Shown here in pieces: positions 1-64,000 of a stretch of DNA of 64,000 nt; position 1 is the stretch's first letter, and every line of letters begins with the position of its first letter. The stretch is taken from the NCBI GenBank assembly GCA_010909725.1, contig JAACMV010000016.1, positions 186,001-250,000 of the forward strand. Direction: 5' to 3'. The notes under the pieces are model-generated. The model made no database searches. It saw nothing but the letters and a program-made list of their open reading frames with translations, and was not told the DNA's origin. This DNA is from Picochlorum sp. 'celeri'. Its lineage: Eukaryota; Chlorophyta; Trebouxiophyceae. The translations under genes and the position numbers were made by a program.

Positions 1-458
1 TAGCATTCCCCATACTAATAGATTCTCAAAATGGGTTGACACAGAATGGAAGCCAACAACAGGGCCCTAGTGATCACTCCTATTCATGAATATGGGATCA
101 TCCTGGATGAGCAATAATTGCCCCGTCATGGCACCTCAAGCATGTGTGTTCATATCAGCCGTTGATACGCATTCCAGTGCCCAAATAATAATAATTTATT
201 AATTCATAAAAGTAATAATTGGATATATAGCATTTTGATTGAGGAATAGAGGGATACTAGTAGGGTCACGGTACTTTTTGTTCGACACCTGACAGATGCG
301 TTTTTCATCCAAAAACTTGGATCAAATCCCTCCGTATCGAAAGATTTCTTATTTTGAACATTGATTGATCCATTCTTAGGTGGGTGCAAGCGCATACGAA
401 GAAACCGCGGGAGTACAGAGCATAGGGCCACAGGAAGAAAGAAATAGACGGCAAGAGA
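1..458. other. Left-edge intergenic DNA
   Basis: AT-rich sequence with no convincing coding frame on either strand. It should hold the promoter and 5' UTR of the membrane-protein gene that starts at 459. The short minus-strand frames around 204-526 overlap that gene and show no recognisable protein features. No tRNA or other RNA gene is visible. Confidence 0.4.
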
Positions 459-1244
459 ATGTACTCTATACGCCTTTTGAGTCGTATTGATCTCATATCA
501 TCGATAGTTGGTGGTCTGATTTGCATTGTGTTTGTGTATTATGAGGGAACAAATCCAGAACGAGAGACATCTTTTCCATGGGAGCAGACAATTGGTATGG
601 TGTTCAATGCCATTGCTTGCCCAGTCATCATGTACTTGAACTTTGATTTCTATGAAAGATGGAGGAATGTGATAATCATGTTGCTGAGGCTATCATTCAT
701 TGCTGGAACGACTGCTAATTACGAAGATATTCCTCATCGGGTGTTTCCCTGGCCATCTTTTCTCGTGAATTTGTTGTATTTTTCTCGAAGTCTGGTGATT
801 GGCTGGGGTTGTTTCGGATGGCTGTTGCCTATGAAGTATCACTTGATCATGCAAGCGCTTCATTCTGTTCTAGCGTTTCGATTAGTACCAGTCACGTGTC
901 GAAGTTCGTCGAGCGTTGGTGGGGATACCTTTGCGTCCTTGAACATGGGCAAGTTTCGAACAATGATGACTGTGCTTGATTGGCCATTTCGCCTCATGTC
1001 TGGATCCCCACAGAGAGTGTTGGATGAGTTGACGACTGATAGTTCGGCATGTTTGTCGGTGAATGTATGGTTGACGTTGGTGTTTGGTTTCATTCTGCCG
1101 AGTTTTGCCCTGTTGATGAAGTATCCAGGATTGAATGCAAGGTTACAGTTTTGGATTGAGAGGGATGGGTCTTTCCTTCTTGTGTGTGCAATCCAAGCAT
1201 TGTGGTGTATTGTCCGAATAGCTGCGATTCAATTTTTACATTGA
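459..1244 (+). CDS. Unknown multi-pass membrane protein
   Basis: A 261-residue protein in one uninterrupted frame with an ATG start at 459. About five to six hydrophobic segments are visible (roughly residues 10-28, 45-62, 67-84, 99-122, 200-222 and 240-258), separated by short polar loops; a longer Ser/Gly-rich loop lies near residues 145-170. I do not recognise the family and assign no function. The gene converges on the TCP11 gene. Its stop codon at 1242-1244 lies 8 bases before the target duplication of the MITE at 1256-1908, so its 3' UTR and polyadenylation signal are probably inside or created by the element (the insertion makes a TGTAA at 1251-1255). Confidence 0.7.
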   Translation: MYSIRLLSRIDLISSIVGGLICIVFVYYEGTNPERETSFPWEQTIGMVFNAIACPVIMYLNFDFYERWRNVIIMLLRLSFIAGTTANYEDIPHRVFPWPSFLVNLLYFSRSLVIGWGCFGWLLPMKYHLIMQALHSVLAFRLVPVTCRSSSSVGGDTFASLNMGKFRTMMTVLDWPFRLMSGSPQRVLDELTTDSSACLSVNVWLTLVFGFILPSFALLMKYPGLNARLQFWIERDGSFLLVCAIQALWCIVRIAAIQFLH

Positions 1245-1255
1245 AAATCATGTAA

Positions 1256-1908
1256 GGCCACTCTTAATTAATTCTGCTGTTCCCGTCAGGAGTGCTCTCA
1301 CAAAAGTAGTCGGTAGGTGCGTGAAAAACAGAAATCGCCTCAAAAATATAAAGATGGATAATGCGCCTTAGAAGCTCCTGTAAAGGGTTTTAATGCGTTT
1401 ATTCATCAAATATGACATTTAATACTCTTGAGTAGCCATCATGCTAAAAAAATCACCACTTGGCTCCATTTCTGGTCCTTGAGAGCATGGTTGGCCAACC
1501 TCCACCAGGGAACCCTGTTCAGTAGCTGCTGATTAAGTCTAATATACAGCATATCTTCATACTTGAAGCTAGTTATCATTCAAAACATTCTTCCTCTTCT
1601 TCCTCTCAGGCCCTGTATATCGCTCAAGTGAACTTGGCTCAAACCAACCTTTGTAAAATTTCAAATTTTTGCCGACTGGATCGTCTGCCCTCAGGACTGG
1701 CCATGGCCAATCACGATGCATCATGATCGAGTTTGAGCCTCAAACCCCGTCAATCGACTCCTCTCGACGAGTTCTATCGCATGGTGTCATCTATTTAGTC
1801 CAATTCGTTACAGATTTCGTGCAACAGACAATTTATAAATCTCAGCCCCTCTCCTCCCAAAAGTAGTAGGCGATTTGACGGGAACAGCAGAATTAATTAA
1901 GAGTGGCC
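1256..1908. mobile_element. PIF/Harbinger (Tourist-like) MITE, non-autonomous
   Basis: The 33 bases at 1256-1288 are a perfect inverted copy of 1876-1908. Both ends begin with GGCC and are flanked by a TAA direct repeat (1253-1255 and 1909-1911). A 3-bp TAA/TTA target duplication with long perfect inverted repeats is the signature of PIF/Harbinger and its Tourist-like MITEs. The 653-bp element has no credible transposase frame; the longest frame, about 65 codons near 1669-1866, lacks catalytic motifs. The perfect ends imply a recent insertion. It sits between the stop codons of two convergent genes that were originally only 18 bp apart. Confidence 0.88.
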
Positions 1909-1918
1909 TAATGAATAT

Positions 1919-4900
1919 TTAGGATGAGTTATCTCTGAGGAATTCTGAGGACAAGGATTGGTACCAGGGTTGGCATACAGCCTCAGTGACAGCCGCAAGC
2001 TGTCTCATGTCCTTGCCCAGACACAGTACCTCTGGTGCTATTTCTGGCGCACCGAGCTTTTGACATAGTGCGTGAATTTGTGCATCGCAATCATGTTTTG
2101 TCAAAAGGTGCAAGAGCATGCTGCTTAGGGTTTCTGTGATGTGGCGGCCCTGTTGACTAGATCTGTGCAATAATGCTTTTAGAATGGTGCTCATGTGTGC
2201 TGCCAGAGCGTCAAGGCTTTCGACGGTTGGGTCTACTGTCACCACACATTTGCTTACTTCAAGGCTGATGTCCTTGAGGGATACACCAGGATCTTGCAAA
2301 ATGGATTGTATTCTAGCCTTGGCTGTCTTTTTCTGATCCAGTACGGTGTCAGTCATGCTGGTACTCCCATTTCTTGAGACACTGCTGTCGATGATGCTCA
2401 TGCAGATGGCTAGCACTGTGATGGTTTGGAAATTATTCTTCATCTCGAATAGTCGGACATAGTCTCGCTTCAGTGTCTCTGGTAAGCTTAGAGATCCTAT
2501 TGCGCCGTCACCAGAGACAAGGTGTACCAAGCCGATGCGCACAAGGCCTTTCCATGAGGACATGCTAGAGATGGGCTTGAGAGCGAGCTTTGGGATCTCT
2601 ACACTGTCAGGCCCTGCTTCCTGGACAGTAGATTGTGTGATATCAAATCCGGTTCTCATTTGTACGGGAGATATCTGATTTGGAGACGCAGAGGAGTCTG
2701 CGTAGTCCAAATGTCCCATATCTGCTGCAACTCGAGGAAGCTTTCCAGAGGCAATTGCGAGCCAGCCTCTTGTCTTTGGCAATTTTGACTTCAGAATATT
2801 GGCGTCATATTCGTTTTCTTCGGTTTCTGTGAGATCAAGCTCGTGACTAAACTTGCGACGAGCATAGGCCACACGGACTGCCAGGCTTAGCCTTGAAAAG
2901 TGCGAGGTGAGGGCTTCCAAATGAGCATTGGCAAGGTCCATGCCTAGGAGCCTGATTTGGAGTTCTGTCATTCTCAAACATTGGACCAATGCTTTCACGA
3001 TTGCTTCGCAAGTATGCTGAGCAACAAGAGCTTCCTTGACCTGTTCTGACATGAGTTTCTGTGCAACCTGAATGTCAGAATCCCTGTATGGAGCACACAG
3101 TTGAGCGATTGTTTTGGAGCACCACTCAATGTAGTCAAAGGCTATTGAGACATTGATCCAAGATACTGCACTATTTTGAACCATAGCCAATGCACTTTTC
3201 ATGTCTTCTGTAGAGCCAAAGGCACTTGCAAATTCTCGCGAGACGTACTTGGGTGCAAATGATTGCAGGCGCTCAAGAAAGGTTATCAGAATGTTCAATA
3301 GCGTATTGAACTTGTTGTCGGTTCCATCTATATCCTTTAATGTATCCTCGAGACTTTTCCATCGCTCAATTTCTCTTTTTCTGGTACTCAAAAGCTTCAA
3401 AGTTGCATCATCCTCTTCATCTGCAGTCTCCATAAAGGGGTCTGACTTTCCAAGTGCATCATCCCACTGCATCTCTAAAACTTTTGTTGGCAGTCTCCAC
3501 TCTGGATCATACAATAAATTCCATATAAGGGACAAGTTGTCCCACTCACTGGCCCCTTCGCTCTGCATGGTTTTGTCCACGAGGGCAAATTCTTGAACAG
3601 AGTCAGAGGCGCCATTCCCTTGTGGTGCAAGGGATGGCTGCGAGCACGCATTCTTCGCCGAAATGCTTCCAGAGATGAATGTCTCACTATTAGTTTCCTG
3701 CACGTGGGACCTCGTGGCTTCGAGCGCAGCTCTGAGCCTGGCCACGCCCGCCTCGCCTGTAAGAGAAGAAATTCTGTCTTCAATCAACTCGAGATCATGA
3801 TCAACGCCTTGTGAGAGAGCTTCCATATCAGCCATGTGTCGAATTTTATCAGTCACATTCACAATCTTCAACAATCGAGAAGATTCTAGCTCAACAGCAG
3901 CCTTAATCAAGTCTGACTCGAGGCCCGCAGCATCATGGGATTTCCAAGCACAAAACTGCTCTTGAAATACAATCCATGTTGAATCAAAATTCTCCACCAT
4001 AGATCTGCTGAATATGATATCATTTTCATGCTGTGCATCTTTGACGAGATCATCAAACGCTGTAATCATTGCCCTAGCACACATGGTCAGTTTTGTTTCT
4101 TGAGCGCCAATACCAGAAAGAACAACCTCTGGGTAGTTGACCACCATAAAGGCTGACAAAAATATTCTGGTTGGATATCGCGCCTTTTGGCTCGAAGCGC
4201 CAATCCCCTCTTCGTGCACTGACTGAATTTCAGACAAAATCTTTTGCACGGATCTCAAAATACGTAAATCAGCTATCAATTCTGCAAACCTGTCAAAAGA
4301 CATTCCCTCATTGTCAGAATCAGAGTCCTCTTCAATTGTGCTGTTTGACACTTGATGAGCCATTGGCACCGGTGCTCTACCAGAGTCCATTGAGGATGCC
4401 AAACTTTCCGATAATTCTGTCAAAGAACTTTGTAGGCCGCTCTCATTCTTCAACATACCTCTCCCCAAGATCATGGTCGGAATCCCAGATTCATAAAACT
4501 GTGCAATGGCCTTCTCCAGTGTCAACTCTGATCTGCGCCTCTGTGATCTATGAACAACTCGTTTCTTATCATGCTGAATTTTATTTGTCTCATCTTTCTC
4601 TGGCGTCTTCGGAACCCTGTCCTTCTGTCTCCCATTCGACAGGGCTGCAGTCAGAAGCGACTCCTGCTGATTTGCTGTCAACCTGCGCCGAGCGTCCGCA
4701 GCAGCCTGTTGTCTTTGATGATACAAACGTATTTTATCCTCTGCCTCCTGCCGCTCCTTCTCTCGCATTTCACGCGCCTTTTGGACAACCTGCTGGCAAT
4801 GCTTGGCAGCAGACATGGAAGCCTCTGCCAGTCGCTCCCGTCTCAACCGCTCTGCCTGGCTCAGAGACTGTTCAATGCTTTGCTCCTTTTGTCTCTTCTG

Positions 4901-5540
4901 CATTTTCTGAGCAGCACGAACTTTCTCTACCCGCTGAGATGGAACAGATGCTTTCGCTTTCACAGTTTCCAAAAACCGTTCTCGTTTCTGCCCTGCTTCC
5001 TCCAACTTGAGGTTGAGCGTCTCCAAAGCAGATTCATGAGACATCTTACCCTTGTCCATTATCTCTTTAATATTATCATGATGTATTTTCACCCTCTGTT
5101 GGATATTCGTGAGGAATGCCTGCATAATATTCGAGTGAACACATGTGAGCAAAATTCCGACATGTCCCGAATCTAGTAGTTCCTGCCAATACATGGCAAT
5201 TCTTCACATAAATAATGAAAACACAGTGCCCAATATCCCCAATGCTTGTTCAGGGACCAAAAAGTAGGGTCCCCTGTCTTCGTTCCCCTTGGACAAGTGT
5301 TCCATTGTTCTTTCACGGGGTTTCGCATGGCACTCGAAAACAAACTGCACACACCTGTCGCCTTTGCTCTGCTTGCTCAAGTCTCCGTTCCAAGGAAACT
5401 TTTCGAGTCACACATTCAGTCTCAAATGTATCAATTTCCTCTCCATGGCTCTCCCAGTGACTTTCCTGCTCCACGACAGAAGGGGCAAGAGTGGTAGATT
5501 GGTCTGCGATATTTCCGGACATATCGTACCAATGCACCAT
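1919..5540 (-). CDS. T-complex protein 11 (TCP11) family protein
   Basis: Two exons: 5540-5355 (62 codons, ATG at 5540) and 5182-1919, separated by a 172-nt intron (donor GTGTGT after a CAG codon, acceptor GGCAG). The joined protein is 1149 residues, matching the size of plant TCP11 proteins. The exon-1 end (LERRLEQAEQRRQ) continues into a Lys/Arg/Glu/Gln-rich coiled coil that runs to about residue 290. The TCP11 domain follows, with the family-like segment FLSAFMVVNYPEVVLSG near residue 405. The exon-2 frame also has an ATG at 5194, but that codon is probably intronic because the exon-1 frame joins in phase. The cellular role in algae is unknown; animal TCP11 acts in sperm cAMP signalling. 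The stop codon is 7 bases from the target duplication of the MITE. Confidence 0.85.
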
Positions 5541-5720
5541 ATAGTAGTCTTTCTGTTCAATATATTTATCAATTTTCTACGTACGAGCTGACGTATTAGC
5601 CCACTTAATGCCTTTACGCCACATGGGTACGTAGGCATGATGTGGACGTCCATACCATGGGATGTCGACATAGGACCTAGGACCAATCGATGGGCACGAG
5701 CGTCCAAGAACGCAGTACTG

Positions 5721-7165
5721 TCATCTCTCGCTTCCATGTCTCCGATCTGATGGAAACGTTCTATGCAAGAGTGAATAAAAGATGAAGCAGATCGCCCAAG
5801 GAACACAGAGGCACCACATGAGAGACTGAGAGAGAGCCCTGCCATTTTCATACCCTTGTGAGTCATCGTCAAAGGAGAACCCGTACACTCTCGATGCAAT
5901 GACTCCAACAAGCGGAGCTCCAAGAGCACCGACAGCTCCCTCGAATGTCCTATCAAACGCAAACACTCTCGTGATCATAGTAGGTGGCACGATCTCTGCA
6001 AATATGGCAGAATTGTTTGATCCACACCAAGAGCTCACCAATCCAAGTAGTGCCAGCAACACTGCAAAGGGATAGTACGCCTCCACTCCATCTGTAAGCA
6101 GAGGAGGATTGTAAATTCCTCTTCTACAGAGCAGTATGGACACAGGTATCCCAAGCGCAATCGATGTCTGTCCAACTGCTATGCGGCCATGGCGCTGAGA
6201 AATGTTTGATGCAGCATAATCTCCTAGGATACCTCCCAAGACGCCACCCAAGGCACAGCATACACTAAATATAGCGACTAAATGGGCTGATATTCTACCC
6301 GAAAACCCAATATTTTGAAGCCATAGCGTAAAAAGAGACATTGATACCCATGGCATTGACCCAACAATTCCCTGTAGAACAATCAATCGAAAGCTAGGGA
6401 TTCTGAACAACACTTGCAAACTCTCGAGCATCGATACCAATTTGCTATACACATCCGCATTTCGTAATTTTTGGACTTTGGAATCCCTAGGATCTACAGC
6501 AAGTATTCTCTGAACCACACCGCACACCACTGATACAAGGGCCATGGTGATAAACACCAGTCTCCAGCCACCATGATGGTGCTCACTTGCAAAACTGGTG
6601 GCAAAAAATGCAGCCACGAGACCCCCCATATTGGCAACAAAACCCATCATACCAAACACCCTCCCTCGCTGACTGGGATGAGAATAATCTGACAAGAGGG
6701 AGGTGATTGTTGGTATTGCCAGGGACAGGCCAATTCCATTGCAACCACATGAGATGAGAAGAAGGCCCAGATTCGTCGAGAGACCAATGCATCCCATCGC
6801 AACTCCCCATATCACGCACCCATACAGTATGATCTTTGTCCTGTCATACTCATCACCGAGAACACCGGCGATTGGACTCGCGAGTGCCTGAAATATGGCT
6901 CTGATAAACGTTGCAAACCCAAGCGTCGTCAAACTCGCCTCAGGAAAACTCTCTCTGATATTAATCAAAACCTACACCATGAAATGCAAATAATGACTCA
7001 AAAGTAAACCAGTATAAGCTCATACACCTGATTTTGACGCACTGCAGGAAGGACAGACTCATCTGCCTTTTCAACAATGGCGCAGCAGTTGATTGCAACC
7101 AAAGACACGAGAATGGCAGTCCGTCGGACTTTCAACCGATGACTTCCTTCCACAACGATATCCAT
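5721..7165 (-). CDS. Major facilitator superfamily transporter (Spinster-like)
   Basis: Exon 1 is 7165-7028 (46 codons, ATG at 7165) and exon 2 is 6971-5721; the 56-nt intron is the shortest found here. The joined protein has 462 residues. Helix 1 in exon 1 (about residues 17-30) runs into an exon junction matching the loop typical of Spinster-type MFS proteins (ADESVLPAV, then a fold beginning VLINIRESFPEA). The loop between helices 2 and 3 carries G-D-E-Y-D-R-T-K, the MFS A-like motif, and about 12 hydrophobic helices are present. The substrate cannot be told; Spinster relatives move lipids or organic anions. The N-terminal exon is missed if only the long frame is read. Confidence 0.85.
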
Positions 7166-7377
7166 CGTATCCGACGGATGCCTTTTTGTAGCTCATTTTT
7201 TTAATCATCGAAAGGTTCCATCTTCCGTACAAGTGGGCCACACATGAGGGAACAGACGACATTGTATTTTCAAAACTTTTGTCACGATTTTCAGATTTGG
7301 GACCATAATTGGATCATTGAATTCATATATAAACATAAAATACAGTACAAGGCGGATTTATATCAAACAATAGCGCC

Positions 7378-8028
7378 ATGGTGTCACGTGTCCTTACATC
7401 AGCAACAACGCGATTCGCACGCGTTACAATCTCGTGTGCGGTGAAACGGCCATATATTGGTTTGCCAAGGACACATATTCCGAAAAAGCAGCATATCCGA
7501 TGCCGTGCGGTGGAGGAGAAGCAGGAGCAAGAAGTGCCGGCAGAGTCCAGGAAGCTGTTTGACGAACTCGTGGATGGCAAGGAGTTTGGGAAGAGAGGGG
7601 AGGGCTATTTCATTGCTCAAGCGATTTTGAACTTTCTCGTGGTGTTTCCCCCTAGTGGATTGGCGGATATTGTGAACACCCTTGGATGGGTCCTTTTGTT
7701 CCTTGGCTTGGGAACAATTGTTGCCGGTTCGATTTCGCTGGGGGATAATTTGACGCCATTGCCAAAGCCTCGAGATGGTAAACATACTCTTATTACTGAT
7801 GGTATGTACTCGTATATGAGGCATCCCATGTATGGAGGTGTTTTGATTGGTTCGCTGGGTTTTGCTGTGGGCACAGATGACGCTACCAGACTCTTTTTGG
7901 TGCTGTTGCTATTCTTCGTGATGGATCGAAAGGCGGACCACGAGGAAAAGTTCTTGCTGGAAAAGTATGGCAGTGAGTACGTCGCATATCAGGGCAAGGT
8001 GAAGAAATTGTTACCATGGCTGTATTGA
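7378..8028 (+). CDS. Plastid-targeted isoprenylcysteine/phospholipid methyltransferase-like protein
   Basis: A 216-residue protein. The first 45 or so residues are basic and Ser/Thr/Arg-rich with almost no acids, like a chloroplast transit peptide. Three to four membrane helices follow, then the ICMT/PEMT signature: G-M-Y-S-Y-M-R-H-P-M-Y-G-G (about residues 141-153) and the C-terminal E-E-K-F-L-L-E-K-Y-G-S-E-Y region that completes the S-adenosylmethionine site. The methyl acceptor is not shown by the sequence. Plastid members of this superfamily are often annotated only as methyltransferase or NnrU-like proteins. Single exon, ATG at 7378. Confidence 0.75.
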   Translation: MVSRVLTSATTRFARVTISCAVKRPYIGLPRTHIPKKQHIRCRAVEEKQEQEVPAESRKLFDELVDGKEFGKRGEGYFIAQAILNFLVVFPPSGLADIVNTLGWVLLFLGLGTIVAGSISLGDNLTPLPKPRDGKHTLITDGMYSYMRHPMYGGVLIGSLGFAVGTDDATRLFLVLLLFFVMDRKADHEEKFLLEKYGSEYVAYQGKVKKLLPWLY

Positions 8029-8285
8029 GAACACACTGAAAGTAAAGATTCAAAAAACGAAATGAGCAATCCGATTCCAATGGATTGATTGAGACATATA
8101 CTATGTATTGTATAACCTGTTGTTGTTTCTCTTCTTCTTGTCCCCCTTTCCTCTATGCGAATGTAAATATAACTCTCAAAGTGCAAGAATAATCCAAACT
8201 ATCATGATACTGAACAAAATCACGACTGCAGTTCTTGGTGATCGAAAAAGCAATAATGGAAAAGCACCATCAGTATCATGTTTCA

Positions 8286-9752
8286 TTAGGCAACAATATT
8301 TCCGAATATACCCTGCCCATCCCTAGAAGAGTGGGACTCTCTCTGCAGCAAGGATGCCGCTTCTAATGAGGAATCATGGAGGCCGCTGTCGCCATGAGAA
8401 CCAGGATCTGATGGATTAGAATGACTTGATCCATCCACAAGGAGACTGTCTATCTCAGTGCTTGCCCTGATGGACGTTCTTCTTGAATCATGGAACATGT
8501 CATGCAACGTGTTTGGTTCTGGGAGATGTGCACCATCAGTTGCAGGAATGAAGGGGTGCGACCCATCTCCTGCATACGTTCTTGCCAGCAAGTCTGCAGA
8601 TGGAAGAGCGGAAGCAGCAGTTTGCCCCGCTGTATACAATGACTGTGATGTCAATGAGGCAGCCAAGGATGATGGGAGGCCATGGCCTGAGAATCCATTC
8701 TGGTGGAATCCACTGACCAGACTTGCATCAAGTGACCCGCTCCCAAATGATTGGAAAGATCCATTGAGATTTTGCTGGCTTGGAGAACGACTGGATGATC
8801 GACCCCATGAGATCCTCATAGCACTGTTCCCCAAGATTTTTCCATTCATGGCCATCATTGCTGTCTCTGCCGACGCCCGTAAAACATACTGCACAAACCC
8901 ACAGCCTTTACCTTGCGGTATTTTGACGTAAATGATGTCTCCGAACTGACTGAAAATCGCACGGAGCTGATCCTCAAGCACCTGACTACTCAGACCACCA
9001 ATAAATAACGTTGTGTTTGTGGGATCCAAGTCTGAAGGATGAAGAGGCTGCAACGTCTGCACTTGAGAAGATTGTACATTCTTCTTTGCAGTTGCTAAAG
9101 ACACTCGAATGGGCCTGTGACTCAAAAAATGCCCATTCATTTCTGTAAGGGCAATGTTCCGCTCATTCTCGGCAGAAAACCTGACAAAACCATACCCTTT
9201 TGACCTTCCTGTCGCTGCATCTGTAATCACTTTAGCACTCCTAACAGATGGATAGAATTGCCTAAAGTATTCTTGCAGGATCAAATCTGAAACATCAGGA
9301 GCCAAGTCTCCCACAAAGAGAGAGTGATCTTCCTGAGTTGGTTGCGATGTTCGCCCCACGCCATACGCAGCCCAGTTCAACCGAAACGCCATGTTACTAG
9401 TTCCTGGTATGCTTCTACCATTGTACACCTGCAGCACCTGCTCCGCTGCCTCGTGGGAACTCATCTCCAAAAAGGCGTACCCCTCGGAAGCTCCAGTGGC
9501 CTTGTTGCGGATAATCTTCACAGAAACCAGCTGTTTCGTGGGACTGAATACCGAATACAAAAACGCCTCGTCCATCCATGGTGCAAGATCTCCGATCCAC
9601 AGGGTTTTCTGATGACTGCGATGCATAGCCCCAGCCTGTGCTGACACAAGTTCATGTTGTTGACCGACAAAACCAGCTCCCAGCGACGACATTCCATGCG
9701 CAGCCAACAGCATTTGGTCCTGATCAAATCCTGAGTTACTTAAAGTATCCAT
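8286..9752 (-). CDS. Triple-RRM RNA-binding protein, RBP45/RBP47 type
   Basis: A 488-residue single-exon protein with three RNA-recognition motifs: about residues 48-130 (RNP2 LWIGDL, RNP1 EGYAFLEM), 143-222 (LFVGDL, KGYGFVRF) and 247-317 (LFIGGL, GCGFVQY). The order, the shortened third RRM and the Ser/Gly/His-rich C-terminal tail match plant RBP45/RBP47 and yeast Nam8/Ngr1, nuclear poly(A)/U-rich RNA binders that also enter stress granules. The ATG at 9752 starts a short Gln/Met-rich leader. Role is inferred from domain layout only. Confidence 0.9.
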   Translation of the reverse strand: MDTLSNSGFDQDQMLLAAHGMSSLGAGFVGQQHELVSAQAGAMHRSHQKTLWIGDLAPWMDEAFLYSVFSPTKQLVSVKIIRNKATGASEGYAFLEMSSHEAAEQVLQVYNGRSIPGTSNMAFRLNWAAYGVGRTSQPTQEDHSLFVGDLAPDVSDLILQEYFRQFYPSVRSAKVITDAATGRSKGYGFVRFSAENERNIALTEMNGHFLSHRPIRVSLATAKKNVQSSQVQTLQPLHPSDLDPTNTTLFIGGLSSQVLEDQLRAIFSQFGDIIYVKIPQGKGCGFVQYVLRASAETAMMAMNGKILGNSAMRISWGRSSSRSPSQQNLNGSFQSFGSGSLDASLVSGFHQNGFSGHGLPSSLAASLTSQSLYTAGQTAASALPSADLLARTYAGDGSHPFIPATDGAHLPEPNTLHDMFHDSRRTSIRASTEIDSLLVDGSSHSNPSDPGSHGDSGLHDSSLEAASLLQRESHSSRDGQGIFGNIVA

Positions 9753-10199
9753 CCTGCTCTATCAGTATCCCACAAGAGTCCCAGAACGACTCCCCGACTC
9801 CTCAACACGCGTTGCGAAAATCAAAACACTCCCAAGTGCCCCAAAACTCAATATCACTGCAGCAAAAGGACTTTTTTGTAAATATACATATAAATAATGC
9901 AACACTGTGGCATATTTGCAATGTCAACCCTGTTTGACGTCGACTGCTGCCGACTCTCCCGCATGGCTGCTGACCAACTCTCACTGGGACGGTCGCAAGG
10001 CCTCGAATGCCATTAATTCATGCTTCAAATACATTTCATGTGATAATATAACCTACATTCTTGGTATACCGACAGGTATTGCTCTCTGTCGACTGATGCG
10101 CTGATGTCTGAAAGAAGAACGAATGTTGGGTAAAAGTGTCCAAAAAACAAAGAGTATTGTAACAATGAAGCAAATAATGATATTAATATTCTAATAAAC
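9753..10199. other. Intergenic region upstream of the RBP45/47-like gene
   Basis: Presumed promoter and 5' UTR of the minus-strand RRM gene. I see no coding frame with protein-like composition, no RNA gene and no mobile-element ends. The right-hand part becomes AT-rich and leads into the decayed RIO2 fragment near 10200. Confidence 0.4.
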
Positions 10200-10331
10200 A
10201 CTGATTTGCCAGAGGATTGTCTTTGGCGCTTGCCTCCTTTGACTTCACATGGGGGAGCACCCCCTTGTCAATCAAAGCATGCCGGTTTATATTGGCATTC
10301 GAATGTTGTACTAGACGCTGATCTGTACCTT
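10200..10331 (-). pseudogene. Decayed copy of the RIO2 3' end (remnant R1)
   Basis: This stretch aligns with the C-terminal coding end of RIO2 at about 17015-17130: shared blocks include ATTTGCCAGAGGATTGT against the RIO2 TTATTGCCAGATGATTG, the GCGCTTGCC and CTTTGACTTC tracts, and the GCTGATCTG block. It is the most diverged of three such remnants and carries several indels, so no frame is open. It lies directly downstream of PAN/PA14 copy A and marks the outer edge of the tandem duplication. Confidence 0.65.
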
Positions 10332-10444
10332 CATTCATAGGAGGTGGTACCTCATAATGACAGATGATTATCATGAAACAAATGTGCGTTGGTGGCTGCA
10401 AGCCTGTCTTGATTTATTTATTGATCACTTGTAGAGGAAATGGC

Positions 10445-11666
10445 CTATGCAGTGTATGCCAGAAATGGGGCCAAATCTGTTGTTTTGGTACCTCCAGGTG
10501 GCGTTACGCTGACAATCATATTGTCACCGCCAGTCCTTTCTCCGAATTGAATCCTGAGTCGATACACAGTGCCTTGATCGAGGGATATGGCTTTCCCCAC
10601 CTCCCTCATTCCATGTGTTCCACCGTTATTAATCAGTGCATTGGCAGTTGTATAGCCCTGTATTGCAGAAGACCCGATCCAAAGATAGCTGGCATCATCT
10701 GAGTAGGTGTAAAATGTGTAACTGCCTGTTGTTGGAGCTCTGAAATAGCCTAGCCACTGGACACTGTAACCTTCGTTCCAATTATCAAGACGAATGTAAC
10801 CTCCAGTCCCCACATTGATATTAGGTATGGATGTCACTTGCCCCGTGTCAAGAACTGTGATCCCACTCTGGTCAAAGTATGCTGTATTATCAGCAAAATA
10901 ACCATTCACGACAGTGTATTTTAGGGCTCCTGGAGGTGGCGGAGGTGGCGGAGACGGAGGAGGTGGCGGAGGTGGACTGACCCTGCCAACAATGCTCTCT
11001 GCCCAGTCATGAATATTATTCATATCCTCGCAAATAAGCTTCCCCGACCAGAAATTTCTACTTCCAGTAAGCTTTAAGGATCGCTCCGCCGACAATAAAG
11101 TGCACACACTTGTGATTCGATTGAACATGAATGCCTGACACTTTCTGTCTGCTACGAGTATCCCAGATGCCATGGGGCAGTGCCTGTTTTCATCTAAAGA
11201 GCAGTCTGTGTCCAAAGCTTGACTCAAGTCATTTGTCAGCCTCCAATTCAACAGACACGCATCCGCACCTCCAGCGAGACTGCCATGTCCTGGCCTGTCC
11301 AACTTGTATGTGGCGATAATGTCACCATCTCTGTACATACTGCACACAAGATTTTTGTACCGAGAATGCCATGGATTCGCGCCATACAGGTACTACATAC
11401 TCACTGTATGAGTGAGCACAATATTCATTCTCGACGTACCTCTTCTTCAGATTGAATTTCACATGCTGCCCTCTGAGGTCCCTCAGCACTGCCTCATCAC
11501 TCACTGTGCTGTCAAAGCACGTTCCACCCAGGGTCGAGACCCGTCCTCCATGTGCCAGTGATGCTATTGAATCATTTTTTTGTGCTCCTACCACGAGGTT
11601 TGCGACAAATAGCAACGTGACGATAGCATGAGCAGCTCTTGAAAGTACTCTCAGTCGGTGAACCAG
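10445..11666 (-). CDS. Secreted PAN/apple - poly-Pro - PA14-like protein, copy A (start codon altered)
   Basis: Exon 2 is 11339-10445; exon 1 ends at 11440; a 100-nt intron (GTACGT donor, GTGCAG acceptor) separates them. By alignment with copy B, exon 1 should begin at 11666, but the codon there is CTG rather than ATG and I find no in-frame ATG before the splice site. From that CTG the product would be about 373 residues: a hydrophobic signal peptide, a Cys-containing PAN/apple-like region, a linker of P7-S-P7 type, then a PA14-like domain with the core W-L-G-Y-F-R-A-P-T-T-G-S-Y-T-F. PA14 domains usually bind carbohydrates. The copy may use a CTG start, may make a cytosolic N-truncated product, or may be a recent pseudogene. 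Confidence 0.6.
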
Positions 11667-12164
11667 TAGCTGGTAGAGTCCTCTGAAAATCGACTTGCAC
11701 TCGCCTCCATGAAGCAGACGTCGTACATGAAAATATAAAGAGATATCGTCTACAATATTAATTCTTTCCCTCTTCTCGCATGTGACGAGAAGAGGCTTGC
11801 ATGAGACCGCCTAGTTCTGACACGCCAGCCTCAATTACGCTACTCTTGCCGAGACGCCTCGTAATCCTAATATCTACGGAGACGTATACGTCTAGCCAGG
11901 CGCCTTGGCTTCACTCGTGCAACTCTACTGTGCTGCGGTGCCTAACCACGGTGTATCCGTGCTATCTACAATGCAGTAGTTCCATATTGCGGTAAAATCC
12001 CTCATCGTATTTTGGCCTTGAGATGGTGACCTCACGGAGAGAATCAACACAAACTCCTGGCACTGAGAGCACAACAGCTTTGCTCTGGCAAGTCACCTCA
12101 TGCGACATGAGCTTACTCGATCCTAGGCTGTATTACAAAGCAATGAATCACAAAATTATGATGC
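11667..12164. promoter_or_regulatory. Upstream region of copy A, repeated upstream of copy B
   Basis: About 500 bp that are strongly similar to 13601-14077. Shared blocks include the segment around GCAGTAGTTCCATATTGCG, the AAAATCCCTCATCG block, and the tract ATGCGACATGA near 12108. The right-hand part also matches the flank just downstream of RIO2 (about 16820-16985). It probably holds the promoter and 5' UTR of copy A. No separate gene is visible. Confidence 0.5.
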
Positions 12165-12307
12165 TTACCAACCACCGCCGGCACGGATTGGCTTATTGCC
12201 AATGATGATTGCCCCTTGCCTGAGTTCTTTGACTCAATGTCATCCCTGGATGCCATTCATGGGCATTCGAATGTTGTATTAGACGCTGATCTGTAACTTT
12301 GTTGGAG
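12165..12307 (-). pseudogene. Decayed copy of the RIO2 3' end (remnant R2)
   Basis: Aligns with RIO2 16986-17130 starting exactly at the TTA that encodes the RIO2 stop codon. CCACCGCCGGCACGGATTGG here corresponds to CCACCATCGGCACTGATTGG in RIO2. Small insertions and deletions (for example an extra two bases in the GCCA..TGATTGCCC tract) shift the frame, and the segment near 12262-12285 has diverged, so it cannot be translated as RIO2. It lies between copy B and the copy A promoter. Confidence 0.75.
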
Positions 12308-12393
12308 ATCATACTTGAAAGAGATAGATAATAATAATGAATGAAGTCTTAGTTTATTTATTGATCACTTGTAGAGGAAATGGTCGATGCAGT

Positions 12394-13600
12394 TCAAGCC
12401 AGGAATGGGGCCAAATCTGTTGTTTCGGTACCCCCAGGTGGCGTCACACTGACAATCATATTGTCACCGCCATCATTTTCTCCGAATTGAATCCTCAGTC
12501 GATATACAGTGCCTTGATCGAGGGATACGGTTCCCCCATTCTTTCTCATGGGATGTATTCCTGGAACTTTAGCCAGGGCATTGGTTGCAGTATAGCCCTG
12601 CATTGCAGAAGACCCGATCCAAAGATAACTGGCATCATCTGAGTTGACATAGAATGTATAAGAGCCAGTTTTTGGAGCTCTGAAATAACCTAGCCACTGG
12701 ACACTATAAGAGTTCCCCCCATCTACACTAAAATAGCCATCTGTCCCCACATCAATATTAGGTATGGATGTCACTTGCCCCGTGTCAAGAACTGTGATCC
12801 CATTCTGGTCAAAATATGCTGTATTATCGGCAAAATAACCGTTCACCACAGTATACTGTAGGGTTCCTGGAGGTGGTGGGGGTGGTGATGGAGGAGGTGG
12901 GGGTGGTGGACTGCGCCTGCTGACAACACCCTGTGCCCAATCATCTACGCTGCTGATATCCTCGCAAATAAGCTTCCCTGACCAATGGTTGCTGCTTTGA
13001 GTAAGCTTTAAGGATCGCTCCGCTGATAATAAAGTGCACACACTTGTGATTCGATTGAACATGAATGCCTGACACTTTCTGTCTGCTACGAGTATCCCAG
13101 ATGTCATAGGGCAGTGGCTATTTTCATTTAACGAGCAGTCTGTGTCCAAAGATTGTGTAGTATCACTGGTCAGCCTCCAATTCAACAGACACGCATCCGC
13201 ACATCCAGCGAGACTGCCATGTCCTGGCCTGTCCAACTTGTATGTGGCGATAATGTCACCATCTCTGTACATACTGCACACAAGAATGTTGTACCGAGAA
13301 TGCCATGGATTCGCGCCATAAAAATACTACATACTCACTGTATGAGTGAGCACAATATTCATTGCCGACGTACCTCTTCTTCAGATTGAATTTCACATGC
13401 TGCCCTCTGAGGTCCCTCAACACTGCCTCATCACTCACTGTGCTGTCAAAGCACGTTCCACCCAGGGTCGAGACCCGTCCTCCATGTGCCAGTGATGCTA
13501 TTGAATCATTTTTTGGTGCTCCTACCACGAGGTTTGCGACGAAGAGCAACGTGACGACAGCATGAGCAGTTCTTGAAAGTACTCTCGGCCGGTGAACCAT
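12394..13600 (-). CDS. Secreted PAN/apple - poly-Pro - PA14-like protein, copy B
   Basis: Exon 1 is 13600-13374 (ATG at 13600), exon 2 is 13273-12394, and the intron is 100 nt with donor GTACGT. The 368-residue product starts with a signal peptide (hydrophobic core VVTLLFVANLVVGA, residues 15-28). A PAN/apple-like region follows, with Cys in ADACLLNW, in the DTDCS and HCPM segments, in KCQAFMF, in SVCTLL and in KLICED. Next comes a P7-S-P6 linker of hydroxyproline-rich glycoprotein type and a C-terminal PA14-like beta-sandwich of about 150 residues (SVQWLGYFRAP, DDASYLWIG, YRLRIQFGE). It is probably an extracellular matrix or cell-wall glycan-binding protein. It is the intact member of the A/B pair. 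Confidence 0.82.
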
Positions 13601-14077
13601 TAGCTGGTAGAGTCCTCTGAAAATCGACTTGCACTCGCCTCCATGAAGCAGACGTCGTACATGAAAATATAAAGAGATATCGTCTACAATATTAATTATT
13701 TTCCCTCTTCTCGTCACATGAGACCGCGTCGTTCTGACACGCCAGCCTCAATTACGAGACGCCCCGGGGCGGGCCCGTAATCCTAATTTCTACGTCTGGC
13801 CAGGCGCCTTGCCTTGACTCGTGGAACACGTACTGTACTGCGGTGCCTAACCACGGTGTATCCGCGCTATCTACAATGCAGTAGTTCCATATTGCGCTAA
13901 AATCCCTCATCGCATTTTGGTCTTGAGATAGCGACCTCACGGGAGAATATATATACACAAACTCTTGGCATTAGCAACAGAGCACAGGAGTTTTTCTCTT
14001 GCACGTCATCTCATGCGACATGAACTTATTCGATCCTAGGCCGTATTACAAAGCAATGAATCACAAAATTATGATGC
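13601..14077. promoter_or_regulatory. Upstream region of copy B
   Basis: Near-duplicate of 11667-12164 and the likely promoter of copy B. It includes the AAAATCCCTCATCGC block and, at the right, the flank that in the original locus lies just downstream of RIO2. A short TATATATA run occurs near 13957. Nothing else recognisable. Confidence 0.5.
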
Positions 14078-14222
14078 TTACCAACCACCGCCGGCACGGA
14101 TTGGCTTATTGCCAGATGATTGCCCCTTGCGCTTGCCTTAGTTCTTTGACTTCATGGCATTCCTGGATGCCGTTCATGGGCATTCGAATGTTGTAGTAGG
14201 CGCTGATCTGTAACTTTGTAGG
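14078..14222 (-). pseudogene. Decayed copy of the RIO2 3' end (remnant R3)
   Basis: Begins at the TTA equivalent to the RIO2 stop and runs to a GCGCTGATCTG block that matches RIO2 near 17110-17120. It is the best conserved remnant: the tract GGCTTATTGCCAGATGATTG is identical to RIO2 17021-17040. The central 30 bases are replaced by sequence shared with R1 and R2 (GGGCATTCGAATGTTGTA), so all three remnants derive from one already altered copy. Confidence 0.8.
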
Positions 14223-14279
14223 AGATGATACTTGACAGCGATAGATAATAATTTTATAGAAATTTTAGAGAAAAGAAAG

Positions 14280-15852
14280 TCAAACGGGGCAAGATGCACC
14301 CCCGCCTCCTTCAAGCACAAATTCATAGGCTGTGCCTCCACAGACCCCAAATCCGGTGACATATACCGTGGTATTAATCGATGCAGGGATGGTAAAGTCT
14401 TGCGTCACGCCAGTTCCTATTCCATCTGGGCAAACAGCACCATCTGTTCCAGTGCAAGATGGGCCAAGACTTGGAGAACAACAAGGGCTAGACGCAAGGC
14501 ATCCACTGCTGGTTTGCCCACGGAACCCAGTATCAATTTCAACAGGGCCGCAGATACTTTCATAGCGGACAACAAATCGATCTGGTATACCATATGCATC
14601 AAAACGCAGCCTGTATGTGCCCCCAGGTACCACAGTATATTCTATTGTTTGTGATCCGATACCACTAGAAGATACCATAGTTCCACAAACTCCCGGAGTG
14701 GATGGAAACACTTGACTGGTAGTAATATCGCCATCACAGAAACAGGTTGGAGAGGACCCACACGTGCAGATAGCACTTTGTGAGATAGGATCAGCATAGG
14801 TTGGCGTACAAGCGCTATCTGTCAGCGCTGAAATGCACTGCTCTGTCGTGTCTGGTAGCACATACACTAGGTAGCAGCTGTATGTCTGCCCTGGAGTGAG
14901 TCCAGTCGTCGTCACGCTTGTAGCACTTGGTCCTACATCTGGTGACTGCACTCCTGTTGCTGTACATGCGCTACCAGATGGCACACATTTTCCAAAATAT
15001 CCAGTGATCGAAACTCCAGGAGAGAACCGAGCCGTGAAAACATCACCCAAAATTGAAGAGGTGATTATGGATGGTGGAGTTGGTGGTGGTGGAGAGGGTG
15101 GTGGAGGTGGCGGAGACGGAGGAGGTGGCGGTGGTGGACTGCGCCTGCTGACAACACCCTGTGCCCAATCATCTACGCTGCTCATATCCTCACATACCAG
15201 CTTCCCGGACCAATGGTTGCTGCTTTGAGTGAGCTTTAGAGACTGCTCACCTGACAGCAACGTACACACACTTGTGATTCGATTGAACATGAATGCCTCA
15301 CACTTTCTGTCTGCTACAAGTATCCCAGATGTCATAGGGCAGTGGCTGTTTTCATTTAACGAGCAGTCTGTGTCCAAAGCTTGTGTAGTATCACTGGTCA
15401 GCCTCCAATTTAAGAGACACGCATCAGCACATCCAGCGAGACTGCCATGTCCTGGTCGATCCAGCTTGTATGTGGCTATGATGTCTCCGTCTCTGTAGAT
15501 GCTGTACACACGTATACACCAAGAACGTCAATCCATGGATTTATCTCTATTGATACCCTATACCATATATATATATATATTATATGCGAACCATTCCATA
15601 ATTGACGCACCTCTTCTGCTGATTGAATTTGACAACTTGTCTTCGAATAGTTTGGAGGGCTGACATGTCAGGCAAGGTGTTTTGAAAGCACATTCCACCG
15701 AGCGTCGACTCCCGTGCCCCAGATGCTGATGACGTATCATTTGCTTTTGCTGCTGTCACAAAATGTGTGAAAAGCGCCAAGAAGAGAGGAACCCATAAGG
15801 CCCTCCCTGGGTATTGTTGTCTGTCGGGGCAGGATTGCGTGCATGCAGTCAT
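14280..15852 (-). CDS. Secreted PAN/apple - poly-Pro - Cys-rich module protein, copy C
   Basis: Exon 1 is 15852-15611 (ATG at 15852), exon 2 is 15501-14280, and the intron is 109 nt (donor GTGCGT) with an internal (TA)n run near 15566-15583. The 487-residue product shares the signal peptide-PAN half with copies A and B. After a longer Ser-Pro linker it has a different C-terminus: a region resembling a fibronectin-III-like fold (TVTTTGLTPGQTYSCYLVY type) and a Cys-rich CUB-like part ending GGTAYEFVLEGG. The change lies at the linker, as expected from exchange of a C-terminal module. Probably secreted to the wall or matrix; the ligand is unknown. Confidence 0.8.
15566..15583. repeat. (TA)n microsatellite in the copy C intron
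   Basis: A run of alternating T and A of about 18 bp inside the intron of copy C. The introns of copies A and B lack it. Confidence 0.6.
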
Positions 15853-16985
15853 ACTGCACTGTACTCCAAAAATATGGAGAAATTTTTCGTATGCATAAAA
15901 AAATGTGTTTCCCGTGATTCGTCGTTTCGGTATGGCTGTAAAATACTGCCGTTCGACTGAGTGGCGGTACTCCTAGGATGACGTTGCAACGAAATTGCGT
16001 CTCGTAATCCGATCGCGATCGTGGTACCTCCAGCACTTCATCATAATAATCGAAAATATTTGAGGCCTCTGATGTCATAAAAACATAGGAAAAAGGGAGT
16101 GATACTATGTAGTGTGTATGTATTTGTTGTGCATGATGTTGCAACAGTGTATGTTTGAATACATTTTACATGTTTGGCTAACAATGTCCTGTACATGATG
16201 TATAGGAGAGTTTGAATAGTGTTTGGACGCACATGCGATTGCCCTTGTTTCTCAAGCATATTGCGCTCGTGTATGCAATTGGCGCAAAACGACCGCTTTC
16301 AATATATACAATATTGGTTTGTGAGGCACTTTATGCCGACTTTTGCCCAAATGTGAGTGCAGAGGCTGTGCCTGCGCGGGAGTACTCCAAGAACTAGTTC
16401 GGCGGCACAGATCGCGCGTATTCGGATCATACCCAAGAAATCGATGTAGATATAGTAAATAATGATACATGTCGCCCAAACAAGGCGGCACCGGTAAGAA
16501 AACTTTTCAAACCTCGGTAAGAGGACCCTCCCAGGAAGTATCCAAGACTGGAAAATGGCCAAAAATAGCCTTCCTGAAGGGTTTTCTGAACTTATCACTG
16601 CCTTGTACGGTGAAGTCAAGGCGTCTTATGAGAAGAGCAGAAAGGTCGAGGTGTGCCTCCCTGCATTGTCGTAAATGACGTATTTTGGGGCTTTTCTGAG
16701 ATACTGTATCATGAGTGCAAATGGTTCTTTCCTCCCTTGTGCCTCTGTGATAATAAAGGATGTATACACAAAACCATACTCACACAGGGTGGTGAATACC
16801 GAAACACTCAGCACGCTTGCCTTAAGATGGTGACCTTATAGAGGATCGACAAGGTGATCCACACAATCTGTTGCCATTGGCACTGAGAGAGCACCACAGC
16901 TTTGCTCTTGCATGTCGCCTCATGCGACCAGAACTGATTTGACTCTAGGACGTATTACAAAGCAATAAAACACAAATTATCATGT
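15853..16985. other. Long region between copy C and RIO2
   Basis: About 1.1 kb containing the promoter of copy C (left) and the downstream flank of RIO2 (right, from about 16820), which is the source of the flanks repeated in the array. The middle has no counterpart in units A and B. It contains a short plus-strand frame at 16555-16674 (listed separately). No tRNA or repeat ends were found. Confidence 0.4.
16555..16674 (+). CDS. Possible small gene or terminal exon (39 codons)
   Basis: ATG at 16555 opens a 39-codon frame ending TAA at 16672-16674. The composition is protein-like, with an amphipathic stretch FSELITALYGEVKASYEKSR followed by KVEVCLPALS. A second plus-strand frame beginning ATG at 16469 (MSPKQGGTGKKTFQ) lies just upstream and could be joined by an intron I cannot define. 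I do not recognise the protein. It may be a micro-protein gene, the last exon of a small gene, or chance. Confidence 0.3.
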   Translation: MAKNSLPEGFSELITALYGEVKASYEKSRKVEVCLPALS

Positions 16986-18479
16986 TTACCAGCCACCATC
17001 GGCACTGATTGGCTTATTGCCAGATGATTGCCCCTTGCGCTTGCCTTTGTTCTTTGACTTCATGGCATTCCTGGATGCCTTGGCGACAACCTGTCGGTTC
17101 ATAGCTATTCGGCGCTGATCTGAGACTTTCTTGGCCACCATGTGCTCCATACGTTGGCGAAGAACATCTGAATCACGTGTATCCAGTTCGGCGAACTCAT
17201 CCACGAGATCATGCTCTGATTCATCTTCTGGCACTTGGTTGTCATCACTACCATCACTAGAGCATGATGTTGTTTCCGAATGCTCTGAGGACTCACTAGC
17301 ATTGTCCTCATCATCCGTATTTTCATCATCATCGTCGTCATTCTCTGCCAGATTGTATTCGTCGAGGAGTTTTTGGTGCTCTGATTTAAAGCCTGATGCT
17401 CGGAGCTGTTGGTCAATGGTAGTCATGCCATCCCCCATGGCACTGTGAAGGGATGGAAAGTTGCTATTGATAACTCTTTCTGCTTCATCAGGACTACCAA
17501 ACTTGCGCTCAAAGAATTTAATGACACCTGCCATGTCTCTATCAAATAGTTCCTCAGCATTAGCATGTGAGGTTGAAACCATTTGTGGAAAATCAATCAA
17601 TGTCAAATTTTCATCATCATCGACCTGCATATATACAACAAGATCATACACATGATCCTCACGATGATTGAAAATTAAAATTACTTCATACACGTACCAA
17701 TAGGTTGAATTCGTTGAAATCACAATGGACGAGGCCCAATTTGGCCAAGGTCACAAGAATATCAACACACTCTTTATACACCTTTTCTGCATTCGCAAAC
17801 TCTCGAACTTGTACCATGGGATATCCTGGCACAAGAGACATTAATACAGCATGGCGATTGCATTCGATAGCCTCAGGAACCGGCAGACCATTCTCCCCCA
17901 ATGCCTTCATGAATGCAAATTCTTTCAGTGCAGCCAACCGAGACAAATACAGCCAACTAAAATGATTTCCCCTCTTCACATAATCTCTCTTTGACTTGAC
18001 AGCTCTAAAAGATGTTCTACCAAGTCTGTGCAACTTTAATGCCATAGTCCTGCCCTCATCATCCACAACTTCAAACACATCACTCTCCTTCCCCACTCCA
18101 ATCTGCCTACCCACCCCAGCAATGGCTCCTCGCGCTGTCAACGCTCGTATAGCAAGAAAATCGTACCCTAGAGATGTCAGGCGATATCCATCATACTTTT
18201 TCCCCTCATGATGGACAAGTTTATGCCGCAGTAGAGTTTTCAGGCATTTAAATGCACCCCCATGCTTCAGTCCTGCAATGCTTTCGATCAATTGCGCGGG
18301 AACAATTTCATGCTACACAAGAAAACATGTAATGGATCATTATTAAATTAAGGTCATGGTTCAGAAGAATACGCGCATCTGCAAGGTAGACGAACATTTT
18401 TTTGGCCCATTTCAACCGCAGTGAGCGTTCGAAAATCATCCTTGCCCAAATATCGTAGCACATTGACATCTAATTTCAT
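16986..18479 (-). CDS. RIO2: RIO2 atypical serine/threonine kinase
   Basis: Three exons: 18479-18396 (28 codons, ATG at 18479), 18312-17698 and 17624-16986, with introns of 83 and 73 nt. The 445-residue protein has the RIO2 winged-helix N-terminus (LRYLGKDDFRTLTAVEMG, then HEIVP across the first junction), a flexible P-loop (GVGKESDVFEV), the catalytic loop VHCDFNEFNLLV with its Asp and Asn, and the metal-binding LIDFPQM, which is completed across the second junction. The tail is acidic, then Lys-rich. RIO2 binds pre-40S particles and its ATPase activity drives late 40S maturation in the cytoplasm. The 3' end of this gene was copied three times into the adjacent array. Confidence 0.95.
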
Positions 18480-18765
18480 TTTGAAGATTTTAATACAATA
18501 TATGCGTACAAGATACCTTGGGAAGGAGTGATTTTGGGAGTCTTTTTTCCTGTTTTTATTAACAAGCATGCATGCACATTCAAGACACAAAGTGCATTTG
18601 GTATGCGTACGAGAAGTCATGCCATTGTAATATTTGCATCCATTTTCATATAATTCTGTTGTCTCTGTGGGCTGATCGGTCTCATTCCGGGAAAAGTGTC
18701 GTTGCTGGTGCATCCTGGAATGCATTTAGGTCTCATAGTTTCTTGTTTTCGCAAATCGCATCATC
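18480..18765. promoter_or_regulatory. Divergent promoter between RIO2 and NLE
   Basis: A 286-bp region lies between the two ATGs and must hold both 5' UTRs and promoters. Two genes for ribosome assembly factors sharing one short bidirectional control region suggests co-regulation. I see no clear TATA box at a consistent distance from either start. Confidence 0.5.
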
Positions 18766-20229
18766 ATGGGAGAGAAAGAAGAGGAGGAAGGACAGGAACC
18801 AAAATTAAAACAGCAAAAGGTTGTCTCGAACAACATCATCGTGCAGTTTGTCTCTCCAGAGGGTGAGCCTACAGGTCCTCAGTTGGACGTCCCAACAAAC
18901 GTGACTGCACAGCAATGCCAAACGTTGCTTCAGGGTCTCTTACGTGAGGATGAACCACGACCATATTCATTTTACATAGATGATCAAGAGCTCGGAGGGG
19001 CGCTGGTGGATCACCTCAAGAAGCACAAGTTGTCTGTCGAGTCTCTCTTGAAGATTGTGTACCAGCCCCAGGCTGTGTTCCGGGTGAGACCTGTCACGCG
19101 ATGCTCAGCAAGTATACCTGGACACGATGCTGCTATTTTATGTGTCAATTTTTCACCGAATGGAAAGCATTTGTGCACTGGGAGTGGAGATACCACAGTG
19201 AGATTCTGGCATTTGGGGACTCAGACACCACACCACACGTGCCGAGGTCACAAGTCGTGGGTATTATCTGTCGTATGGTCTCCAGATGCTGCCATGGTGG
19301 CAAGTGGAGATCGAGATGGGGCCATATGGTTGTGGGATCCTACAAAGGGTACTGCTATTGGGCAGTGCAAAGGTCATAGAAAATTCATCTCGTCAATCTG
19401 CTGGGAGCCAGCGCACGAGGCACTCCCTTCACGACGATTCTGTTCAGGATCGAAAGATGGAACGGTAAAAGTATGGGAAGCAGGGACTCGAAGGCTGCTG
19501 TATTCACTGGGCAGCCACACAGCAGGAGTTACTGCTGTGATTTGGGGAGGTGAGGGATTGATATATTCAGCTGCAAGAGACTGTACAATTAATGTGTGGC
19601 GCTCATCTGACGGTAGTATGGTTAGGACACTCCGGGGACACGGGCATTGGGTGAACACAATGTCACTGTCAACATCATACGCTCTCAAAACTGGTGCATT
19701 TAATCACAAAGGGGAACGACCAGGGAGCGATGAGGATGCCCAAAAAGAGGCTCAAAAGAGATATTTGGAGGCAAAAGGAGGACAAACGAGCCCAGAAAGA
19801 TTGGTGACTGGGAGTGATGATTTCACATTGTGCTTGTGGGAGCCAGGAAGAAGCAAACAACCAATCTCTCGTATGGTGGGCCACCAACAGCTAGTCAATC
19901 AGGTTTGTTTTTCCCCTGATGGAAGATGGATTCTATCAGCTTCGTTCGATAAGAGCGTCAAGCTCTGGGACGGGGTCAAGGGCAAATTTGTTGCAACGTT
20001 CAGGGGACATGTGGGTCCCGTATACCAGGTGGCATGGTCTGCAGATTCTCGACTCGCAGTGAGTGGATCAAAAGATAGTACATTGAAATTGTGGGATATC
20101 AGGACTCGTAAGGCAGCGGTTGATCTACCAGGTCACGCTGATGAAGTTTTTACTGTTGACTGGAGCCCCACAGGAGACGCCGTTGCTAGTGGCGGTAGGG
20201 ATAAGGTGTTGAAACTGTGGAAGCAGTGA
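18766..20229 (+). CDS. NLE1: Notchless (NLE/Rsa4) WD-repeat ribosome assembly factor
   Basis: A single-exon 487-residue protein. Residues 23-100 form the NLE (ubiquitin-like) domain (VQFVSPEGEPTGPQLDVPTN start), which in yeast Rsa4 binds the MIDAS domain of the AAA ATPase Rea1/Midasin. Eight WD40 repeats follow, with clear GH...WD/WH pairs (for example GHDAAILCVNFSPNGKHLCT and GHVGPVYQVAWSAD) and a final KLWKQ. It acts in the nucleolus/nucleoplasm to release factors from pre-60S particles. The ATG at 18766 follows ATCATC and gives a Glu/Lys-rich N-terminus. Confidence 0.95.
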   Translation: MGEKEEEEGQEPKLKQQKVVSNNIIVQFVSPEGEPTGPQLDVPTNVTAQQCQTLLQGLLREDEPRPYSFYIDDQELGGALVDHLKKHKLSVESLLKIVYQPQAVFRVRPVTRCSASIPGHDAAILCVNFSPNGKHLCTGSGDTTVRFWHLGTQTPHHTCRGHKSWVLSVVWSPDAAMVASGDRDGAIWLWDPTKGTAIGQCKGHRKFISSICWEPAHEALPSRRFCSGSKDGTVKVWEAGTRRLLYSLGSHTAGVTAVIWGGEGLIYSAARDCTINVWRSSDGSMVRTLRGHGHWVNTMSLSTSYALKTGAFNHKGERPGSDEDAQKEAQKRYLEAKGGQTSPERLVTGSDDFTLCLWEPGRSKQPISRMVGHQQLVNQVCFSPDGRWILSASFDKSVKLWDGVKGKFVATFRGHVGPVYQVAWSADSRLAVSGSKDSTLKLWDIRTRKAAVDLPGHADEVFTVDWSPTGDAVASGGRDKVLKLWKQ

Positions 20230-20515
20230 CTTTATTTATTAACTTTATATTCGGTGCAGTATTGCCGCAAAAAATCCGTTTCCATGCGATACAAAAGGGT
20301 GGTAACTCTGTAATTCGATAGTATAAAATATCACATCGAGGATGGCTTCTCAGCGTGTTATGCTTCCCAAGGGACCCAGATTAATGTTTTAAAAAACTTC
20401 TTTATAATTTTGAGGGTACTCCTAACCTGTAAAGCTTGATTTTAGGGCGTGCCGGGGCTATGAATGTGTTTGTATTCGTCACAAAATCCTGATTTTCACG
20501 CATATAGCATCTGAC
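20230..20515. other. 3' flank of NLE and leader of the permuted tRNA gene
   Basis: Carries the NLE 3' UTR (AT-rich, TTTATTTATTAACTTTATA just after the stop) and the sequence upstream of the tRNA 3'-half. A CATATA motif at 20501-20506 lies just before it. No coding frame. Confidence 0.4.
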
Positions 20516-20600
20516 ATCGACAGGTTGCTGGTTCGAATCCGGTTGTGTCCTCTCATCCTCGTGGACATATAGCTCAATCTGGTAGAGCGGTCGACTGCAG
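20516..20600 (+). tRNA. Circularly permuted tRNA-Cys(GCA)
   Basis: The 3' half (20516-20551: position 38, anticodon 3' strand TCGAC, variable AGGTT, T arm GCTGG/TTCGAAT/CCGGT, acceptor TGTGTCC, discriminator T73) lies upstream of the 5' half (20563-20600: acceptor GGACATA, TA, D arm GCTC/AATCTGGTA/GAGC, G26, anticodon 5' strand GTCGA, CTGCAG). An 11-nt linker (20552-20562) joins them. Reassembled, this gives a 74-nt cloverleaf with a 7-bp acceptor stem (one G-U), 4-bp D stem, 5-bp anticodon stem and 5-bp T stem. The anticodon GCA is at 20597-20599 and the U73 discriminator is the tRNA-Cys identity element. The split lies at 37/38, the canonical intron position. Circularisation by the splicing endonuclease and ligase, then removal of the linker, is the known route for such genes. 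Confidence 0.93.
20530..20540 (+). promoter_or_regulatory. Pol III B box of the permuted tRNA gene
   Basis: GGTTCGAATCC matches the B-box consensus exactly. Because of the permutation it lies upstream of the A box (20570-20582, TAGCTCAATCTGG), the reverse of the normal order, 30 nt away. Confidence 0.85.
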
Positions 20601-20612
20601 TGCTTCCTTTTT
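20601..20612 (+). terminator. Trailer and Pol III terminator of the permuted tRNA
   Basis: A run of five T residues at 20608-20612 follows the 5' half by 7 nt, as expected for RNA polymerase III termination. The trailer TGCT (20601-20604) can pair with AGCA in the leader (20506-20509), and CAG (20598-20600) with CTG (20511-20513), which would hold both ends together in a bulge-helix-like structure for splicing. Confidence 0.75.
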
Positions 20613-20806
20613 GCCTTTTCATATTGTTACCATTCTGCATGCGTCAATTATGCATTCACAAGGAGCAGGAAGGCAACTGAAAGAGACTGTTACATTCCAA
20701 AATCATGGTTCAAATTAATGGCATGACATCTCAAATCGATCAGTTTATACCTGCTTATTTGTTCAATAAACAAAACTGTTTCTGCAGAAACATCTAGGAG
20801 GCCAGT

Positions 20807-21557
20807 TTACTCCATTGCTGGAGCAGCCTCCATTGCTGGAGCAGCAGCAGCTGGGGCTGGAAGCAACACACTGTCAATGATGAAAATCTGACCATTCTTT
20901 GCTGGAACAGTTCCCAGAATGTTGGCGGTGCCTCCGTTTCCATCGGTGACAACACTTCCCTCCACAGTCAAGGTGTTGCCTGGGAGAAGAGTCTCGACAA
21001 CTCCTTCCAAAGGAGTATCGCAGGAAGCTCCATCAGCAACCACGTGGTATGCCAAGATCTGCTGCAAAAGCTCAGTCTCCCCGAGGAGTTCCTCAGCAGT
21101 GATATCGAGAGCAGCAAGAGCGTTAGCAAAGGCTGCGTTGGTTGGGGCGAAGACATCCAATGGACCGGGAGCAGACAAGGCATCAGTCAAGTTGGCAGTC
21201 TGGACGGCAAGAACCAGGGTGGAAAAGTCAGGCTGGCTGGCGGCAATCTCCACAATGGTGGAAGAAGCATCGCAATACTGTCCGTTCACTGCATCATAAG
21301 ACGAAAGATCGGTTAGTGCATCGAGACAACCACACTCGACTTTTTGGATATGATCTACTACTACTACCACCACCAGACATGCAAACGCCCTTGTGCACCA
21401 TGCTCCCAGTGTCACGACTTTCATCCTGATATACGCATGATATATATCCACACAGATCTCCCTCCAGATCAGAATACGAGTGATATAACGTTGGGGTTGA
21501 CGCACCAGAGACTGCTGTGGCTGCAAAGGCCAAGACACACAAAGCAAACTTGTTCAT
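20807..21557 (-). CDS. Secreted fasciclin (FAS1) domain protein
   Basis: Exon 1 is 21557-21506 (ATG at 21557; signal peptide MNKFALCVLAFAATAVS) and exon 2 ends at 20807. The donor is GTGCGT at 21505; the acceptor is most likely TAG before 21354, but an AAAG before 21339 also keeps frame. The product is about 199 residues. After a short Cys-rich stretch (ECGCLDAL) comes one FAS1 domain with both conserved boxes: H1 (GPLDVFAPTNAAFANAL) and H2 (GQIFIIDSVLLPAP). The end is an Ala/Pro/Met repeat (APAMEAAPAME). FAS1 proteins mediate extracellular adhesion in algae and plants. No GPI signal is evident. Confidence 0.85.
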
Positions 21558-21781
21558 CCTTGTTTGTAACGATGAATATATCCAGACAACAGCAACAGAA
21601 ACTGTTCAGACTATGATCTTTTTAAAGTGCGGGGATGCATCGAGGTGTGCGGTTCTAGAACCCTGCAAATGCAACGTGTTCCTGTTTCTCGGATACATCG
21701 AGCCACGTGGAATTCCCACGTGTCCTCGTGTTGATCGAGGCAGCATTGAACTGCATGATCACCATGCATTGATCGAGTGTA

Positions 21782-22651
21782 TTACACGGTATCAAACAGA
21801 CCACATTTTTTCATCTCATTGCACAACAGTTCACAGAAGGCTCTATTTTGTGATAAGGAATGTAGCAGTGACTGCACCTTGTCTACAGAGGTGTCAGACT
21901 GTGTCTGACGTGACGTTGCATTCAATGATTGCAACAATGCCGTGCCCTGATTTTGTTGCTGATGATGCTGGAAATGCTGAGGAGTCAATAACGGCAAGCT
22001 CGATGCGGAAGGCGGTTGTTCTTTCTTCTGTGCCACCTTCATACCAGCAAACACTTGTGCCAAGGGATTTCCTGTCCCAGCAGCAGATGGACTGGAAACT
22101 ACAGCTGCTTGGTGTGATCCAGTTCCCTGACTCCCTTCCATCGGCATCTGTGCATTTTGAAACATTCGACCCGATTCAGGCATCGGCTGGTGTTGTCGCT
22201 GCATATCAATAGAGGCATCTTCTGGTGCTGCAAAGGTTGAAGCAATCTTTTCAAACAACTCTGCAAATTTCTGACAGTCGGCAGTCTCATAAAACCAAAT
22301 CCCCACCACGCCAGCAGCACCGTTCCTGTACATGACATACGGCTCTTGCTTTTCACAACTAAAATTGGATCCTACATCCTCCCAATAGTTGTCATCACCC
22401 TTTTTATTCAGAATAACAAACCGAAACCTTGGTGACCCCCGTCTCTTGACCAAGAACAAACTGCCCTCCACGTCTTTTCGCGACCATTGGCTGGATGCCG
22501 TATCAAAATCATACAACGCCACATGACCAGATGTAGCAATCACCTCCTCCACCTCCGAATCCATCCTCTGAATGACTGTAAGATTAATTTGTCCAGCCTT
22601 GCTTCTATCTAGGCTAGGCTTTGTCGCACTCTGCGGCTGTCGATCAGGCAT
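21782..22651 (-). CDS. DCP1: mRNA-decapping enzyme subunit 1
   Basis: A single-exon 289-residue protein with the ATG at 22651. Residues 20-150 form the DCP1 EVH1/PH-like domain (HVALYDFDTASSQWSRKDVE, GSLFLVKRR, RFRFVILNKK, GIWFYETADCQKFAELFEKI). A Gln/Pro/Ser-rich low-complexity linker follows, then a C-terminal helix (VQSLLHSLSQNRAFCELLCN) resembling the DCP1 trimerisation domain. DCP1 activates the DCP2 pyrophosphatase that removes the mRNA cap in P-bodies. Divergent from ALG5. Confidence 0.92.
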   Translation of the reverse strand: MPDRQPQSATKPSLDRSKAGQINLTVIQRMDSEVEEVIATSGHVALYDFDTASSQWSRKDVEGSLFLVKRRGSPRFRFVILNKKGDDNYWEDVGSNFSCEKQEPYVMYRNGAAGVVGIWFYETADCQKFAELFEKIASTFAAPEDASIDMQRQHQPMPESGRMFQNAQMPMEGSQGTGSHQAAVVSSPSAAGTGNPLAQVFAGMKVAQKKEQPPSASSLPLLTPQHFQHHQQQNQGTALLQSLNATSRQTQSDTSVDKVQSLLHSLSQNRAFCELLCNEMKKCGLFDTV

Positions 22652-23208
22652 GTTGTCTCGATAGTAAATAATCCACTGATAAATATGACAGAATAGTATG
22701 ACGATTCGTCAGGTGTTCTGAAAATCAATCAATCAATCTTGAACCGGAGTGTGGGTCTAAATGAAACGCTCCTCAACACCAGAACAATATCGATATCACT
22801 TGCGTCGAGATTATTTTTAAATGATAGTCATCTATATATATGGCAGAACGTAGCCAGGTGATACAAATGTCCTGGGCAGTCGAGCGTAATGTTCTATATA
22901 AGGAGAGTAAATTTGTCCCATGACAAATCAACACGTCAACGGCATGCCTTGGGCATAAATATTTCACAGTATCGTTGTGCAATCCTGACAGTACACACAA
23001 GCAAGGGATTAGAGCGTGACAGTCTGCCTCTGTGATCTGTTCATCCAGACCAAACAGAACGCAACAGCGCAGTGCAGTCTTTGAATGATCTACTATTCCA
23101 CTGCATTAGAGTCTGATATCGATAGAGTGGCATGTTGGTGAGGCATTCTATCGTGCTTTAGAGTCAACGTTTTTTGGTCTGCAAGGAAACAGTTGCAATC
23201 GAACGATA
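22652..23208. other. Divergent intergenic region DCP1/ALG5
   Basis: About 560 bp holding two 5' UTRs and promoters. A CTATATATATGG run near 22830 and a TATATAAGG near 22894 are TATA-like. No coding frame or structured RNA could be supported. Confidence 0.4.
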
Positions 23209-24345
23209 ATGACACTTGGAAGCGATCATCAGTCGACAACGTATTCTTCCATGTTCCTGATTTCACCTTTGATAGTACTAGGTATCTGCGTAGGAGTCGG
23301 TATGAGGCTGCTGAGACGGTTTTTTGATTCTTTGGAGGAAGAGAAGGAACACAGGGTGGCTGATTTCTCATTTGAGAGTCCTACATCTGTGAATAGGATC
23401 CCTGCTCCGTCGTTATTTGATGAGAGAGCGAGTAAATCTTTGTCTATTGTTATACCAGCATATAATGAAGAGGTTCGGTTGCCAGCAACATTAGAGGAGA
23501 CCATGGCTTATCTGCAGCGACGGAGGGATCGAGCTGGACCACATTTTACTTACGAGGTGATTGTGGTGGACGATGGAAGTAAGGATGGAACGACTGAAGA
23601 AGCGTTCAAATTTGTGAAGAAGCACGGTGTGGATGCTGTTCGAGTACTGTCCCTTCCTGGCAATAAGGGAAAGGGGTATGCTGTCAAGGCTGGTATTATG
23701 TGCACTCGAGGAAAAGAAGTGTTATTTATGGATGCTGATGGTGCGACGGGAGTATCAGAGATTGAAAAGTTGGAGAGGAGTATGCAAACTATATTGCAAA
23801 AAGAATCGAATGAAAGTCAAGATGCGCAGTCAACACCGCCATCATGGGAGAGGAAGGGCAATCCGTACATGGTTGGTGGGCAAAAGCCGATGACTGCCGT
23901 CCCCATGTCTGCAGAAGAAGAACCAGTGTTTGTGCTTGGATCAAGGGCCCATCTTCAGAATCAAGCCATGGCGAAAAGGACTGCTGTGCGAAATTTTCTC
24001 ATGCATGGGTTCCATGCACTGGTGACGCTTGTTGTGGGCAATACTGTACGAGATACACAGTGTGGCTTCAAGCTCATGACTAGAAAAGCAGCTCAAATGA
24101 TTGTTCCTCAGCAACGACTTCAGCGTTGGGCATTTGATGTCGAACTGATAAAGATAGCTCAGACTCTCCATGTGCCTATGAATGAGGTCCAAGTTGTGTG
24201 GACTGAGATCCCTGGTTCAAAAGTTAGGCTGAGCAGTATTGCTCACATTGCGTTTGAGCTTGCTATGATTAAGACGGGATACGATATCCTCGGGGCTTGG
24301 AGTGTTTCAGGAAGCAGTAGTTCCAAAAATAAGAAGAAGATGTAA
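23209..24345 (+). CDS. ALG5: Dolichyl-phosphate beta-glucosyltransferase
   Basis: A 378-residue single-exon protein. One N-terminal membrane helix (residues 12-32) is followed by a GT2 catalytic domain: SLSIVIPAYNEEVRLP, the nucleotide-binding VIVVDDGSKDGT, NKGKGYAVKAG, the metal-binding FMDADGAT and the acceptor region RDTQCGFKLM. It transfers glucose from UDP-glucose to dolichyl phosphate on the ER membrane, making the donor for the last glucoses of the N-glycan precursor. Its presence fits the many N-glycosylation sequons in secreted proteins of this window. Confidence 0.95.
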   Translation: MTLGSDHQSTTYSSMFLISPLIVLGICVGVGMRLLRRFFDSLEEEKEHRVADFSFESPTSVNRIPAPSLFDERASKSLSIVIPAYNEEVRLPATLEETMAYLQRRRDRAGPHFTYEVIVVDDGSKDGTTEEAFKFVKKHGVDAVRVLSLPGNKGKGYAVKAGIMCTRGKEVLFMDADGATGVSEIEKLERSMQTILQKESNESQDAQSTPPSWERKGNPYMVGGQKPMTAVPMSAEEEPVFVLGSRAHLQNQAMAKRTAVRNFLMHGFHALVTLVVGNTVRDTQCGFKLMTRKAAQMIVPQQRLQRWAFDVELIKIAQTLHVPMNEVQVVWTEIPGSKVRLSSIAHIAFELAMIKTGYDILGAWSVSGSSSSKNKKKM

Positions 24346-24420
24346 TAACAATGTACGGCATTACTCAATAAAAAATAGGTAGAAAAAAAAATCAATCAGA
24401 TCCGATCTTGCAACGCATCA

Positions 24421-25029
24421 TCACGCGTCAGTTTTGTTTGGCAAATGCTGATGCCGAAACTCATCCAGAAATTCGACAATACCAGACCCACGCATCCGCA
24501 ACCCAGAACGTATAATCTCCATATCCTCCTCACTGCTCTTCTCAAACACTCGTTCCAGACTGTGGGTCAGCTTCTCAATGTCATGCTCCTGCTCATTTCG
24601 AATTCTTTCAATCTCAGCAAGAGCCCTGCCCAATGGATCATCTTCCTGGGGCTTCCTTTCAAATATTGGCCTCGATGTGAGCAGGATGGCATCAGCCTCC
24701 TCCACAATCTCACTCGGACATTCAAGCTCCACCAAGGTGTCATGGAAATGACCAGCAACAACATCAAAATGATATTCATTCAACCCACGCTCATCAATCA
24801 ATGATTTATGAGCTTCTGCAATATCCTTGCCTGTATACTTTGTGGGGCCTCCGAAAACATATGCGAGGAATTCCACCTGCTTCTTCTTAATCTTCTCAGT
24901 ATCCACTCCATCGAAATACCCAGAAACCTTGTCATCTGACAGCAGTTTTTTATAAAATAACTCGACAGCTGGGATCAAAACCCCCATGGCCGCTTCGGGC
25001 CCTCCAATCTTGTCAATCAAACTCGGCAT
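24421..25029 (-). CDS. Truncated (2/2) haemoglobin, group 1, with C-terminal extension
   Basis: A 202-residue protein; residues 1-125 form a group-I truncated globin. Visible key residues are Tyr26 (B10, in ELFYKKLL), Gln51 (E11, in KKKQVEFLAYVFGGP) and the proximal His87 (F8, in NEYHFDVVAGHFHDTL). The B10 Tyr/E11 Gln pair is the one that stabilises bound O2 and supports NO dioxygenation in TrHbN. The remaining 75 residues are a charged helical extension (EQDEHDIEKLTHSLERVFEK-like) of unknown role, not usual in bacterial members. No targeting peptide is visible. Confidence 0.92.
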   Translation of the reverse strand: MPSLIDKIGGPEAAMGVLIPAVELFYKKLLSDDKVSGYFDGVDTEKIKKKQVEFLAYVFGGPTKYTGKDIAEAHKSLIDERGLNEYHFDVVAGHFHDTLVELECPSEIVEEADAILLTSRPIFERKPQEDDPLGRALAEIERIRNEQEHDIEKLTHSLERVFEKSSEEDMEIIRSGLRMRGSGIVEFLDEFRHQHLPNKTDA

Positions 25030-25759
25030 ACAAATAACAATATGACGTATGGCACTCCACCATACAATTGATACTATTTGCGGTATCTATCTATCGTAAA
25101 TTGCTAAATCAAAGGTTCACTGAGGTATGTTTTATCTGTCTGACGTGGTAAAGAAACAATTGTCCGAAATTTCTCTCTTTTATCCTGCCATACCCTCACA
25201 AGAACGGTAGCAGTGGGTCTTCAGAAGGCAAATACTGGAATAATTCCTTTTCAGAACTAAATACAAGGGTACCTGAGGATATCGGGCAAACAAGGTATCA
25301 GAGTAGAGTCGCTAGTTATTGTGAGCTACAGCAAGAATGAAGGCGAACATTTGCGGACGACGTCGAAGCGAAAGTATAACATGTTATATTTTCTGTACAA
25401 GCCCGTGATCCTGACCTGGCCACACATACACGATTGATAAAATGAAGTGGAACATGACTGTAACTCAATCTTGCTATGCCTACTGTTGAAATATCGTTTG
25501 ATGGGAAGCCCCTGTATATCACCGAGCATGCCAGATTGACCCATCGGAGCCAGCCCCTAGCCGCGCGCGGGATATCCTAGATCGATATGCAACAATTTTT
25601 CAAACCGTGTGCTCCGTCCTTTGACCAAGCATTCTCTACGCCGAACCACCCATGAATTGCTGGAGATTGGTTTCTACGTACTAAAAATAAAGGTTATTTT
25701 AATAAAATAGAACCGATCGAGTCATTTCAAACACTGGGACGTGTCTCTTTCCCTTGACA
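25030..25759. other. Intergenic region, 730 bp
   Basis: Divergent region between the globin gene and the esterase-like gene. It contains a short plus-strand frame at 25476-25580 (34 codons, starting MPTVEISFDGKPLYITE) with protein-like composition, but nothing ties it to a gene. A GC-rich GCCGCGCGCGGG stretch lies near 25559. No tRNA or repeat found. Confidence 0.35.
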
Positions 25760-26854
25760 ATGTTTTGCACGTCCACAACTTGCTTTCGTGTTGGGTCCCT
25801 CATTTTGACCTTTATTGCAATATCTGGGCTGTTGGTATACATTACAACATGTATTTATGCTTATATAGAGAGAGATCAGCGATGGGATGCAAGGCTCACG
25901 CTCTCTAGACTTATTGTGAATGTCAGCCCAAAGTTAAGCAAAGTTAACAGGCATCGACACAGCGAACGCCTGGAGGACCTGATCGATCGGTTTCGGAATC
26001 AGTCCTGTTCAGCATTAACAAATATTGATCTTTCAGAACAATTAAGGGAACTGAATGATGAAGGAGGAAGGTTTGGGGCACAAACTGAAGTATTCCTTCT
26101 TGGGGATTCTACGGTAAGAAACAAGTTTGGACACCTGGACAAGCTTGTGAATAGCTCGAGTTGCGATATACCATATCAGGTTAGAGTCATTGACCGACAT
26201 CGTTCTTCATGTACGAATGTTTTTGGTACCAGGTTCTACTATGAGCCTGTCATGACGGCCAAGGAACTCGTGGCTGCACTGGATCATTTGGAAGAATATT
26301 GGTTGGGATTTGACGGAAATCTCGTCATCATATTCAACGTGGGTCTACATGAACTGCATTTATACCCAGTCAGAAAAATTGATATGGACCTTGACATAGT
26401 AGACAACCTTCAAACAAGCGTGAGGTCCCTGAGGAATATTTCAGAGCAGAGGGATGGTCAAACAGAGATTTTTCTCAAACTGACAAATCACATTTGCTCT
26501 GGTAAGTTTTATGGTGACTACTCGAATGCACTGGCTCAATGGCACAAAGATTCGACCTCGGCACATCAGATGTGTCTTGATAACATTCTGGAAAGGTTTC
26601 CAGATGTTGCTTCAGGTCAGGAATCAAAGGAGATGGCATACTACATCTGTGAAACAATGGTTTTTGACAACGTTGGTGTACGCTCGATCAACGGCTTGCT
26701 TTTAGATGCAGTCAAAGATTCTGATATTAAAGTCTTGGACTCGTATGAAATGACCCGGTGGTTCTGCAAATGTACGTCTAATGGAGATGGAAGGCACTAC
26801 GGCCCGATTGTGCCATTATGGTGGGTCTCAACCCTGTCATCCATTGAACTTTGA
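25760..26854 (+). CDS. Type II membrane SGNH/PC-esterase-like protein (TBL-like)
   Basis: The frame is open from a TTG at 25754, but the first ATG is 25760, giving 364 residues. A single membrane anchor (about residues 10-34) is followed by a luminal domain. The GDS motif of SGNH hydrolases occurs in VFLLGDSTVRNK and a C-terminal D-G-R-H-Y supplies the paired Asp and His, the layout of plant trichome-birefringence-like polysaccharide O-acetyltransferases and related PC-esterases. It probably acts in the Golgi on a wall or scale polysaccharide; the substrate is unknown. Overall similarity to TBL proteins looks weak, so the family is inferred from motif order. Confidence 0.65.
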   Translation: MFCTSTTCFRVGSLILTFIAISGLLVYITTCIYAYIERDQRWDARLTLSRLIVNVSPKLSKVNRHRHSERLEDLIDRFRNQSCSALTNIDLSEQLRELNDEGGRFGAQTEVFLLGDSTVRNKFGHLDKLVNSSSCDIPYQVRVIDRHRSSCTNVFGTRFYYEPVMTAKELVAALDHLEEYWLGFDGNLVIIFNVGLHELHLYPVRKIDMDLDIVDNLQTSVRSLRNISEQRDGQTEIFLKLTNHICSGKFYGDYSNALAQWHKDSTSAHQMCLDNILERFPDVASGQESKEMAYYICETMVFDNVGVRSINGLLLDAVKDSDIKVLDSYEMTRWFCKCTSNGDGRHYGPIVPLWWVSTLSSIEL

Positions 26855-27119
26855 ACCAAATGTGACACTTCTATATTCATGCGTAACATTCATCAGCACT
26901 TTAGAAGAATGTAAAGGAAATGCTCGAAACCCAGAGCAGAGAGAATGGATGCGATCTACAGATGGCTGTGCTAGATGGCCATCTTGATCCAGATCGATCT
27001 GGCATCCAGTGCCCTCTAAATTCCTTAAATAGAAACTTCCTTCGATATCGATCATTCAACTACCTAGGCATGATTTCATGTGATGCGTTTTGCACATCAA
27101 TCAATTACTTAATTACATC

Positions 27120-27965
27120 ATGAAATGTATGTATATGGAAAAGCATGCAAGCGTGCAATCCCTACATGCTGCGAGACGTTTCCATGCACACTTGAAATGC
27201 AGGACGTGCTTGAATACATGGAAGCATTGCCTTTACGGTGCACCAGACATTACATCGTATGCAAAAGACTCATATAGAGTATTCAAACCATCCCATGCCA
27301 TGTCGCAGAGGTCTGCCATATGTCATGGTGATGAACAACCCTGTTCTTCTGGTTCTTGTGAAGAAAACTCCATCGCCATTGAGGTGGATCCTGCCATGGT
27401 GGATGCATTGCGAAGATGGAGGGATGTCTATAAGAAAGCAGTAATACCAAAGAGCGTACGCGATGGACAGGTTTTGTCACAGTGGATGAGCAGCATGAGA
27501 CGGTTGCGAAAGAGCTTGACAGAGGAGCAAGTGAAGGAATTGGATGGTGCTGGTATGGTGTGGAAGATGAATACCATCGAATCGAAATGGTTTGCTAATT
27601 TTCATATACTCCGTGAATTCAAAGAAGAGCATGAGATAACACGGATAGATGCGTATTTTGGGCATGATGACCCGAAAGATGATGCCTGGGACACTCTTCA
27701 TGGAACGAGAGATGGAGAGCAAGAGGACTGTGATACTAGGAATGCTGAGGCGCGGTTACGGACATCAGAATTGATCGAAGCGTCTCGCTGGTTACATAGA
27801 CAGCATTCTTTGTATCGTAAACAAAAGCTGAATGCTATGCAGGTGCATTTGTTAAAGCGGGTGCTTGGTGTGGCACTGTATAGGCAGCATGGACCAAAAC
27901 GGCGGAATATTCATCAAAAAATCTTGCAAGCAAACGATACATTTCTATCACAGCAGCAACAGTAG
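27120..27965 (+). CDS. Helicase-associated (HA) domain protein
   Basis: First ATG at 27120 gives about 281 residues. The first 65-70 residues are Cys/His-rich and poorly protein-like, so the real start may be the later Met at 27300. From about residue 90 there are two or more helical repeats of the helicase-associated type (W..R..KK..V.....VLSQWMSSMRRLRKSLTEEQVK, W...N.IESKWFANFHILRE, SRWLHRQHSLYRKQKL). These domains, named for their presence in some bacterial helicases, occur alone in many algae and diatoms; they may bind nucleic acid. No helicase motifs are present. Function unknown. Confidence 0.6.
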   Translation: MKCMYMEKHASVQSLHAARRFHAHLKCRTCLNTWKHCLYGAPDITSYAKDSYRVFKPSHAMSQRSAICHGDEQPCSSGSCEENSIAIEVDPAMVDALRRWRDVYKKAVIPKSVRDGQVLSQWMSSMRRLRKSLTEEQVKELDGAGMVWKMNTIESKWFANFHILREFKEEHEITRIDAYFGHDDPKDDAWDTLHGTRDGEQEDCDTRNAEARLRTSELIEASRWLHRQHSLYRKQKLNAMQVHLLKRVLGVALYRQHGPKRRNIHQKILQANDTFLSQQQQ

Positions 27966-28359
27966 TATGATATGTTCATTACCATGTAGTACGGCTGATT
28001 GATTTTCCAGGCTAGTTGTTTGTCTCGAGATCCAAGTCGTTTAGATCGTCTGTAAAACAAGATTGTTGTGCCATTGAATGGTAGCCACCATGGAAGCTGT
28101 CGCTCCGATTACGTGACGGTGTATCGTTTGACCTACAATGCCTTGATCCACACTGAGTTTGCATTATTGTTTATATAATTTTAGTTTTAGATATGCAAGT
28201 ACGTATTCAAAGCATACAGTAGCGATATTTGTTCTACCTTTACAGTATTGCCGAGTACCAACTATGGCGGAACAACCTGTGCAAAAACGACCATGCTATC
28301 TACTATTGATTCAATTATATGTATATATATAGATACCTTCTGTATAACAAAAACTTACA
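27966..28359. other. Intergenic region upstream of the G8 gene
   Basis: About 390 bp, the promoter and 5' UTR of the large G8 protein. An ATATGTATATATATAG run at about 28317-28332 is TATA-like and about 30 bp from the ATG. Nothing else seen. Confidence 0.4.
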
Positions 28360-31300
28360 ATGGATTCCGGAGGAGGTATGGGTGTGGCTGGAACGCTGAG
28401 GCGACTTTGGGTGCTGATATTTGCCTGGTCGTCAATGTGTGTTGACTTTTCTCAGGGAAAAGCATCGTTACAATGGAGGCATTGCAATGGATGTGGAAAA
28501 AATACTCCCCAAGAGTCTCGTGGATGTGATTTGTCCTATGATCTCGGCGAGCCTGCGAGTGGCGGGGGGTCTAGGGGGAAAAGGACGAGGGTGTATCCTG
28601 GTGAGCAAGTTGATATTCCGGTGGCGGACCTTATGAATGAGTTGGTTCCAAGATCATGGTTTGAGAGTGAGATTTCTCACAGCTTTGATTGGAAGAAGAA
28701 CGGGATTATGTATTATTCTGTTGGCATTCTTCAGCCGACATCATCCAGGGTGCTGAACCCAAATCCAGTAGAGAGAATCATGATGTACCAGGAAATTAAG
28801 GAGTCTGAACTGGATAATGGGGTACTGCATTCATATATTCCTGCACTTGACTACAGCAATGAAGCATTTGGTGGGCCAGAAAGGACAATTCAAGTTGCAG
28901 TAAATGTCAACCCAGGGAATTTGATTGGGACATTTCCTGTGAATTATTATTCTTTGGAGAGTGATAATCGAGCTTATTTGTGTGCTGATATTGAGGTTGA
29001 TGTCGAAGATGGTGCATGGGTTGATAGTGATTTGTATGAATGGAAAACTGGTGCTTGGCAGGGTTGCATTCATGAATCTACACAAGGGGCATGCCCGTAT
29101 GATGCGTCACAAGATTCAGGCATACAGGAGAGGGATGTGTGGTGTGATCATCCTGCCACAGTGTTGGGCTCAGAGACGTATGTGCAGAGTTATGATGGGG
29201 AGAAGGGTGATAGGAAAGACGTTTTGCCAGAGAGCAAGTGTTCTGGTTCACCAAAGCCTGCTGCTACACAGCGTTGCACACCACCACCGTGCAGCGGGGG
29301 ATCGTGGAGCTCTTGGGTATCGCAATTTGGAGGAGTTGAAGATGGAGATTCTGTGATCATGCCGTCTGGGATGTCTGGAGATGTGGTACTTGATGAGTCA
29401 ACTCCAAGTCTGTATATCTTGGAGATTCGATCGACGTTGCGAGTGGAAAATGGTGGTGAGAAGAGGATCACAGCTGACTCTGTTCTCGTGAATGGAGGTG
29501 AAATCGTGGCTGGGGAGCCAGATGCTCCCTGGGATGGCAACAAGCTTGATATTCTGCTGACGGATTCATACAGCAACGGTATTTACTCTCGTTCCATCGA
29601 CAATGGTCCTCAGAGTGTTGGCGTTTCAAACAAAGCATTGATTGTATCTAGTGATGGTGCATTGAAGTTGTATGGGAAGCCGGGTGCAAGTTGGACAAGG
29701 CTTGCTGAGAATGCCAAAGCTGGTGCCAAGGAGATACTGGTTGAATCTCGTGATGCATCATCCTGGCAGCCTGGAGACGAGATTGTTGTGACAAACTCTG
29801 ATTTCCACGATCTCTCAGCTGTGTATAACGGGGAAGAAGAGTACTATACCGTGTCGAGTATGAAGAAGTCTATGAGTGAACGGAGGACGGTTAGGACAGT
29901 GGATACGTTGGGAAATCAAGTAAAGATTGGATTGGACGAGCCCTTGTCCTATAGTCACTATGGTGCAGATTCACCGGATATAATTGCTGGAAGGTCTGTG
30001 GATCAACGGTCTGAAGTACTCTGGTTATCGAGAAATATCCAAATTAGAGGCCAAAAGCCAAAGTCTGTTGGAGACCTTGATGGCTTCCCATCATTTGGCA
30101 ACATCAGAGCATTGTACGACCAGTCTTCTGTGGACCCAGTGTATGGAGGTCATATTATGATTGTTCCAAGCGCTGATAAAGTAGAATTAAAGCATGTGGA
30201 GATTGGTCCTTTCCTGGGTCAGGCCGGACGCCTTGCAAGGTATCCGCTTCATTTCCACCGGTTGAAAGGAAAAGGATCCAAGAGTTATGTTGATAGCTGT
30301 GCCATTCATGACACATTCCAGAGATCAATCACTATCCACGATACTCGAGGTCTTCCTGTTCGTAATACAGCGTCTTATAACATCAGAGGCCATGCACTCT
30401 TTTGGGAAGATGGGACAGAGACCAGCGGGGATGTGACCAATAATATTGTGGTGGCAACTCAACCACAGCTCGTCCAAGATTGGAGAGAGGACGTTCACGA
30501 CGATCTTCCATCTGCCTTTTGGATCACCAACTTTAACAATAAATTCGAGAACAATGTGGCAGCAGACACAAACAGAGGTGTTGGATACTGGTTCAAAGTG
30601 GATTCTCATTCCGAAGGAGAATTACTCAGCCATCCACAGGCGGTTGCATCGAGCTTGATGTCATTCAAAAACAACAAGGCACATAGCAATCATTTCAGTG
30701 GGGTCTGGATATGGCATGACTGGTATCCATGTGCACCAAAAATGAACACCTATCATTACCTCAAGGACGGTCCAAACAAATTCACGATATTTGGTTCCAC
30801 ATCTTCCGATCTAAGAATGGATTCTGATGTCGAGTACGAAAATGGTGATCCAGCCGGAGGGTTTGGCATCCTTCCAAGAAATGATGATGAGTTTGGTGGT
30901 GACAGGTGTGCCACCCAGCCTCTACAGGTTCTTGAGAATACCCTCACGTATAAACACAGGGATGTCGGCACAGCAGTATACCTTTCCTCTACAAATATCC
31001 AGTTCAAGGATTTCACATCCGTGTCAGATTCTGTGGCCATGAGCTTTGCTCAATTGTACAGAGACCAGACAGGTCCTGCTGGCTTGAGTCAATTTGATCG
31101 ACAACAAATCACTGGTCTTGTGGTGGCCACCAGTGATTCTCACAAAAACACGCTGAATAAAAACATGTGGTGTTCAGAGATGAAGAACCGTGGCGTCCCT
31201 GGACTCAATCCAGGGTCATGCTCATCAGAATGCCATCCATGGCCAGAAACAAGCCACCCATCAGGCTTCCCTGATGATCTGTATGAGATTGCAACATCCG

Positions 31301-32532
31301 ACAACAGGTATCTATCTGGCGTCACCTTATCCAATGAAGGTCAAATCGGGGCACAAGAAGTCAACGACCTCACGTTAGTGGACTGGGCCCCATCGCCAGC
31401 ATGTGGAATTAATGATGTTCAAGCAGTCCATGTCAAACCTGGAATTGGAATTGAATTCCCTGTCGGAGCTAGACAAGTCAAGGACGTCAAGGTCATCCAG
31501 AATGGTAATGATGTGACATCGTCAACCCCACTTGGACATATTGTGAGACTTCATGCAGAGCAAAACTATGGCAACCATGAAACAGTATTCCTCCATGCAA
31601 GTGCCCTTGGGGACATGGCATCAGAATTCCCTTCGGGCGCATATGCCATGGTTCCATCTGGAGACGATGACCTATTCCTTCTTGGTGAAGATGATGGACC
31701 AAATGGTGTCGGGTGCCTTGATGAACGAGTCCATTCAGGCAAAGACTATGATTTGATTGATGCCATCCTGTGCGACGCAAGAGATGTATGGATGACGACA
31801 TTCTCCGTCGATTTCTCCCGCACAAATCTATACACCAGTGGAGATGGTCCAGGAGAGCTCCAATGCACGCCATCGTTGCTCCTTCTTGACTATGCAGCAG
31901 AGGATGATGTTGAACGCACATATGCTGGGGTAGGATACATGGACGATGCAGGCATTGGCAGACCATCAGAATCGGATGATTTCTACAGATACAGGTACAT
32001 ATTCAAAGCAGCGGTAGGAAAAATGTACCTCCTCGATTTCGGTATCGAAGACTTTGAAGACTGCGCACGCCTGTACATGGCAGATGACAAGCCAACCTTT
32101 CTCACCATGGAGAAGATGGACTATGATCCATCCAACGACCCACCAAGAACCGTCGATCTGGTGCTCGCCGTCCCAGCAGAATCACAAATATTTCCAAATA
32201 TCGAATGGTACGCTGACACAACAGGAGGAGACTATGGCAAACTAGGATCAGGAACCAGAGTCTATGTACCGCTCCCCTCAAAGTCCAATGTACAGTACAT
32301 GCCCCAGACAGATGACATGATCTATGAAGAAGAATGCTGCGACGACACTCTCTTCATCCACATTCGCCTCGGACAACGAATCAATGGAGAGGACACAGCC
32401 ATCGAAATACGATGGGAAGACCGAGATGACACGATTGATGATGACTGTTCCAAGCCATGTGCTGCCCCATGGCCATTTGCATCTGATTTTCAAGACACAA
32501 GCGCCTCAAAGGCGTTACAGCATCTCAAATAA
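28360..32532 (+). CDS. Giant secreted G8-domain/right-handed beta-helix protein (CEMIP-like)
   Basis: A single-exon 1390-residue protein. After a signal peptide (hydrophobic segment about residues 13-32) comes a Trp/Cys region resembling thrombospondin type 1 repeats (WKTGAWQGCIHES ... ERDVWCDHPA ... ATQRCTPPPC). A G8 domain lies at about residues 313-445 (EDGDSVIMPSGMSGDVVLDE, EIRSTLRVENGG). A long beta-helix follows, with the CEMIP/TMEM2/fibrocystin-type core (RYPLHFHRLKGKGSKSYVDS, ALFWEDGTETSGDVTNNIVV, NVAADTNRGVGYWFKVD). The animal relatives CEMIP and TMEM2 degrade or bind hyaluronan. The algal substrate is unknown; a wall or matrix polysaccharide is plausible. The large size in one exon is notable. 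Confidence 0.85.
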   Translation: MDSGGGMGVAGTLRRLWVLIFAWSSMCVDFSQGKASLQWRHCNGCGKNTPQESRGCDLSYDLGEPASGGGSRGKRTRVYPGEQVDIPVADLMNELVPRSWFESEISHSFDWKKNGIMYYSVGILQPTSSRVLNPNPVERIMMYQEIKESELDNGVLHSYIPALDYSNEAFGGPERTIQVAVNVNPGNLIGTFPVNYYSLESDNRAYLCADIEVDVEDGAWVDSDLYEWKTGAWQGCIHESTQGACPYDASQDSGIQERDVWCDHPATVLGSETYVQSYDGEKGDRKDVLPESKCSGSPKPAATQRCTPPPCSGGSWSSWVSQFGGVEDGDSVIMPSGMSGDVVLDESTPSLYILEIRSTLRVENGGEKRITADSVLVNGGEIVAGEPDAPWDGNKLDILLTDSYSNGIYSRSIDNGPQSVGVSNKALIVSSDGALKLYGKPGASWTRLAENAKAGAKEILVESRDASSWQPGDEIVVTNSDFHDLSAVYNGEEEYYTVSSMKKSMSERRTVRTVDTLGNQVKIGLDEPLSYSHYGADSPDIIAGRSVDQRSEVLWLSRNIQIRGQKPKSVGDLDGFPSFGNIRALYDQSSVDPVYGGHIMIVPSADKVELKHVEIGPFLGQAGRLARYPLHFHRLKGKGSKSYVDSCAIHDTFQRSITIHDTRGLPVRNTASYNIRGHALFWEDGTETSGDVTNNIVVATQPQLVQDWREDVHDDLPSAFWITNFNNKFENNVAADTNRGVGYWFKVDSHSEGELLSHPQAVASSLMSFKNNKAHSNHFSGVWIWHDWYPCAPKMNTYHYLKDGPNKFTIFGSTSSDLRMDSDVEYENGDPAGGFGILPRNDDEFGGDRCATQPLQVLENTLTYKHRDVGTAVYLSSTNIQFKDFTSVSDSVAMSFAQLYRDQTGPAGLSQFDRQQITGLVVATSDSHKNTLNKNMWCSEMKNRGVPGLNPGSCSSECHPWPETSHPSGFPDDLYEIATSDNRYLSGVTLSNEGQIGAQEVNDLTLVDWAPSPACGINDVQAVHVKPGIGIEFPVGARQVKDVKVIQNGNDVTSSTPLGHIVRLHAEQNYGNHETVFLHASALGDMASEFPSGAYAMVPSGDDDLFLLGEDDGPNGVGCLDERVHSGKDYDLIDAILCDARDVWMTTFSVDFSRTNLYTSGDGPGELQCTPSLLLLDYAAEDDVERTYAGVGYMDDAGIGRPSESDDFYRYRYIFKAAVGKMYLLDFGIEDFEDCARLYMADDKPTFLTMEKMDYDPSNDPPRTVDLVLAVPAESQIFPNIEWYADTTGGDYGKLGSGTRVYVPLPSKSNVQYMPQTDDMIYEEECCDDTLFIHIRLGQRINGEDTAIEIRWEDRDDTIDDDCSKPCAAPWPFASDFQDTSASKALQHLK

Positions 32533-32640
32533 TAAAATACATTTTTTATTGAATCCATAGTGTACTTGTTTTTGTTTGTAATCAAACGTAGCGACGAATC
32601 ACCCTCACGTGAACACTTTTAAGCTGCTCCAGTAGTACTC

Positions 32641-33078
32641 ATGGACCAACAACAGCAGCAGCAGCAGCAAGAGCACCAGGAACAAGAATACCCTGCCATT
32701 TTCATATCAAATTTACAATGGTGGACCACTGATGTCGATATAGAGACAGAATGTTCCAAATACGGACGCGTCTCTCACATTCGATTCATCGAAGACAAAT
32801 CATGTGGAAAGAGCCGAGGAATGGCGATTGTTGATATGGACAGTCAGGAAGCTGTACAGAGATGCATCGATGGGATGAATGGGATGGATTTCCATGGAAG
32901 ACCGTGCCGAGTGAGTCGGCAGTATGCAAAATACCAACAGCAGCAGCAGCAGCAACAGCACCCTCGACCTGCGCCAGGTCCTGGGATGATGATGATGATG
33001 GGGGGTGGTCGAGGGCCAGGGATGATGATGATGGGAGGTCATCGACCTCCACCTCCACCAGGCCACCTTCCTTCTTGA
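32641..33078 (+). CDS. Short RRM protein, CFIm68/CPSF6-like
   Basis: A 145-residue protein: poly-Gln N-terminus (eight Gln), one RRM at about residues 17-95 (AIFISNLQWWTTDVDIETEC, KSRGMAIVDM), a second Gln run, then Met/Gly/Pro-rich repeats (GPGMMMMMGGGRGPGMMMM). The W-W-T-T-D motif after RNP2 is typical of the RRM of cleavage factor Im 68 kDa subunit, which binds CFIm25 and helps select poly(A) sites. The protein lacks the long RS-like tail of animal CFIm68. Single exon, 108 bp after the G8 gene on the same strand. Confidence 0.8.
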   Translation: MDQQQQQQQQEHQEQEYPAIFISNLQWWTTDVDIETECSKYGRVSHIRFIEDKSCGKSRGMAIVDMDSQEAVQRCIDGMNGMDFHGRPCRVSRQYAKYQQQQQQQQHPRPAPGPGMMMMMGGGRGPGMMMMGGHRPPPPPGHLPS

Positions 33079-33151
33079 CGATGAAGATGAAGATCTAGAT
33101 CTTCTTAAAGAAGAAGAAGGGACATTTCAAAATGTTTGTTTGAATTCCTCC

Positions 33152-33808
33152 ATGATACGCACGGCGATAGTATTTTCAGAGAGAAGAATTTCTGCTAGAA
33201 CAGTAGGATACGGTTGCCATAGAAAGCCAATGAGCACTGTCATGGGAGACACAGGAAAACATTCGAATGACACATCTCTCTCAACCGCAAAGAGACGGAG
33301 AGTCGATTCGCATGATAAAAAATCAAAAATAGATACTAGTTCGAAAAGAGGGTATTATTTGATGAAATCGGAGGCGGATGTTTTTTCGATCGATGACTTG
33401 GCATCGAGGGACAAGCAGATTGAACCTTGGGACGGCGTGAGGAATCACCAAGCGAAGAAGATTATGCAAGGGATGCAAGTAGGGGATTTGGCATTCTTCT
33501 GGGCGAGTAATACGAAAAAGCCCGGGATTGTAGGGGTGGTAGAAGTGGTGAAGACAGCGTACCCAGATGAGACCCAGTTTGATCCAAAAAGTCAATATTA
33601 CTATGCAAAGGCGACACGGGATGCTCCTGTGTGGTATAATGTGGATGTACAGTTGAAAGAAAAGTTTGAGACGCCAATCTACTTGTCGGATCTGAAGCAG
33701 TATGCAACCAAGGAACTAGCAGACATGCCGCTGTTCACCATGAAGCGACTGTCTGTCCAGCACGTCCCTGAACCCATGTGGCATTTCATACTCGAACAAA
33801 AGGAATAA
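33152..33808 (+). CDS. EVE-domain protein (THYN1-like)
   Basis: The frame is open from a TTG at 33140; the first ATG is 33152 (218 residues). The first 60 residues are basic and variable, with further Met codons that could be used. The EVE domain follows at about residues 68-215: YYLMKSEADVFSIDDL, WDGVRNHQAKKIMQGMQVGD, LAFFWASNTKKPGIVGVVEV, then the late FTMKRLSVQHVPEPMW. EVE domains belong to the PUA-like fold and are thought to read modified bases in DNA or RNA. The N-terminus could be a mitochondrial or plastid signal. Confidence 0.88.
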   Translation: MIRTAIVFSERRISARTVGYGCHRKPMSTVMGDTGKHSNDTSLSTAKRRRVDSHDKKSKIDTSSKRGYYLMKSEADVFSIDDLASRDKQIEPWDGVRNHQAKKIMQGMQVGDLAFFWASNTKKPGIVGVVEVVKTAYPDETQFDPKSQYYYAKATRDAPVWYNVDVQLKEKFETPIYLSDLKQYATKELADMPLFTMKRLSVQHVPEPMWHFILEQKE

Positions 33809-33875
33809 TACTATTTTTGTGTTTGTCTATGCAACAACACGCGAAAGAACTTTTGGTTCTTTTCTTTGTTGCGTG

Positions 33876-34166
33876 TCATCGTCTCACATCGAATGTCGAA
33901 TAGTCAAGACTCGTCATTGGTTCCTCCTGCGAAAACTCGCAGTGAGTAATAGAACTGTGAGGAGATCCTTCAGTCCTGAGCCACTGCTTCATGGACTCTA
34001 CGGATTCCTGTACTCCCTGAATAACACCCTGCACAGTCCCTTCAGGTGTATTTCGACAATACCCCACCAGTCCAAGAGATGTGGCCTTGTCCCGAGTATA
34101 CGCTCTGAAAAAGACTCCCTGCACTCTGCCGTGCACTGTAAAGTGCACTGACAGGTATCGATGCAT
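33876..34166 (-). CDS. Acylphosphatase
   Basis: A 96-residue protein of normal family size, ATG at 34166. It carries both signatures: VHGRVQGVFFRAYTRDKA (with the phosphate-binding Arg) and GLVGYCRNTPEGTVQGVIQG (with the catalytic Asn). It hydrolyses acyl phosphates such as 1,3-bisphosphoglycerate in the cytosol. It converges on the EVE gene, with 67 bp between stops. Confidence 0.95.
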   Translation of the reverse strand: MHRYLSVHFTVHGRVQGVFFRAYTRDKATSLGLVGYCRNTPEGTVQGVIQGVQESVESMKQWLRTEGSPHSSITHCEFSQEEPMTSLDYSTFDVRR

Positions 34167-34522
34167 TCTTTCTTTTTCTTCTCTATACTATAGTAATGGA
34201 TTTTGCTTTGTATTTATCAAATAGTTATGTATCAGGTATTCATAAGAAACCCCCACACGCGTAATAATGTGATATAATTTTTTGATTCACACAATGTGAA
34301 TTTCACACGCGAATGCCAAGACCCCCTTGCATTACTTGTACATAGATTATTATTTATGAATATATATATTTTATAAGATGATGAGGGTGTGAATGAATGC
34401 GTGAGACAAGATGATGAACCCTTGATCATGAATGCATCCTGTGCTAGTCCAACACTATATAGTGTACGTACTATATATAGTATAGTGCAACACAGCGGCT
34501 ATGTTGGAGTATCAGTCAGATT
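34167..34522. other. AT-rich intergenic region with inverted repeat
   Basis: Promoter of the acylphosphatase gene (left) and 3' flank of RAD16 (right). At about 34453-34487 an imperfect palindrome is built of CACTATATAGT and ACTATATATAGTATAGTG around GTAC. No gene seen. Confidence 0.4.
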
Positions 34523-37500
34523 TTACTTGAACAAGAATTTCATATCATCCTCTGTCAATTTATGGATGGCAGATGCATCTCCTCCCACAGTTGCTTCAAA
34601 GATGAGTCTTTTCTTTTCTTGAAGTTTGAGAATACGTTCTTCGATGGTTCCCTCGATGATGAACTTGACACACGTCATTGGTCTGAACTGGCCCAATCTG
34701 TGTATTCGATCCATAGCTTGGCTCTGCATAGCATCATTCCACCAAACATCCATGATGTAGCAGTGGCTTGCAGCTGTAAGATTTAATGCCACGCCACCTG
34801 CTTTGAGGGACATGAGAAATACTTTGATGTCTGGATCGTTGGAAAAGGAGTTGATGACCTGCTCTCGTGCCTTCAATGTCATTGACCCGCTGAGTTTGAC
34901 ACACTTGATGCCTGTTTGTTCCAGTCTATACCAAATGAGATCCAGCATGGATGTGAACTGGGAGAATACGATGGCTTTGGCGCTTGGATCGGATGCAAGC
35001 ATGGCATTGAGTTCTTCTCTGAGCGCCTCTATTTTTGTGGATGATTCAAACTTTTTCAAATCCAATCGGGACAAAAAGCTTGCTTGTGAGGATCTCTTCC
35101 TTGCAGGTTTTCCTGTAGTATTATTATCCTCTACCGTGTGTGCGTGGAGTTCAATCGATAAGGGTGCATCACAGGTGGGGCAGGTAGTGGAGGATTCTTC
35201 TTCTGCAGCCCCAAGCAGATCAATGGCACACAGGCGGCAAAAGGAATGCCCACAATGGGATGTGATTGGATCTTCAGGGGGATCTCGACAGATGGCACAC
35301 ACATCATTCTCCTCCTGTTGCTTCTCTTTTGCTTCCAGCATGGCTGTGTTGCTAAAGATGACCAGATATGGGTGATTGAGAGCCTGTCGCAGTCGTATCA
35401 AGAGGTCAAAAATATGAGCATAGTTGTTGAGCAATGTTCCTGCACCCACATACGATCCAAACTGAACCTTTGATTGCGTGTACAAAGCTTCATAATAGTC
35501 TCTTTCTGCCTCACTGAGTGAATCCCTTCTCAGGAAGACGGCCCGTGGGGGTAATGCCAACGTATTTGCTTCTTGAATCTTGGTTCTTCGAAGACAGATT
35601 TTGCTCAAAACATGTTTCAGTATCACCATTGCTTTTGTTCCTTTTCCTTTGAAGCCGTGCCGTTGTATCGGATTTGAAATATGTTTGTTCCACCAGCAGA
35701 AATGAGACATTGGACCATGGCTGCATTGGTCACAAGTTGATTTATGGCTGACAAACTCCTCCTGCATGGTCCGTTTGAATGGATACTCCAGTGACATACA
35801 GTCGTGCTTGCATTTGCTGCAGAAGTAATACGAGTATGGATTCAATCTGAGGAACCTGATTAATGAATATAGCTCTGAAATCCTATTCTGAAGAGGAGTT
35901 CCTGACAGAGACCATCTGTACAAGGACTGGAGAGCAAATACTGCTTTTGAGGTGTTTGTATTTCGTCCCTTGATGGCATGTGCTTCGTCAAGGATGATTC
36001 GTCGCCAATTTATTTGATGTATAACAGATACTGGTTTTTCCTTTTCTGTGTACTTTTCTCTCGCAGATATGTCTGCCGCTATCATTTTTGCTGCCTGCAC
36101 GGCAGCTTCGTCATCCCAATCTCCTGCCCCAACCAGCTTTTCAGCAGCTTTTACAGCCTCTTCCGCATCCAGATCCTCAAACGACAAATCGACTTGATCG
36201 AGATAATCATCATCATCATCACTTTCACTTGAAGAGAAAGAGTCATCCTCATCGACTGTTTTGGTCTTTTTGGTCTTTTTCTTTTGGTGCATTGGTTGTT
36301 TCTTCTTCTTTTGCTGCTTTGCAAGTGCTTCACTCTTCATAGCATCCGGTCCACAAAAGAACCGTAAATGAACCTTGAGTCGATCAGGGTAATACTTTTT
36401 TCCACAATATCTACACGCTATTTTGGTCGGTAGCATTGCCTTTCTAAAATCTGCTTCAAGCGTGTTGTACGTTGTGATGACGACATCTGCATTCGACAGC
36501 GCTGCTGCATTGTTGGATCGCTTGGGACCTTGGTACACGGCAACTTTGAGGGATCCTGGGACAGTGTGTCGTGCAATTTCATTCACCCATTGAACTACTG
36601 CCACTAAAGGACATACTACCAACGTTGCACCGCAATACTCTCTCGTTTCATCGTATTCTGCATGACACTGCACTGTCAATGGATCCTCTTTCTTCACTGC
36701 CTTTCCCTTTCTGCCTTTTTTCTTCTTGGGCTCAATGATTTCTTCTGTTTGTTCTTTTTCTTTATGTACTTTTTCTAAATCTTCTCCTTCTTCTTGTTGT
36801 TCAAGTACTGTGGACTCTTTTTTTGGCTGTACTGGAAGATTCTTTGTAGGTTGCTCTTGAGTTGGTGGTGCACCTGCCAGTTTCAGCGATAGATTTCCAA
36901 GTGGATTATCATTTGCCTTTTCACACGTATTCTGTACCGGGGACATTTCGTTCGCCTTTTGTGACCAGTCATACCCATGCATTGTATCCTTGTCCTTTTG
37001 ATTTGCCATGATCAAACTTATAGCTTGAATCGTCTTTCCCATTCCCATCTACACAGGCATGTACAATTCCCTGTTTCCCAATTCACCTACATGTACACAT
37101 GCATGCATATATGACATACCTCATCCGCTAAAATACCACCTTTCAAAGGACCGTGCTCTTGCTCTAAAGCAAAAGACAAAAATTGCCTTTGAAACGGCAA
37201 CAGATCCATGAGCAATCCCTCTGGCGGATCCGCCTCTTTCAACTCTCTTGTAAATGTAAAATCCTCGGGATTAAGATCCTCGTCATCATCGAAAGGACCC
37301 CATACATTTTCTTCATCGCTTTTACTCTTGTCTGCCTTGGGCTTTGGTGTCTTTCTCTTTCTGTTCTTCTTCCCAGCTGGTTTTGAAGGCCCAGGTTTGT
37401 CTTCATCCACCGACTGAACCTCGTTGCTAGGCTGATCTACAATGTCATCCTCATCTACTAAATTTAATGATCCATGTAACGAATCCTCGTCGTCCTCTTC

Positions 37501-37620
37501 TTCCGAAGGAATGTAGTCCTCCGAGTCGTCCTCCTCCAACAAACCCTTGTCTTTGGCCAAAGTCGTCTTTGACTTTGGCCCATCACTGTTTCGCTTCCTC
37601 CCTCGACCTCTCTGAACCAT
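34523..37620 (-). CDS. RAD16: RAD16-like SNF2 ATPase with RING finger
   Basis: Exon 1 is 37620-37120 (first ATG at 37620), exon 2 is 37048-34523, with a 71-nt intron (donor GTATGT). It falls inside motif I, so G-I-L-A-D-E joins to M-G-M-G-K-T. The 1008-residue protein has an acidic Lys-rich N-terminus, SNF2 helicase motifs (ILDEAHAIK, SLSGTPLQNRI), an extra C2H2-like finger (CRYCGKKYYPDRLKVHLRFF), a C3HC4 RING between the two lobes (CAICRDPPEDPITSHCGHSF..C, CPTC) and the C-terminal helicase half (KAIVFSQFTSMLD, DRIHRLGQ). This layout is that of yeast Rad16, used with Rad7 in global-genome nucleotide excision repair. Confidence 0.93.
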
Positions 37621-37869
37621 TTTAGGATTATCTGTTCCATCACAATGGCAATGCAAGCATTCTTGAATGTTGGGTACCCTGGCTATGGCGAGCAAATCCT
37701 ATGGCTGTGAATGTGTCATCTAGATGGATACATTGAACCTCCACATCCACACCGATTTTGCACTAGAAATACCTAATCTGGTCACTAGTGGTCGTTATAT
37801 CAATTCAAATTTTAGATCGGGTACGAATTCACAGTACCGAGGACAAATCGAGCAATCTTTGACATAGCT

Positions 37870-38823
37870 ATGCTCTTGACGGCGACCCCAAGCACCAGAA
37901 CTCAACTATCAGTACAAACTAGATCCAAGCCATCAAACGTTTCATTGAATAAAAGTGTATCATTTCGTGTATCAAGAAGGCGCAATATGGGACAGTGTTT
38001 CAGTAGCGGTGCGTGCTTTCCTTGGTCTACCCAACCCCTCCTGTTATCCAGGTGTACGATTTGCCGGCATCTGCTTTTATGAATACTGTGCTAATAATGT
38101 GTGAACGATCTATGATCTGCAGAAAAGCAAAGCGGAGCCAAGGCATCTGCAGTCACAACTGCTGCCAGCAAAGGAGTCAATGCCAGTGGAGCAGCTCCAC
38201 TGAAAGTCATGATTGCTGGTGCCCCAGCTGCCGGTAAGGGAACTCAATGCGCACGCATCGTGGAGGAATATGGTCTTGTTCATATCTCAGTCGGAGATTT
38301 GTTGAGGGCTGAAGTAGCCGCTGGCACTGCTGCCGGTAAAAAGGCCAAGTCTTACATGGACAATGGTGACCTTGTTCCAAACGAGGTTGTTGTGGAAATG
38401 GTGAAGAACAAGTTGGCCGAGCCAGCTGTTGTGGAACATGGATGGCTTTTGGATGGATATCCAAGATCTGCAGAGCAGGCTGAGGCTATTGAAGCTGAAG
38501 ACATCAGACCAGATGTCTTTTTGCTTGTCAACGTGCCAGATGAGGACTTGGTTGAGCGAGTTGTTGGTCGCCGCAATGACCCAGAGACTGGTGAGATTTA
38601 TCACCTCAAATTCAAACCACCTCCACCAGAGATTGTAGACAGATTGGAGCAGAGAAGTGACGACACTGAGGAAATGGTTAGAAGACGTCTGGATACATAC
38701 CACAAGAATGTGGAGGCTGTGGTCGGTTACTACAAGGATCAGCTTGTTGAAATTGATGGAGCAAAGGATATGGACACTGTGTTCCAATCTATTAAAGCAA
38801 CAATTGACAAGGCCAGGGCATAA
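37870..38823 (+). CDS. Adenylate kinase, chloroplast
   Basis: Exon 1 is 37870-38008 (ATG at 37870) and exon 2 is 38123-38823, with a 114-nt intron (GTGCGT donor, CTGCAG acceptor). The 279-residue protein starts with about 60 Ser/Thr/Arg-rich residues, a typical chloroplast transit peptide encoded mainly by exon 1. The kinase follows: P-loop GAPAAGKGTQ (about 79-88), NMP-binding region (HISVGDLLRAEVAAGTAAGK), DGYPRSAEQA and a long-type LID (GRRNDPETGEIYHLKFKPPP). It interconverts 2 ADP with ATP and AMP. Convergent with the transferase gene at 38910. Confidence 0.92.
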
Positions 38824-38909
38824 CTCAATTCAATCGCTATGTGTAACATTACATGACAAGTATTCAGTCATAAATAGGTCACGCTCATGTGTATCCGAAA
38901 AGGTATGTA

Positions 38910-40541
38910 TTAGCACGCATCTTTGTAGAAAATTGTTTTAATCCTCCCCAGCAGAGAATTACATATTGTCCCCCCTTCTTTCAAACAGACATCTCTGGAT
39001 ATCAAACTGATATCCTCATCGCAGTGCAAGAACAGCTTTCTCACAGCAAACACAGAATCTTTGCCAAATTTACGAGCAGTGAGGAAACACGTGTCTGGCA
39101 GTTGAGCCTCAAAAGATGGCTCCTTGATTCCGAATGATTCACAGAGAGCTTCATTTCCTGAAACTTCAGCAGCAGGATGGAACAGGGACCGCGCATTCTC
39201 TTGGGCTTCGTGCCAATTACAATCCGGAAATGGTCTCCCATTGATTGATTTTGACGCTGCACGAGCCTGGTAGATCAAATCTGGTGAAATCTCGTTCCCA
39301 CTATACGCCTTTGGATGGGCACTCTTCGCTTCCCAGGATGTAAAACTCACTCCTCTACTCTCACAAATTCCTTCCGAGTCTTTATCATGACTTGCTAGAA
39401 GCGTTGCAAAGTAGTGTTCATCAGAAAAACAATCTCTGTGCCATCTTGAGTGCTCATCATCCCAGGCACTCCAACAGTGCCTTTCAAACATCCGATACAC
39501 TTCTTTATCGCTCAAAGCTAATTCTACATGCTCTCTTGTTAATGTCATCCATTGTGGGCTCTTTCGCCAGTGGTGGAACTTGAGCCTTTTCGTCTCCATC
39601 CTTGGGTGCCATCTCCATGGACTGGTACTCTCATGCACACATGTATCAAGCCTCGAAGAATTCTCGGCCTGAAGCTGCTGATACATGGTCAGTGGATCAT
39701 AAATAGGAATGTCAGACTCCGAAAGGAGTAAAAATCTTGTATTCAAAGGATCTTTGAATGCCTCCCACAGAAGATGACGTGTGGCCTCCACCAATGTATG
39801 CGCTCCCCACTCTGTAGACACCCTATAATCCACAATTTTCCCATGCCACAACGACGCCGGGTCATATCCTTCAAATGAAGGGGGCGCATGAACATAAATC
39901 GAGAACAAGTGTTGATTTTTGTACTCTGCATCATATCCATTTGATTTCAGCAAGCATGATGCAGGCACAACCACCCCTGACGTTGAATTACACACTCTTT
40001 GAGCCACAACTTGAGAGGGAATCAATCCTTCTGCCGAACGGAGCCATAACCGCCACGACGATTCATGATACAAATCACCAGTCGTCAGAAACAACAGAGC
40101 CACTCTGGGAATCCCAAGCACATCTCCACACTCATCCTGACTATGCCGATATACTTCAGCTTCTGGAAGATATGCATGTCTATGAGGAGGCTCCCCGGGA
40201 GCCCTTTTTCCCTCTAAAACTGACGTGATTATTCCAAAAGGAGCTCCAATACTCCCATCACTCCTCATCATTGATGCCCACATGAAAAAGAGCAAGCACC
40301 ACAACAATGCTTCTCGTGAATGCAAACGAGCCTGCCGTACCGCTCGAAGTCGTGCATACGACGCACTGCGAATCATCTTGGTCGCCTTACCCACTGACTC
40401 AACCACTCGACGTCCATTGGAACCACCAAAATCCCCAAATAAAAGCCCAGATGCTGTATGCCTGTGCTGATGGAGAAGCAACTCAGGGCTGCTCCTGGTC
40501 AATTCAGAGGGAAAAGTGGTCCAAGTACTCGACTTTCTCAT
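38910..40541 (-). CDS. GT14-like (core-2/I-branching, DUF266) glycosyltransferase
   Basis: The first ATG of the frame is at 40541, giving 543 residues. A signal anchor (about residues 78-96, ALLWCLLFFMWASMM) makes it a type II Golgi protein. The luminal domain shows the family order: RVALLFLTTGDLYHESSWRL, FSIYVHAPPSFEGY, VSTEWGAHTLVEATRHLLWE, RFLLLSESDIPIYDP and HWRKSPQWMTLTREHVELAL, with several late Cys residues. GT14 and DUF266 enzymes add beta-linked GlcNAc or GlcA to glycoproteins and arabinogalactans. Donor and acceptor are not determined here. Confidence 0.85.
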   Translation of the reverse strand: MRKSSTWTTFPSELTRSSPELLLHQHRHTASGLLFGDFGGSNGRRVVESVGKATKMIRSASYARLRAVRQARLHSREALLWCLLFFMWASMMRSDGSIGAPFGIITSVLEGKRAPGEPPHRHAYLPEAEVYRHSQDECGDVLGIPRVALLFLTTGDLYHESSWRLWLRSAEGLIPSQVVAQRVCNSTSGVVVPASCLLKSNGYDAEYKNQHLFSIYVHAPPSFEGYDPASLWHGKIVDYRVSTEWGAHTLVEATRHLLWEAFKDPLNTRFLLLSESDIPIYDPLTMYQQLQAENSSRLDTCVHESTSPWRWHPRMETKRLKFHHWRKSPQWMTLTREHVELALSDKEVYRMFERHCWSAWDDEHSRWHRDCFSDEHYFATLLASHDKDSEGICESRGVSFTSWEAKSAHPKAYSGNEISPDLIYQARAASKSINGRPFPDCNWHEAQENARSLFHPAAEVSGNEALCESFGIKEPSFEAQLPDTCFLTARKFGKDSVFAVRKLFLHCDEDISLISRDVCLKEGGTICNSLLGRIKTIFYKDAC

Positions 40542-41346
40542 CCTAGTTAAATATAAACAACCTAAAGCGAAAGAACGTATGCACGAATGCAATAAATATG
40601 TACAAGTGGAAAGAGCAACCCTCTCTCAAGGTGTCAACGCGTTGACCATGACATCCCTACATTGCACAGAAACTCGTTTTTGTGACCACAATGTAGTATT
40701 TAAATACAGAAATGTATGTCAAGGCATCATTGCTTGACGTTTGTGCAGTGCCACGTGTGTCCATGGAGGACACGGATGCGGACTCTAGCAACGACAATAA
40801 CCACCTACCTTGATAGATCGATCAAAAGAAATGAAATACAATTAAATGGTACTGTATCCACGCCCAGGGACCCAGTATTCTTGCGTCAATCGTAGCTGCA
40901 TTCGAATGTCTGTTTTATTACGGAAGTCTGTGGCGGGAAGACGAATTCTGTCGATTACGTCGCACTAGTACAATGGTTTTATGATAATTATCCTTTTTAT
41001 CCGTTATTTAAGGACTGAAAATGGCTCTTACATGCACATTGGTGGAATTGTGTGGAACTGTCCGCATTTGAAACGCAAATTTGAATGTCCCATCGGGCGC
41101 GTATTTCATGGGAGGAATGGAACAATGAAGGTGTTTGAGATTTTCCTATTGGACAAATATTTCATGGGAAGACAACAGTCTGTCCATCCAGGGTCGAATC
41201 GTACTAAGCCAAATGATGAGGGCGCTTCGTCCCGAAGTCAGTTTTAAAACTAATTGAGATTGATTGACAGCTCTGTTCATTCAATCTTTTTCACAGATCC
41301 GATTTTAATCTAAAAGCAAATAATAAACTTCTTTGATCGACGTTTA
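40542..41346. other. Intergenic region, 800 bp
   Basis: Divergent region between the GT14-like gene and the acidic unknown gene. The plus frame at 40981-41247 is open for 88 codons but has no recognisable protein features and begins in an AT-rich stretch, so I do not call it. No RNA gene or repeat ends. Confidence 0.4.
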
Positions 41347-42702
41347 ATGGTGCGTTGATTGGATTTTCATCTGAACACGGTTTTGCGATCGAATCGCCTG
41401 AACGTGCAACTCTTGAAATCCCACACGTTTGAGTACTTTTATACCATGGATGCATATATTAATATGAATGTATTTGTAATTGTGCAGGACAGAAGCCCTT
41501 CGTCGTCTTTGTTTGGAAGAAGAAAGAGAAGAAGAAGCGATCAAGCGAGAAACACCCGCAACAATTTCCCACATGCAGACATCCCCATATCCCCTGAATC
41601 TGGTTCGTCCGGGCCTGATATGGACGAATCAGACATGGTACCACGGTACGATGAGCTGAGCCCTTTCCGATCTCATCGCTCACCCAGACTGGACACCGGT
41701 TTGGAGATTCTCATTGATGTTTTGCCAAACTTGCCTTTGCAAAGCGATACTGATGTTGATCTGTCAGAAGAGTCATATATGGAGGAGGAAGACCGAGACT
41801 TGGCCCAAGCAAAAGGGACCTTGCAGGGGCAAACTATGTCTTTTCCAAGGTCTTTTGCGCTGGGACATGTACCAAATCTCCCAGAGAATGATGATAATCC
41901 GATGGAATGTATGGAATATCCTATCCTCTATGTAGACCAGGAAGAAGGAGAAATGGTTGATGAGCAAAATACCATTGCAGTGGGGACGCCATTCGTGAGC
42001 ATGGAGGTGGATGGAGATGCTTCCGCTCTTGCCGACAGTGTGTTCGGTTTTCTGACGGGATCAATCGAGACGATTATTGAAGGAGACGATATGTTGATAA
42101 CATTGGCTGCCTTTCTCGGTGGAGAGATGGCCACAAACAACTTCTATGGGCAGTGCAGGCAGTTGGAGGAATTTGGAACATGGGATGGGATTGATTCCTT
42201 TCAATACGACGCCTCCAGTGACCTCCAAGTCGTTACTGGGACCAGAAATGATCTGAAGATGCTTTCCATGATGCTCTTGAAGCTGGCCGAACCAAGCATT
42301 GGGTTTGAGCAGCTTGTTCAATATGTGGCTGCTGCGTACGATGAACTCATTTCGAAATGGGAAGATGAACATCCAGATATTGCGCCTGAGATGTTTTTCC
42401 AGAACCAGTTCAGTGTACAATCTTTGAGGAAGTCGGCACGAGCCATGTATAAAACTATCGACTCGTGGTCCCCAGCCTTCAATCACATCCAATTCAAAAC
42501 CTTGACAGAACTGAGAGGTTCAAGGGCCAAAGAAGCTGCATTGATCGCGCCTGGGATCGCCTTGTTTGCGTGCCAAAGACACAACGAGCACATAAACAGA
42601 GTCAAGCACGACACAGAGGACATCGAGATCTCACTGCTTGAGGCTGTGAGACCAGACAAGGTTGCCGTGTGTGCCCAGAGGCTTGCTTCCTTCCCTAATT
42701 AA
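41347..42702 (+). CDS. Unknown acidic protein; start codon probably alone in exon 1
   Basis: The protein body is open to the stop at 42700-42702. I propose exon 1 supplies only the ATG at 41347-41349, followed directly by the donor GTGCGT (41350) and the acceptor TTGTGCAG before 41488. The product, starting M-D-R-S-P-S-S-S-L-F-G, would be about 406 residues. It begins with a basic nuclear-signal-like cluster (GRRKRRRS), continues with an acidic, Pro/Ser-rich region, and has a more ordered helical C-terminal half (about residues 200-400). An unspliced alternative starts at ATG 41446. I do not recognise the family and assign no function. Confidence 0.6.
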
Positions 42703-43135
42703 TCCTCCTCAGGATGAATCCAATACACCCACACGCTACTGAAAATGTAGCAGTTATGGGACACACAACTATGATTGAGCTGATATTTTTTGTCTTGTAT
42801 CCTCAGCACATGTGCCTGGTGTGAAAGGATGTGCCACCCACCCACCAGCCATGTGCCTGCATAAATCCAATTGAATTCAATTTTTTTGACTTCGTATGAG
42901 CCCACCACTTTGGTATCATAATCGAAAATCGTATTGTCACACTGGATGTATAGATGATCTACAATACTTGTATTCCTTGTGCATGTAAATAATTGTATGT
43001 TTTATGATACCCAAATGTGGAAGATTTGTGTGTCATGCCATTCCCAGTCCTCTTCTATACAATACAGCGCACATCCGCAAAGACACAGTCAATACTAAAC
43101 TACATATATTTTGTATATACCAAATAAATATCAAG
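42703..43135. other. Intergenic region upstream of TOM9
   Basis: About 430 bp of AT-rich DNA with a TATATATTTTGTATATA run at about 43103-43118, near the TOM9 ATG, that may act as a TATA region. The frame of TOM9 is open back to 43004, but the family start is at 43136. No other gene seen. Confidence 0.4.
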
Positions 43136-43354
43136 ATGATTGCCAACGCCCTGCAAGACGTCAGCACCTCTGTCAGAAAGCTCACCAAGAGCACCGGAAA
43201 AGCAGCTTGGATCGCAGGAACTGCCTTCTTAGTATTAATTGTCCCTTTGATTATTGAAATGGATAGAGAACAACAGGCAGTCGACTTTGAAAACCAGCAA
43301 ATGAACGCTTTGACGGGATCATCAACCTCAGACGGTGGAGCCGGCAGCGCATAG
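43136..43354 (+). CDS. TOM9: Mitochondrial import receptor subunit TOM22, plant-type TOM9
   Basis: A 72-residue protein starting MIANALQDVSTSVRKL. The core STGKAAWIAGTAFLVLIVPL followed by I-I-E-M-D-R-E-Q-Q is nearly identical to plant TOM9 and contains the single tail-anchor helix. It lacks the long acidic cytosolic receptor domain of animal and fungal Tom22, as in plants. It organises the TOM complex in the outer mitochondrial membrane. The frame continues upstream to 43004, but that part is not conserved in character, and the ATG at 43136 gives the expected length. Confidence 0.92.
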   Translation: MIANALQDVSTSVRKLTKSTGKAAWIAGTAFLVLIVPLIIEMDREQQAVDFENQQMNALTGSSTSDGGAGSA

Positions 43355-43416
43355 ACGTGCACGAGTGCCTAATATCATTAGATAAGTACATTTATAATAG
43401 ATAGTGGGTTGTAAGG

Positions 43417-43845
43417 ATGGATCAGAGGAGGCGAGCGGCTGTATCTCTCTACAGGAGGGTGCTGAGGGCTCACATCAGGTGTCTTCCTGAACACATGAGG
43501 CAGTTGGGGGATCGATACTTTAGAGATGAATTTATAAGGCATGTAGATAGCAATGTGCGTGATGATCAATGGGAAAAGTTTGTGAAGCAGTGGGATGCCT
43601 ATTGTGGAGTCTTGCTAGCACAGAAACAGATGCAGGACCCTACATCCTCTCACCAGAGCAACGATGGAACTGCGTCGCCATCTGATCTTGTGTTTCCAGA
43701 TGGCGCGAGTCCATCGGGAGAATTGGATCAATCGTCCGCAGAGGCGCTGTCAGATGATCAAAAGGCGCGGCTGATTCGATTGGAAAAGGAAGCATTGTCA
43801 TTTGGTAAGTCTGCATTCCCATCGGGACCCGAGCATAGTAAATAA
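43417..43845 (+). CDS. SDHAF3: Succinate dehydrogenase assembly factor 3 (ACN9, LYR family)
   Basis: A 142-residue protein. The N-terminal 70 residues show the LYR/ACN9 pattern: SLYRRVLRAHIRCLPEHMRQ (the L-Y-R motif at 11-13), LGDRYFRDEFIRHVDSN, and a WEKFVKQWDAY segment. SDHAF3 helps insert the iron-sulfur subunit of complex II in the mitochondrial matrix. A disordered Ser/Asp-rich extension makes up the second half. It begins 62 bp after TOM9 and ends 20 bp before the OSCA start. Confidence 0.9.
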   Translation: MDQRRRAAVSLYRRVLRAHIRCLPEHMRQLGDRYFRDEFIRHVDSNVRDDQWEKFVKQWDAYCGVLLAQKQMQDPTSSHQSNDGTASPSDLVFPDGASPSGELDQSSAEALSDDQKARLIRLEKEALSFGKSAFPSGPEHSK

Positions 43846-43865
43846 AAAATGTAATACTACAAACA

Positions 43866-46742
43866 ATGTCTAATAACACGACATCGTCGTGTGTTGAGGG
43901 TGGTTTTGAATGTTACAACGTCATCGACAGCAGTCAACTTGTGACGAGTATTTGGTTATCAGCTGCTGGAGGAGCTGCCGTTGTCCTTTTGTTTACAATA
44001 TTACGGAATATACCATCATGGAAGTCTATATATCACAAGAGAGCGACGCAAATCTCCGATTTGCGGTACAGACCTTGTCCCTTTCGTACCAAAACCCTTG
44101 TTGATAGAGCATTTTCTTTCCTCTATCCTGTCTTTGGAACGAGGGATGTGGATCTGTTTCGCTCTGCTGGTTTAGATAGTTTGATGATGGTTCGGATTAA
44201 TACACTCGGGGCTCAATTATTCCTTCCATTGGCTGCATTTGGCTCTGCAGTGTTGATTCCATTGTACAAGACGTCTGGGTACCTGGCAGAGACGACAACG
44301 AATGCGGACGCCATCATGACGTATTCGATGTCAAATGTAGCTAGTAAAGATCCTGTTTTATGGGTTCCCTGGGTCATGTTTATAGGGTTTACTCTGTATG
44401 CACTGTGGGCTGTGTTTATGCATTTGAAGTCCTATGCTGCATTTAGAATGCTTCAAGAGCATCGGGTCGAGGTGTCTCAGACATTGGGGGTACATCCGAT
44501 GGCATTGTTTGCCGATTTATCGAAAGATGAGGACTATAGAAAGGTTGTAGGTGACACGTGTGGGTTTCTGCTGTGGATCAAGGCAGCTGCCAGTTTCTTT
44601 TCTCCGTGGCACATGCATTTGCAGGACCTTGCATTTATTCGACTATGCAGGGCATCCTATGAGCGCATATTAGAAGTACGGCAAAAGACTGAAGCATGTG
44701 AAGATGCGATAGTTCATGATGATGATGATGTTCAAGAGCCTGTGCATCCATGGTGGCAGTCTCCAGAGGATACTCCCGCATGTGTGAATAGTGTGTACAA
44801 GCCTCGAGGGGTATTGTTAGGGAAGTCAAATTGGGCGTATAGGAAATCTTGTGGTGGGGTGCTTCCTCGGAGGAATAATGCCCCATGCTCTACATCTGCA
44901 CACAATTATGTAGTAGAGTATCGGAACGCTGGGGATGTCGAGGAGAGAAAGGGCCATGATGTACACGCAGAAGTTTCAAAAGTAATATCCCTCATGTATT
45001 GTGAAAATGAATATATACAGCACGAATATAATGATACAGGATTTGGCGACAGGTTGAACATGTTGGAGGGAGATTTGAAAATGCTGTTTCCTGAGAGTTT
45101 TATGAAGCTGGTTCCCGTGTACTATTACAGATCCACTGATGAAGCGATACAAGAATGGGATGAGACAGTTGCCAAAATTCATTCCCAGCAGAGTGCATTG
45201 GATGGACTCTTAAAAAAGCACAATATGCATGGAGAAAAGGATGTGGAGATGGCACATTCTGGAGGAATGTTTTCTCGCTGCATGCAGACCAGGACGGCAC
45301 TGAAAATTCAAAAATTGAACGACACGTTGACTTCCTTGATAGATAAGAAGAAGAACTTGGAAGCAAAGATTGTTGAACTGAGACGTGAGGCACTAGAGAG
45401 ACCAGCAGATACAGCTGCATTTGCCATATTTTCGAATCAAGCAGATGCTCGGCAAGCAAGACATGGAGAGATTGGAATCACTCCGAATATAAATATGGTT
45501 GCCAGTGTCGCGCCAGGCGCTGACGAAGTCAATTTCCAGGCCTTGTGGAGCACAGCAGCACAGCAACGAAATGTTCTGATGTTGATGATTCCGGTGTATG
45601 TCCTGCTCATTTTGTTTCCCATCGGAGCAATCACAGGGGCCTTGTCAAATTTTACCGTTGCAGTCTGCGGCGGTACTCCAGAGACGAATGATTTATACTG
45701 GAGCAGCTACTGTGATTCAGCAGCTGTTGTTCCAACCACCCTCCTGACATCTATCCTTCCTGTTGCATTATCAGCCTTCTGGGATACATTTTTCATGCCA
45801 TTAATGCTCTATATGGCGACTCAGAGATTACGAATTCACTCTTCTTTTACAAAGCTTGATCAGGCCCTGACAATACAGTTGTATGTGTTTTCAGTAGTCA
45901 ACACATTTCTCATGGGTGTGGTTGGTGGAGCAGCACTGTCGCAGATAGGGCAGGCATTCTCCCAAGGAAGCTTCTCGTCGCTCTTGGGTGAATCGCTTCC
46001 GGGGGCTTCAAACTTTTTTTTAAACTATGTTGCAGTTCACTGTCTATTCACCAACCTGTTTCGGTTTGTCTGGCCTCATGATGGGACTGTCCTTTTCCAG
46101 GTATTGAGACTGTTTCGGCTGGCACCACAACCATACACAGATAGGGAATCTTGGATCATACGCAGCCCACCATCGTTTCGAGGAGCACGGCACTATGCCA
46201 GCTTCCTCTTGATATTCATCATTGGATTAAGCTACAGTGTCATCAGCCCATTGGTTTTGCCATTATGCTGGGGTTTCTTCCTGACTTCATGGATTGCTTG
46301 GCGATACAACTGCATCCACTTTTATGAACCTTGCTATAATTCGCTGGGAGCGATGTGGAAAACCTTTGCCTCCTGCTATATAGCAACCTTGTACATTGCC
46401 ACCTTTTTTGTCGCCTGTCTGTTCATTTCAAAGAGCTTCTTTTGGGAGGGAGGACTTTTGGCAATCCTGAATGCCTTCATCATTTACATGGCGAGATCGT
46501 ATATGCATAGAAAAGTGACAAGCTTTCTGGAAGCAACTCCATTGCAGCTGTCCTATGCAGCTCCAACCATCCAAAGCCCAGACGAGATTCAACTCATGTA
46601 CACACCACCATGTCTCAGACCTGGAGCAGTCGGCTGGTTCCCAGAGCAGGGTAAGATTTGGGAAAAGTACGGTCTCCCGAAATTCCTTGGACCTGATCCT
46701 TCAAAGAAGCTGAACAAGCAAGATACCAAGAAAGACATGTAA
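43866..46742 (+). CDS. OSCA/CSC1-like hyperosmolality-gated cation channel
   Basis: A 958-residue single-exon membrane protein of the DUF221/RSN1 7TM family. A first helix (residues 26-50) is followed by the late-exocytosis region, a long cytosolic RRM-like insert with coiled coil (about residues 440-520), and a block of about nine helices from residue 570 with the family segments VPTTLLTSILPVALSAFWD, FFLNYVAVHCLFTNLFRF and SYSVISPLVLPLCWGFFL. Plant OSCA1 and animal TMEM63 are mechanosensitive, Ca-permeable channels opened by osmotic stress. Starts only 20 bp after SDHAF3. Confidence 0.92.
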   Translation: MSNNTTSSCVEGGFECYNVIDSSQLVTSIWLSAAGGAAVVLLFTILRNIPSWKSIYHKRATQISDLRYRPCPFRTKTLVDRAFSFLYPVFGTRDVDLFRSAGLDSLMMVRINTLGAQLFLPLAAFGSAVLIPLYKTSGYLAETTTNADAIMTYSMSNVASKDPVLWVPWVMFIGFTLYALWAVFMHLKSYAAFRMLQEHRVEVSQTLGVHPMALFADLSKDEDYRKVVGDTCGFLLWIKAAASFFSPWHMHLQDLAFIRLCRASYERILEVRQKTEACEDAIVHDDDDVQEPVHPWWQSPEDTPACVNSVYKPRGVLLGKSNWAYRKSCGGVLPRRNNAPCSTSAHNYVVEYRNAGDVEERKGHDVHAEVSKVISLMYCENEYIQHEYNDTGFGDRLNMLEGDLKMLFPESFMKLVPVYYYRSTDEAIQEWDETVAKIHSQQSALDGLLKKHNMHGEKDVEMAHSGGMFSRCMQTRTALKIQKLNDTLTSLIDKKKNLEAKIVELRREALERPADTAAFAIFSNQADARQARHGEIGITPNINMVASVAPGADEVNFQALWSTAAQQRNVLMLMIPVYVLLILFPIGAITGALSNFTVAVCGGTPETNDLYWSSYCDSAAVVPTTLLTSILPVALSAFWDTFFMPLMLYMATQRLRIHSSFTKLDQALTIQLYVFSVVNTFLMGVVGGAALSQIGQAFSQGSFSSLLGESLPGASNFFLNYVAVHCLFTNLFRFVWPHDGTVLFQVLRLFRLAPQPYTDRESWIIRSPPSFRGARHYASFLLIFIIGLSYSVISPLVLPLCWGFFLTSWIAWRYNCIHFYEPCYNSLGAMWKTFASCYIATLYIATFFVACLFISKSFFWEGGLLAILNAFIIYMARSYMHRKVTSFLEATPLQLSYAAPTIQSPDEIQLMYTPPCLRPGAVGWFPEQGKIWEKYGLPKFLGPDPSKKLNKQDTKKDM

Positions 46743-47045
46743 ATCAGACCATATCGAAATCAAGATTGATTGATGACCCCGGGGACAAAAGGACCCGAAA
46801 CCACATCAAGATAACCAAAGATTTTTTCCTATCGGCGATATATCACAAGATATCCCATCAAAGGGTCGATTTGATGGGACCATAGTGTCATTCTTCGTGT
46901 CATCCAAGGCCATCCTTTTCGGGAATCAATGTCCACGAAAATCTATGCTGATGATCAAGACAGGATCTGCCCAACCCCGGTACTTTTAATTCTCGATAAT
47001 TTCATTTCCAGTCAAATTTCGACGATCTATTCAAACAAATCAAGA
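46743..47045. promoter_or_regulatory. Promoter region of the LHCII gene
   Basis: Three hundred bp between the OSCA stop and the LHCII start. CATATAGG-free but with inverted GATATATCACAAGATATC (about 46836-46853). No clear TATA box at the expected distance. No gene seen. Confidence 0.4.
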
Positions 47046-48368
47046 TGCAGACCGCTGTTGCTCGCTCTTTCGGACTTAACAAGGTTTCCACCACCCGTGT
47101 ACGTCTTCTGTCTGTGCTTGACGTGTTGCTTTCCCGTGTCTGTGTCCCTTCTAGGTGCCAACCCAGTAGACCTATAGGCCGTCAAGAGTTGTACAAGAGC
47201 TTAGAACTAGTGTTCTGATACAACCATGATGCGTTAAAGGTTGCAAGGGCTGGTATCCCAACCAATGCCAGAAATTGTCTTGGTCCGAGGAGAGACCCAG
47301 AGTGGTGCTACAAGGCAATCAGCATGTATCTGAATACAATCTGATGTTACTGATATATATATTTGCAGGGATCCCGCCAGGTGACCCGTGCCGCTGTCGA
47401 GTTCTACGGACCAGGTATGTTGAGCTTTCTGGTGCGATTTCAACCCACGCATACGAGATATCGTGGCTTCTAATGCTGTTTTGAACCTTTTATTCGTTCA
47501 TTTCAAGCATGGAGGACTGCGATGCAACGGTGTGGCCGAGTTGTGAGAGTGAAGGATATCGTATCTATCCTAGCTCCATCTTATCCGGAAGGATTTGGTG
47601 GAATCAGCACTCTTCGGCAGACGCTCGTGTGTTCGGATGAGGGGTGGGGCGCATACGAGGGATGATATTCACGTTACATCTAATGTTATTTTTTGTTTTT
47701 GTGGTGCAGACAGAGCCAAGTGGCTTGGTCCATTCTCTGAGGACAACACCCCATCTTACCTCACTGGTGAGTTCCCAGGAGACTACGGATGGGATACCGC
47801 CGGACTTTCCGCTGACCCAGAGACCTTTGCCCGCAACAGAGAGCTTGAGGTGATCCACGCCAGATGGGCTATGTTGGGAGCCCTCGGATGCCTCACCCCA
47901 GAGCTCCTCCAGAACAACGGAGTTGCTGACTTCGGAGACTCCGCTGTCTGGTTCAAGGCTGGAGCATCCATCTTCTCTGATGATGGACTTAACTACCTCG
48001 GAAACCCATCCTTGGTCCACGCTCAGTCCATCATTGCCACCGTCGCTTGCCAGGTGATCCTCATGGGACAGGCTGAGGCTTTCCGTGCCGCTGGTGAGGG
48101 ACCAATCGACTCCCTCCAGGGACTCGATGCCCTCTACCCAGGAGGACCATTCGATCCACTTGGACTTGCTGATGACCCAGATGCCCTCGCTGAGCTCAAG
48201 GTGAAGGAGATCAAGAACGGTCGTCTTGCTATGTTCTCCATGTTCGGATTCTTCGTCCAGGCTATTGTGACTGGAAAGGGACCACTCGAGAACTTGGCTG
48301 ACCACTTGGCTGACCCAACCGTCAACAACGGATTCGCCAACGCCACCAAGTTCGTCCCAGGAAACTAA
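47046..48368 (+). CDS. LHCII chlorophyll a/b-binding protein
   Basis: Three exons: 47046-47099, 47369-47414 and 47710-48368, with introns of 269 and 295 nt (donors GTACGT and GTATGT). The 252-residue protein has a transit peptide ([18 protein letters not shown], then [15 protein letters not shown]), the LHCII trimer-type N-terminus, helix B with the Chl ligand motif [16 protein letters not shown], helix C around FRAAGEG and helix A with [19 protein letters not shown]. It collects light for photosystem II in thylakoids. Codon use is far more biased to C-ending triplets than in neighbouring genes, a sign of very high expression. Its introns are the two longest found here. Confidence 0.95.
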
Positions 48369-48697
48369 GTGTATAGTTTCCTTGAATATCCTTCAGGGGA
48401 TGCCACATGGTAATGTTTCATTGTGATGTGGTTGCATGACAAACAGGTGTCATCATCTCTTGAAGCGTAAAAAAATGGATGCAGTTTGAGCACCCTTGTA
48501 TATTTTTTTTCCCAAAAATATTTGTGTAACAAAACGCATCCATAGCTGTGAGCTAGTAGTAGTTTTACAAATGAAAAGAATCATTCATTATGATACATGA
48601 TTATTATTCCTCACAGTACACGCACTCATTATTGAAAATTCGTCGCTTTATTCCGTATTTATACATCTAGAGTTCTGTTCACGACTAACTAGACTGC
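48369..48697. other. 3' flanks of LHCII and the alpha/beta hydrolase
   Basis: Convergent 3' ends, about 330 bp, AT-rich with T runs. No gene or repeat seen. Confidence 0.4.
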
Positions 48698-49753
48698 TCA
48701 GTTGAGCGAGCTCGGAGATCCAGGGCTGCGTTGCATATGGATATCTGGTGTTTCGAATGAATTTGAGGATATAATATCAAACAGTCCATCTGGATTATCC
48801 GCATGCACCCAGTGGCCGCTGTTTCGTAACAAATGAACCCGATGCCCATACGCTTGGATCAAATCCTGATCTTCTCCGCTCCATCTGAAACTGGAACGCT
48901 CAGCTCTCACAAAGGAAACCTCAATCCCATCTGCAGGATGTTCCAACAGGGGCCACAGGTTCGTCGTCGCATATGAGCGATACATCCTATCGATACCCTC
49001 TAAATCCACCTTCCATGTCAATCCCATCCCATTATCAAGAGGGGTCAAATTTGTTGCAGCCCATGCAGCAATTCCATGAGAAAATCCCCTCTCTTCCAAA
49101 AAGTTCACCAATTCGCATCTATTCTTTATTGGTAAAGGAGCACTCTTGAGCGCTTTAATCAAATGCTCTGGTCCATCCATTGATCCAGTTGCCACCGAAC
49201 GAACATCCCCCGGAAGAGCATCCAACACCCACACTTGGACAGGACGGGGAAGCCTCTTTATCCCAGAGCCAAACTGATGCGCCATCGACATGACGACTTT
49301 CCCTCCAAAAGAATGTCCAATCAATACTTCTGGAAATAATTTCAAAGCTTGCAACAATTTCAACACGTCATCTGCAGCAGACTCCACAGAATGAGACTGA
49401 TTCCGCAGTGCTGGTGTAATTTCTGCTGAATCACCATGACACCTCAAGTCCACCAACAACACCTGCCAATGCGGATATCCCCTCACCAACTTGTTAGCAA
49501 AAGAATGCATATTCCGTTTTGAACCCAGAACACCATGCACCAGAACAGCCGTAGGAGGAGGACGGCTTGCTGTAGACTCTGGTGATGAAAACCTCACCAG
49601 ATTACCTTTGACCATCTCGTACGCAAGCAACGGTTCTGGATCTCCAGGAAGGACTACAGGTCTCGTGCGTTGGGTCGGTGTGGCATACTGAGCCTCCAAT
49701 TGAAGAGAATATGCCACAATGGTTCCATCAACCTGGTGCTCAGAGGACTGCAT
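48698..49753 (-). CDS. Alpha/beta hydrolase (ABHD11-like)
   Basis: A 351-residue protein with the alpha/beta-hydrolase fold: oxyanion region LVHGVLGSKRNMHSFANKL, VLLVDLRCHGDSAE, the nucleophile elbow GHSFGGKVVM (Ser in G-H-S-F-G-G), an acid residue in the central part and the catalytic His in LLRNSGHWVHADNPDGLF. This order matches ABHD11 and the plant homologues of unknown substrate. The ATG at 49753 is the first of the frame; the N-terminal 60 residues carry no obvious targeting peptide. Single exon. Confidence 0.88.
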   Translation of the reverse strand: MQSSEHQVDGTIVAYSLQLEAQYATPTQRTRPVVLPGDPEPLLAYEMVKGNLVRFSSPESTASRPPPTAVLVHGVLGSKRNMHSFANKLVRGYPHWQVLLVDLRCHGDSAEITPALRNQSHSVESAADDVLKLLQALKLFPEVLIGHSFGGKVVMSMAHQFGSGIKRLPRPVQVWVLDALPGDVRSVATGSMDGPEHLIKALKSAPLPIKNRCELVNFLEERGFSHGIAAWAATNLTPLDNGMGLTWKVDLEGIDRMYRSYATTNLWPLLEHPADGIEVSFVRAERSSFRWSGEDQDLIQAYGHRVHLLRNSGHWVHADNPDGLFDIISSNSFETPDIHMQRSPGSPSSLN

Positions 49754-50212
49754 TCAATCAGTACGGTTTACTCCAGTACATACCCAAACCACATCCGTAT
49801 ATATAAATCGTGGACATATAAGAATATAGACAACTCAAGAAGATCCCTTGGCTCTTGAGGTTTCAGATGCAAAGACGTACCTCATTCTGTTTCGAGGGAC
49901 TTGCCACAATACGGTGTTGCTTCCTCACAGGACTGGTCCAATAGGATCTTTCAATCGGTTTCAAAGATGAATGCTTCATGGTAGACAGATCAAAGCTCAC
50001 GGTTGGGAGTACCCGAATGCCACCAAATTATCGGTAATCTCGCCTTTACCCGATCAAACACTACTCTATATCCCGTTGTATTAAATAATTTACAATTAGT
50101 ATTTCCCTGGGGACATTGACTGCCTCGACTTTGAGATATTTGGAACGTCGAACCTGCGTCGACCTCCACTGGGTTGTTCTTTTCATCAGCCGCGTTGACT
50201 GTCTTTACTATT
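49754..50212. other. Region between the hydrolase and DAK, with an odd open frame
   Basis: About 460 bp. On the minus strand a frame in a different register from DAK begins with ATG near 50230, inside the DAK 3' end, and stays open to 49990 (about 80 codons). Its composition is not clearly non-protein (segments such as YRVVFDRVKARLPIIWWHSG), but it has no family resemblance, so I leave it uncalled. The rest is the promoter of the hydrolase gene. Confidence 0.3.
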
Positions 50213-51994
50213 CTATTTATGGAGTTCATCATGAATACCCCGCATGATGGCAACGACAGCTTGAGATCCTGGATCGGTAACATCCTTTTGAGCATTCTCT
50301 GGAACATATGACGCCCTTCCTGCTTTTGCCACGAGATGTTTTGTGCTTTCTGCGCCGCTCTGTGCTGCTTCAAGGGCCTGCTGGGACGTGGCTAGCCCAC
50401 CATCTGTGGATACTGCTTGCTGTACTGCATTCGATAGAGGTATGAGAGCATCCAACATTGTACTGTCACCCAATACAGCTCCACCATAGTAACTCATCTT
50501 CTCGCAGCCTCGTTGAAGGCCAGTGGATATGTCCTTCAGAGATAATACATCGGCATCCTCATGCAATGCACTGGAAAAGGCTAGGAAGAAAATCTTCAAG
50601 AGAGCTCCGCTGCTTCCTCCCATGTCCTCGCCAGCAATGTTTGATATTTCTAATAGAGCTTTTGATAAGGTGGGCGCATTCTTCACGCTGTCTGACTCTT
50701 TCACCTTTGTTGCGCCGATGAAGTATGTGTCTCCACAGTCTCCATCGCCAATGGCAGCATCCAGCTCATTCAAAAGGTCTGAGCACGCAATGATACTGTC
50801 ACAGGCGGATACAATCACTCGATATACGGTATCCATATATTTCTTTCTCTCAACTGTTTCATCTCTTGTCGCAGACACGGTCCTCAAAGGTACGACAAAA
50901 TCCTTCTGAGGTGTAGGTGTCTGGACTGTGCAATGTGGCCATCCTGGGGCATCAGTTGGTGCATCGAGCGCGCGGAGGACCTCATCCCCCTCTGCGCCTT
51001 GTTTGATTCGAAGCAAAGAAATACTGAATCCCTTCATATCTAGCGAACTGAGGAACATGCCTGAGTAAAACCGTTCGATTCGAGCACCGAGAGTGTGTGT
51101 CACAGCCTTGATTGTCGAGGAGACAATGATGCCCATCTCGAGCTGCGTAATAGAACCAAGATTATTCAGTAAAATAACCACACGATCCCCAGGAGATACC
51201 TTTTGGTCGTCTTCGTATTTTCCGATGCACCCCACTCTCTCCACCATTTCCAAAACCACCTCATCGGCACTTTTCATGGTTTGCCGGCATGCACCTGGTT
51301 CACCATGTGCTCCTAGCCCCATCTCAAGTTCCCCTTCGTTCAAAATTCGCTTTGTCTTCTGTCCAGGCAATGTACAGGATGATACAGCGCATCCCATTGT
51401 TGTGATCGACTCAGTAACGCGGGTTGTCATCTGTTCTACCTCAGAAAGTGATCTACCTTGAGCTGCCCATGCCCCAGCACACTTTAACACGAGCATACAC
51501 CCAGCGAGCCCTCTCGCTCCAACTTTACTCCGAACATCTGCAGACGATCGTAAGGCCACATCGTCAGCGACTATAACCATCCGGGCATCGTATCCAGTCT
51601 CTGCTTTGATCTTCTCCAGGGCAGCACCAAAATTCAGCTTGTCTCCTGTGTAGTTGTTCACGACAATAAGAGCCCCAGAGGCCGTGATGGTATGACGAAG
51701 TGCAGTCAATATTGAGCTCTCTGACGGACTCGCAAAGATCTCACCGCACACAGCCGCTGACAGAAACCCAGATCCACAAAGCTTTGCAAAAGCCGGTTCG
51801 TGCCCACTCCCACCTCCGCTGAGGACAGCAACGCCTTGTGGTGTGTTTTGATCCATTAATTCGTATCTCTTTCGATCTAATACGACCTTTGTAGATGGAT
51901 ATCCATCCAAGCGACAGAGATTTGGACATAATTGGAGAAACCCGTCGATGGAGTCTTGGACAATCTGATCCTTCGAGTTGAGAAAGTAACTCAT
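50213..51994 (-). CDS. DAK1: Dihydroxyacetone kinase (DAK)
   Basis: The first ATG is at 51994, giving 593 residues, the size of fused single-chain DAKs. The DhaK half has GVAVLSGGGSGHEPAFAKL and MGLGAHGEPG, whose His forms the covalent hemiaminal with dihydroxyacetone. The DhaL half has LDAAIGDGDCGDT, the Asp cluster binding Mg-ATP, and GGSSGALLKIFF. It phosphorylates dihydroxyacetone (and related triokinase substrates) with ATP in glycerol metabolism, relevant to osmotic balance in algae. Single exon. Confidence 0.95.
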   Translation of the reverse strand: MSYFLNSKDQIVQDSIDGFLQLCPNLCRLDGYPSTKVVLDRKRYELMDQNTPQGVAVLSGGGSGHEPAFAKLCGSGFLSAAVCGEIFASPSESSILTALRHTITASGALIVVNNYTGDKLNFGAALEKIKAETGYDARMVIVADDVALRSSADVRSKVGARGLAGCMLVLKCAGAWAAQGRSLSEVEQMTTRVTESITTMGCAVSSCTLPGQKTKRILNEGELEMGLGAHGEPGACRQTMKSADEVVLEMVERVGCIGKYEDDQKVSPGDRVVILLNNLGSITQLEMGIIVSSTIKAVTHTLGARIERFYSGMFLSSLDMKGFSISLLRIKQGAEGDEVLRALDAPTDAPGWPHCTVQTPTPQKDFVVPLRTVSATRDETVERKKYMDTVYRVIVSACDSIIACSDLLNELDAAIGDGDCGDTYFIGATKVKESDSVKNAPTLSKALLEISNIAGEDMGGSSGALLKIFFLAFSSALHEDADVLSLKDISTGLQRGCEKMSYYGGAVLGDSTMLDALIPLSNAVQQAVSTDGGLATSQQALEAAQSGAESTKHLVAKAGRASYVPENAQKDVTDPGSQAVVAIMRGIHDELHK

Positions 51995-52414
51995 CTCGTC
52001 TATAATTCGATGGTGTTTTTTACACACGTCTTTGTAATGTTTTCAACTGTGCCAATACGGATGGTCCTGTGGCTCACGTAAAGGGCCCAATAGCAATCGG
52101 GGCAGATCACGTTTGAAGGCGCCCAATTTTCTTTGAAGGACGGTACCAAAGTCTTTGCATCTTATTCTTGGTCAGATTTTCTTGGACTGACCGAAAGTGA
52201 ATGGTGGCTGGAAGAAACTCCCGCTGGTAATAGGGTGTCATACATCTTCCAAGGCGTCCAAGATTCATTTCTGATACGTATGTATACTGTCAGAGTGCAT
52301 GAGTTGGCATGCTTCATGTAGAGGAAGCATAGGGTACTCATTGATATTCCGGGTTCTGGATAGATAGGCACGACGAGCGAGTTGTTTTCGTTTTATCCAC
52401 ATGTAAATAAAAGT
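51995..52414. other. Divergent region DAK / HMG-box gene
   Basis: About 420 bp with both 5' UTRs. A 62-codon plus frame at 52133-52321 has no recognisable features and is not called. The HMG frame is open back to 52382 but its ATG is 52415. Confidence 0.4.
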
Positions 52415-53530
52415 ATGGAGTCGAGTTCCATCACATTTCGAGATACAAGTGGGGTAGATTCGATGAATACAAGTGGCTCTGTGGGGGGAGTAGACCCAGG
52501 AAAACCTTGCCTGCAGACAGGTCAGCAGGAGGTGGATGTCACTGATGCACTTCTCAGGCAGGGTTCGCAGGATTTGAAGTTTTTTGCTGCACATGCGGAG
52601 CCGTCGTCCTCGGAACCAGCGCAGCAGGGTAGCACAAAGAGGAAGAGGAAACGACCACCAGTAGTTCCAAGGCCCAAGGGAGCCTTTATTTTCTATTCTA
52701 TGCAGTTCCGAGCGGCGTATAAAAAGACACACCCGGATTCAAATTTGACGGAGATGACCAAGGCGGCGGGTGCAGCATGGAAAGCCTTGTCAGATGAGGA
52801 GAAGAAGCCTTTTGTGGAGATGGCAACACAAGACAAGGAGCGATATGCCAAAGACAAACTGGCTCATCGCATGGAGAGCGATGATGGTGCCCAGAAAAAG
52901 AGAAAAGGAGTCTTTCTGTACTTTTTTGAACAGTTTAAGAAGCATTTCGACCTGCGGCCTGATTGGAAGAAGTTGAGTATGCCAGAGCTTTCAAAGGAAG
53001 CAGGCAAAGCATGGCAACAGTTGTCTGCGGAGGAAAAGGCCAAATATGCAGAGATGGCAAAGGAGGACGCAGATCATATGGCACCTGAAGGTGTCAGTAA
53101 CACGATAGGGTTGGCTGAGCATCGAAATACGTCCCGTGGTACTGCTGCAGCTGCTGCTGCTGCTACTAGTTCAGGACCTTCTATTAATAGGAATATTCCC
53201 AGGATTGCCAGTGCAGATCAGATACCAAACCCCCTGGAAGTATATCAGAAACAATTACATGATCAAATACATGAGTTGATGGGCACGTTGAAAAGGTTTC
53301 ATCAACAATCTCCGCTAGAAAGGGTAGTCTCAACACAGAGGCATCAGGCAAACTTGAGCCCATTTGTCCCGCAGCCCCTACTTGCCTCTCACCCTAGTGG
53401 CACTGCAAGCCCTTCCTCCCTTGCTCTTCCATCTAGGACGATAGAAAGTGGCCATCCTGCATTGCTTCCCAGGCCAAGGCGGCGAAGGAGCAATGAGACA
53501 GTTCTTCTCAAAGGAAAAGTGTTAGACTAG
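52415..53530 (+). CDS. Two-HMG-box DNA-binding protein
   Basis: ATG at 52415 gives about 371 residues in a single exon. After a Ser/Gly/Thr-rich N-terminus with a KRKRKR nuclear signal (about 75-81) come two HMG boxes: residues 86-153 (RPKGAFIFYSMQFRAAYKKT, WKALSDEEKKPFVEMA) and 164-230 (KKRKGVFLYFFEQFKKHFDL, WQQLSAEEKAKYAEMA). An Ala run (TAAAAAAATS) and a Pro/Ser/Gln-rich tail ending in Arg/Lys follow. Such proteins bend DNA or package chromatin, including in organelle nucleoids; this one looks nuclear. A specific target is not shown. Confidence 0.9.
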   Translation: MESSSITFRDTSGVDSMNTSGSVGGVDPGKPCLQTGQQEVDVTDALLRQGSQDLKFFAAHAEPSSSEPAQQGSTKRKRKRPPVVPRPKGAFIFYSMQFRAAYKKTHPDSNLTEMTKAAGAAWKALSDEEKKPFVEMATQDKERYAKDKLAHRMESDDGAQKKRKGVFLYFFEQFKKHFDLRPDWKKLSMPELSKEAGKAWQQLSAEEKAKYAEMAKEDADHMAPEGVSNTIGLAEHRNTSRGTAAAAAAATSSGPSINRNIPRIASADQIPNPLEVYQKQLHDQIHELMGTLKRFHQQSPLERVVSTQRHQANLSPFVPQPLLASHPSGTASPSSLALPSRTIESGHPALLPRPRRRRSNETVLLKGKVLD

Positions 53531-53572
53531 CACATGCATATTGCGTTTTTCTCAGTCACAATGAACAGTATA

Positions 53573-54247
53573 TTAAATGATATTAGCATGTTTCGATGTA
53601 GAATTGGAAGATATTAAAAGTGAACCAATGAAGCCAATCATGGCCCACATGGAGCACAGGAGCAAGACCACCACTATGGTGCCTGCGCTTGATGCTTGCA
53701 CGACTTGAGACACGTACATCCACGAAATTGGGAACAACACCGACATGACAATTTTCCATTCTAACACCCCGCCATCTATCCTCGAAAAGAGCCACAGCAT
53801 GCATATCAACACACAGAATGATGCATGCACAAACAGGGCACCCCCATGACCTGGTGATGCATCTTCATGCTCAGCATGCTGCACCATATCGTCCTTTTCG
53901 TATTGCTGCCGTAGCATGCTCAAATTCTCAGATAAAACAGCAATTTCCTCCTTCGTGTGTTTCAACTTCTTCATGGCCTTCTTCCTATCTGTGTCTTTTG
54001 CGTCAATTTCTTCCTTCAACTCTCTGATAGCCTTTCTGTACAAATCCTCTTGTGCATACAAGTGTTCTATGATTCGGTTCAAGTCAGTCAACTTCGATGC
54101 AGGGATGTATCCCTTGGGCCGTATTCCAACCAGTGAAGCCACATAGATCATCCATGACAGAAACAGGGAAAGGTAGTATTTACACCACTGCAAAGGAAGG
54201 AACACGAGTCCCGAGCATAATCTTCTAGCTGTGCTCAATAAGAACAT
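53573..54247 (-). CDS. Coiled-coil membrane protein, unknown
   Basis: A 224-residue protein with the ATG at 54247. A hydrophobic N-terminal segment (about residues 13-42) is followed by a coiled coil (about 55-120: IIEHLYAQEDLYRKAIRELK, KKLKHTKEEIAVLSENLSML), and then three membrane helices (about 136-152, 162-182, 190-212). I do not recognise the family; the layout resembles small ER or Golgi membrane proteins with a cytosolic coiled coil. Convergent with the HMG gene (42 bp between stops). Confidence 0.65.
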   Translation of the reverse strand: MFLLSTARRLCSGLVFLPLQWCKYYLSLFLSWMIYVASLVGIRPKGYIPASKLTDLNRIIEHLYAQEDLYRKAIRELKEEIDAKDTDRKKAMKKLKHTKEEIAVLSENLSMLRQQYEKDDMVQHAEHEDASPGHGGALFVHASFCVLICMLWLFSRIDGGVLEWKIVMSVLFPISWMYVSQVVQASSAGTIVVVLLLCSMWAMIGFIGSLLISSNSTSKHANII

Positions 54248-54440
54248 TCTTTTACAAGATAGTATTGTCTACAGATGCATATACAGCGGATTCTTGTCTG
54301 ATATTCCGTCACGTTGAATGCTCAAATTTTCAAACTGTGACTCTCGTATGCACCCGCTTTTCGGTCTTCATTACAGCAATTCGAATTTTCATGCATTTAT
54401 TTTCATATAATTATTGATAATTAATGCTCGCCCCGCGTCG

Positions 54441-56345
54441 TTAGTGTACACACAAGGATCTAGCATGATCATAGTTGTTTTCCGTCATCTGAGGACTCTG
54501 CCAGGTGATGCCCTTCACACGCCTGCCCCCTTCTGGAGGGAGCATATGTACATGTGTGGGAGAAAATGTCATTCCAAACATCTTTCCACACTCAATATCT
54601 TTGCCACATACTGCAGTAGCATCGGGTTTCTTCATACTTTCTTCTACCTGGCGCAGTTTATCTACAGTTTCCAAACTACCTATTTCTGGAATGAAGTAGA
54701 TGACGCATCGCTGGTTGAGATCCAACGAAACTCCATCAGCACAGTCGTATAGGAATGTGTGAGGATCGATCGAGGCAGGATCCTCATGATTCAAGTCTTT
54801 GAGAGGAGTCGATGAAATTTCTTTCACACGTCGCACATCCCCAACATCAGCCCACATAACCTGGTGACCCATGGAGAGGAGAGATGCAGTTGAGTTGAAC
54901 ATAATTTCTCTTCGTACGATGTCGTCATCACCACCATGCTCTCTGGAAGTTGAATGGAAGTACACAGCCACACTGAGAACATACAAGTGGGACCAACACA
55001 ACTCATCTGAAGTGATCACAAGCGGATGTATTTGTAACGACTGCAAATGACACATGGCTTCCATCAATTCTGGTATTTGATCCGCTGACGTGCAAGCAAG
55101 AAGTAAAACTACGTGCTCCTTCGCGACGAATTCTGCAAGCTCCTCCAGCTCGTGGACAGGAGCCTGGTGATCGTGAGCGCTATTTCCACCACGAATCATC
55201 AATGGAAAGTCCTTTCCAGAATCCATTGATATTGCACCGCACTCGACAGTACCACTGTGCTTCACTATTGGGTCTGTCTGTGTCTTTGGCATGTAGCTGG
55301 CATATTCACATGGACAGACAGCAGGTCTCATGCGCCGAATGATACACATGGGTGTGTCTTCTTCGCATGGAGACACTTTGAACTCAGTATGCCTGCCCGT
55401 CCCGAGGTGACCCTGGTAGTCACCATACTGAAATGACAAGACCCCATTTACATATGCATACCAATTGCTGAATTGAACACTCGTCCAGATGTTAATCTCG
55501 TTGATTGTTTCATCCGATTGATTTCCTAAATACGGCCTGGAGTGCTGATAATGCATGATCGCTCCCAATTCTGTGGCATCCACAACATCCACCAAGCCAT
55601 CCGCAATGACTTGGTTGAGAAACCAATTATCACACCTCGATTTCCCCCAAATGAAGGGAGGCACACTTTGATTAATTAAAATCTGCGAGCTGGATGTCCA
55701 CGAGAACACGTCCAACCCTCCAAACGTGTGCAAAATTGCATCCTCATTATTCTGCCCATACTGTTCTGTAACTTCTATGCTTTGACCGATATCAATCCGG
55801 GCTGAAGTCACGAAATATCCTCTATTCCTTGTAACACGATGCGACCATTGATGTATGTGTATCAGAGCGTCAATATACCGTTGCGATATATGTATATCGC
55901 TATTTATCAGTGTCACAAGGCCTCCTTGTCCAACTGAGGAGGCAACCTCAAGAATTGCATGAAACAGGGGAATCTCATGAAAGCCTCTATGTATAAAGCG
56001 AATAAAATGAACTCTCTCGGACTTTAGCGACCGTTGAATACGATGTATGCTTTGCTCATGATCCAGAATGATGTATATAGTCGGAGAAGGCTGAATACCA
56101 AGCCATGACGAAAGTGCCGTCAACTGTGATCGAGCATCATGATCTGTTCTGAATGGCTTGAAGACTGATACAATTGAATGGTCCAGCACCACCCCTCTTG
56201 TTTCTTCGATTCCTGGGGACGACAACAGCCTCACCAAAATCACCACCATCAGCCCAAGGTACAACACCAGTCTTGCACTCCATCCCGCCAGCCTGGATTC
56301 CCCCAAGCGTTTCGGGAGGATGCCCAACCTACTTGACTGCCTCAT
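54441..56345 (-). CDS. Putative Golgi glycosyltransferase-like type II membrane protein
   Basis: The first ATG of the frame is at 56345, giving 634 residues. A membrane anchor (about residues 17-34, RLVLYLGLMVVILVRLL) is followed by a luminal region. One block reads like a nucleotide-sugar transferase fold: VTLINSDIHISQRYIDALIH (S-D-I, a D-x-D-like place), TFGGLDVFSW and FIWGKSRCDNWFLNQVIADG. A second block from about residue 420 (ELAEFVAKEHVVLLLACTSA, MWADVGDVRRV) resembles the GT77-type nucleotide-diphospho-sugar transferase fold, which suggests a two-domain enzyme. Neither assignment is secure. Acceptors unknown. Confidence 0.6.
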   Translation of the reverse strand: MRQSSRLGILPKRLGESRLAGWSARLVLYLGLMVVILVRLLSSPGIEETRGVVLDHSIVSVFKPFRTDHDARSQLTALSSWLGIQPSPTIYIILDHEQSIHRIQRSLKSERVHFIRFIHRGFHEIPLFHAILEVASSVGQGGLVTLINSDIHISQRYIDALIHIHQWSHRVTRNRGYFVTSARIDIGQSIEVTEQYGQNNEDAILHTFGGLDVFSWTSSSQILINQSVPPFIWGKSRCDNWFLNQVIADGLVDVVDATELGAIMHYQHSRPYLGNQSDETINEINIWTSVQFSNWYAYVNGVLSFQYGDYQGHLGTGRHTEFKVSPCEEDTPMCIIRRMRPAVCPCEYASYMPKTQTDPIVKHSGTVECGAISMDSGKDFPLMIRGGNSAHDHQAPVHELEELAEFVAKEHVVLLLACTSADQIPELMEAMCHLQSLQIHPLVITSDELCWSHLYVLSVAVYFHSTSREHGGDDDIVRREIMFNSTASLLSMGHQVMWADVGDVRRVKEISSTPLKDLNHEDPASIDPHTFLYDCADGVSLDLNQRCVIYFIPEIGSLETVDKLRQVEESMKKPDATAVCGKDIECGKMFGMTFSPTHVHMLPPEGGRRVKGITWQSPQMTENNYDHARSLCVH

Positions 56346-56676
56346 TGATACTCCATGAAGACATCTACGTGTAATACGACTGCATCTTGTGCTGTAGAGA
56401 ATACGTGCAAAAATATCCCGGCGCTCCTTCACCCTTGATGCTGCAAACGCAATGCTTTCTCATGGATCTCAATTATGAAACACAATAGTATATAGTTTAC
56501 AGGAAAGAATCGAATGGTGGAATAAACACATGATTCAAATTCCTGAAAAGTTTCGTGAATAAACATTTAAATACATCACCCTATCAGGATTGGATTGCAA
56601 ATGCTGCTCCATCGATGATATAGATTTTCGACAGAGGCAATTCGCATTGTAAATCTTACTCTATTTCTGAAAATTC

Positions 56677-57546
56677 ATGATGATGAAAGCATCGATTTCT
56701 TCAACATCTGCAAGGAACTGCCTTGTCAGCCAGCAGCAAGTGAGAGGCGGTGTATCTACCCCCGTTGCTGTCCGATATACCATGAATACTGCAAAACACG
56801 CAGTCTTCATGGGGACAAAAGGAGTATCATCGTCCAAAATCAGAAGGGGTGATGCGCTGCAGACCTCTGCCGCGATAGATCCGGATAATGCTTCTATTTT
56901 GGTTGCTGGTGGAGGAGGAGTGGGACTGGAGGTGACTCGTAGGTTGAAAGATATGGGTGCTTGGGTGTGGCAACTTCAGAGGACTGAGAAGCGTAGAAAG
57001 GAAATTGAAGATATGATGGCCATTGTTGCTATTGGAGACGCTATGAACCCAGAAGATCTTGACAAGACGTTTGCTGCCATTGATGGGGTGGATGCTGTGG
57101 TGTCCACGATTGGTGGAACAACTGCCGATCCGTCAGCGGATTCGACAGGAAATATTAACTTGATTGAAGCTGCTGTCAAGCATGGAGTGCAAAAGTTCAT
57201 TCTGGTGACATCGATTGGTACAGGTGACTCAAAAGACGGGTGCTCACCTGATGTCTATGATGTGCTCAAGCCAGTGCTTTTGGAGAAGGAAAAGGCAGAG
57301 GCCAAGCTCAAGTCAACCGATATGGACTGGATTATTATTCGCCCTGGAGGATTGCAGTCTGAGGAACCTACCGGAAATGGCGTGTTGACGGAGAATACCA
57401 CTGTTTGTGGAACAATCACTCGTGGTGATGTGGCAGATCTTGTGTGCAAGGCTATGCGCTCTAGTTCAGCTGATAGAAAGGTTTTGAGCGCTGTAGATAC
57501 AGAGAAAATGTTTGGATCTCCAGAATTTGAGATATTCAAGCTATAA
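56677..57546 (+). CDS. Plastid NAD(P)-binding atypical SDR protein
   Basis: A 289-residue single-exon protein. Residues 1-65 are Ser/Thr/Arg-rich with no acids at the start, like a transit peptide. The Rossmann domain begins SILVAGGGGVGLEVTRRL (dinucleotide site), continues with VDAVVSTIGGTTADPS, FILVTSIGTGDSKD and WIIIRPGGLQSEEPTGNGVL, and lacks the YxxxK of classical SDRs. It belongs to the atypical SDR/NmrA-like group that in plants includes the At2g34460 and TIC62/HCF173 relatives. The exact reaction is unknown. Convergent with the PTH2-like gene. Confidence 0.82.
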   Translation: MMMKASISSTSARNCLVSQQQVRGGVSTPVAVRYTMNTAKHAVFMGTKGVSSSKIRRGDALQTSAAIDPDNASILVAGGGGVGLEVTRRLKDMGAWVWQLQRTEKRRKEIEDMMAIVAIGDAMNPEDLDKTFAAIDGVDAVVSTIGGTTADPSADSTGNINLIEAAVKHGVQKFILVTSIGTGDSKDGCSPDVYDVLKPVLLEKEKAEAKLKSTDMDWIIIRPGGLQSEEPTGNGVLTENTTVCGTITRGDVADLVCKAMRSSSADRKVLSAVDTEKMFGSPEFEIFKL

Positions 57547-57602
57547 ATCTTTATTATTATGCTAATGTGAATTACATGTATATCAAACACCATATGAGAT
57601 GG

Positions 57603-58112
57603 TTAGAGTTTCTGTAGTGATGAGACAATAGATGACACGGAGCACGCGTCTCCTGGTCCTATCACCATGGCTTTTCTCATTTTATTTCTTGTTTCAGAGT
57701 CAAATGTCACAAATGTATGCGTTGGTATGTGCATCTCTCGAGCTCTCATTTGAAACTCTTGCAGTTCTGTCTCCTTTGCAACACAATATGATTCAATGGC
57801 ATGCCCTGTGGCCTCCCATTCGGCCAATCTAGGGTCTCTCCGTTTATATAACTTCTTGAATTGACCTAAAACTGTTCTAGATGCGACATCTGCCAGAAAA
57901 GACAGATCTTGTCTCAAGTCAGATAGCAAAACGATGGCCAGCACGAGGTGCTCACCTCCTTGAGTGATTGAACCTGAGCTAGTTGATGATGGGTACAGAG
58001 CGAAAATCTTTTTCTTCAACTTTTTAAGAGAAAAATAGTTTCCTAATGCGTATCCAACGCAGAATGCAGAAGAGACCATAAGGGTCGTCTGCTGCCACGA
58101 TGCAGCAACCAT
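57603..58112 (-). CDS. Degenerate PTH2-like (peptidyl-tRNA hydrolase 2 fold) protein
   Basis: A 169-residue protein with an N-terminal membrane helix (about residues 10-27), as in animal PTRH2, and a domain that follows the PTH2 pattern: VLAIVLLSDLRQDLS, then QFKKLYKRRDPRLAEWEATG, HAIESYCVAKETELQE and a late MVIGPGDACSVSSIVSSL. In active PTH2 the segment after R-x-D-L is K-M-x-x-G-K-x-A-A-Q-x-x-H-A. Here it reads Q-D-L-S-F-L-A-D-V-A-S-R-T-V, so the catalytic Lys and His-Ala are missing, and the Arg-Thr-Q of the late loop reads Thr-Arg-Asn. It may be a non-enzymatic paralogue. ATG at 58112. Confidence 0.7.
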   Translation of the reverse strand: MVAASWQQTTLMVSSAFCVGYALGNYFSLKKLKKKIFALYPSSTSSGSITQGGEHLVLAIVLLSDLRQDLSFLADVASRTVLGQFKKLYKRRDPRLAEWEATGHAIESYCVAKETELQEFQMRAREMHIPTHTFVTFDSETRNKMRKAMVIGPGDACSVSSIVSSLQKL

Positions 58113-58532
58113 ACCAGTGGGATTGATCAGTGCTATCAGTACTACTTAAGACGTACAATGTGCAAATGTTGTGCGATTTCAAATGTCATATCCATCATGC
58201 ATGCAACACAAGGCGAACAATTGAGCCTCGCCACATTGCGCTCATATGTACTCCTATCAAAGAGGACATTCAATGGGAACTAGCAGTTCACCCTTTGTTT
58301 GAATACAATGCTCATTGAATCCGGCCAAGCGTGATACCTGAAGAGCATGCTCACATATTTTAATTACTGCATTCTAGTCATCGTGATTATTTAATGGGGT
58401 ATATGCTCCATACTGAATCGATTCTGTTCGTCGCATGGCCTTGCATAGCAGCATGGCATGCTCGAGTTCTTCTGGATGATGAGAAAGCATAGAAGGTGGA
58501 TACGAATCAATTAATGATTTACAGATAGCACA
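58113..58532. other. Intergenic region upstream of DDX55
   Basis: Divergent region, about 420 bp, between the PTH2-like gene and the helicase. No coding frame, RNA gene or repeat supported. Confidence 0.4.
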
Positions 58533-60463
58533 ATGACTTCTTCGAAAAGGTTTTCGGAGCTTGGGCTCACCGAAGAGACTCTGAATGTGATTGAGAATGT
58601 GCTTGGTTTTGAACGTGCAACTCCAGTGCAAGAGGCGACAATTCCTTTGTTCAGTGGGAACAAGGATGTATCTGTTGACGCCTGTACTGGTTCAGGGAAG
58701 ACATTGGCTTTTGTGGTCCCAATTATCGAAAAACTCCGTAGATTGGCTAGACCTTTGAAAAAGCATCAGGTTGGTGCTGTGATCCTGTCTCCCACACGTG
58801 AGTTGGCCAGGCAAATCATGGAGGTGGCTTCTTGTTTTGTTAAAACATTGGATTGGGCGTCTGTATCGCTGCTGGTTGGAGGAAGGTATGACATATTTGC
58901 AAGACTTGTGTGAGATGATCTGTCCTGAGATGACGTGTTGTATCTTGTAATGCCAGGGATCCGCAAGAAGATGTGGCCATGCTCCAGAATGACGGGTGTA
59001 CGTTATTAATCGGTACTCCGGGTAGAATCGATGATGTCTTTGAAAGGTGTAGATTTATAGACTTGAAGTCTTTGGAAGTGTTGGTGTTGGATGAAGCTGA
59101 CAGACTGTTAGACATGGGGTTCGAGCGCCAGATTGATTCCATCATGAAGAAAATTCCACGGCAGAGAAGGACAGGATTGTTTAGTGCTACGCAAACAGAT
59201 GCGGTCAAGGCCCTTGCACGAGCAGGGTTGAGAAATCCCATTCGGGTTGCTGTTGCTGTGGAATACAAATCCTCCAAATCAGAGACAGCAAAAGGTCAGG
59301 TGACCCCTGGTTCGCTACAGGTTTATTATCGAATTACAGATCAAAGACAGAAAGTATGTGATCTATTTCACTTTTTAGCTGCTCACAGTTCGGAAAAGGT
59401 GATTGTGTATTTTTTGACATGTGCCTGTGTTGATTATTTTCACCTGGCTATTAGAGCCATGTTGAAAGCTTCCGGGAAGACGAATCCTCCCAAATTGATG
59501 CTACACACTCTTCATGGACGAATGAAACAAGCCGCTCGGGAAGCCTCGCTGAATGCCTTCTCCAAGGCTGATTCGGGTATTTTGATTGCAACAGATGTGG
59601 CTGCACGAGGCTTGGATATTCCAGATGTACATTGGGTCTTACAGTATGATGCTCCACAGGATCCTTCCTCATTTGTACATCGATGTGGTAGAACGGCACG
59701 GATGGGTAGATCTGGCAATGCAGTCATCTTTCTGACCCCTCAGGAGGAGCCATACGTGAAATTCTTGGAATTGAGAAAGGTGCCCATGAAGGAGGATGAC
59801 ACGCCATGGGAAGAAGAGCGTATAGACAAGGATGAGATACTCCATGTTCTTCGAAGGGAATCTGAGACGGACAGGCTGATGATGGATTTCGGGATGAGAG
59901 CCTTTGTGAGTTATCTGCGAGCGTATAAGGAGCATGTCTGCAAGTATATTTTCCAATTTGGCGATTTACAAATGGGCTGGTTAGCATCTTCGTTTGCCTT
60001 ATTACGACTACCGAAAATGAAAGAGGTGAAAAAAGCTGCCAGGCTTTTAAAAGCAGGAGAACTTGAAGGATTCTCGGAATCTCCTGTCGATCCTGCCACA
60101 ATCCCATTCAAAGACAAGATGAGAGAGAAGCAAAGACAAAGCGCACTGAGAAAAGTTGCACAAGAACAAGAGGAGGAAAATTCAATGCAAGAGAAGCCGC
60201 AAAAGAAGAAAAAAAAGGAGGCCAAGCCTCAGCAGCCTTCAGTGAGACTAACTGCCGCAAAGAGGAGGACTCTGGAAAGCAGGCAGGAATTGGCTGATCT
60301 AGATGAGGACTACGCGCTTTGGAAAAAGCTGAAAAAGGGCAAGATATCTCTTGCAGAATATGACGCAGCAACGGAGATGGATGAAATATTAGATTCAGGT
60401 AATCAGTTGTTAGATGCAGCATTGAAAAAGAAGGCAAAGAAAAAGGCCAGAAAGAAGAGGTGA
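58533..60463 (+). CDS. DDX55: DEAD-box RNA helicase DDX55/Spb4
   Basis: Exon 1 is 58533-58885, exon 2 is 58957-60463, with a 71-nt intron (donor GTATGA). The 619-residue protein has the Q motif (FERATPVQEATIPLF), motif I (ACTGSGKT), PTRELA, GTPGR, DEAD in LVLDEADRLLDMGF, SAT in GLFSAT, and HRCGRTARMGR. The C-terminal DUF4217 region (AFVSYLRAYKEHVCKYIFQF, LQMGWLASSFALLRLPK) and the Lys-rich tail are those of DDX55/Spb4, needed for 60S subunit assembly in the nucleolus. Confidence 0.93.
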
Positions 60464-60690
60464 TCTTACTTATTGTTCTTGGTTCAATCAAATTACATGA
60501 ATAGATGGTATATGCTTGTAATCATGGGGCAATAATATAAACACGGGAAAGTATTCTGTCTGAAGAACTTCTGGTTGCTCTTCTGTCAATGGATCTCTGA
60601 CACCTCAAATCCCTGCTTCACAGGAAATACTCTTGCTCAGAGCAAGCCACCCCGCAAGAAAGTCATTCAGGGATATATATATGGTAAGAT

Positions 60691-61304
60691 TTAGTAGAAT
60701 CCAGTCTTGTTCTTCTTTGCCTCAGCAAAATCCACAACATTCTCCACAATGTTCATGGTCTTGTTGACCTTCCACTCAATAATGTTTCCTGTGATGTTGA
60801 GCAAAGTCTCAAAAGCATCAGCAGTCTTGTTCTTCACCAAACCGAGCTTGGTTGCCAAAGCATCCCAAACATCGCCCTTGTCCATGGTGTCAACAACGAC
60901 CACACCTCTGCTCTTGTTCAACTTGTTTTCCCAGAACTGGGAGGTCTTGTTCTTCTTGGCGTCCCACTTCTCGGCAATGTTCTCCAAAGCATTAGTTGTC
61001 TTGTTCACCTTCCACTCCCACACGTCGCTTGTGAGATTGAGGATGCTCCCGACCAAGTCGAGCTTGATATCGAGCAAGTCAACCTTGTTTCCAACGTCCA
61101 GGAGGTAGGCCTTCATGTCTCCCACTGCAAAACAATACAAAGAAAAGAAGAATTAGACATAGAATGAGGCACAGAACACAACTACCAGGAACCTGCGAGC
61201 AACGCCGAGGTAGCTACCTGTTTTAACAACGCACCAGACTTGAGCTGTGGCTGAGCAGCAGCGCATGCCATAATGGCAGCAAACACGATCAATGTCTTGT
61301 TCAT
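60691..61304 (-). CDS. Secreted protein with repeated N-glycosylation sequons
   Basis: Exon 1 is 61304-61235 (ATG at 61304; signal peptide MNKTLIVFAAIMACAAAQ) and exon 2 is 61124-60691, joined in phase through a GTGCGT donor and a TTGCAG acceptor (110-nt intron). The 167-residue product is helical and carries eight N-x-S/T sequons, mostly N-K-T. A repeated unit is visible: WEWKVNKTTNALENIAEKWD, then KKNKTSQFWE; and IEWKVNKTMNIVENVVDFAE, then KKNKTGFY. No family is recognised. The exon layout (signal peptide, then a GTGCGT donor in phase 1) matches that of the fasciclin gene at 20807. Confidence 0.75.
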
Positions 61305-61957
61305 GATGATATAATTCAATATTAAAACAACTAAAGTCAAGAGAAATGCTAATATGAATTTTGTTTGAACATCTGGAGGGGTCTTCGGCGGCTTTATACA
61401 TCGAGTCAACGAAAATAGGCGCGATTGGTTCGACCGACAGAGGTCTTGCCTCGATCACATCGCCACGCACCTTCCGGCCAGGTGGCAAATTCAAACAGGT
61501 ATTCGATCATACAAAGGATTGACAACTTTTCGTAGACATGGGAGCGGCTCTGGCTGCATCGGTTCTGTGCTGTGCAATGCCTTATGCATCTGTGTGGAGA
61601 GATCCAGAGTCGCCAAACCGGTGCATCACCTTGCATCTGGCACAACTTGCAGTGCAGGTGGCCATGACGATGCAAGGCAACACGCACATCCGTACTTTTC
61701 TTTGAGTTGTTGGCAAACCATGCATCATTTGAAGAAGAAAATTGGCAGTCATGCGCTATTACATTGCCGTTGCCCCCCGTTATTGTAGCCTATTCCAAAG
61801 TCGATGGGAAGTCCATCTGTCACTGCCATATTTTGAAAATTGTACAAATCATGATGATTGTTCACACGGACATTGTGAGGTCAGTGAGCATACTATATTC
61901 AGTATTTAACGTTATTTGTATCTGATAGGTCATCCAAACGCGATACACGGCCTCAAC
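61305..61957. other. Intergenic region upstream of DCC1
   Basis: About 650 bp. A 55-codon plus frame at 61538-61705 starts MGAALAASVLCCAMPYASVW and could encode a small secreted protein, but it has no supporting feature. The rest is the divergent promoter region. No RNA gene seen. Confidence 0.35.
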
Positions 61958-63349
61958 ATGTCTTTGGATGTCCCGAAGATTGGAGGGAGCAGAATATTGC
62001 GGTATCAGGACACGTTGCAGCATGATTTGAAACTTGTAGAAGTATCTAATGATATTATCCAAGAATTAATGGAAGATCGGTGCGTGCTGCCACAAGTGAG
62101 CATTCAAATTCAATTCAAATTTGGAATTCGATGCCTGCCCTGAATAGATCTACATCTATCCTATTGTTGCTACTGTTTTTGAATCTTCAGGATTGTATTC
62201 AAAGGATGTGAGAACGAGGAGGCTGTATTGTGTTCCGCGACCAATACCTATCGCGTGAGGGAGGTGGAAACGACCAATTTGGTCATGCTGATTGAAGACC
62301 CATCACTACCAGACTCTGCTGCATCTCAAGACATGATTGACGCGAGCGATGCAGATCCTAGCACATCGTATATGGGTAGGGCCACACAGCAGGCGATGTT
62401 GGATCAAGGCAGCAGTGGCCACGAGCCTGTGACTGTAACAGCGCTGGTCAATGCTCACCTTGAGCTGACTCGAATGAAGCCCAGGCTCCACACACTCGAC
62501 CGTCTGTTAAAAGAAACACACGTTATTCGAGATATAACTTCAGAAGACGGAGCCGACTCACAGATGCCTGCCGGAGAGGATTGGGAGACACTTGTAGATA
62601 CTGTTCAGGCGAGTCCCAAGGAAATATCTCAAGCGCTGCAGGAGATTGATGCGGTAAGAATTCGAGGTACATGGATGGGTGTCTCTCAAGAAGCATTTTC
62701 CATGTTTGTAAAGATTCTTCTGCTGACAATCACAGAGCAGGGGTGGACGTTGGGCAACGTACCAGACATTCCTTTGGCAGAGGAACTGGAAAAGAATGGG
62801 GTATGTGGCCAATTGACGCTTCAACTCTTGCATAGAATATCGACAGGACAGGAAACAAATATGGTGAATATGATTGAAGAACTTGATAGAGAAGACTGGA
62901 GGGAGAGAGAGACCAGGCTGTATGCCCTGGATGTCAGGCACGTGTGCAAACACGTGGGCATTGGGATACTCTTGGAACAGCAACATTGGGACAACTTGGA
63001 TGAGTTCATGGCAGCATGGAAGTCTGCTCTACCTGAAGATATCAAACCTACGTCTGACATGCTACGAGGAGAGTGTTTGGTGATACGATTACCACCGCGA
63101 AAAGATGTGATTGGAGAGCAGCTTGAACAATTTTCCATTCAAAAGTTATCTGAAACAGAACTGCCCCGCGACCCCGAGGACCGATTCGATCACCTCTTTC
63201 GAATCCAAAAGGAATGGACATTTGATCAAGTTCAGCCATACATCCACAACCTCATCGACGAGGGCCAGACAGAAGAGGAGCTGTTACTGCAGTATGCCAG
63301 GCCAAGTCAGACTCGCCCAGAGGATGAGACCACCTACACAGCTCGGTGA
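61958..63349 (+). CDS. DSCC1: Sister chromatid cohesion protein DCC1
   Basis: Exon 1 is 61958-62079 (ATG at 61958) and exon 2 is 62191-63349, with a 111-nt intron (GTGCGT donor, CTTCAG acceptor). The 426-residue product shows the DCC1 pattern: an N-terminal segment ending in the split Arg and IVFKGCENEEAVLCSATNTY (a beta-domain typical of DCC1), REVETTNLVMLIEDP, and a C-terminal winged-helix part with RIQKEWTFDQVQPYIHNLID. DCC1 with CTF8 and CTF18 forms the alternative clamp loader for sister chromatid cohesion and replication. It is followed 72 bp later by TAF6 on the same strand. Confidence 0.88.
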
Positions 63350-63421
63350 TGAAGATCCTGTATTCACCCACCCCAGCCACCATTATTCATAATTTATATT
63401 AATGTATGTAACTTCAGTAGT

Positions 63422-64000
63422 ATGAATGCGGTGAGAATAGAGTTTGCTGAATCAGTAGCAGAGAGCCTTGGCATCACTGCTACGAAAGAGGCTCTCCGCT
63501 CGCTCGCATCAGACGTTGATTATAAACTCAGGGAAATTGTAGAGGTACGAAAACAGGTAGCAGTTCGAGGATATGCTGCAAGGCAGGGACTGACCTGCGT
63601 CATTTTTTTTATTCAGCACGCCAAGAAAATTGCTAGAAAGTCGAGGAGATCTACGATTAACGCTGATGACATCAACAATGCATTCCGAAATTTGAATATT
63701 GAGGTACGTGGTTTAGATGGGGTAGTGACGAGGGATGTCTATGACAGGAATTGGTGGAATATTGCAGCCAGTGTATGGGCTTTCAAATACGTCAGACCCA
63801 TTCCGATTTGCGAAATTAGCGGGCCATGCGCAGGCTCTTCGTGTAGAGGATCCGATCATTCCTTTGGATGCTGCATTGGAGAAGGCACTGCCTCCTCCTC
63901 CATGGGAGGCTGGGGTGCGAATTCATTGGTTGTCCATTCATGGGGTGCAGCCAAATATCCCTGAAAACGTGCCCATGTTACCTCCTGAGCATCGTCCTAA
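63422..64000 (+). CDS. TAF6: TFIID subunit TAF6 (5' part, runs off the window)
   Basis: Exons 63422-63544, 63617-63703 and 63768-64000 (window end), with introns of 72 and 64 nt. Exon 1 and 2 together encode the histone fold (SVAESLGITATKEALRSLAS, DYKLREIVE, HAKKIARKSRRSTINADDIN, NAFRNLNIE) that pairs with TAF9; exon 3 begins PVYGLSNTSDPFRFAKLAGH, the family sequence right after the fold, and continues with the DUF1546 region (PPPPWEAGVRIHWLSIHGVQ). Reading straight on without splicing gives a false 180-codon frame. TAF6 is a core TFIID/SAGA-type coactivator subunit. Confidence 0.95.

Follow-up and report, generated by a model that had tools for sequence, protein, structure and literature searches.

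A circularly permuted gene for tRNA-Cys(GCA), broken at position 37/38, is the supported and best reading of a short plus-strand segment within the DNA analysed here, and it appears to be one of at least 19 tRNA species encoded in this way in the genome of Picochlorum celeri. The whole 64,000-nucleotide stretch, referred to as the window, corresponds to positions 186001-250000 of contig C16 in a genome of 27.41 Mb and 30 contigs. It is very likely that this is a nuclear gene, that it is probably the sole source of this tRNA in the cell and that its product is matured via a spliced circle. What makes the finding interesting is how large and uniform the permuted set is to which tRNA-Cys belongs.

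Layout of the tRNA-Cys(GCA) gene

The 3′ half of the gene, corresponding to tRNA positions 38-73 (20516-20551 by sequence, finder and covariance model), lies upstream of the 5′ half, positions 1-37 (20563-20600 by sequence, covariance model and pattern match), on one strand with an intervening sequence between them, which is the type II, 37/38 layout. All features of the gene are on the plus strand. The linker that leads from position 73 to position 1 (20552-20562, CTCATCCTCGT) is 11 nt long and lacks a T run; such a run, T5 at 20608-20612, is found 3′ of the 5′ half and is likely the RNA polymerase III terminator. A sequence-only reading of the window had proposed these two halves, the 11-nt linker and the 37/38 break, and its coordinates proved exact to the base. 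The inverted order of the internal promoter boxes and the terminator were likewise as it described, with the B box (GGTTCGAATCC, 20530-20540, in the T arm, by sequence and pattern match) located 5′ of the A box (TAGCTCAATCTGG, 20570-20582, positions 8-19).

U73 is the identity base of tRNA-Cys, and both marks of this tRNA are present in the sequence, the GCA anticodon at 20597-20599 and, at the end of the 3′ half, T20551. When the halves are rejoined, four stems form and, by eye, U8, A15:U48, G18G19, U33 and UUC at 54-56 are in place. The minimum free energy (MFE) structure of the rejoined 74-mer is the full cloverleaf that had been claimed together with GCA and U73, with a stability no better than that of shuffled sequences (z −0.90).

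The end of the leader (20506-20515) consists of AGCA (20506-20509), T, CTG (20511-20513) and AC, and occupies the place of an intron's 3′ end, as judged from the sequence, the MFE structure of the precursor and pairing across 19 genes (below). G20513, at leader position −3, is a possible partner of C32 (20595). The trailer (20601-20607, by sequence and MFE) opens with TGCT (20601-20604), which is pairable with AGCA of the leader, and a second possible pairing on the leader/trailer side joins CTG (20511-20513) to CAG (20598-20600).

The published assembly of P. celeri is phased and diploid, with 27.43 Mbp in 2 x 15 scaffolds and 46% GC according to its accessible text (PMC7225527); the GC content of the window, in 2-kb steps, is 43-49%. 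The other haplotype (contig C10) carries the same tRNA-Cys gene with identical halves and linker, both haplotypes being derived from one assembly project. Across 475 aligned bases the haplotypes differ once, at position 20502, which precedes the 3′ half; here a candidate TATA-like promoter stretch (20501-20506) reads CATATA on the window haplotype and CTTATA on the other. Two ORFs converge on the gene, one for a WD40 protein (18766-20229, plus strand) and one for a fasciclin-domain protein (20807-21547, minus strand).

The significance of the match was assessed with two tools. Our own finder, which considers the T arm, the acceptor stem across the linker, the D arm, U33 and the anticodon stem, returns one parse in the window, a tRNA-Cys scoring 42. 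Applied to 200 dinucleotide-shuffled versions of the window (12.8 Mb), it returns 27 parses, of which the best scores 39. A covariance model (R2) trained on in silico permutations of six ordinary tRNAs from this genome, with no natural permuted tRNA included, has 20516-20600 as its sole match in the 64 kb up to an E-value of 10, at 58.3 bits (E 7.2e-16, with E-values being rough). The R2 match falls exactly on the place first proposed from the letters. The expectation that an ordinary scanner would miss the gene was also borne out, as ARAGORN and Rfam (at the gathering score) report no tRNA in the window. Across the window and loci L038-L185, permuted genes score 24.9 to 66.1 bits with R2, overlapping with ordinary genes, since tRNA-Asn reaches 30.7 and 28.8 and tRNA-Phe 26.4, as compared to 24.9 for the weakest permuted gene, Ser(AGA); both Arg(TCG) copies are matched at 29.0 bits without their far 5′ half. 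Because of this overlap R2 alone cannot separate each of the 19 species, and it is decisive for tRNA-Cys and for those other class I genes that score at least 46 bits, not for every one of the 19.

The course of transcription, cutting, circle formation and charging as tRNA-Cys is what we infer from the gene layout. RNA polymerase III would produce one RNA comprising leader, 3′ half, linker, 5′ half and trailer and stopping at the T5 run. In its fold the linker would be closed off by the acceptor stem and the two outer ends by the anticodon stem, placing leader and trailer where the ends of a 37/38 intron would be. The Sen2/Sen34 splicing endonuclease could then cut after 37 and before 38, aided by pairing of position 32 with leader −3, and ligation of 37 to 38, most likely by the RtcB matched in the genome, would yield a circle. 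Removal of the linker by RNase P and tRNase Z, followed by CCA addition, would complete the tRNA. Sen34-like and Sen2-like domains (best PDB sequence matches 2.8e-16 and 2.6e-14), RtcB (535 bits), Tau95 (65 bits) and a TFIIIC B-block (30.8 bits) are all matched in the genome. The Sen2-like domain (L188) is matched with equal score on C9, C12, C21, C25 and C26 besides the C10/C16 pair, and the equal scores on five extra contigs may reflect a repeated gene or a duplication of contig ends.

The genome-wide set and its junction signal

At least 19 distinct permuted tRNA species were detected in the genome by the finder, with longer linkers allowed in part of the runs, and all 19 are joined at 37/38. 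They are Cys(GCA); Leu(AAG, CAG, TAA); Ser(AGA, GCT); Gly(GCC); Ala(TGC, CGC); Arg(TCT, TCG, CCT); Val(CAC, AAC); Tyr(GTA); Thr(CGT, AGT, TGT) and Met(CAT), the last presumably the elongator (eMet). The 18 species other than tRNA-Cys are located in L046, L053, L059, L061, L070, L086, L094, L096, L115, L117, L132, L142, L151, L153, L166, L171 and L178. Every gene found for Thr, Tyr and Cys is permuted. For eMet and Thr(CGT) the finder made the variable loop too long and the ends were corrected by hand; R2 agrees with the corrected ends. Contiguous genes account for 23 species, 13 of them with introns: Lys(CTT, TTT); Ile(AAT, TAT); Asn; Val(TAC); Glu(TTC, CTC); Met, presumably the initiator; Asp; Pro(AGG, CGG, TGG); Phe; Trp; Arg(CCG, ACG); Leu(CAA); Gln(CTG); Gly(TCC); Ser(CGA, TGA) and His. 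The anticodons of some intron-bearing genes were re-read by hand (L026, L029, L030, L045 and L092). His (L173), Arg(ACG) (L092), Pro(CGG) (L134) and Gln(CTG) (L135) are supported by ARAGORN alone, and Rfam at the gathering score did not find the His gene in L173.

Permuted species thus make up 19 of the 42 tRNA species found, a share that is uncertain and a number that is a lower bound. The T-arm pattern GGTTCRANYCC occurs at 187 places, and the analysis drew on 100 among the matches listed (C1 to C16), of which 30 were covered as loci, 52 fell in 51 fetched stretches, 12 were at tRNAs already covered and six, on C16 (second haplotype), were left. Four further T-arm patterns were used: SAGTTCRANYCTS with 83 places (30 as loci and 10 more read), SCGTTCRANYCGS with 17 places (all covered as loci), STGTTCRANYCAS with 43 places (10 read) and SGGWTCRANRCCS with 38 places (none read). 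Among the T-arm pattern places read and the Rfam candidates scored, Ala(AGC), Gln(TTG), Gly(CCC), Leu(TAG) and Sec were found neither permuted nor contiguous.

Linkers of the permuted genes are 11 to 58 nt long, except for the 128-nt linker of Arg(TCG), which exceeds the 1-74 bp range in the table of a review, as far as its accessible text goes (PMC3978253). Arg(TCG) is present as two near-identical copies on C8 (L086:187-388, plus strand, and L089, minus strand). On C5 (L132), permuted Val(CAC) (52586-52680, plus strand) and Val(AAC) (52927-53017, minus strand) stand tail to tail with 246 bases between them. Several other observations concern tRNA-like sequence in this genome. The alleles of the intron-bearing tRNA-Lys(TTT) gene, L015 (C3) and L018 (C23), differ in the intron and in both strands of the T stem, whose pairing is kept. 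Six T-arm pattern matches at C14:340416-342003, with two on C18, are spaced exactly 315 bases apart and form a tandem array. A T-arm-like 16-mer, AGGTCCCGGGTTCAAA, abuts the 5′ end of tRNA-Asn (L005/L006; C3 and C23) and likewise that of tRNA-Phe (L152/L164; C4, with a variant on C30), giving these genes a B-box-like piece upstream.

Eukaryotic tRNA precursors are spliced with position 32 paired to the third-last base of the intron. If leader and trailer stand in for the intron ends, position 32 is therefore expected to pair with leader −3, and this pair is Watson-Crick in 16 of the 19 permuted genes and G-U in one; Ser(GCT) and Val(CAC) are the two of the 19 without it. The helix formed by positions 32-35 and leader −3 to −6 is 75.7% paired across the 19 genes as compared to 25-40% in nine slid registers. 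When leaders were reassigned among genes, none of 20,000 trials reached the observed helix sum, and 16 pairs at 32 x −3 turned up in a single trial. The flanking helix h′ was not significant over the 19 genes (p 0.21). The 13 intron-bearing tRNAs of this genome give very similar values, with the helix 76.0% paired, the 32 x −3-type pair present in 11 of 13 and none of 20,000 reassignments reaching the observed pairing. The like pairing in permuted and intron-bearing genes indicates that permuted junctions carry the intron signal of this genome. The A-I pair is described as a feature of eukaryotic tRNA splicing in the accessible part of PMC4090602.

In the tRNA-Cys gene itself, two of the four central pairs form, C32-G(−3) included, and the MFE structure adds AGCA/TGCT. 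The precursor takes the expected fold shape with an energy no better than that of shuffles (z −0.78), so its leader/trailer pairing is not significant by energy and the support for it comes from the 19-gene set. The AGCA/TGCT and CTG/CAG stretches noted by the sequence-only reading are real, and their pairing in this one gene is what the energies fail to sustain. The same reading had spoken of a bulge-helix-bulge-like splice site. With a 32 x −3 pair and a partial central helix, the junction looks like the relaxed eukaryotic type and not a strict bulge-helix-bulge.

Upstream, between −50 and −15, AAATTC is carried by 10 of the 19 permuted genes and by 8 of 22 ordinary ones, as compared to 1.1% of random window stretches, a motif picked after inspection of the same sequences and with p-values uncorrected. 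For this count four second alleles were dropped and genes sharing their last 30 bases were counted once. It often lies within GGAAATTC or GAAAATTC and is a candidate external Pol III element. TATA in the same interval is seen in 7 of 19 permuted and 7 of 22 ordinary genes, with a background of 9.3%. An exact AAATTC is absent at −50 to −15 of the tRNA-Cys gene.

Alternatives to a working permuted gene

Whether the genome also holds a standard tRNA-Cys bears directly on the role of the permuted one, and the search for such a gene, which the sequence-only reading had recommended, found none in what was covered. No standard tRNA-Cys is present, by ARAGORN calls, among 34 Rfam tRNA matches in the genome (63 of 866 candidates scored), and a 131-nt DNA query matched only the two permuted alleles genome-wide up to an E-value of 10. 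A tRNA-Cys pattern, GGTAGAGCNNNNNNCTGCAR, with at most one mismatch, occurs at 22 places: the two alleles, which are exact, one exact match on C17 and 19 places with one mismatch. Of the latter, one was read (on C14), and the exact match on C17 (C17:434474), which is without a mate on C8 among the matches listed, was left unread. The place read, C14:87321 (L186), was rejected as a second tRNA-Cys, as neither the finder nor ARAGORN sees a tRNA there and it looks like coding sequence for a charged repeat. ARAGORN calls of tRNA-Cys(aca) in L059, which overlaps the 3′ half of permuted Gly(GCC), and of tRNA-Val in L047 were dismissed as false by eye, as was a tRNA-Ser in L103, where Rfam finds nothing.

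These results weigh on the possibility that the two halves are a relic, left by tandem duplication of a tRNA-Cys gene and unused, while a standard tRNA-Cys that was missed does the work. The extent of the census, with 63 of 866 Rfam candidates scored, part of the T-arm places read and the exact C17 match unread, leaves this some room. However, the stems and conserved positions are intact on both haplotypes and the terminator is retained, no standard gene emerged from the 34 Rfam matches, the DNA search or the pattern matches read, and 18 more species have the same layout with a common junction signal. We consider a relic improbable. It is more doubtful still that the halves are expressed as separate small RNAs or joined to other partners in the manner of a split tRNA, given that they match each other in the acceptor and anticodon stems and are separated by 11 nt on the same strand, followed by a single terminator. 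An artefact, be it an assembly error or a chance resemblance, is barely conceivable when both haplotypes agree, albeit within one assembly project, the scores are far above shuffles and model background, and 18 other species share the layout. A working permuted tRNA-Cys gene remains the preferred reading.

Comparison with known permuted tRNA systems

Permuted tRNA genes, tRNA-Cys(GCA) included, are already known; it is the size of the set that exceeds any published count found in the sources accessible to us. The accessible text of one review puts the tally by 2014 at 34 permuted tRNA genes, spread over six algae and one archaeon, describes circular intermediates for red and green algal permuted tRNAs, and offers an origin model of tandem duplication of intron-bearing genes (PMC3978253). 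No published report of a permuted tRNA in Picochlorum was found in the literature outside subscription papers and supplements. The paper on Picochlorum SENEW3 relied on tRNAscan-SE 2.0, and the word "permuted" is absent from its accessible text; Picochlorum and "permuted tRNA" both occur in the reference list of PMC13353863, and the accessible part of PMC12633428 mentions Picochlorum in other matters.

We find it reasonably probable, if with less assurance than for the tRNA-Cys gene, that close to half of the tRNA repertoire of this alga is inside-out (19 of 42 species, with all Thr, Tyr and Cys genes found) and that decoding relies on circular intermediates, with an intron-derived splice signal kept, AAATTC common to permuted and ordinary genes and TFIIIC present despite the reversed boxes, making this the most permuted set known. 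With at least 19 permuted species alongside 13 intron-bearing ones and matches to splicing genes, this diploid alga would let the origin of permuted genes be tested, and the same set would provide a test bed for Pol III initiation on reversed boxes and for RtcB as the maker of circles. The tRNA lists of standard scanners would miss much of the permuted set in such algae.

The closest counterparts to the gene itself, by a published table, are in Ostreococcus lucimarinus, O. tauri and Micromonas pusilla, prasinophytes of another green algal class, which have the same tRNA-Cys(GCA) with the same 37/38 junction and no extra intron (Maruyama 2010, via the accessible text of PMC3978253). Their linkers are 26, 38 and 12 bp, as compared to 11 nt in Picochlorum. 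Cyanidioschyzon merolae, as presented in the same review, resembles Picochlorum in having a large set (11 of 43 genes), swapped halves, a T run after the 5′ half and a splicing-type junction. Its junctions, however, are at four places, whereas 19 of 19 are at 37/38 here, and it has an upstream TATA-like promoter with homologues of TFC1 and TFC3 not identified in the accessible account (PMC3978253), whereas Picochlorum has Tau95 and B-block matches. The sequence-only reading had named groups in which permuted tRNA genes are indeed known, but its list fell short of the trebouxiophyte Auxenochlorella. Strain UTEX 250-A of that genus, as described in the accessible texts, is similar to Picochlorum as a trebouxiophyte with a diploid streamlined genome, reversed halves and an incomplete tRNAscan-SE set (PMC12633428/PMC12636532). 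The chlorarachniophyte nucleomorphs likewise contain permuted tRNAs of green algal descent, as in Picochlorum, but those of Bigelowiella natans and Amorphochlora amoebiformis have only two permuted tRNA-Ser each in the accessible text (PMC4494063), as compared to at least 19 species here.
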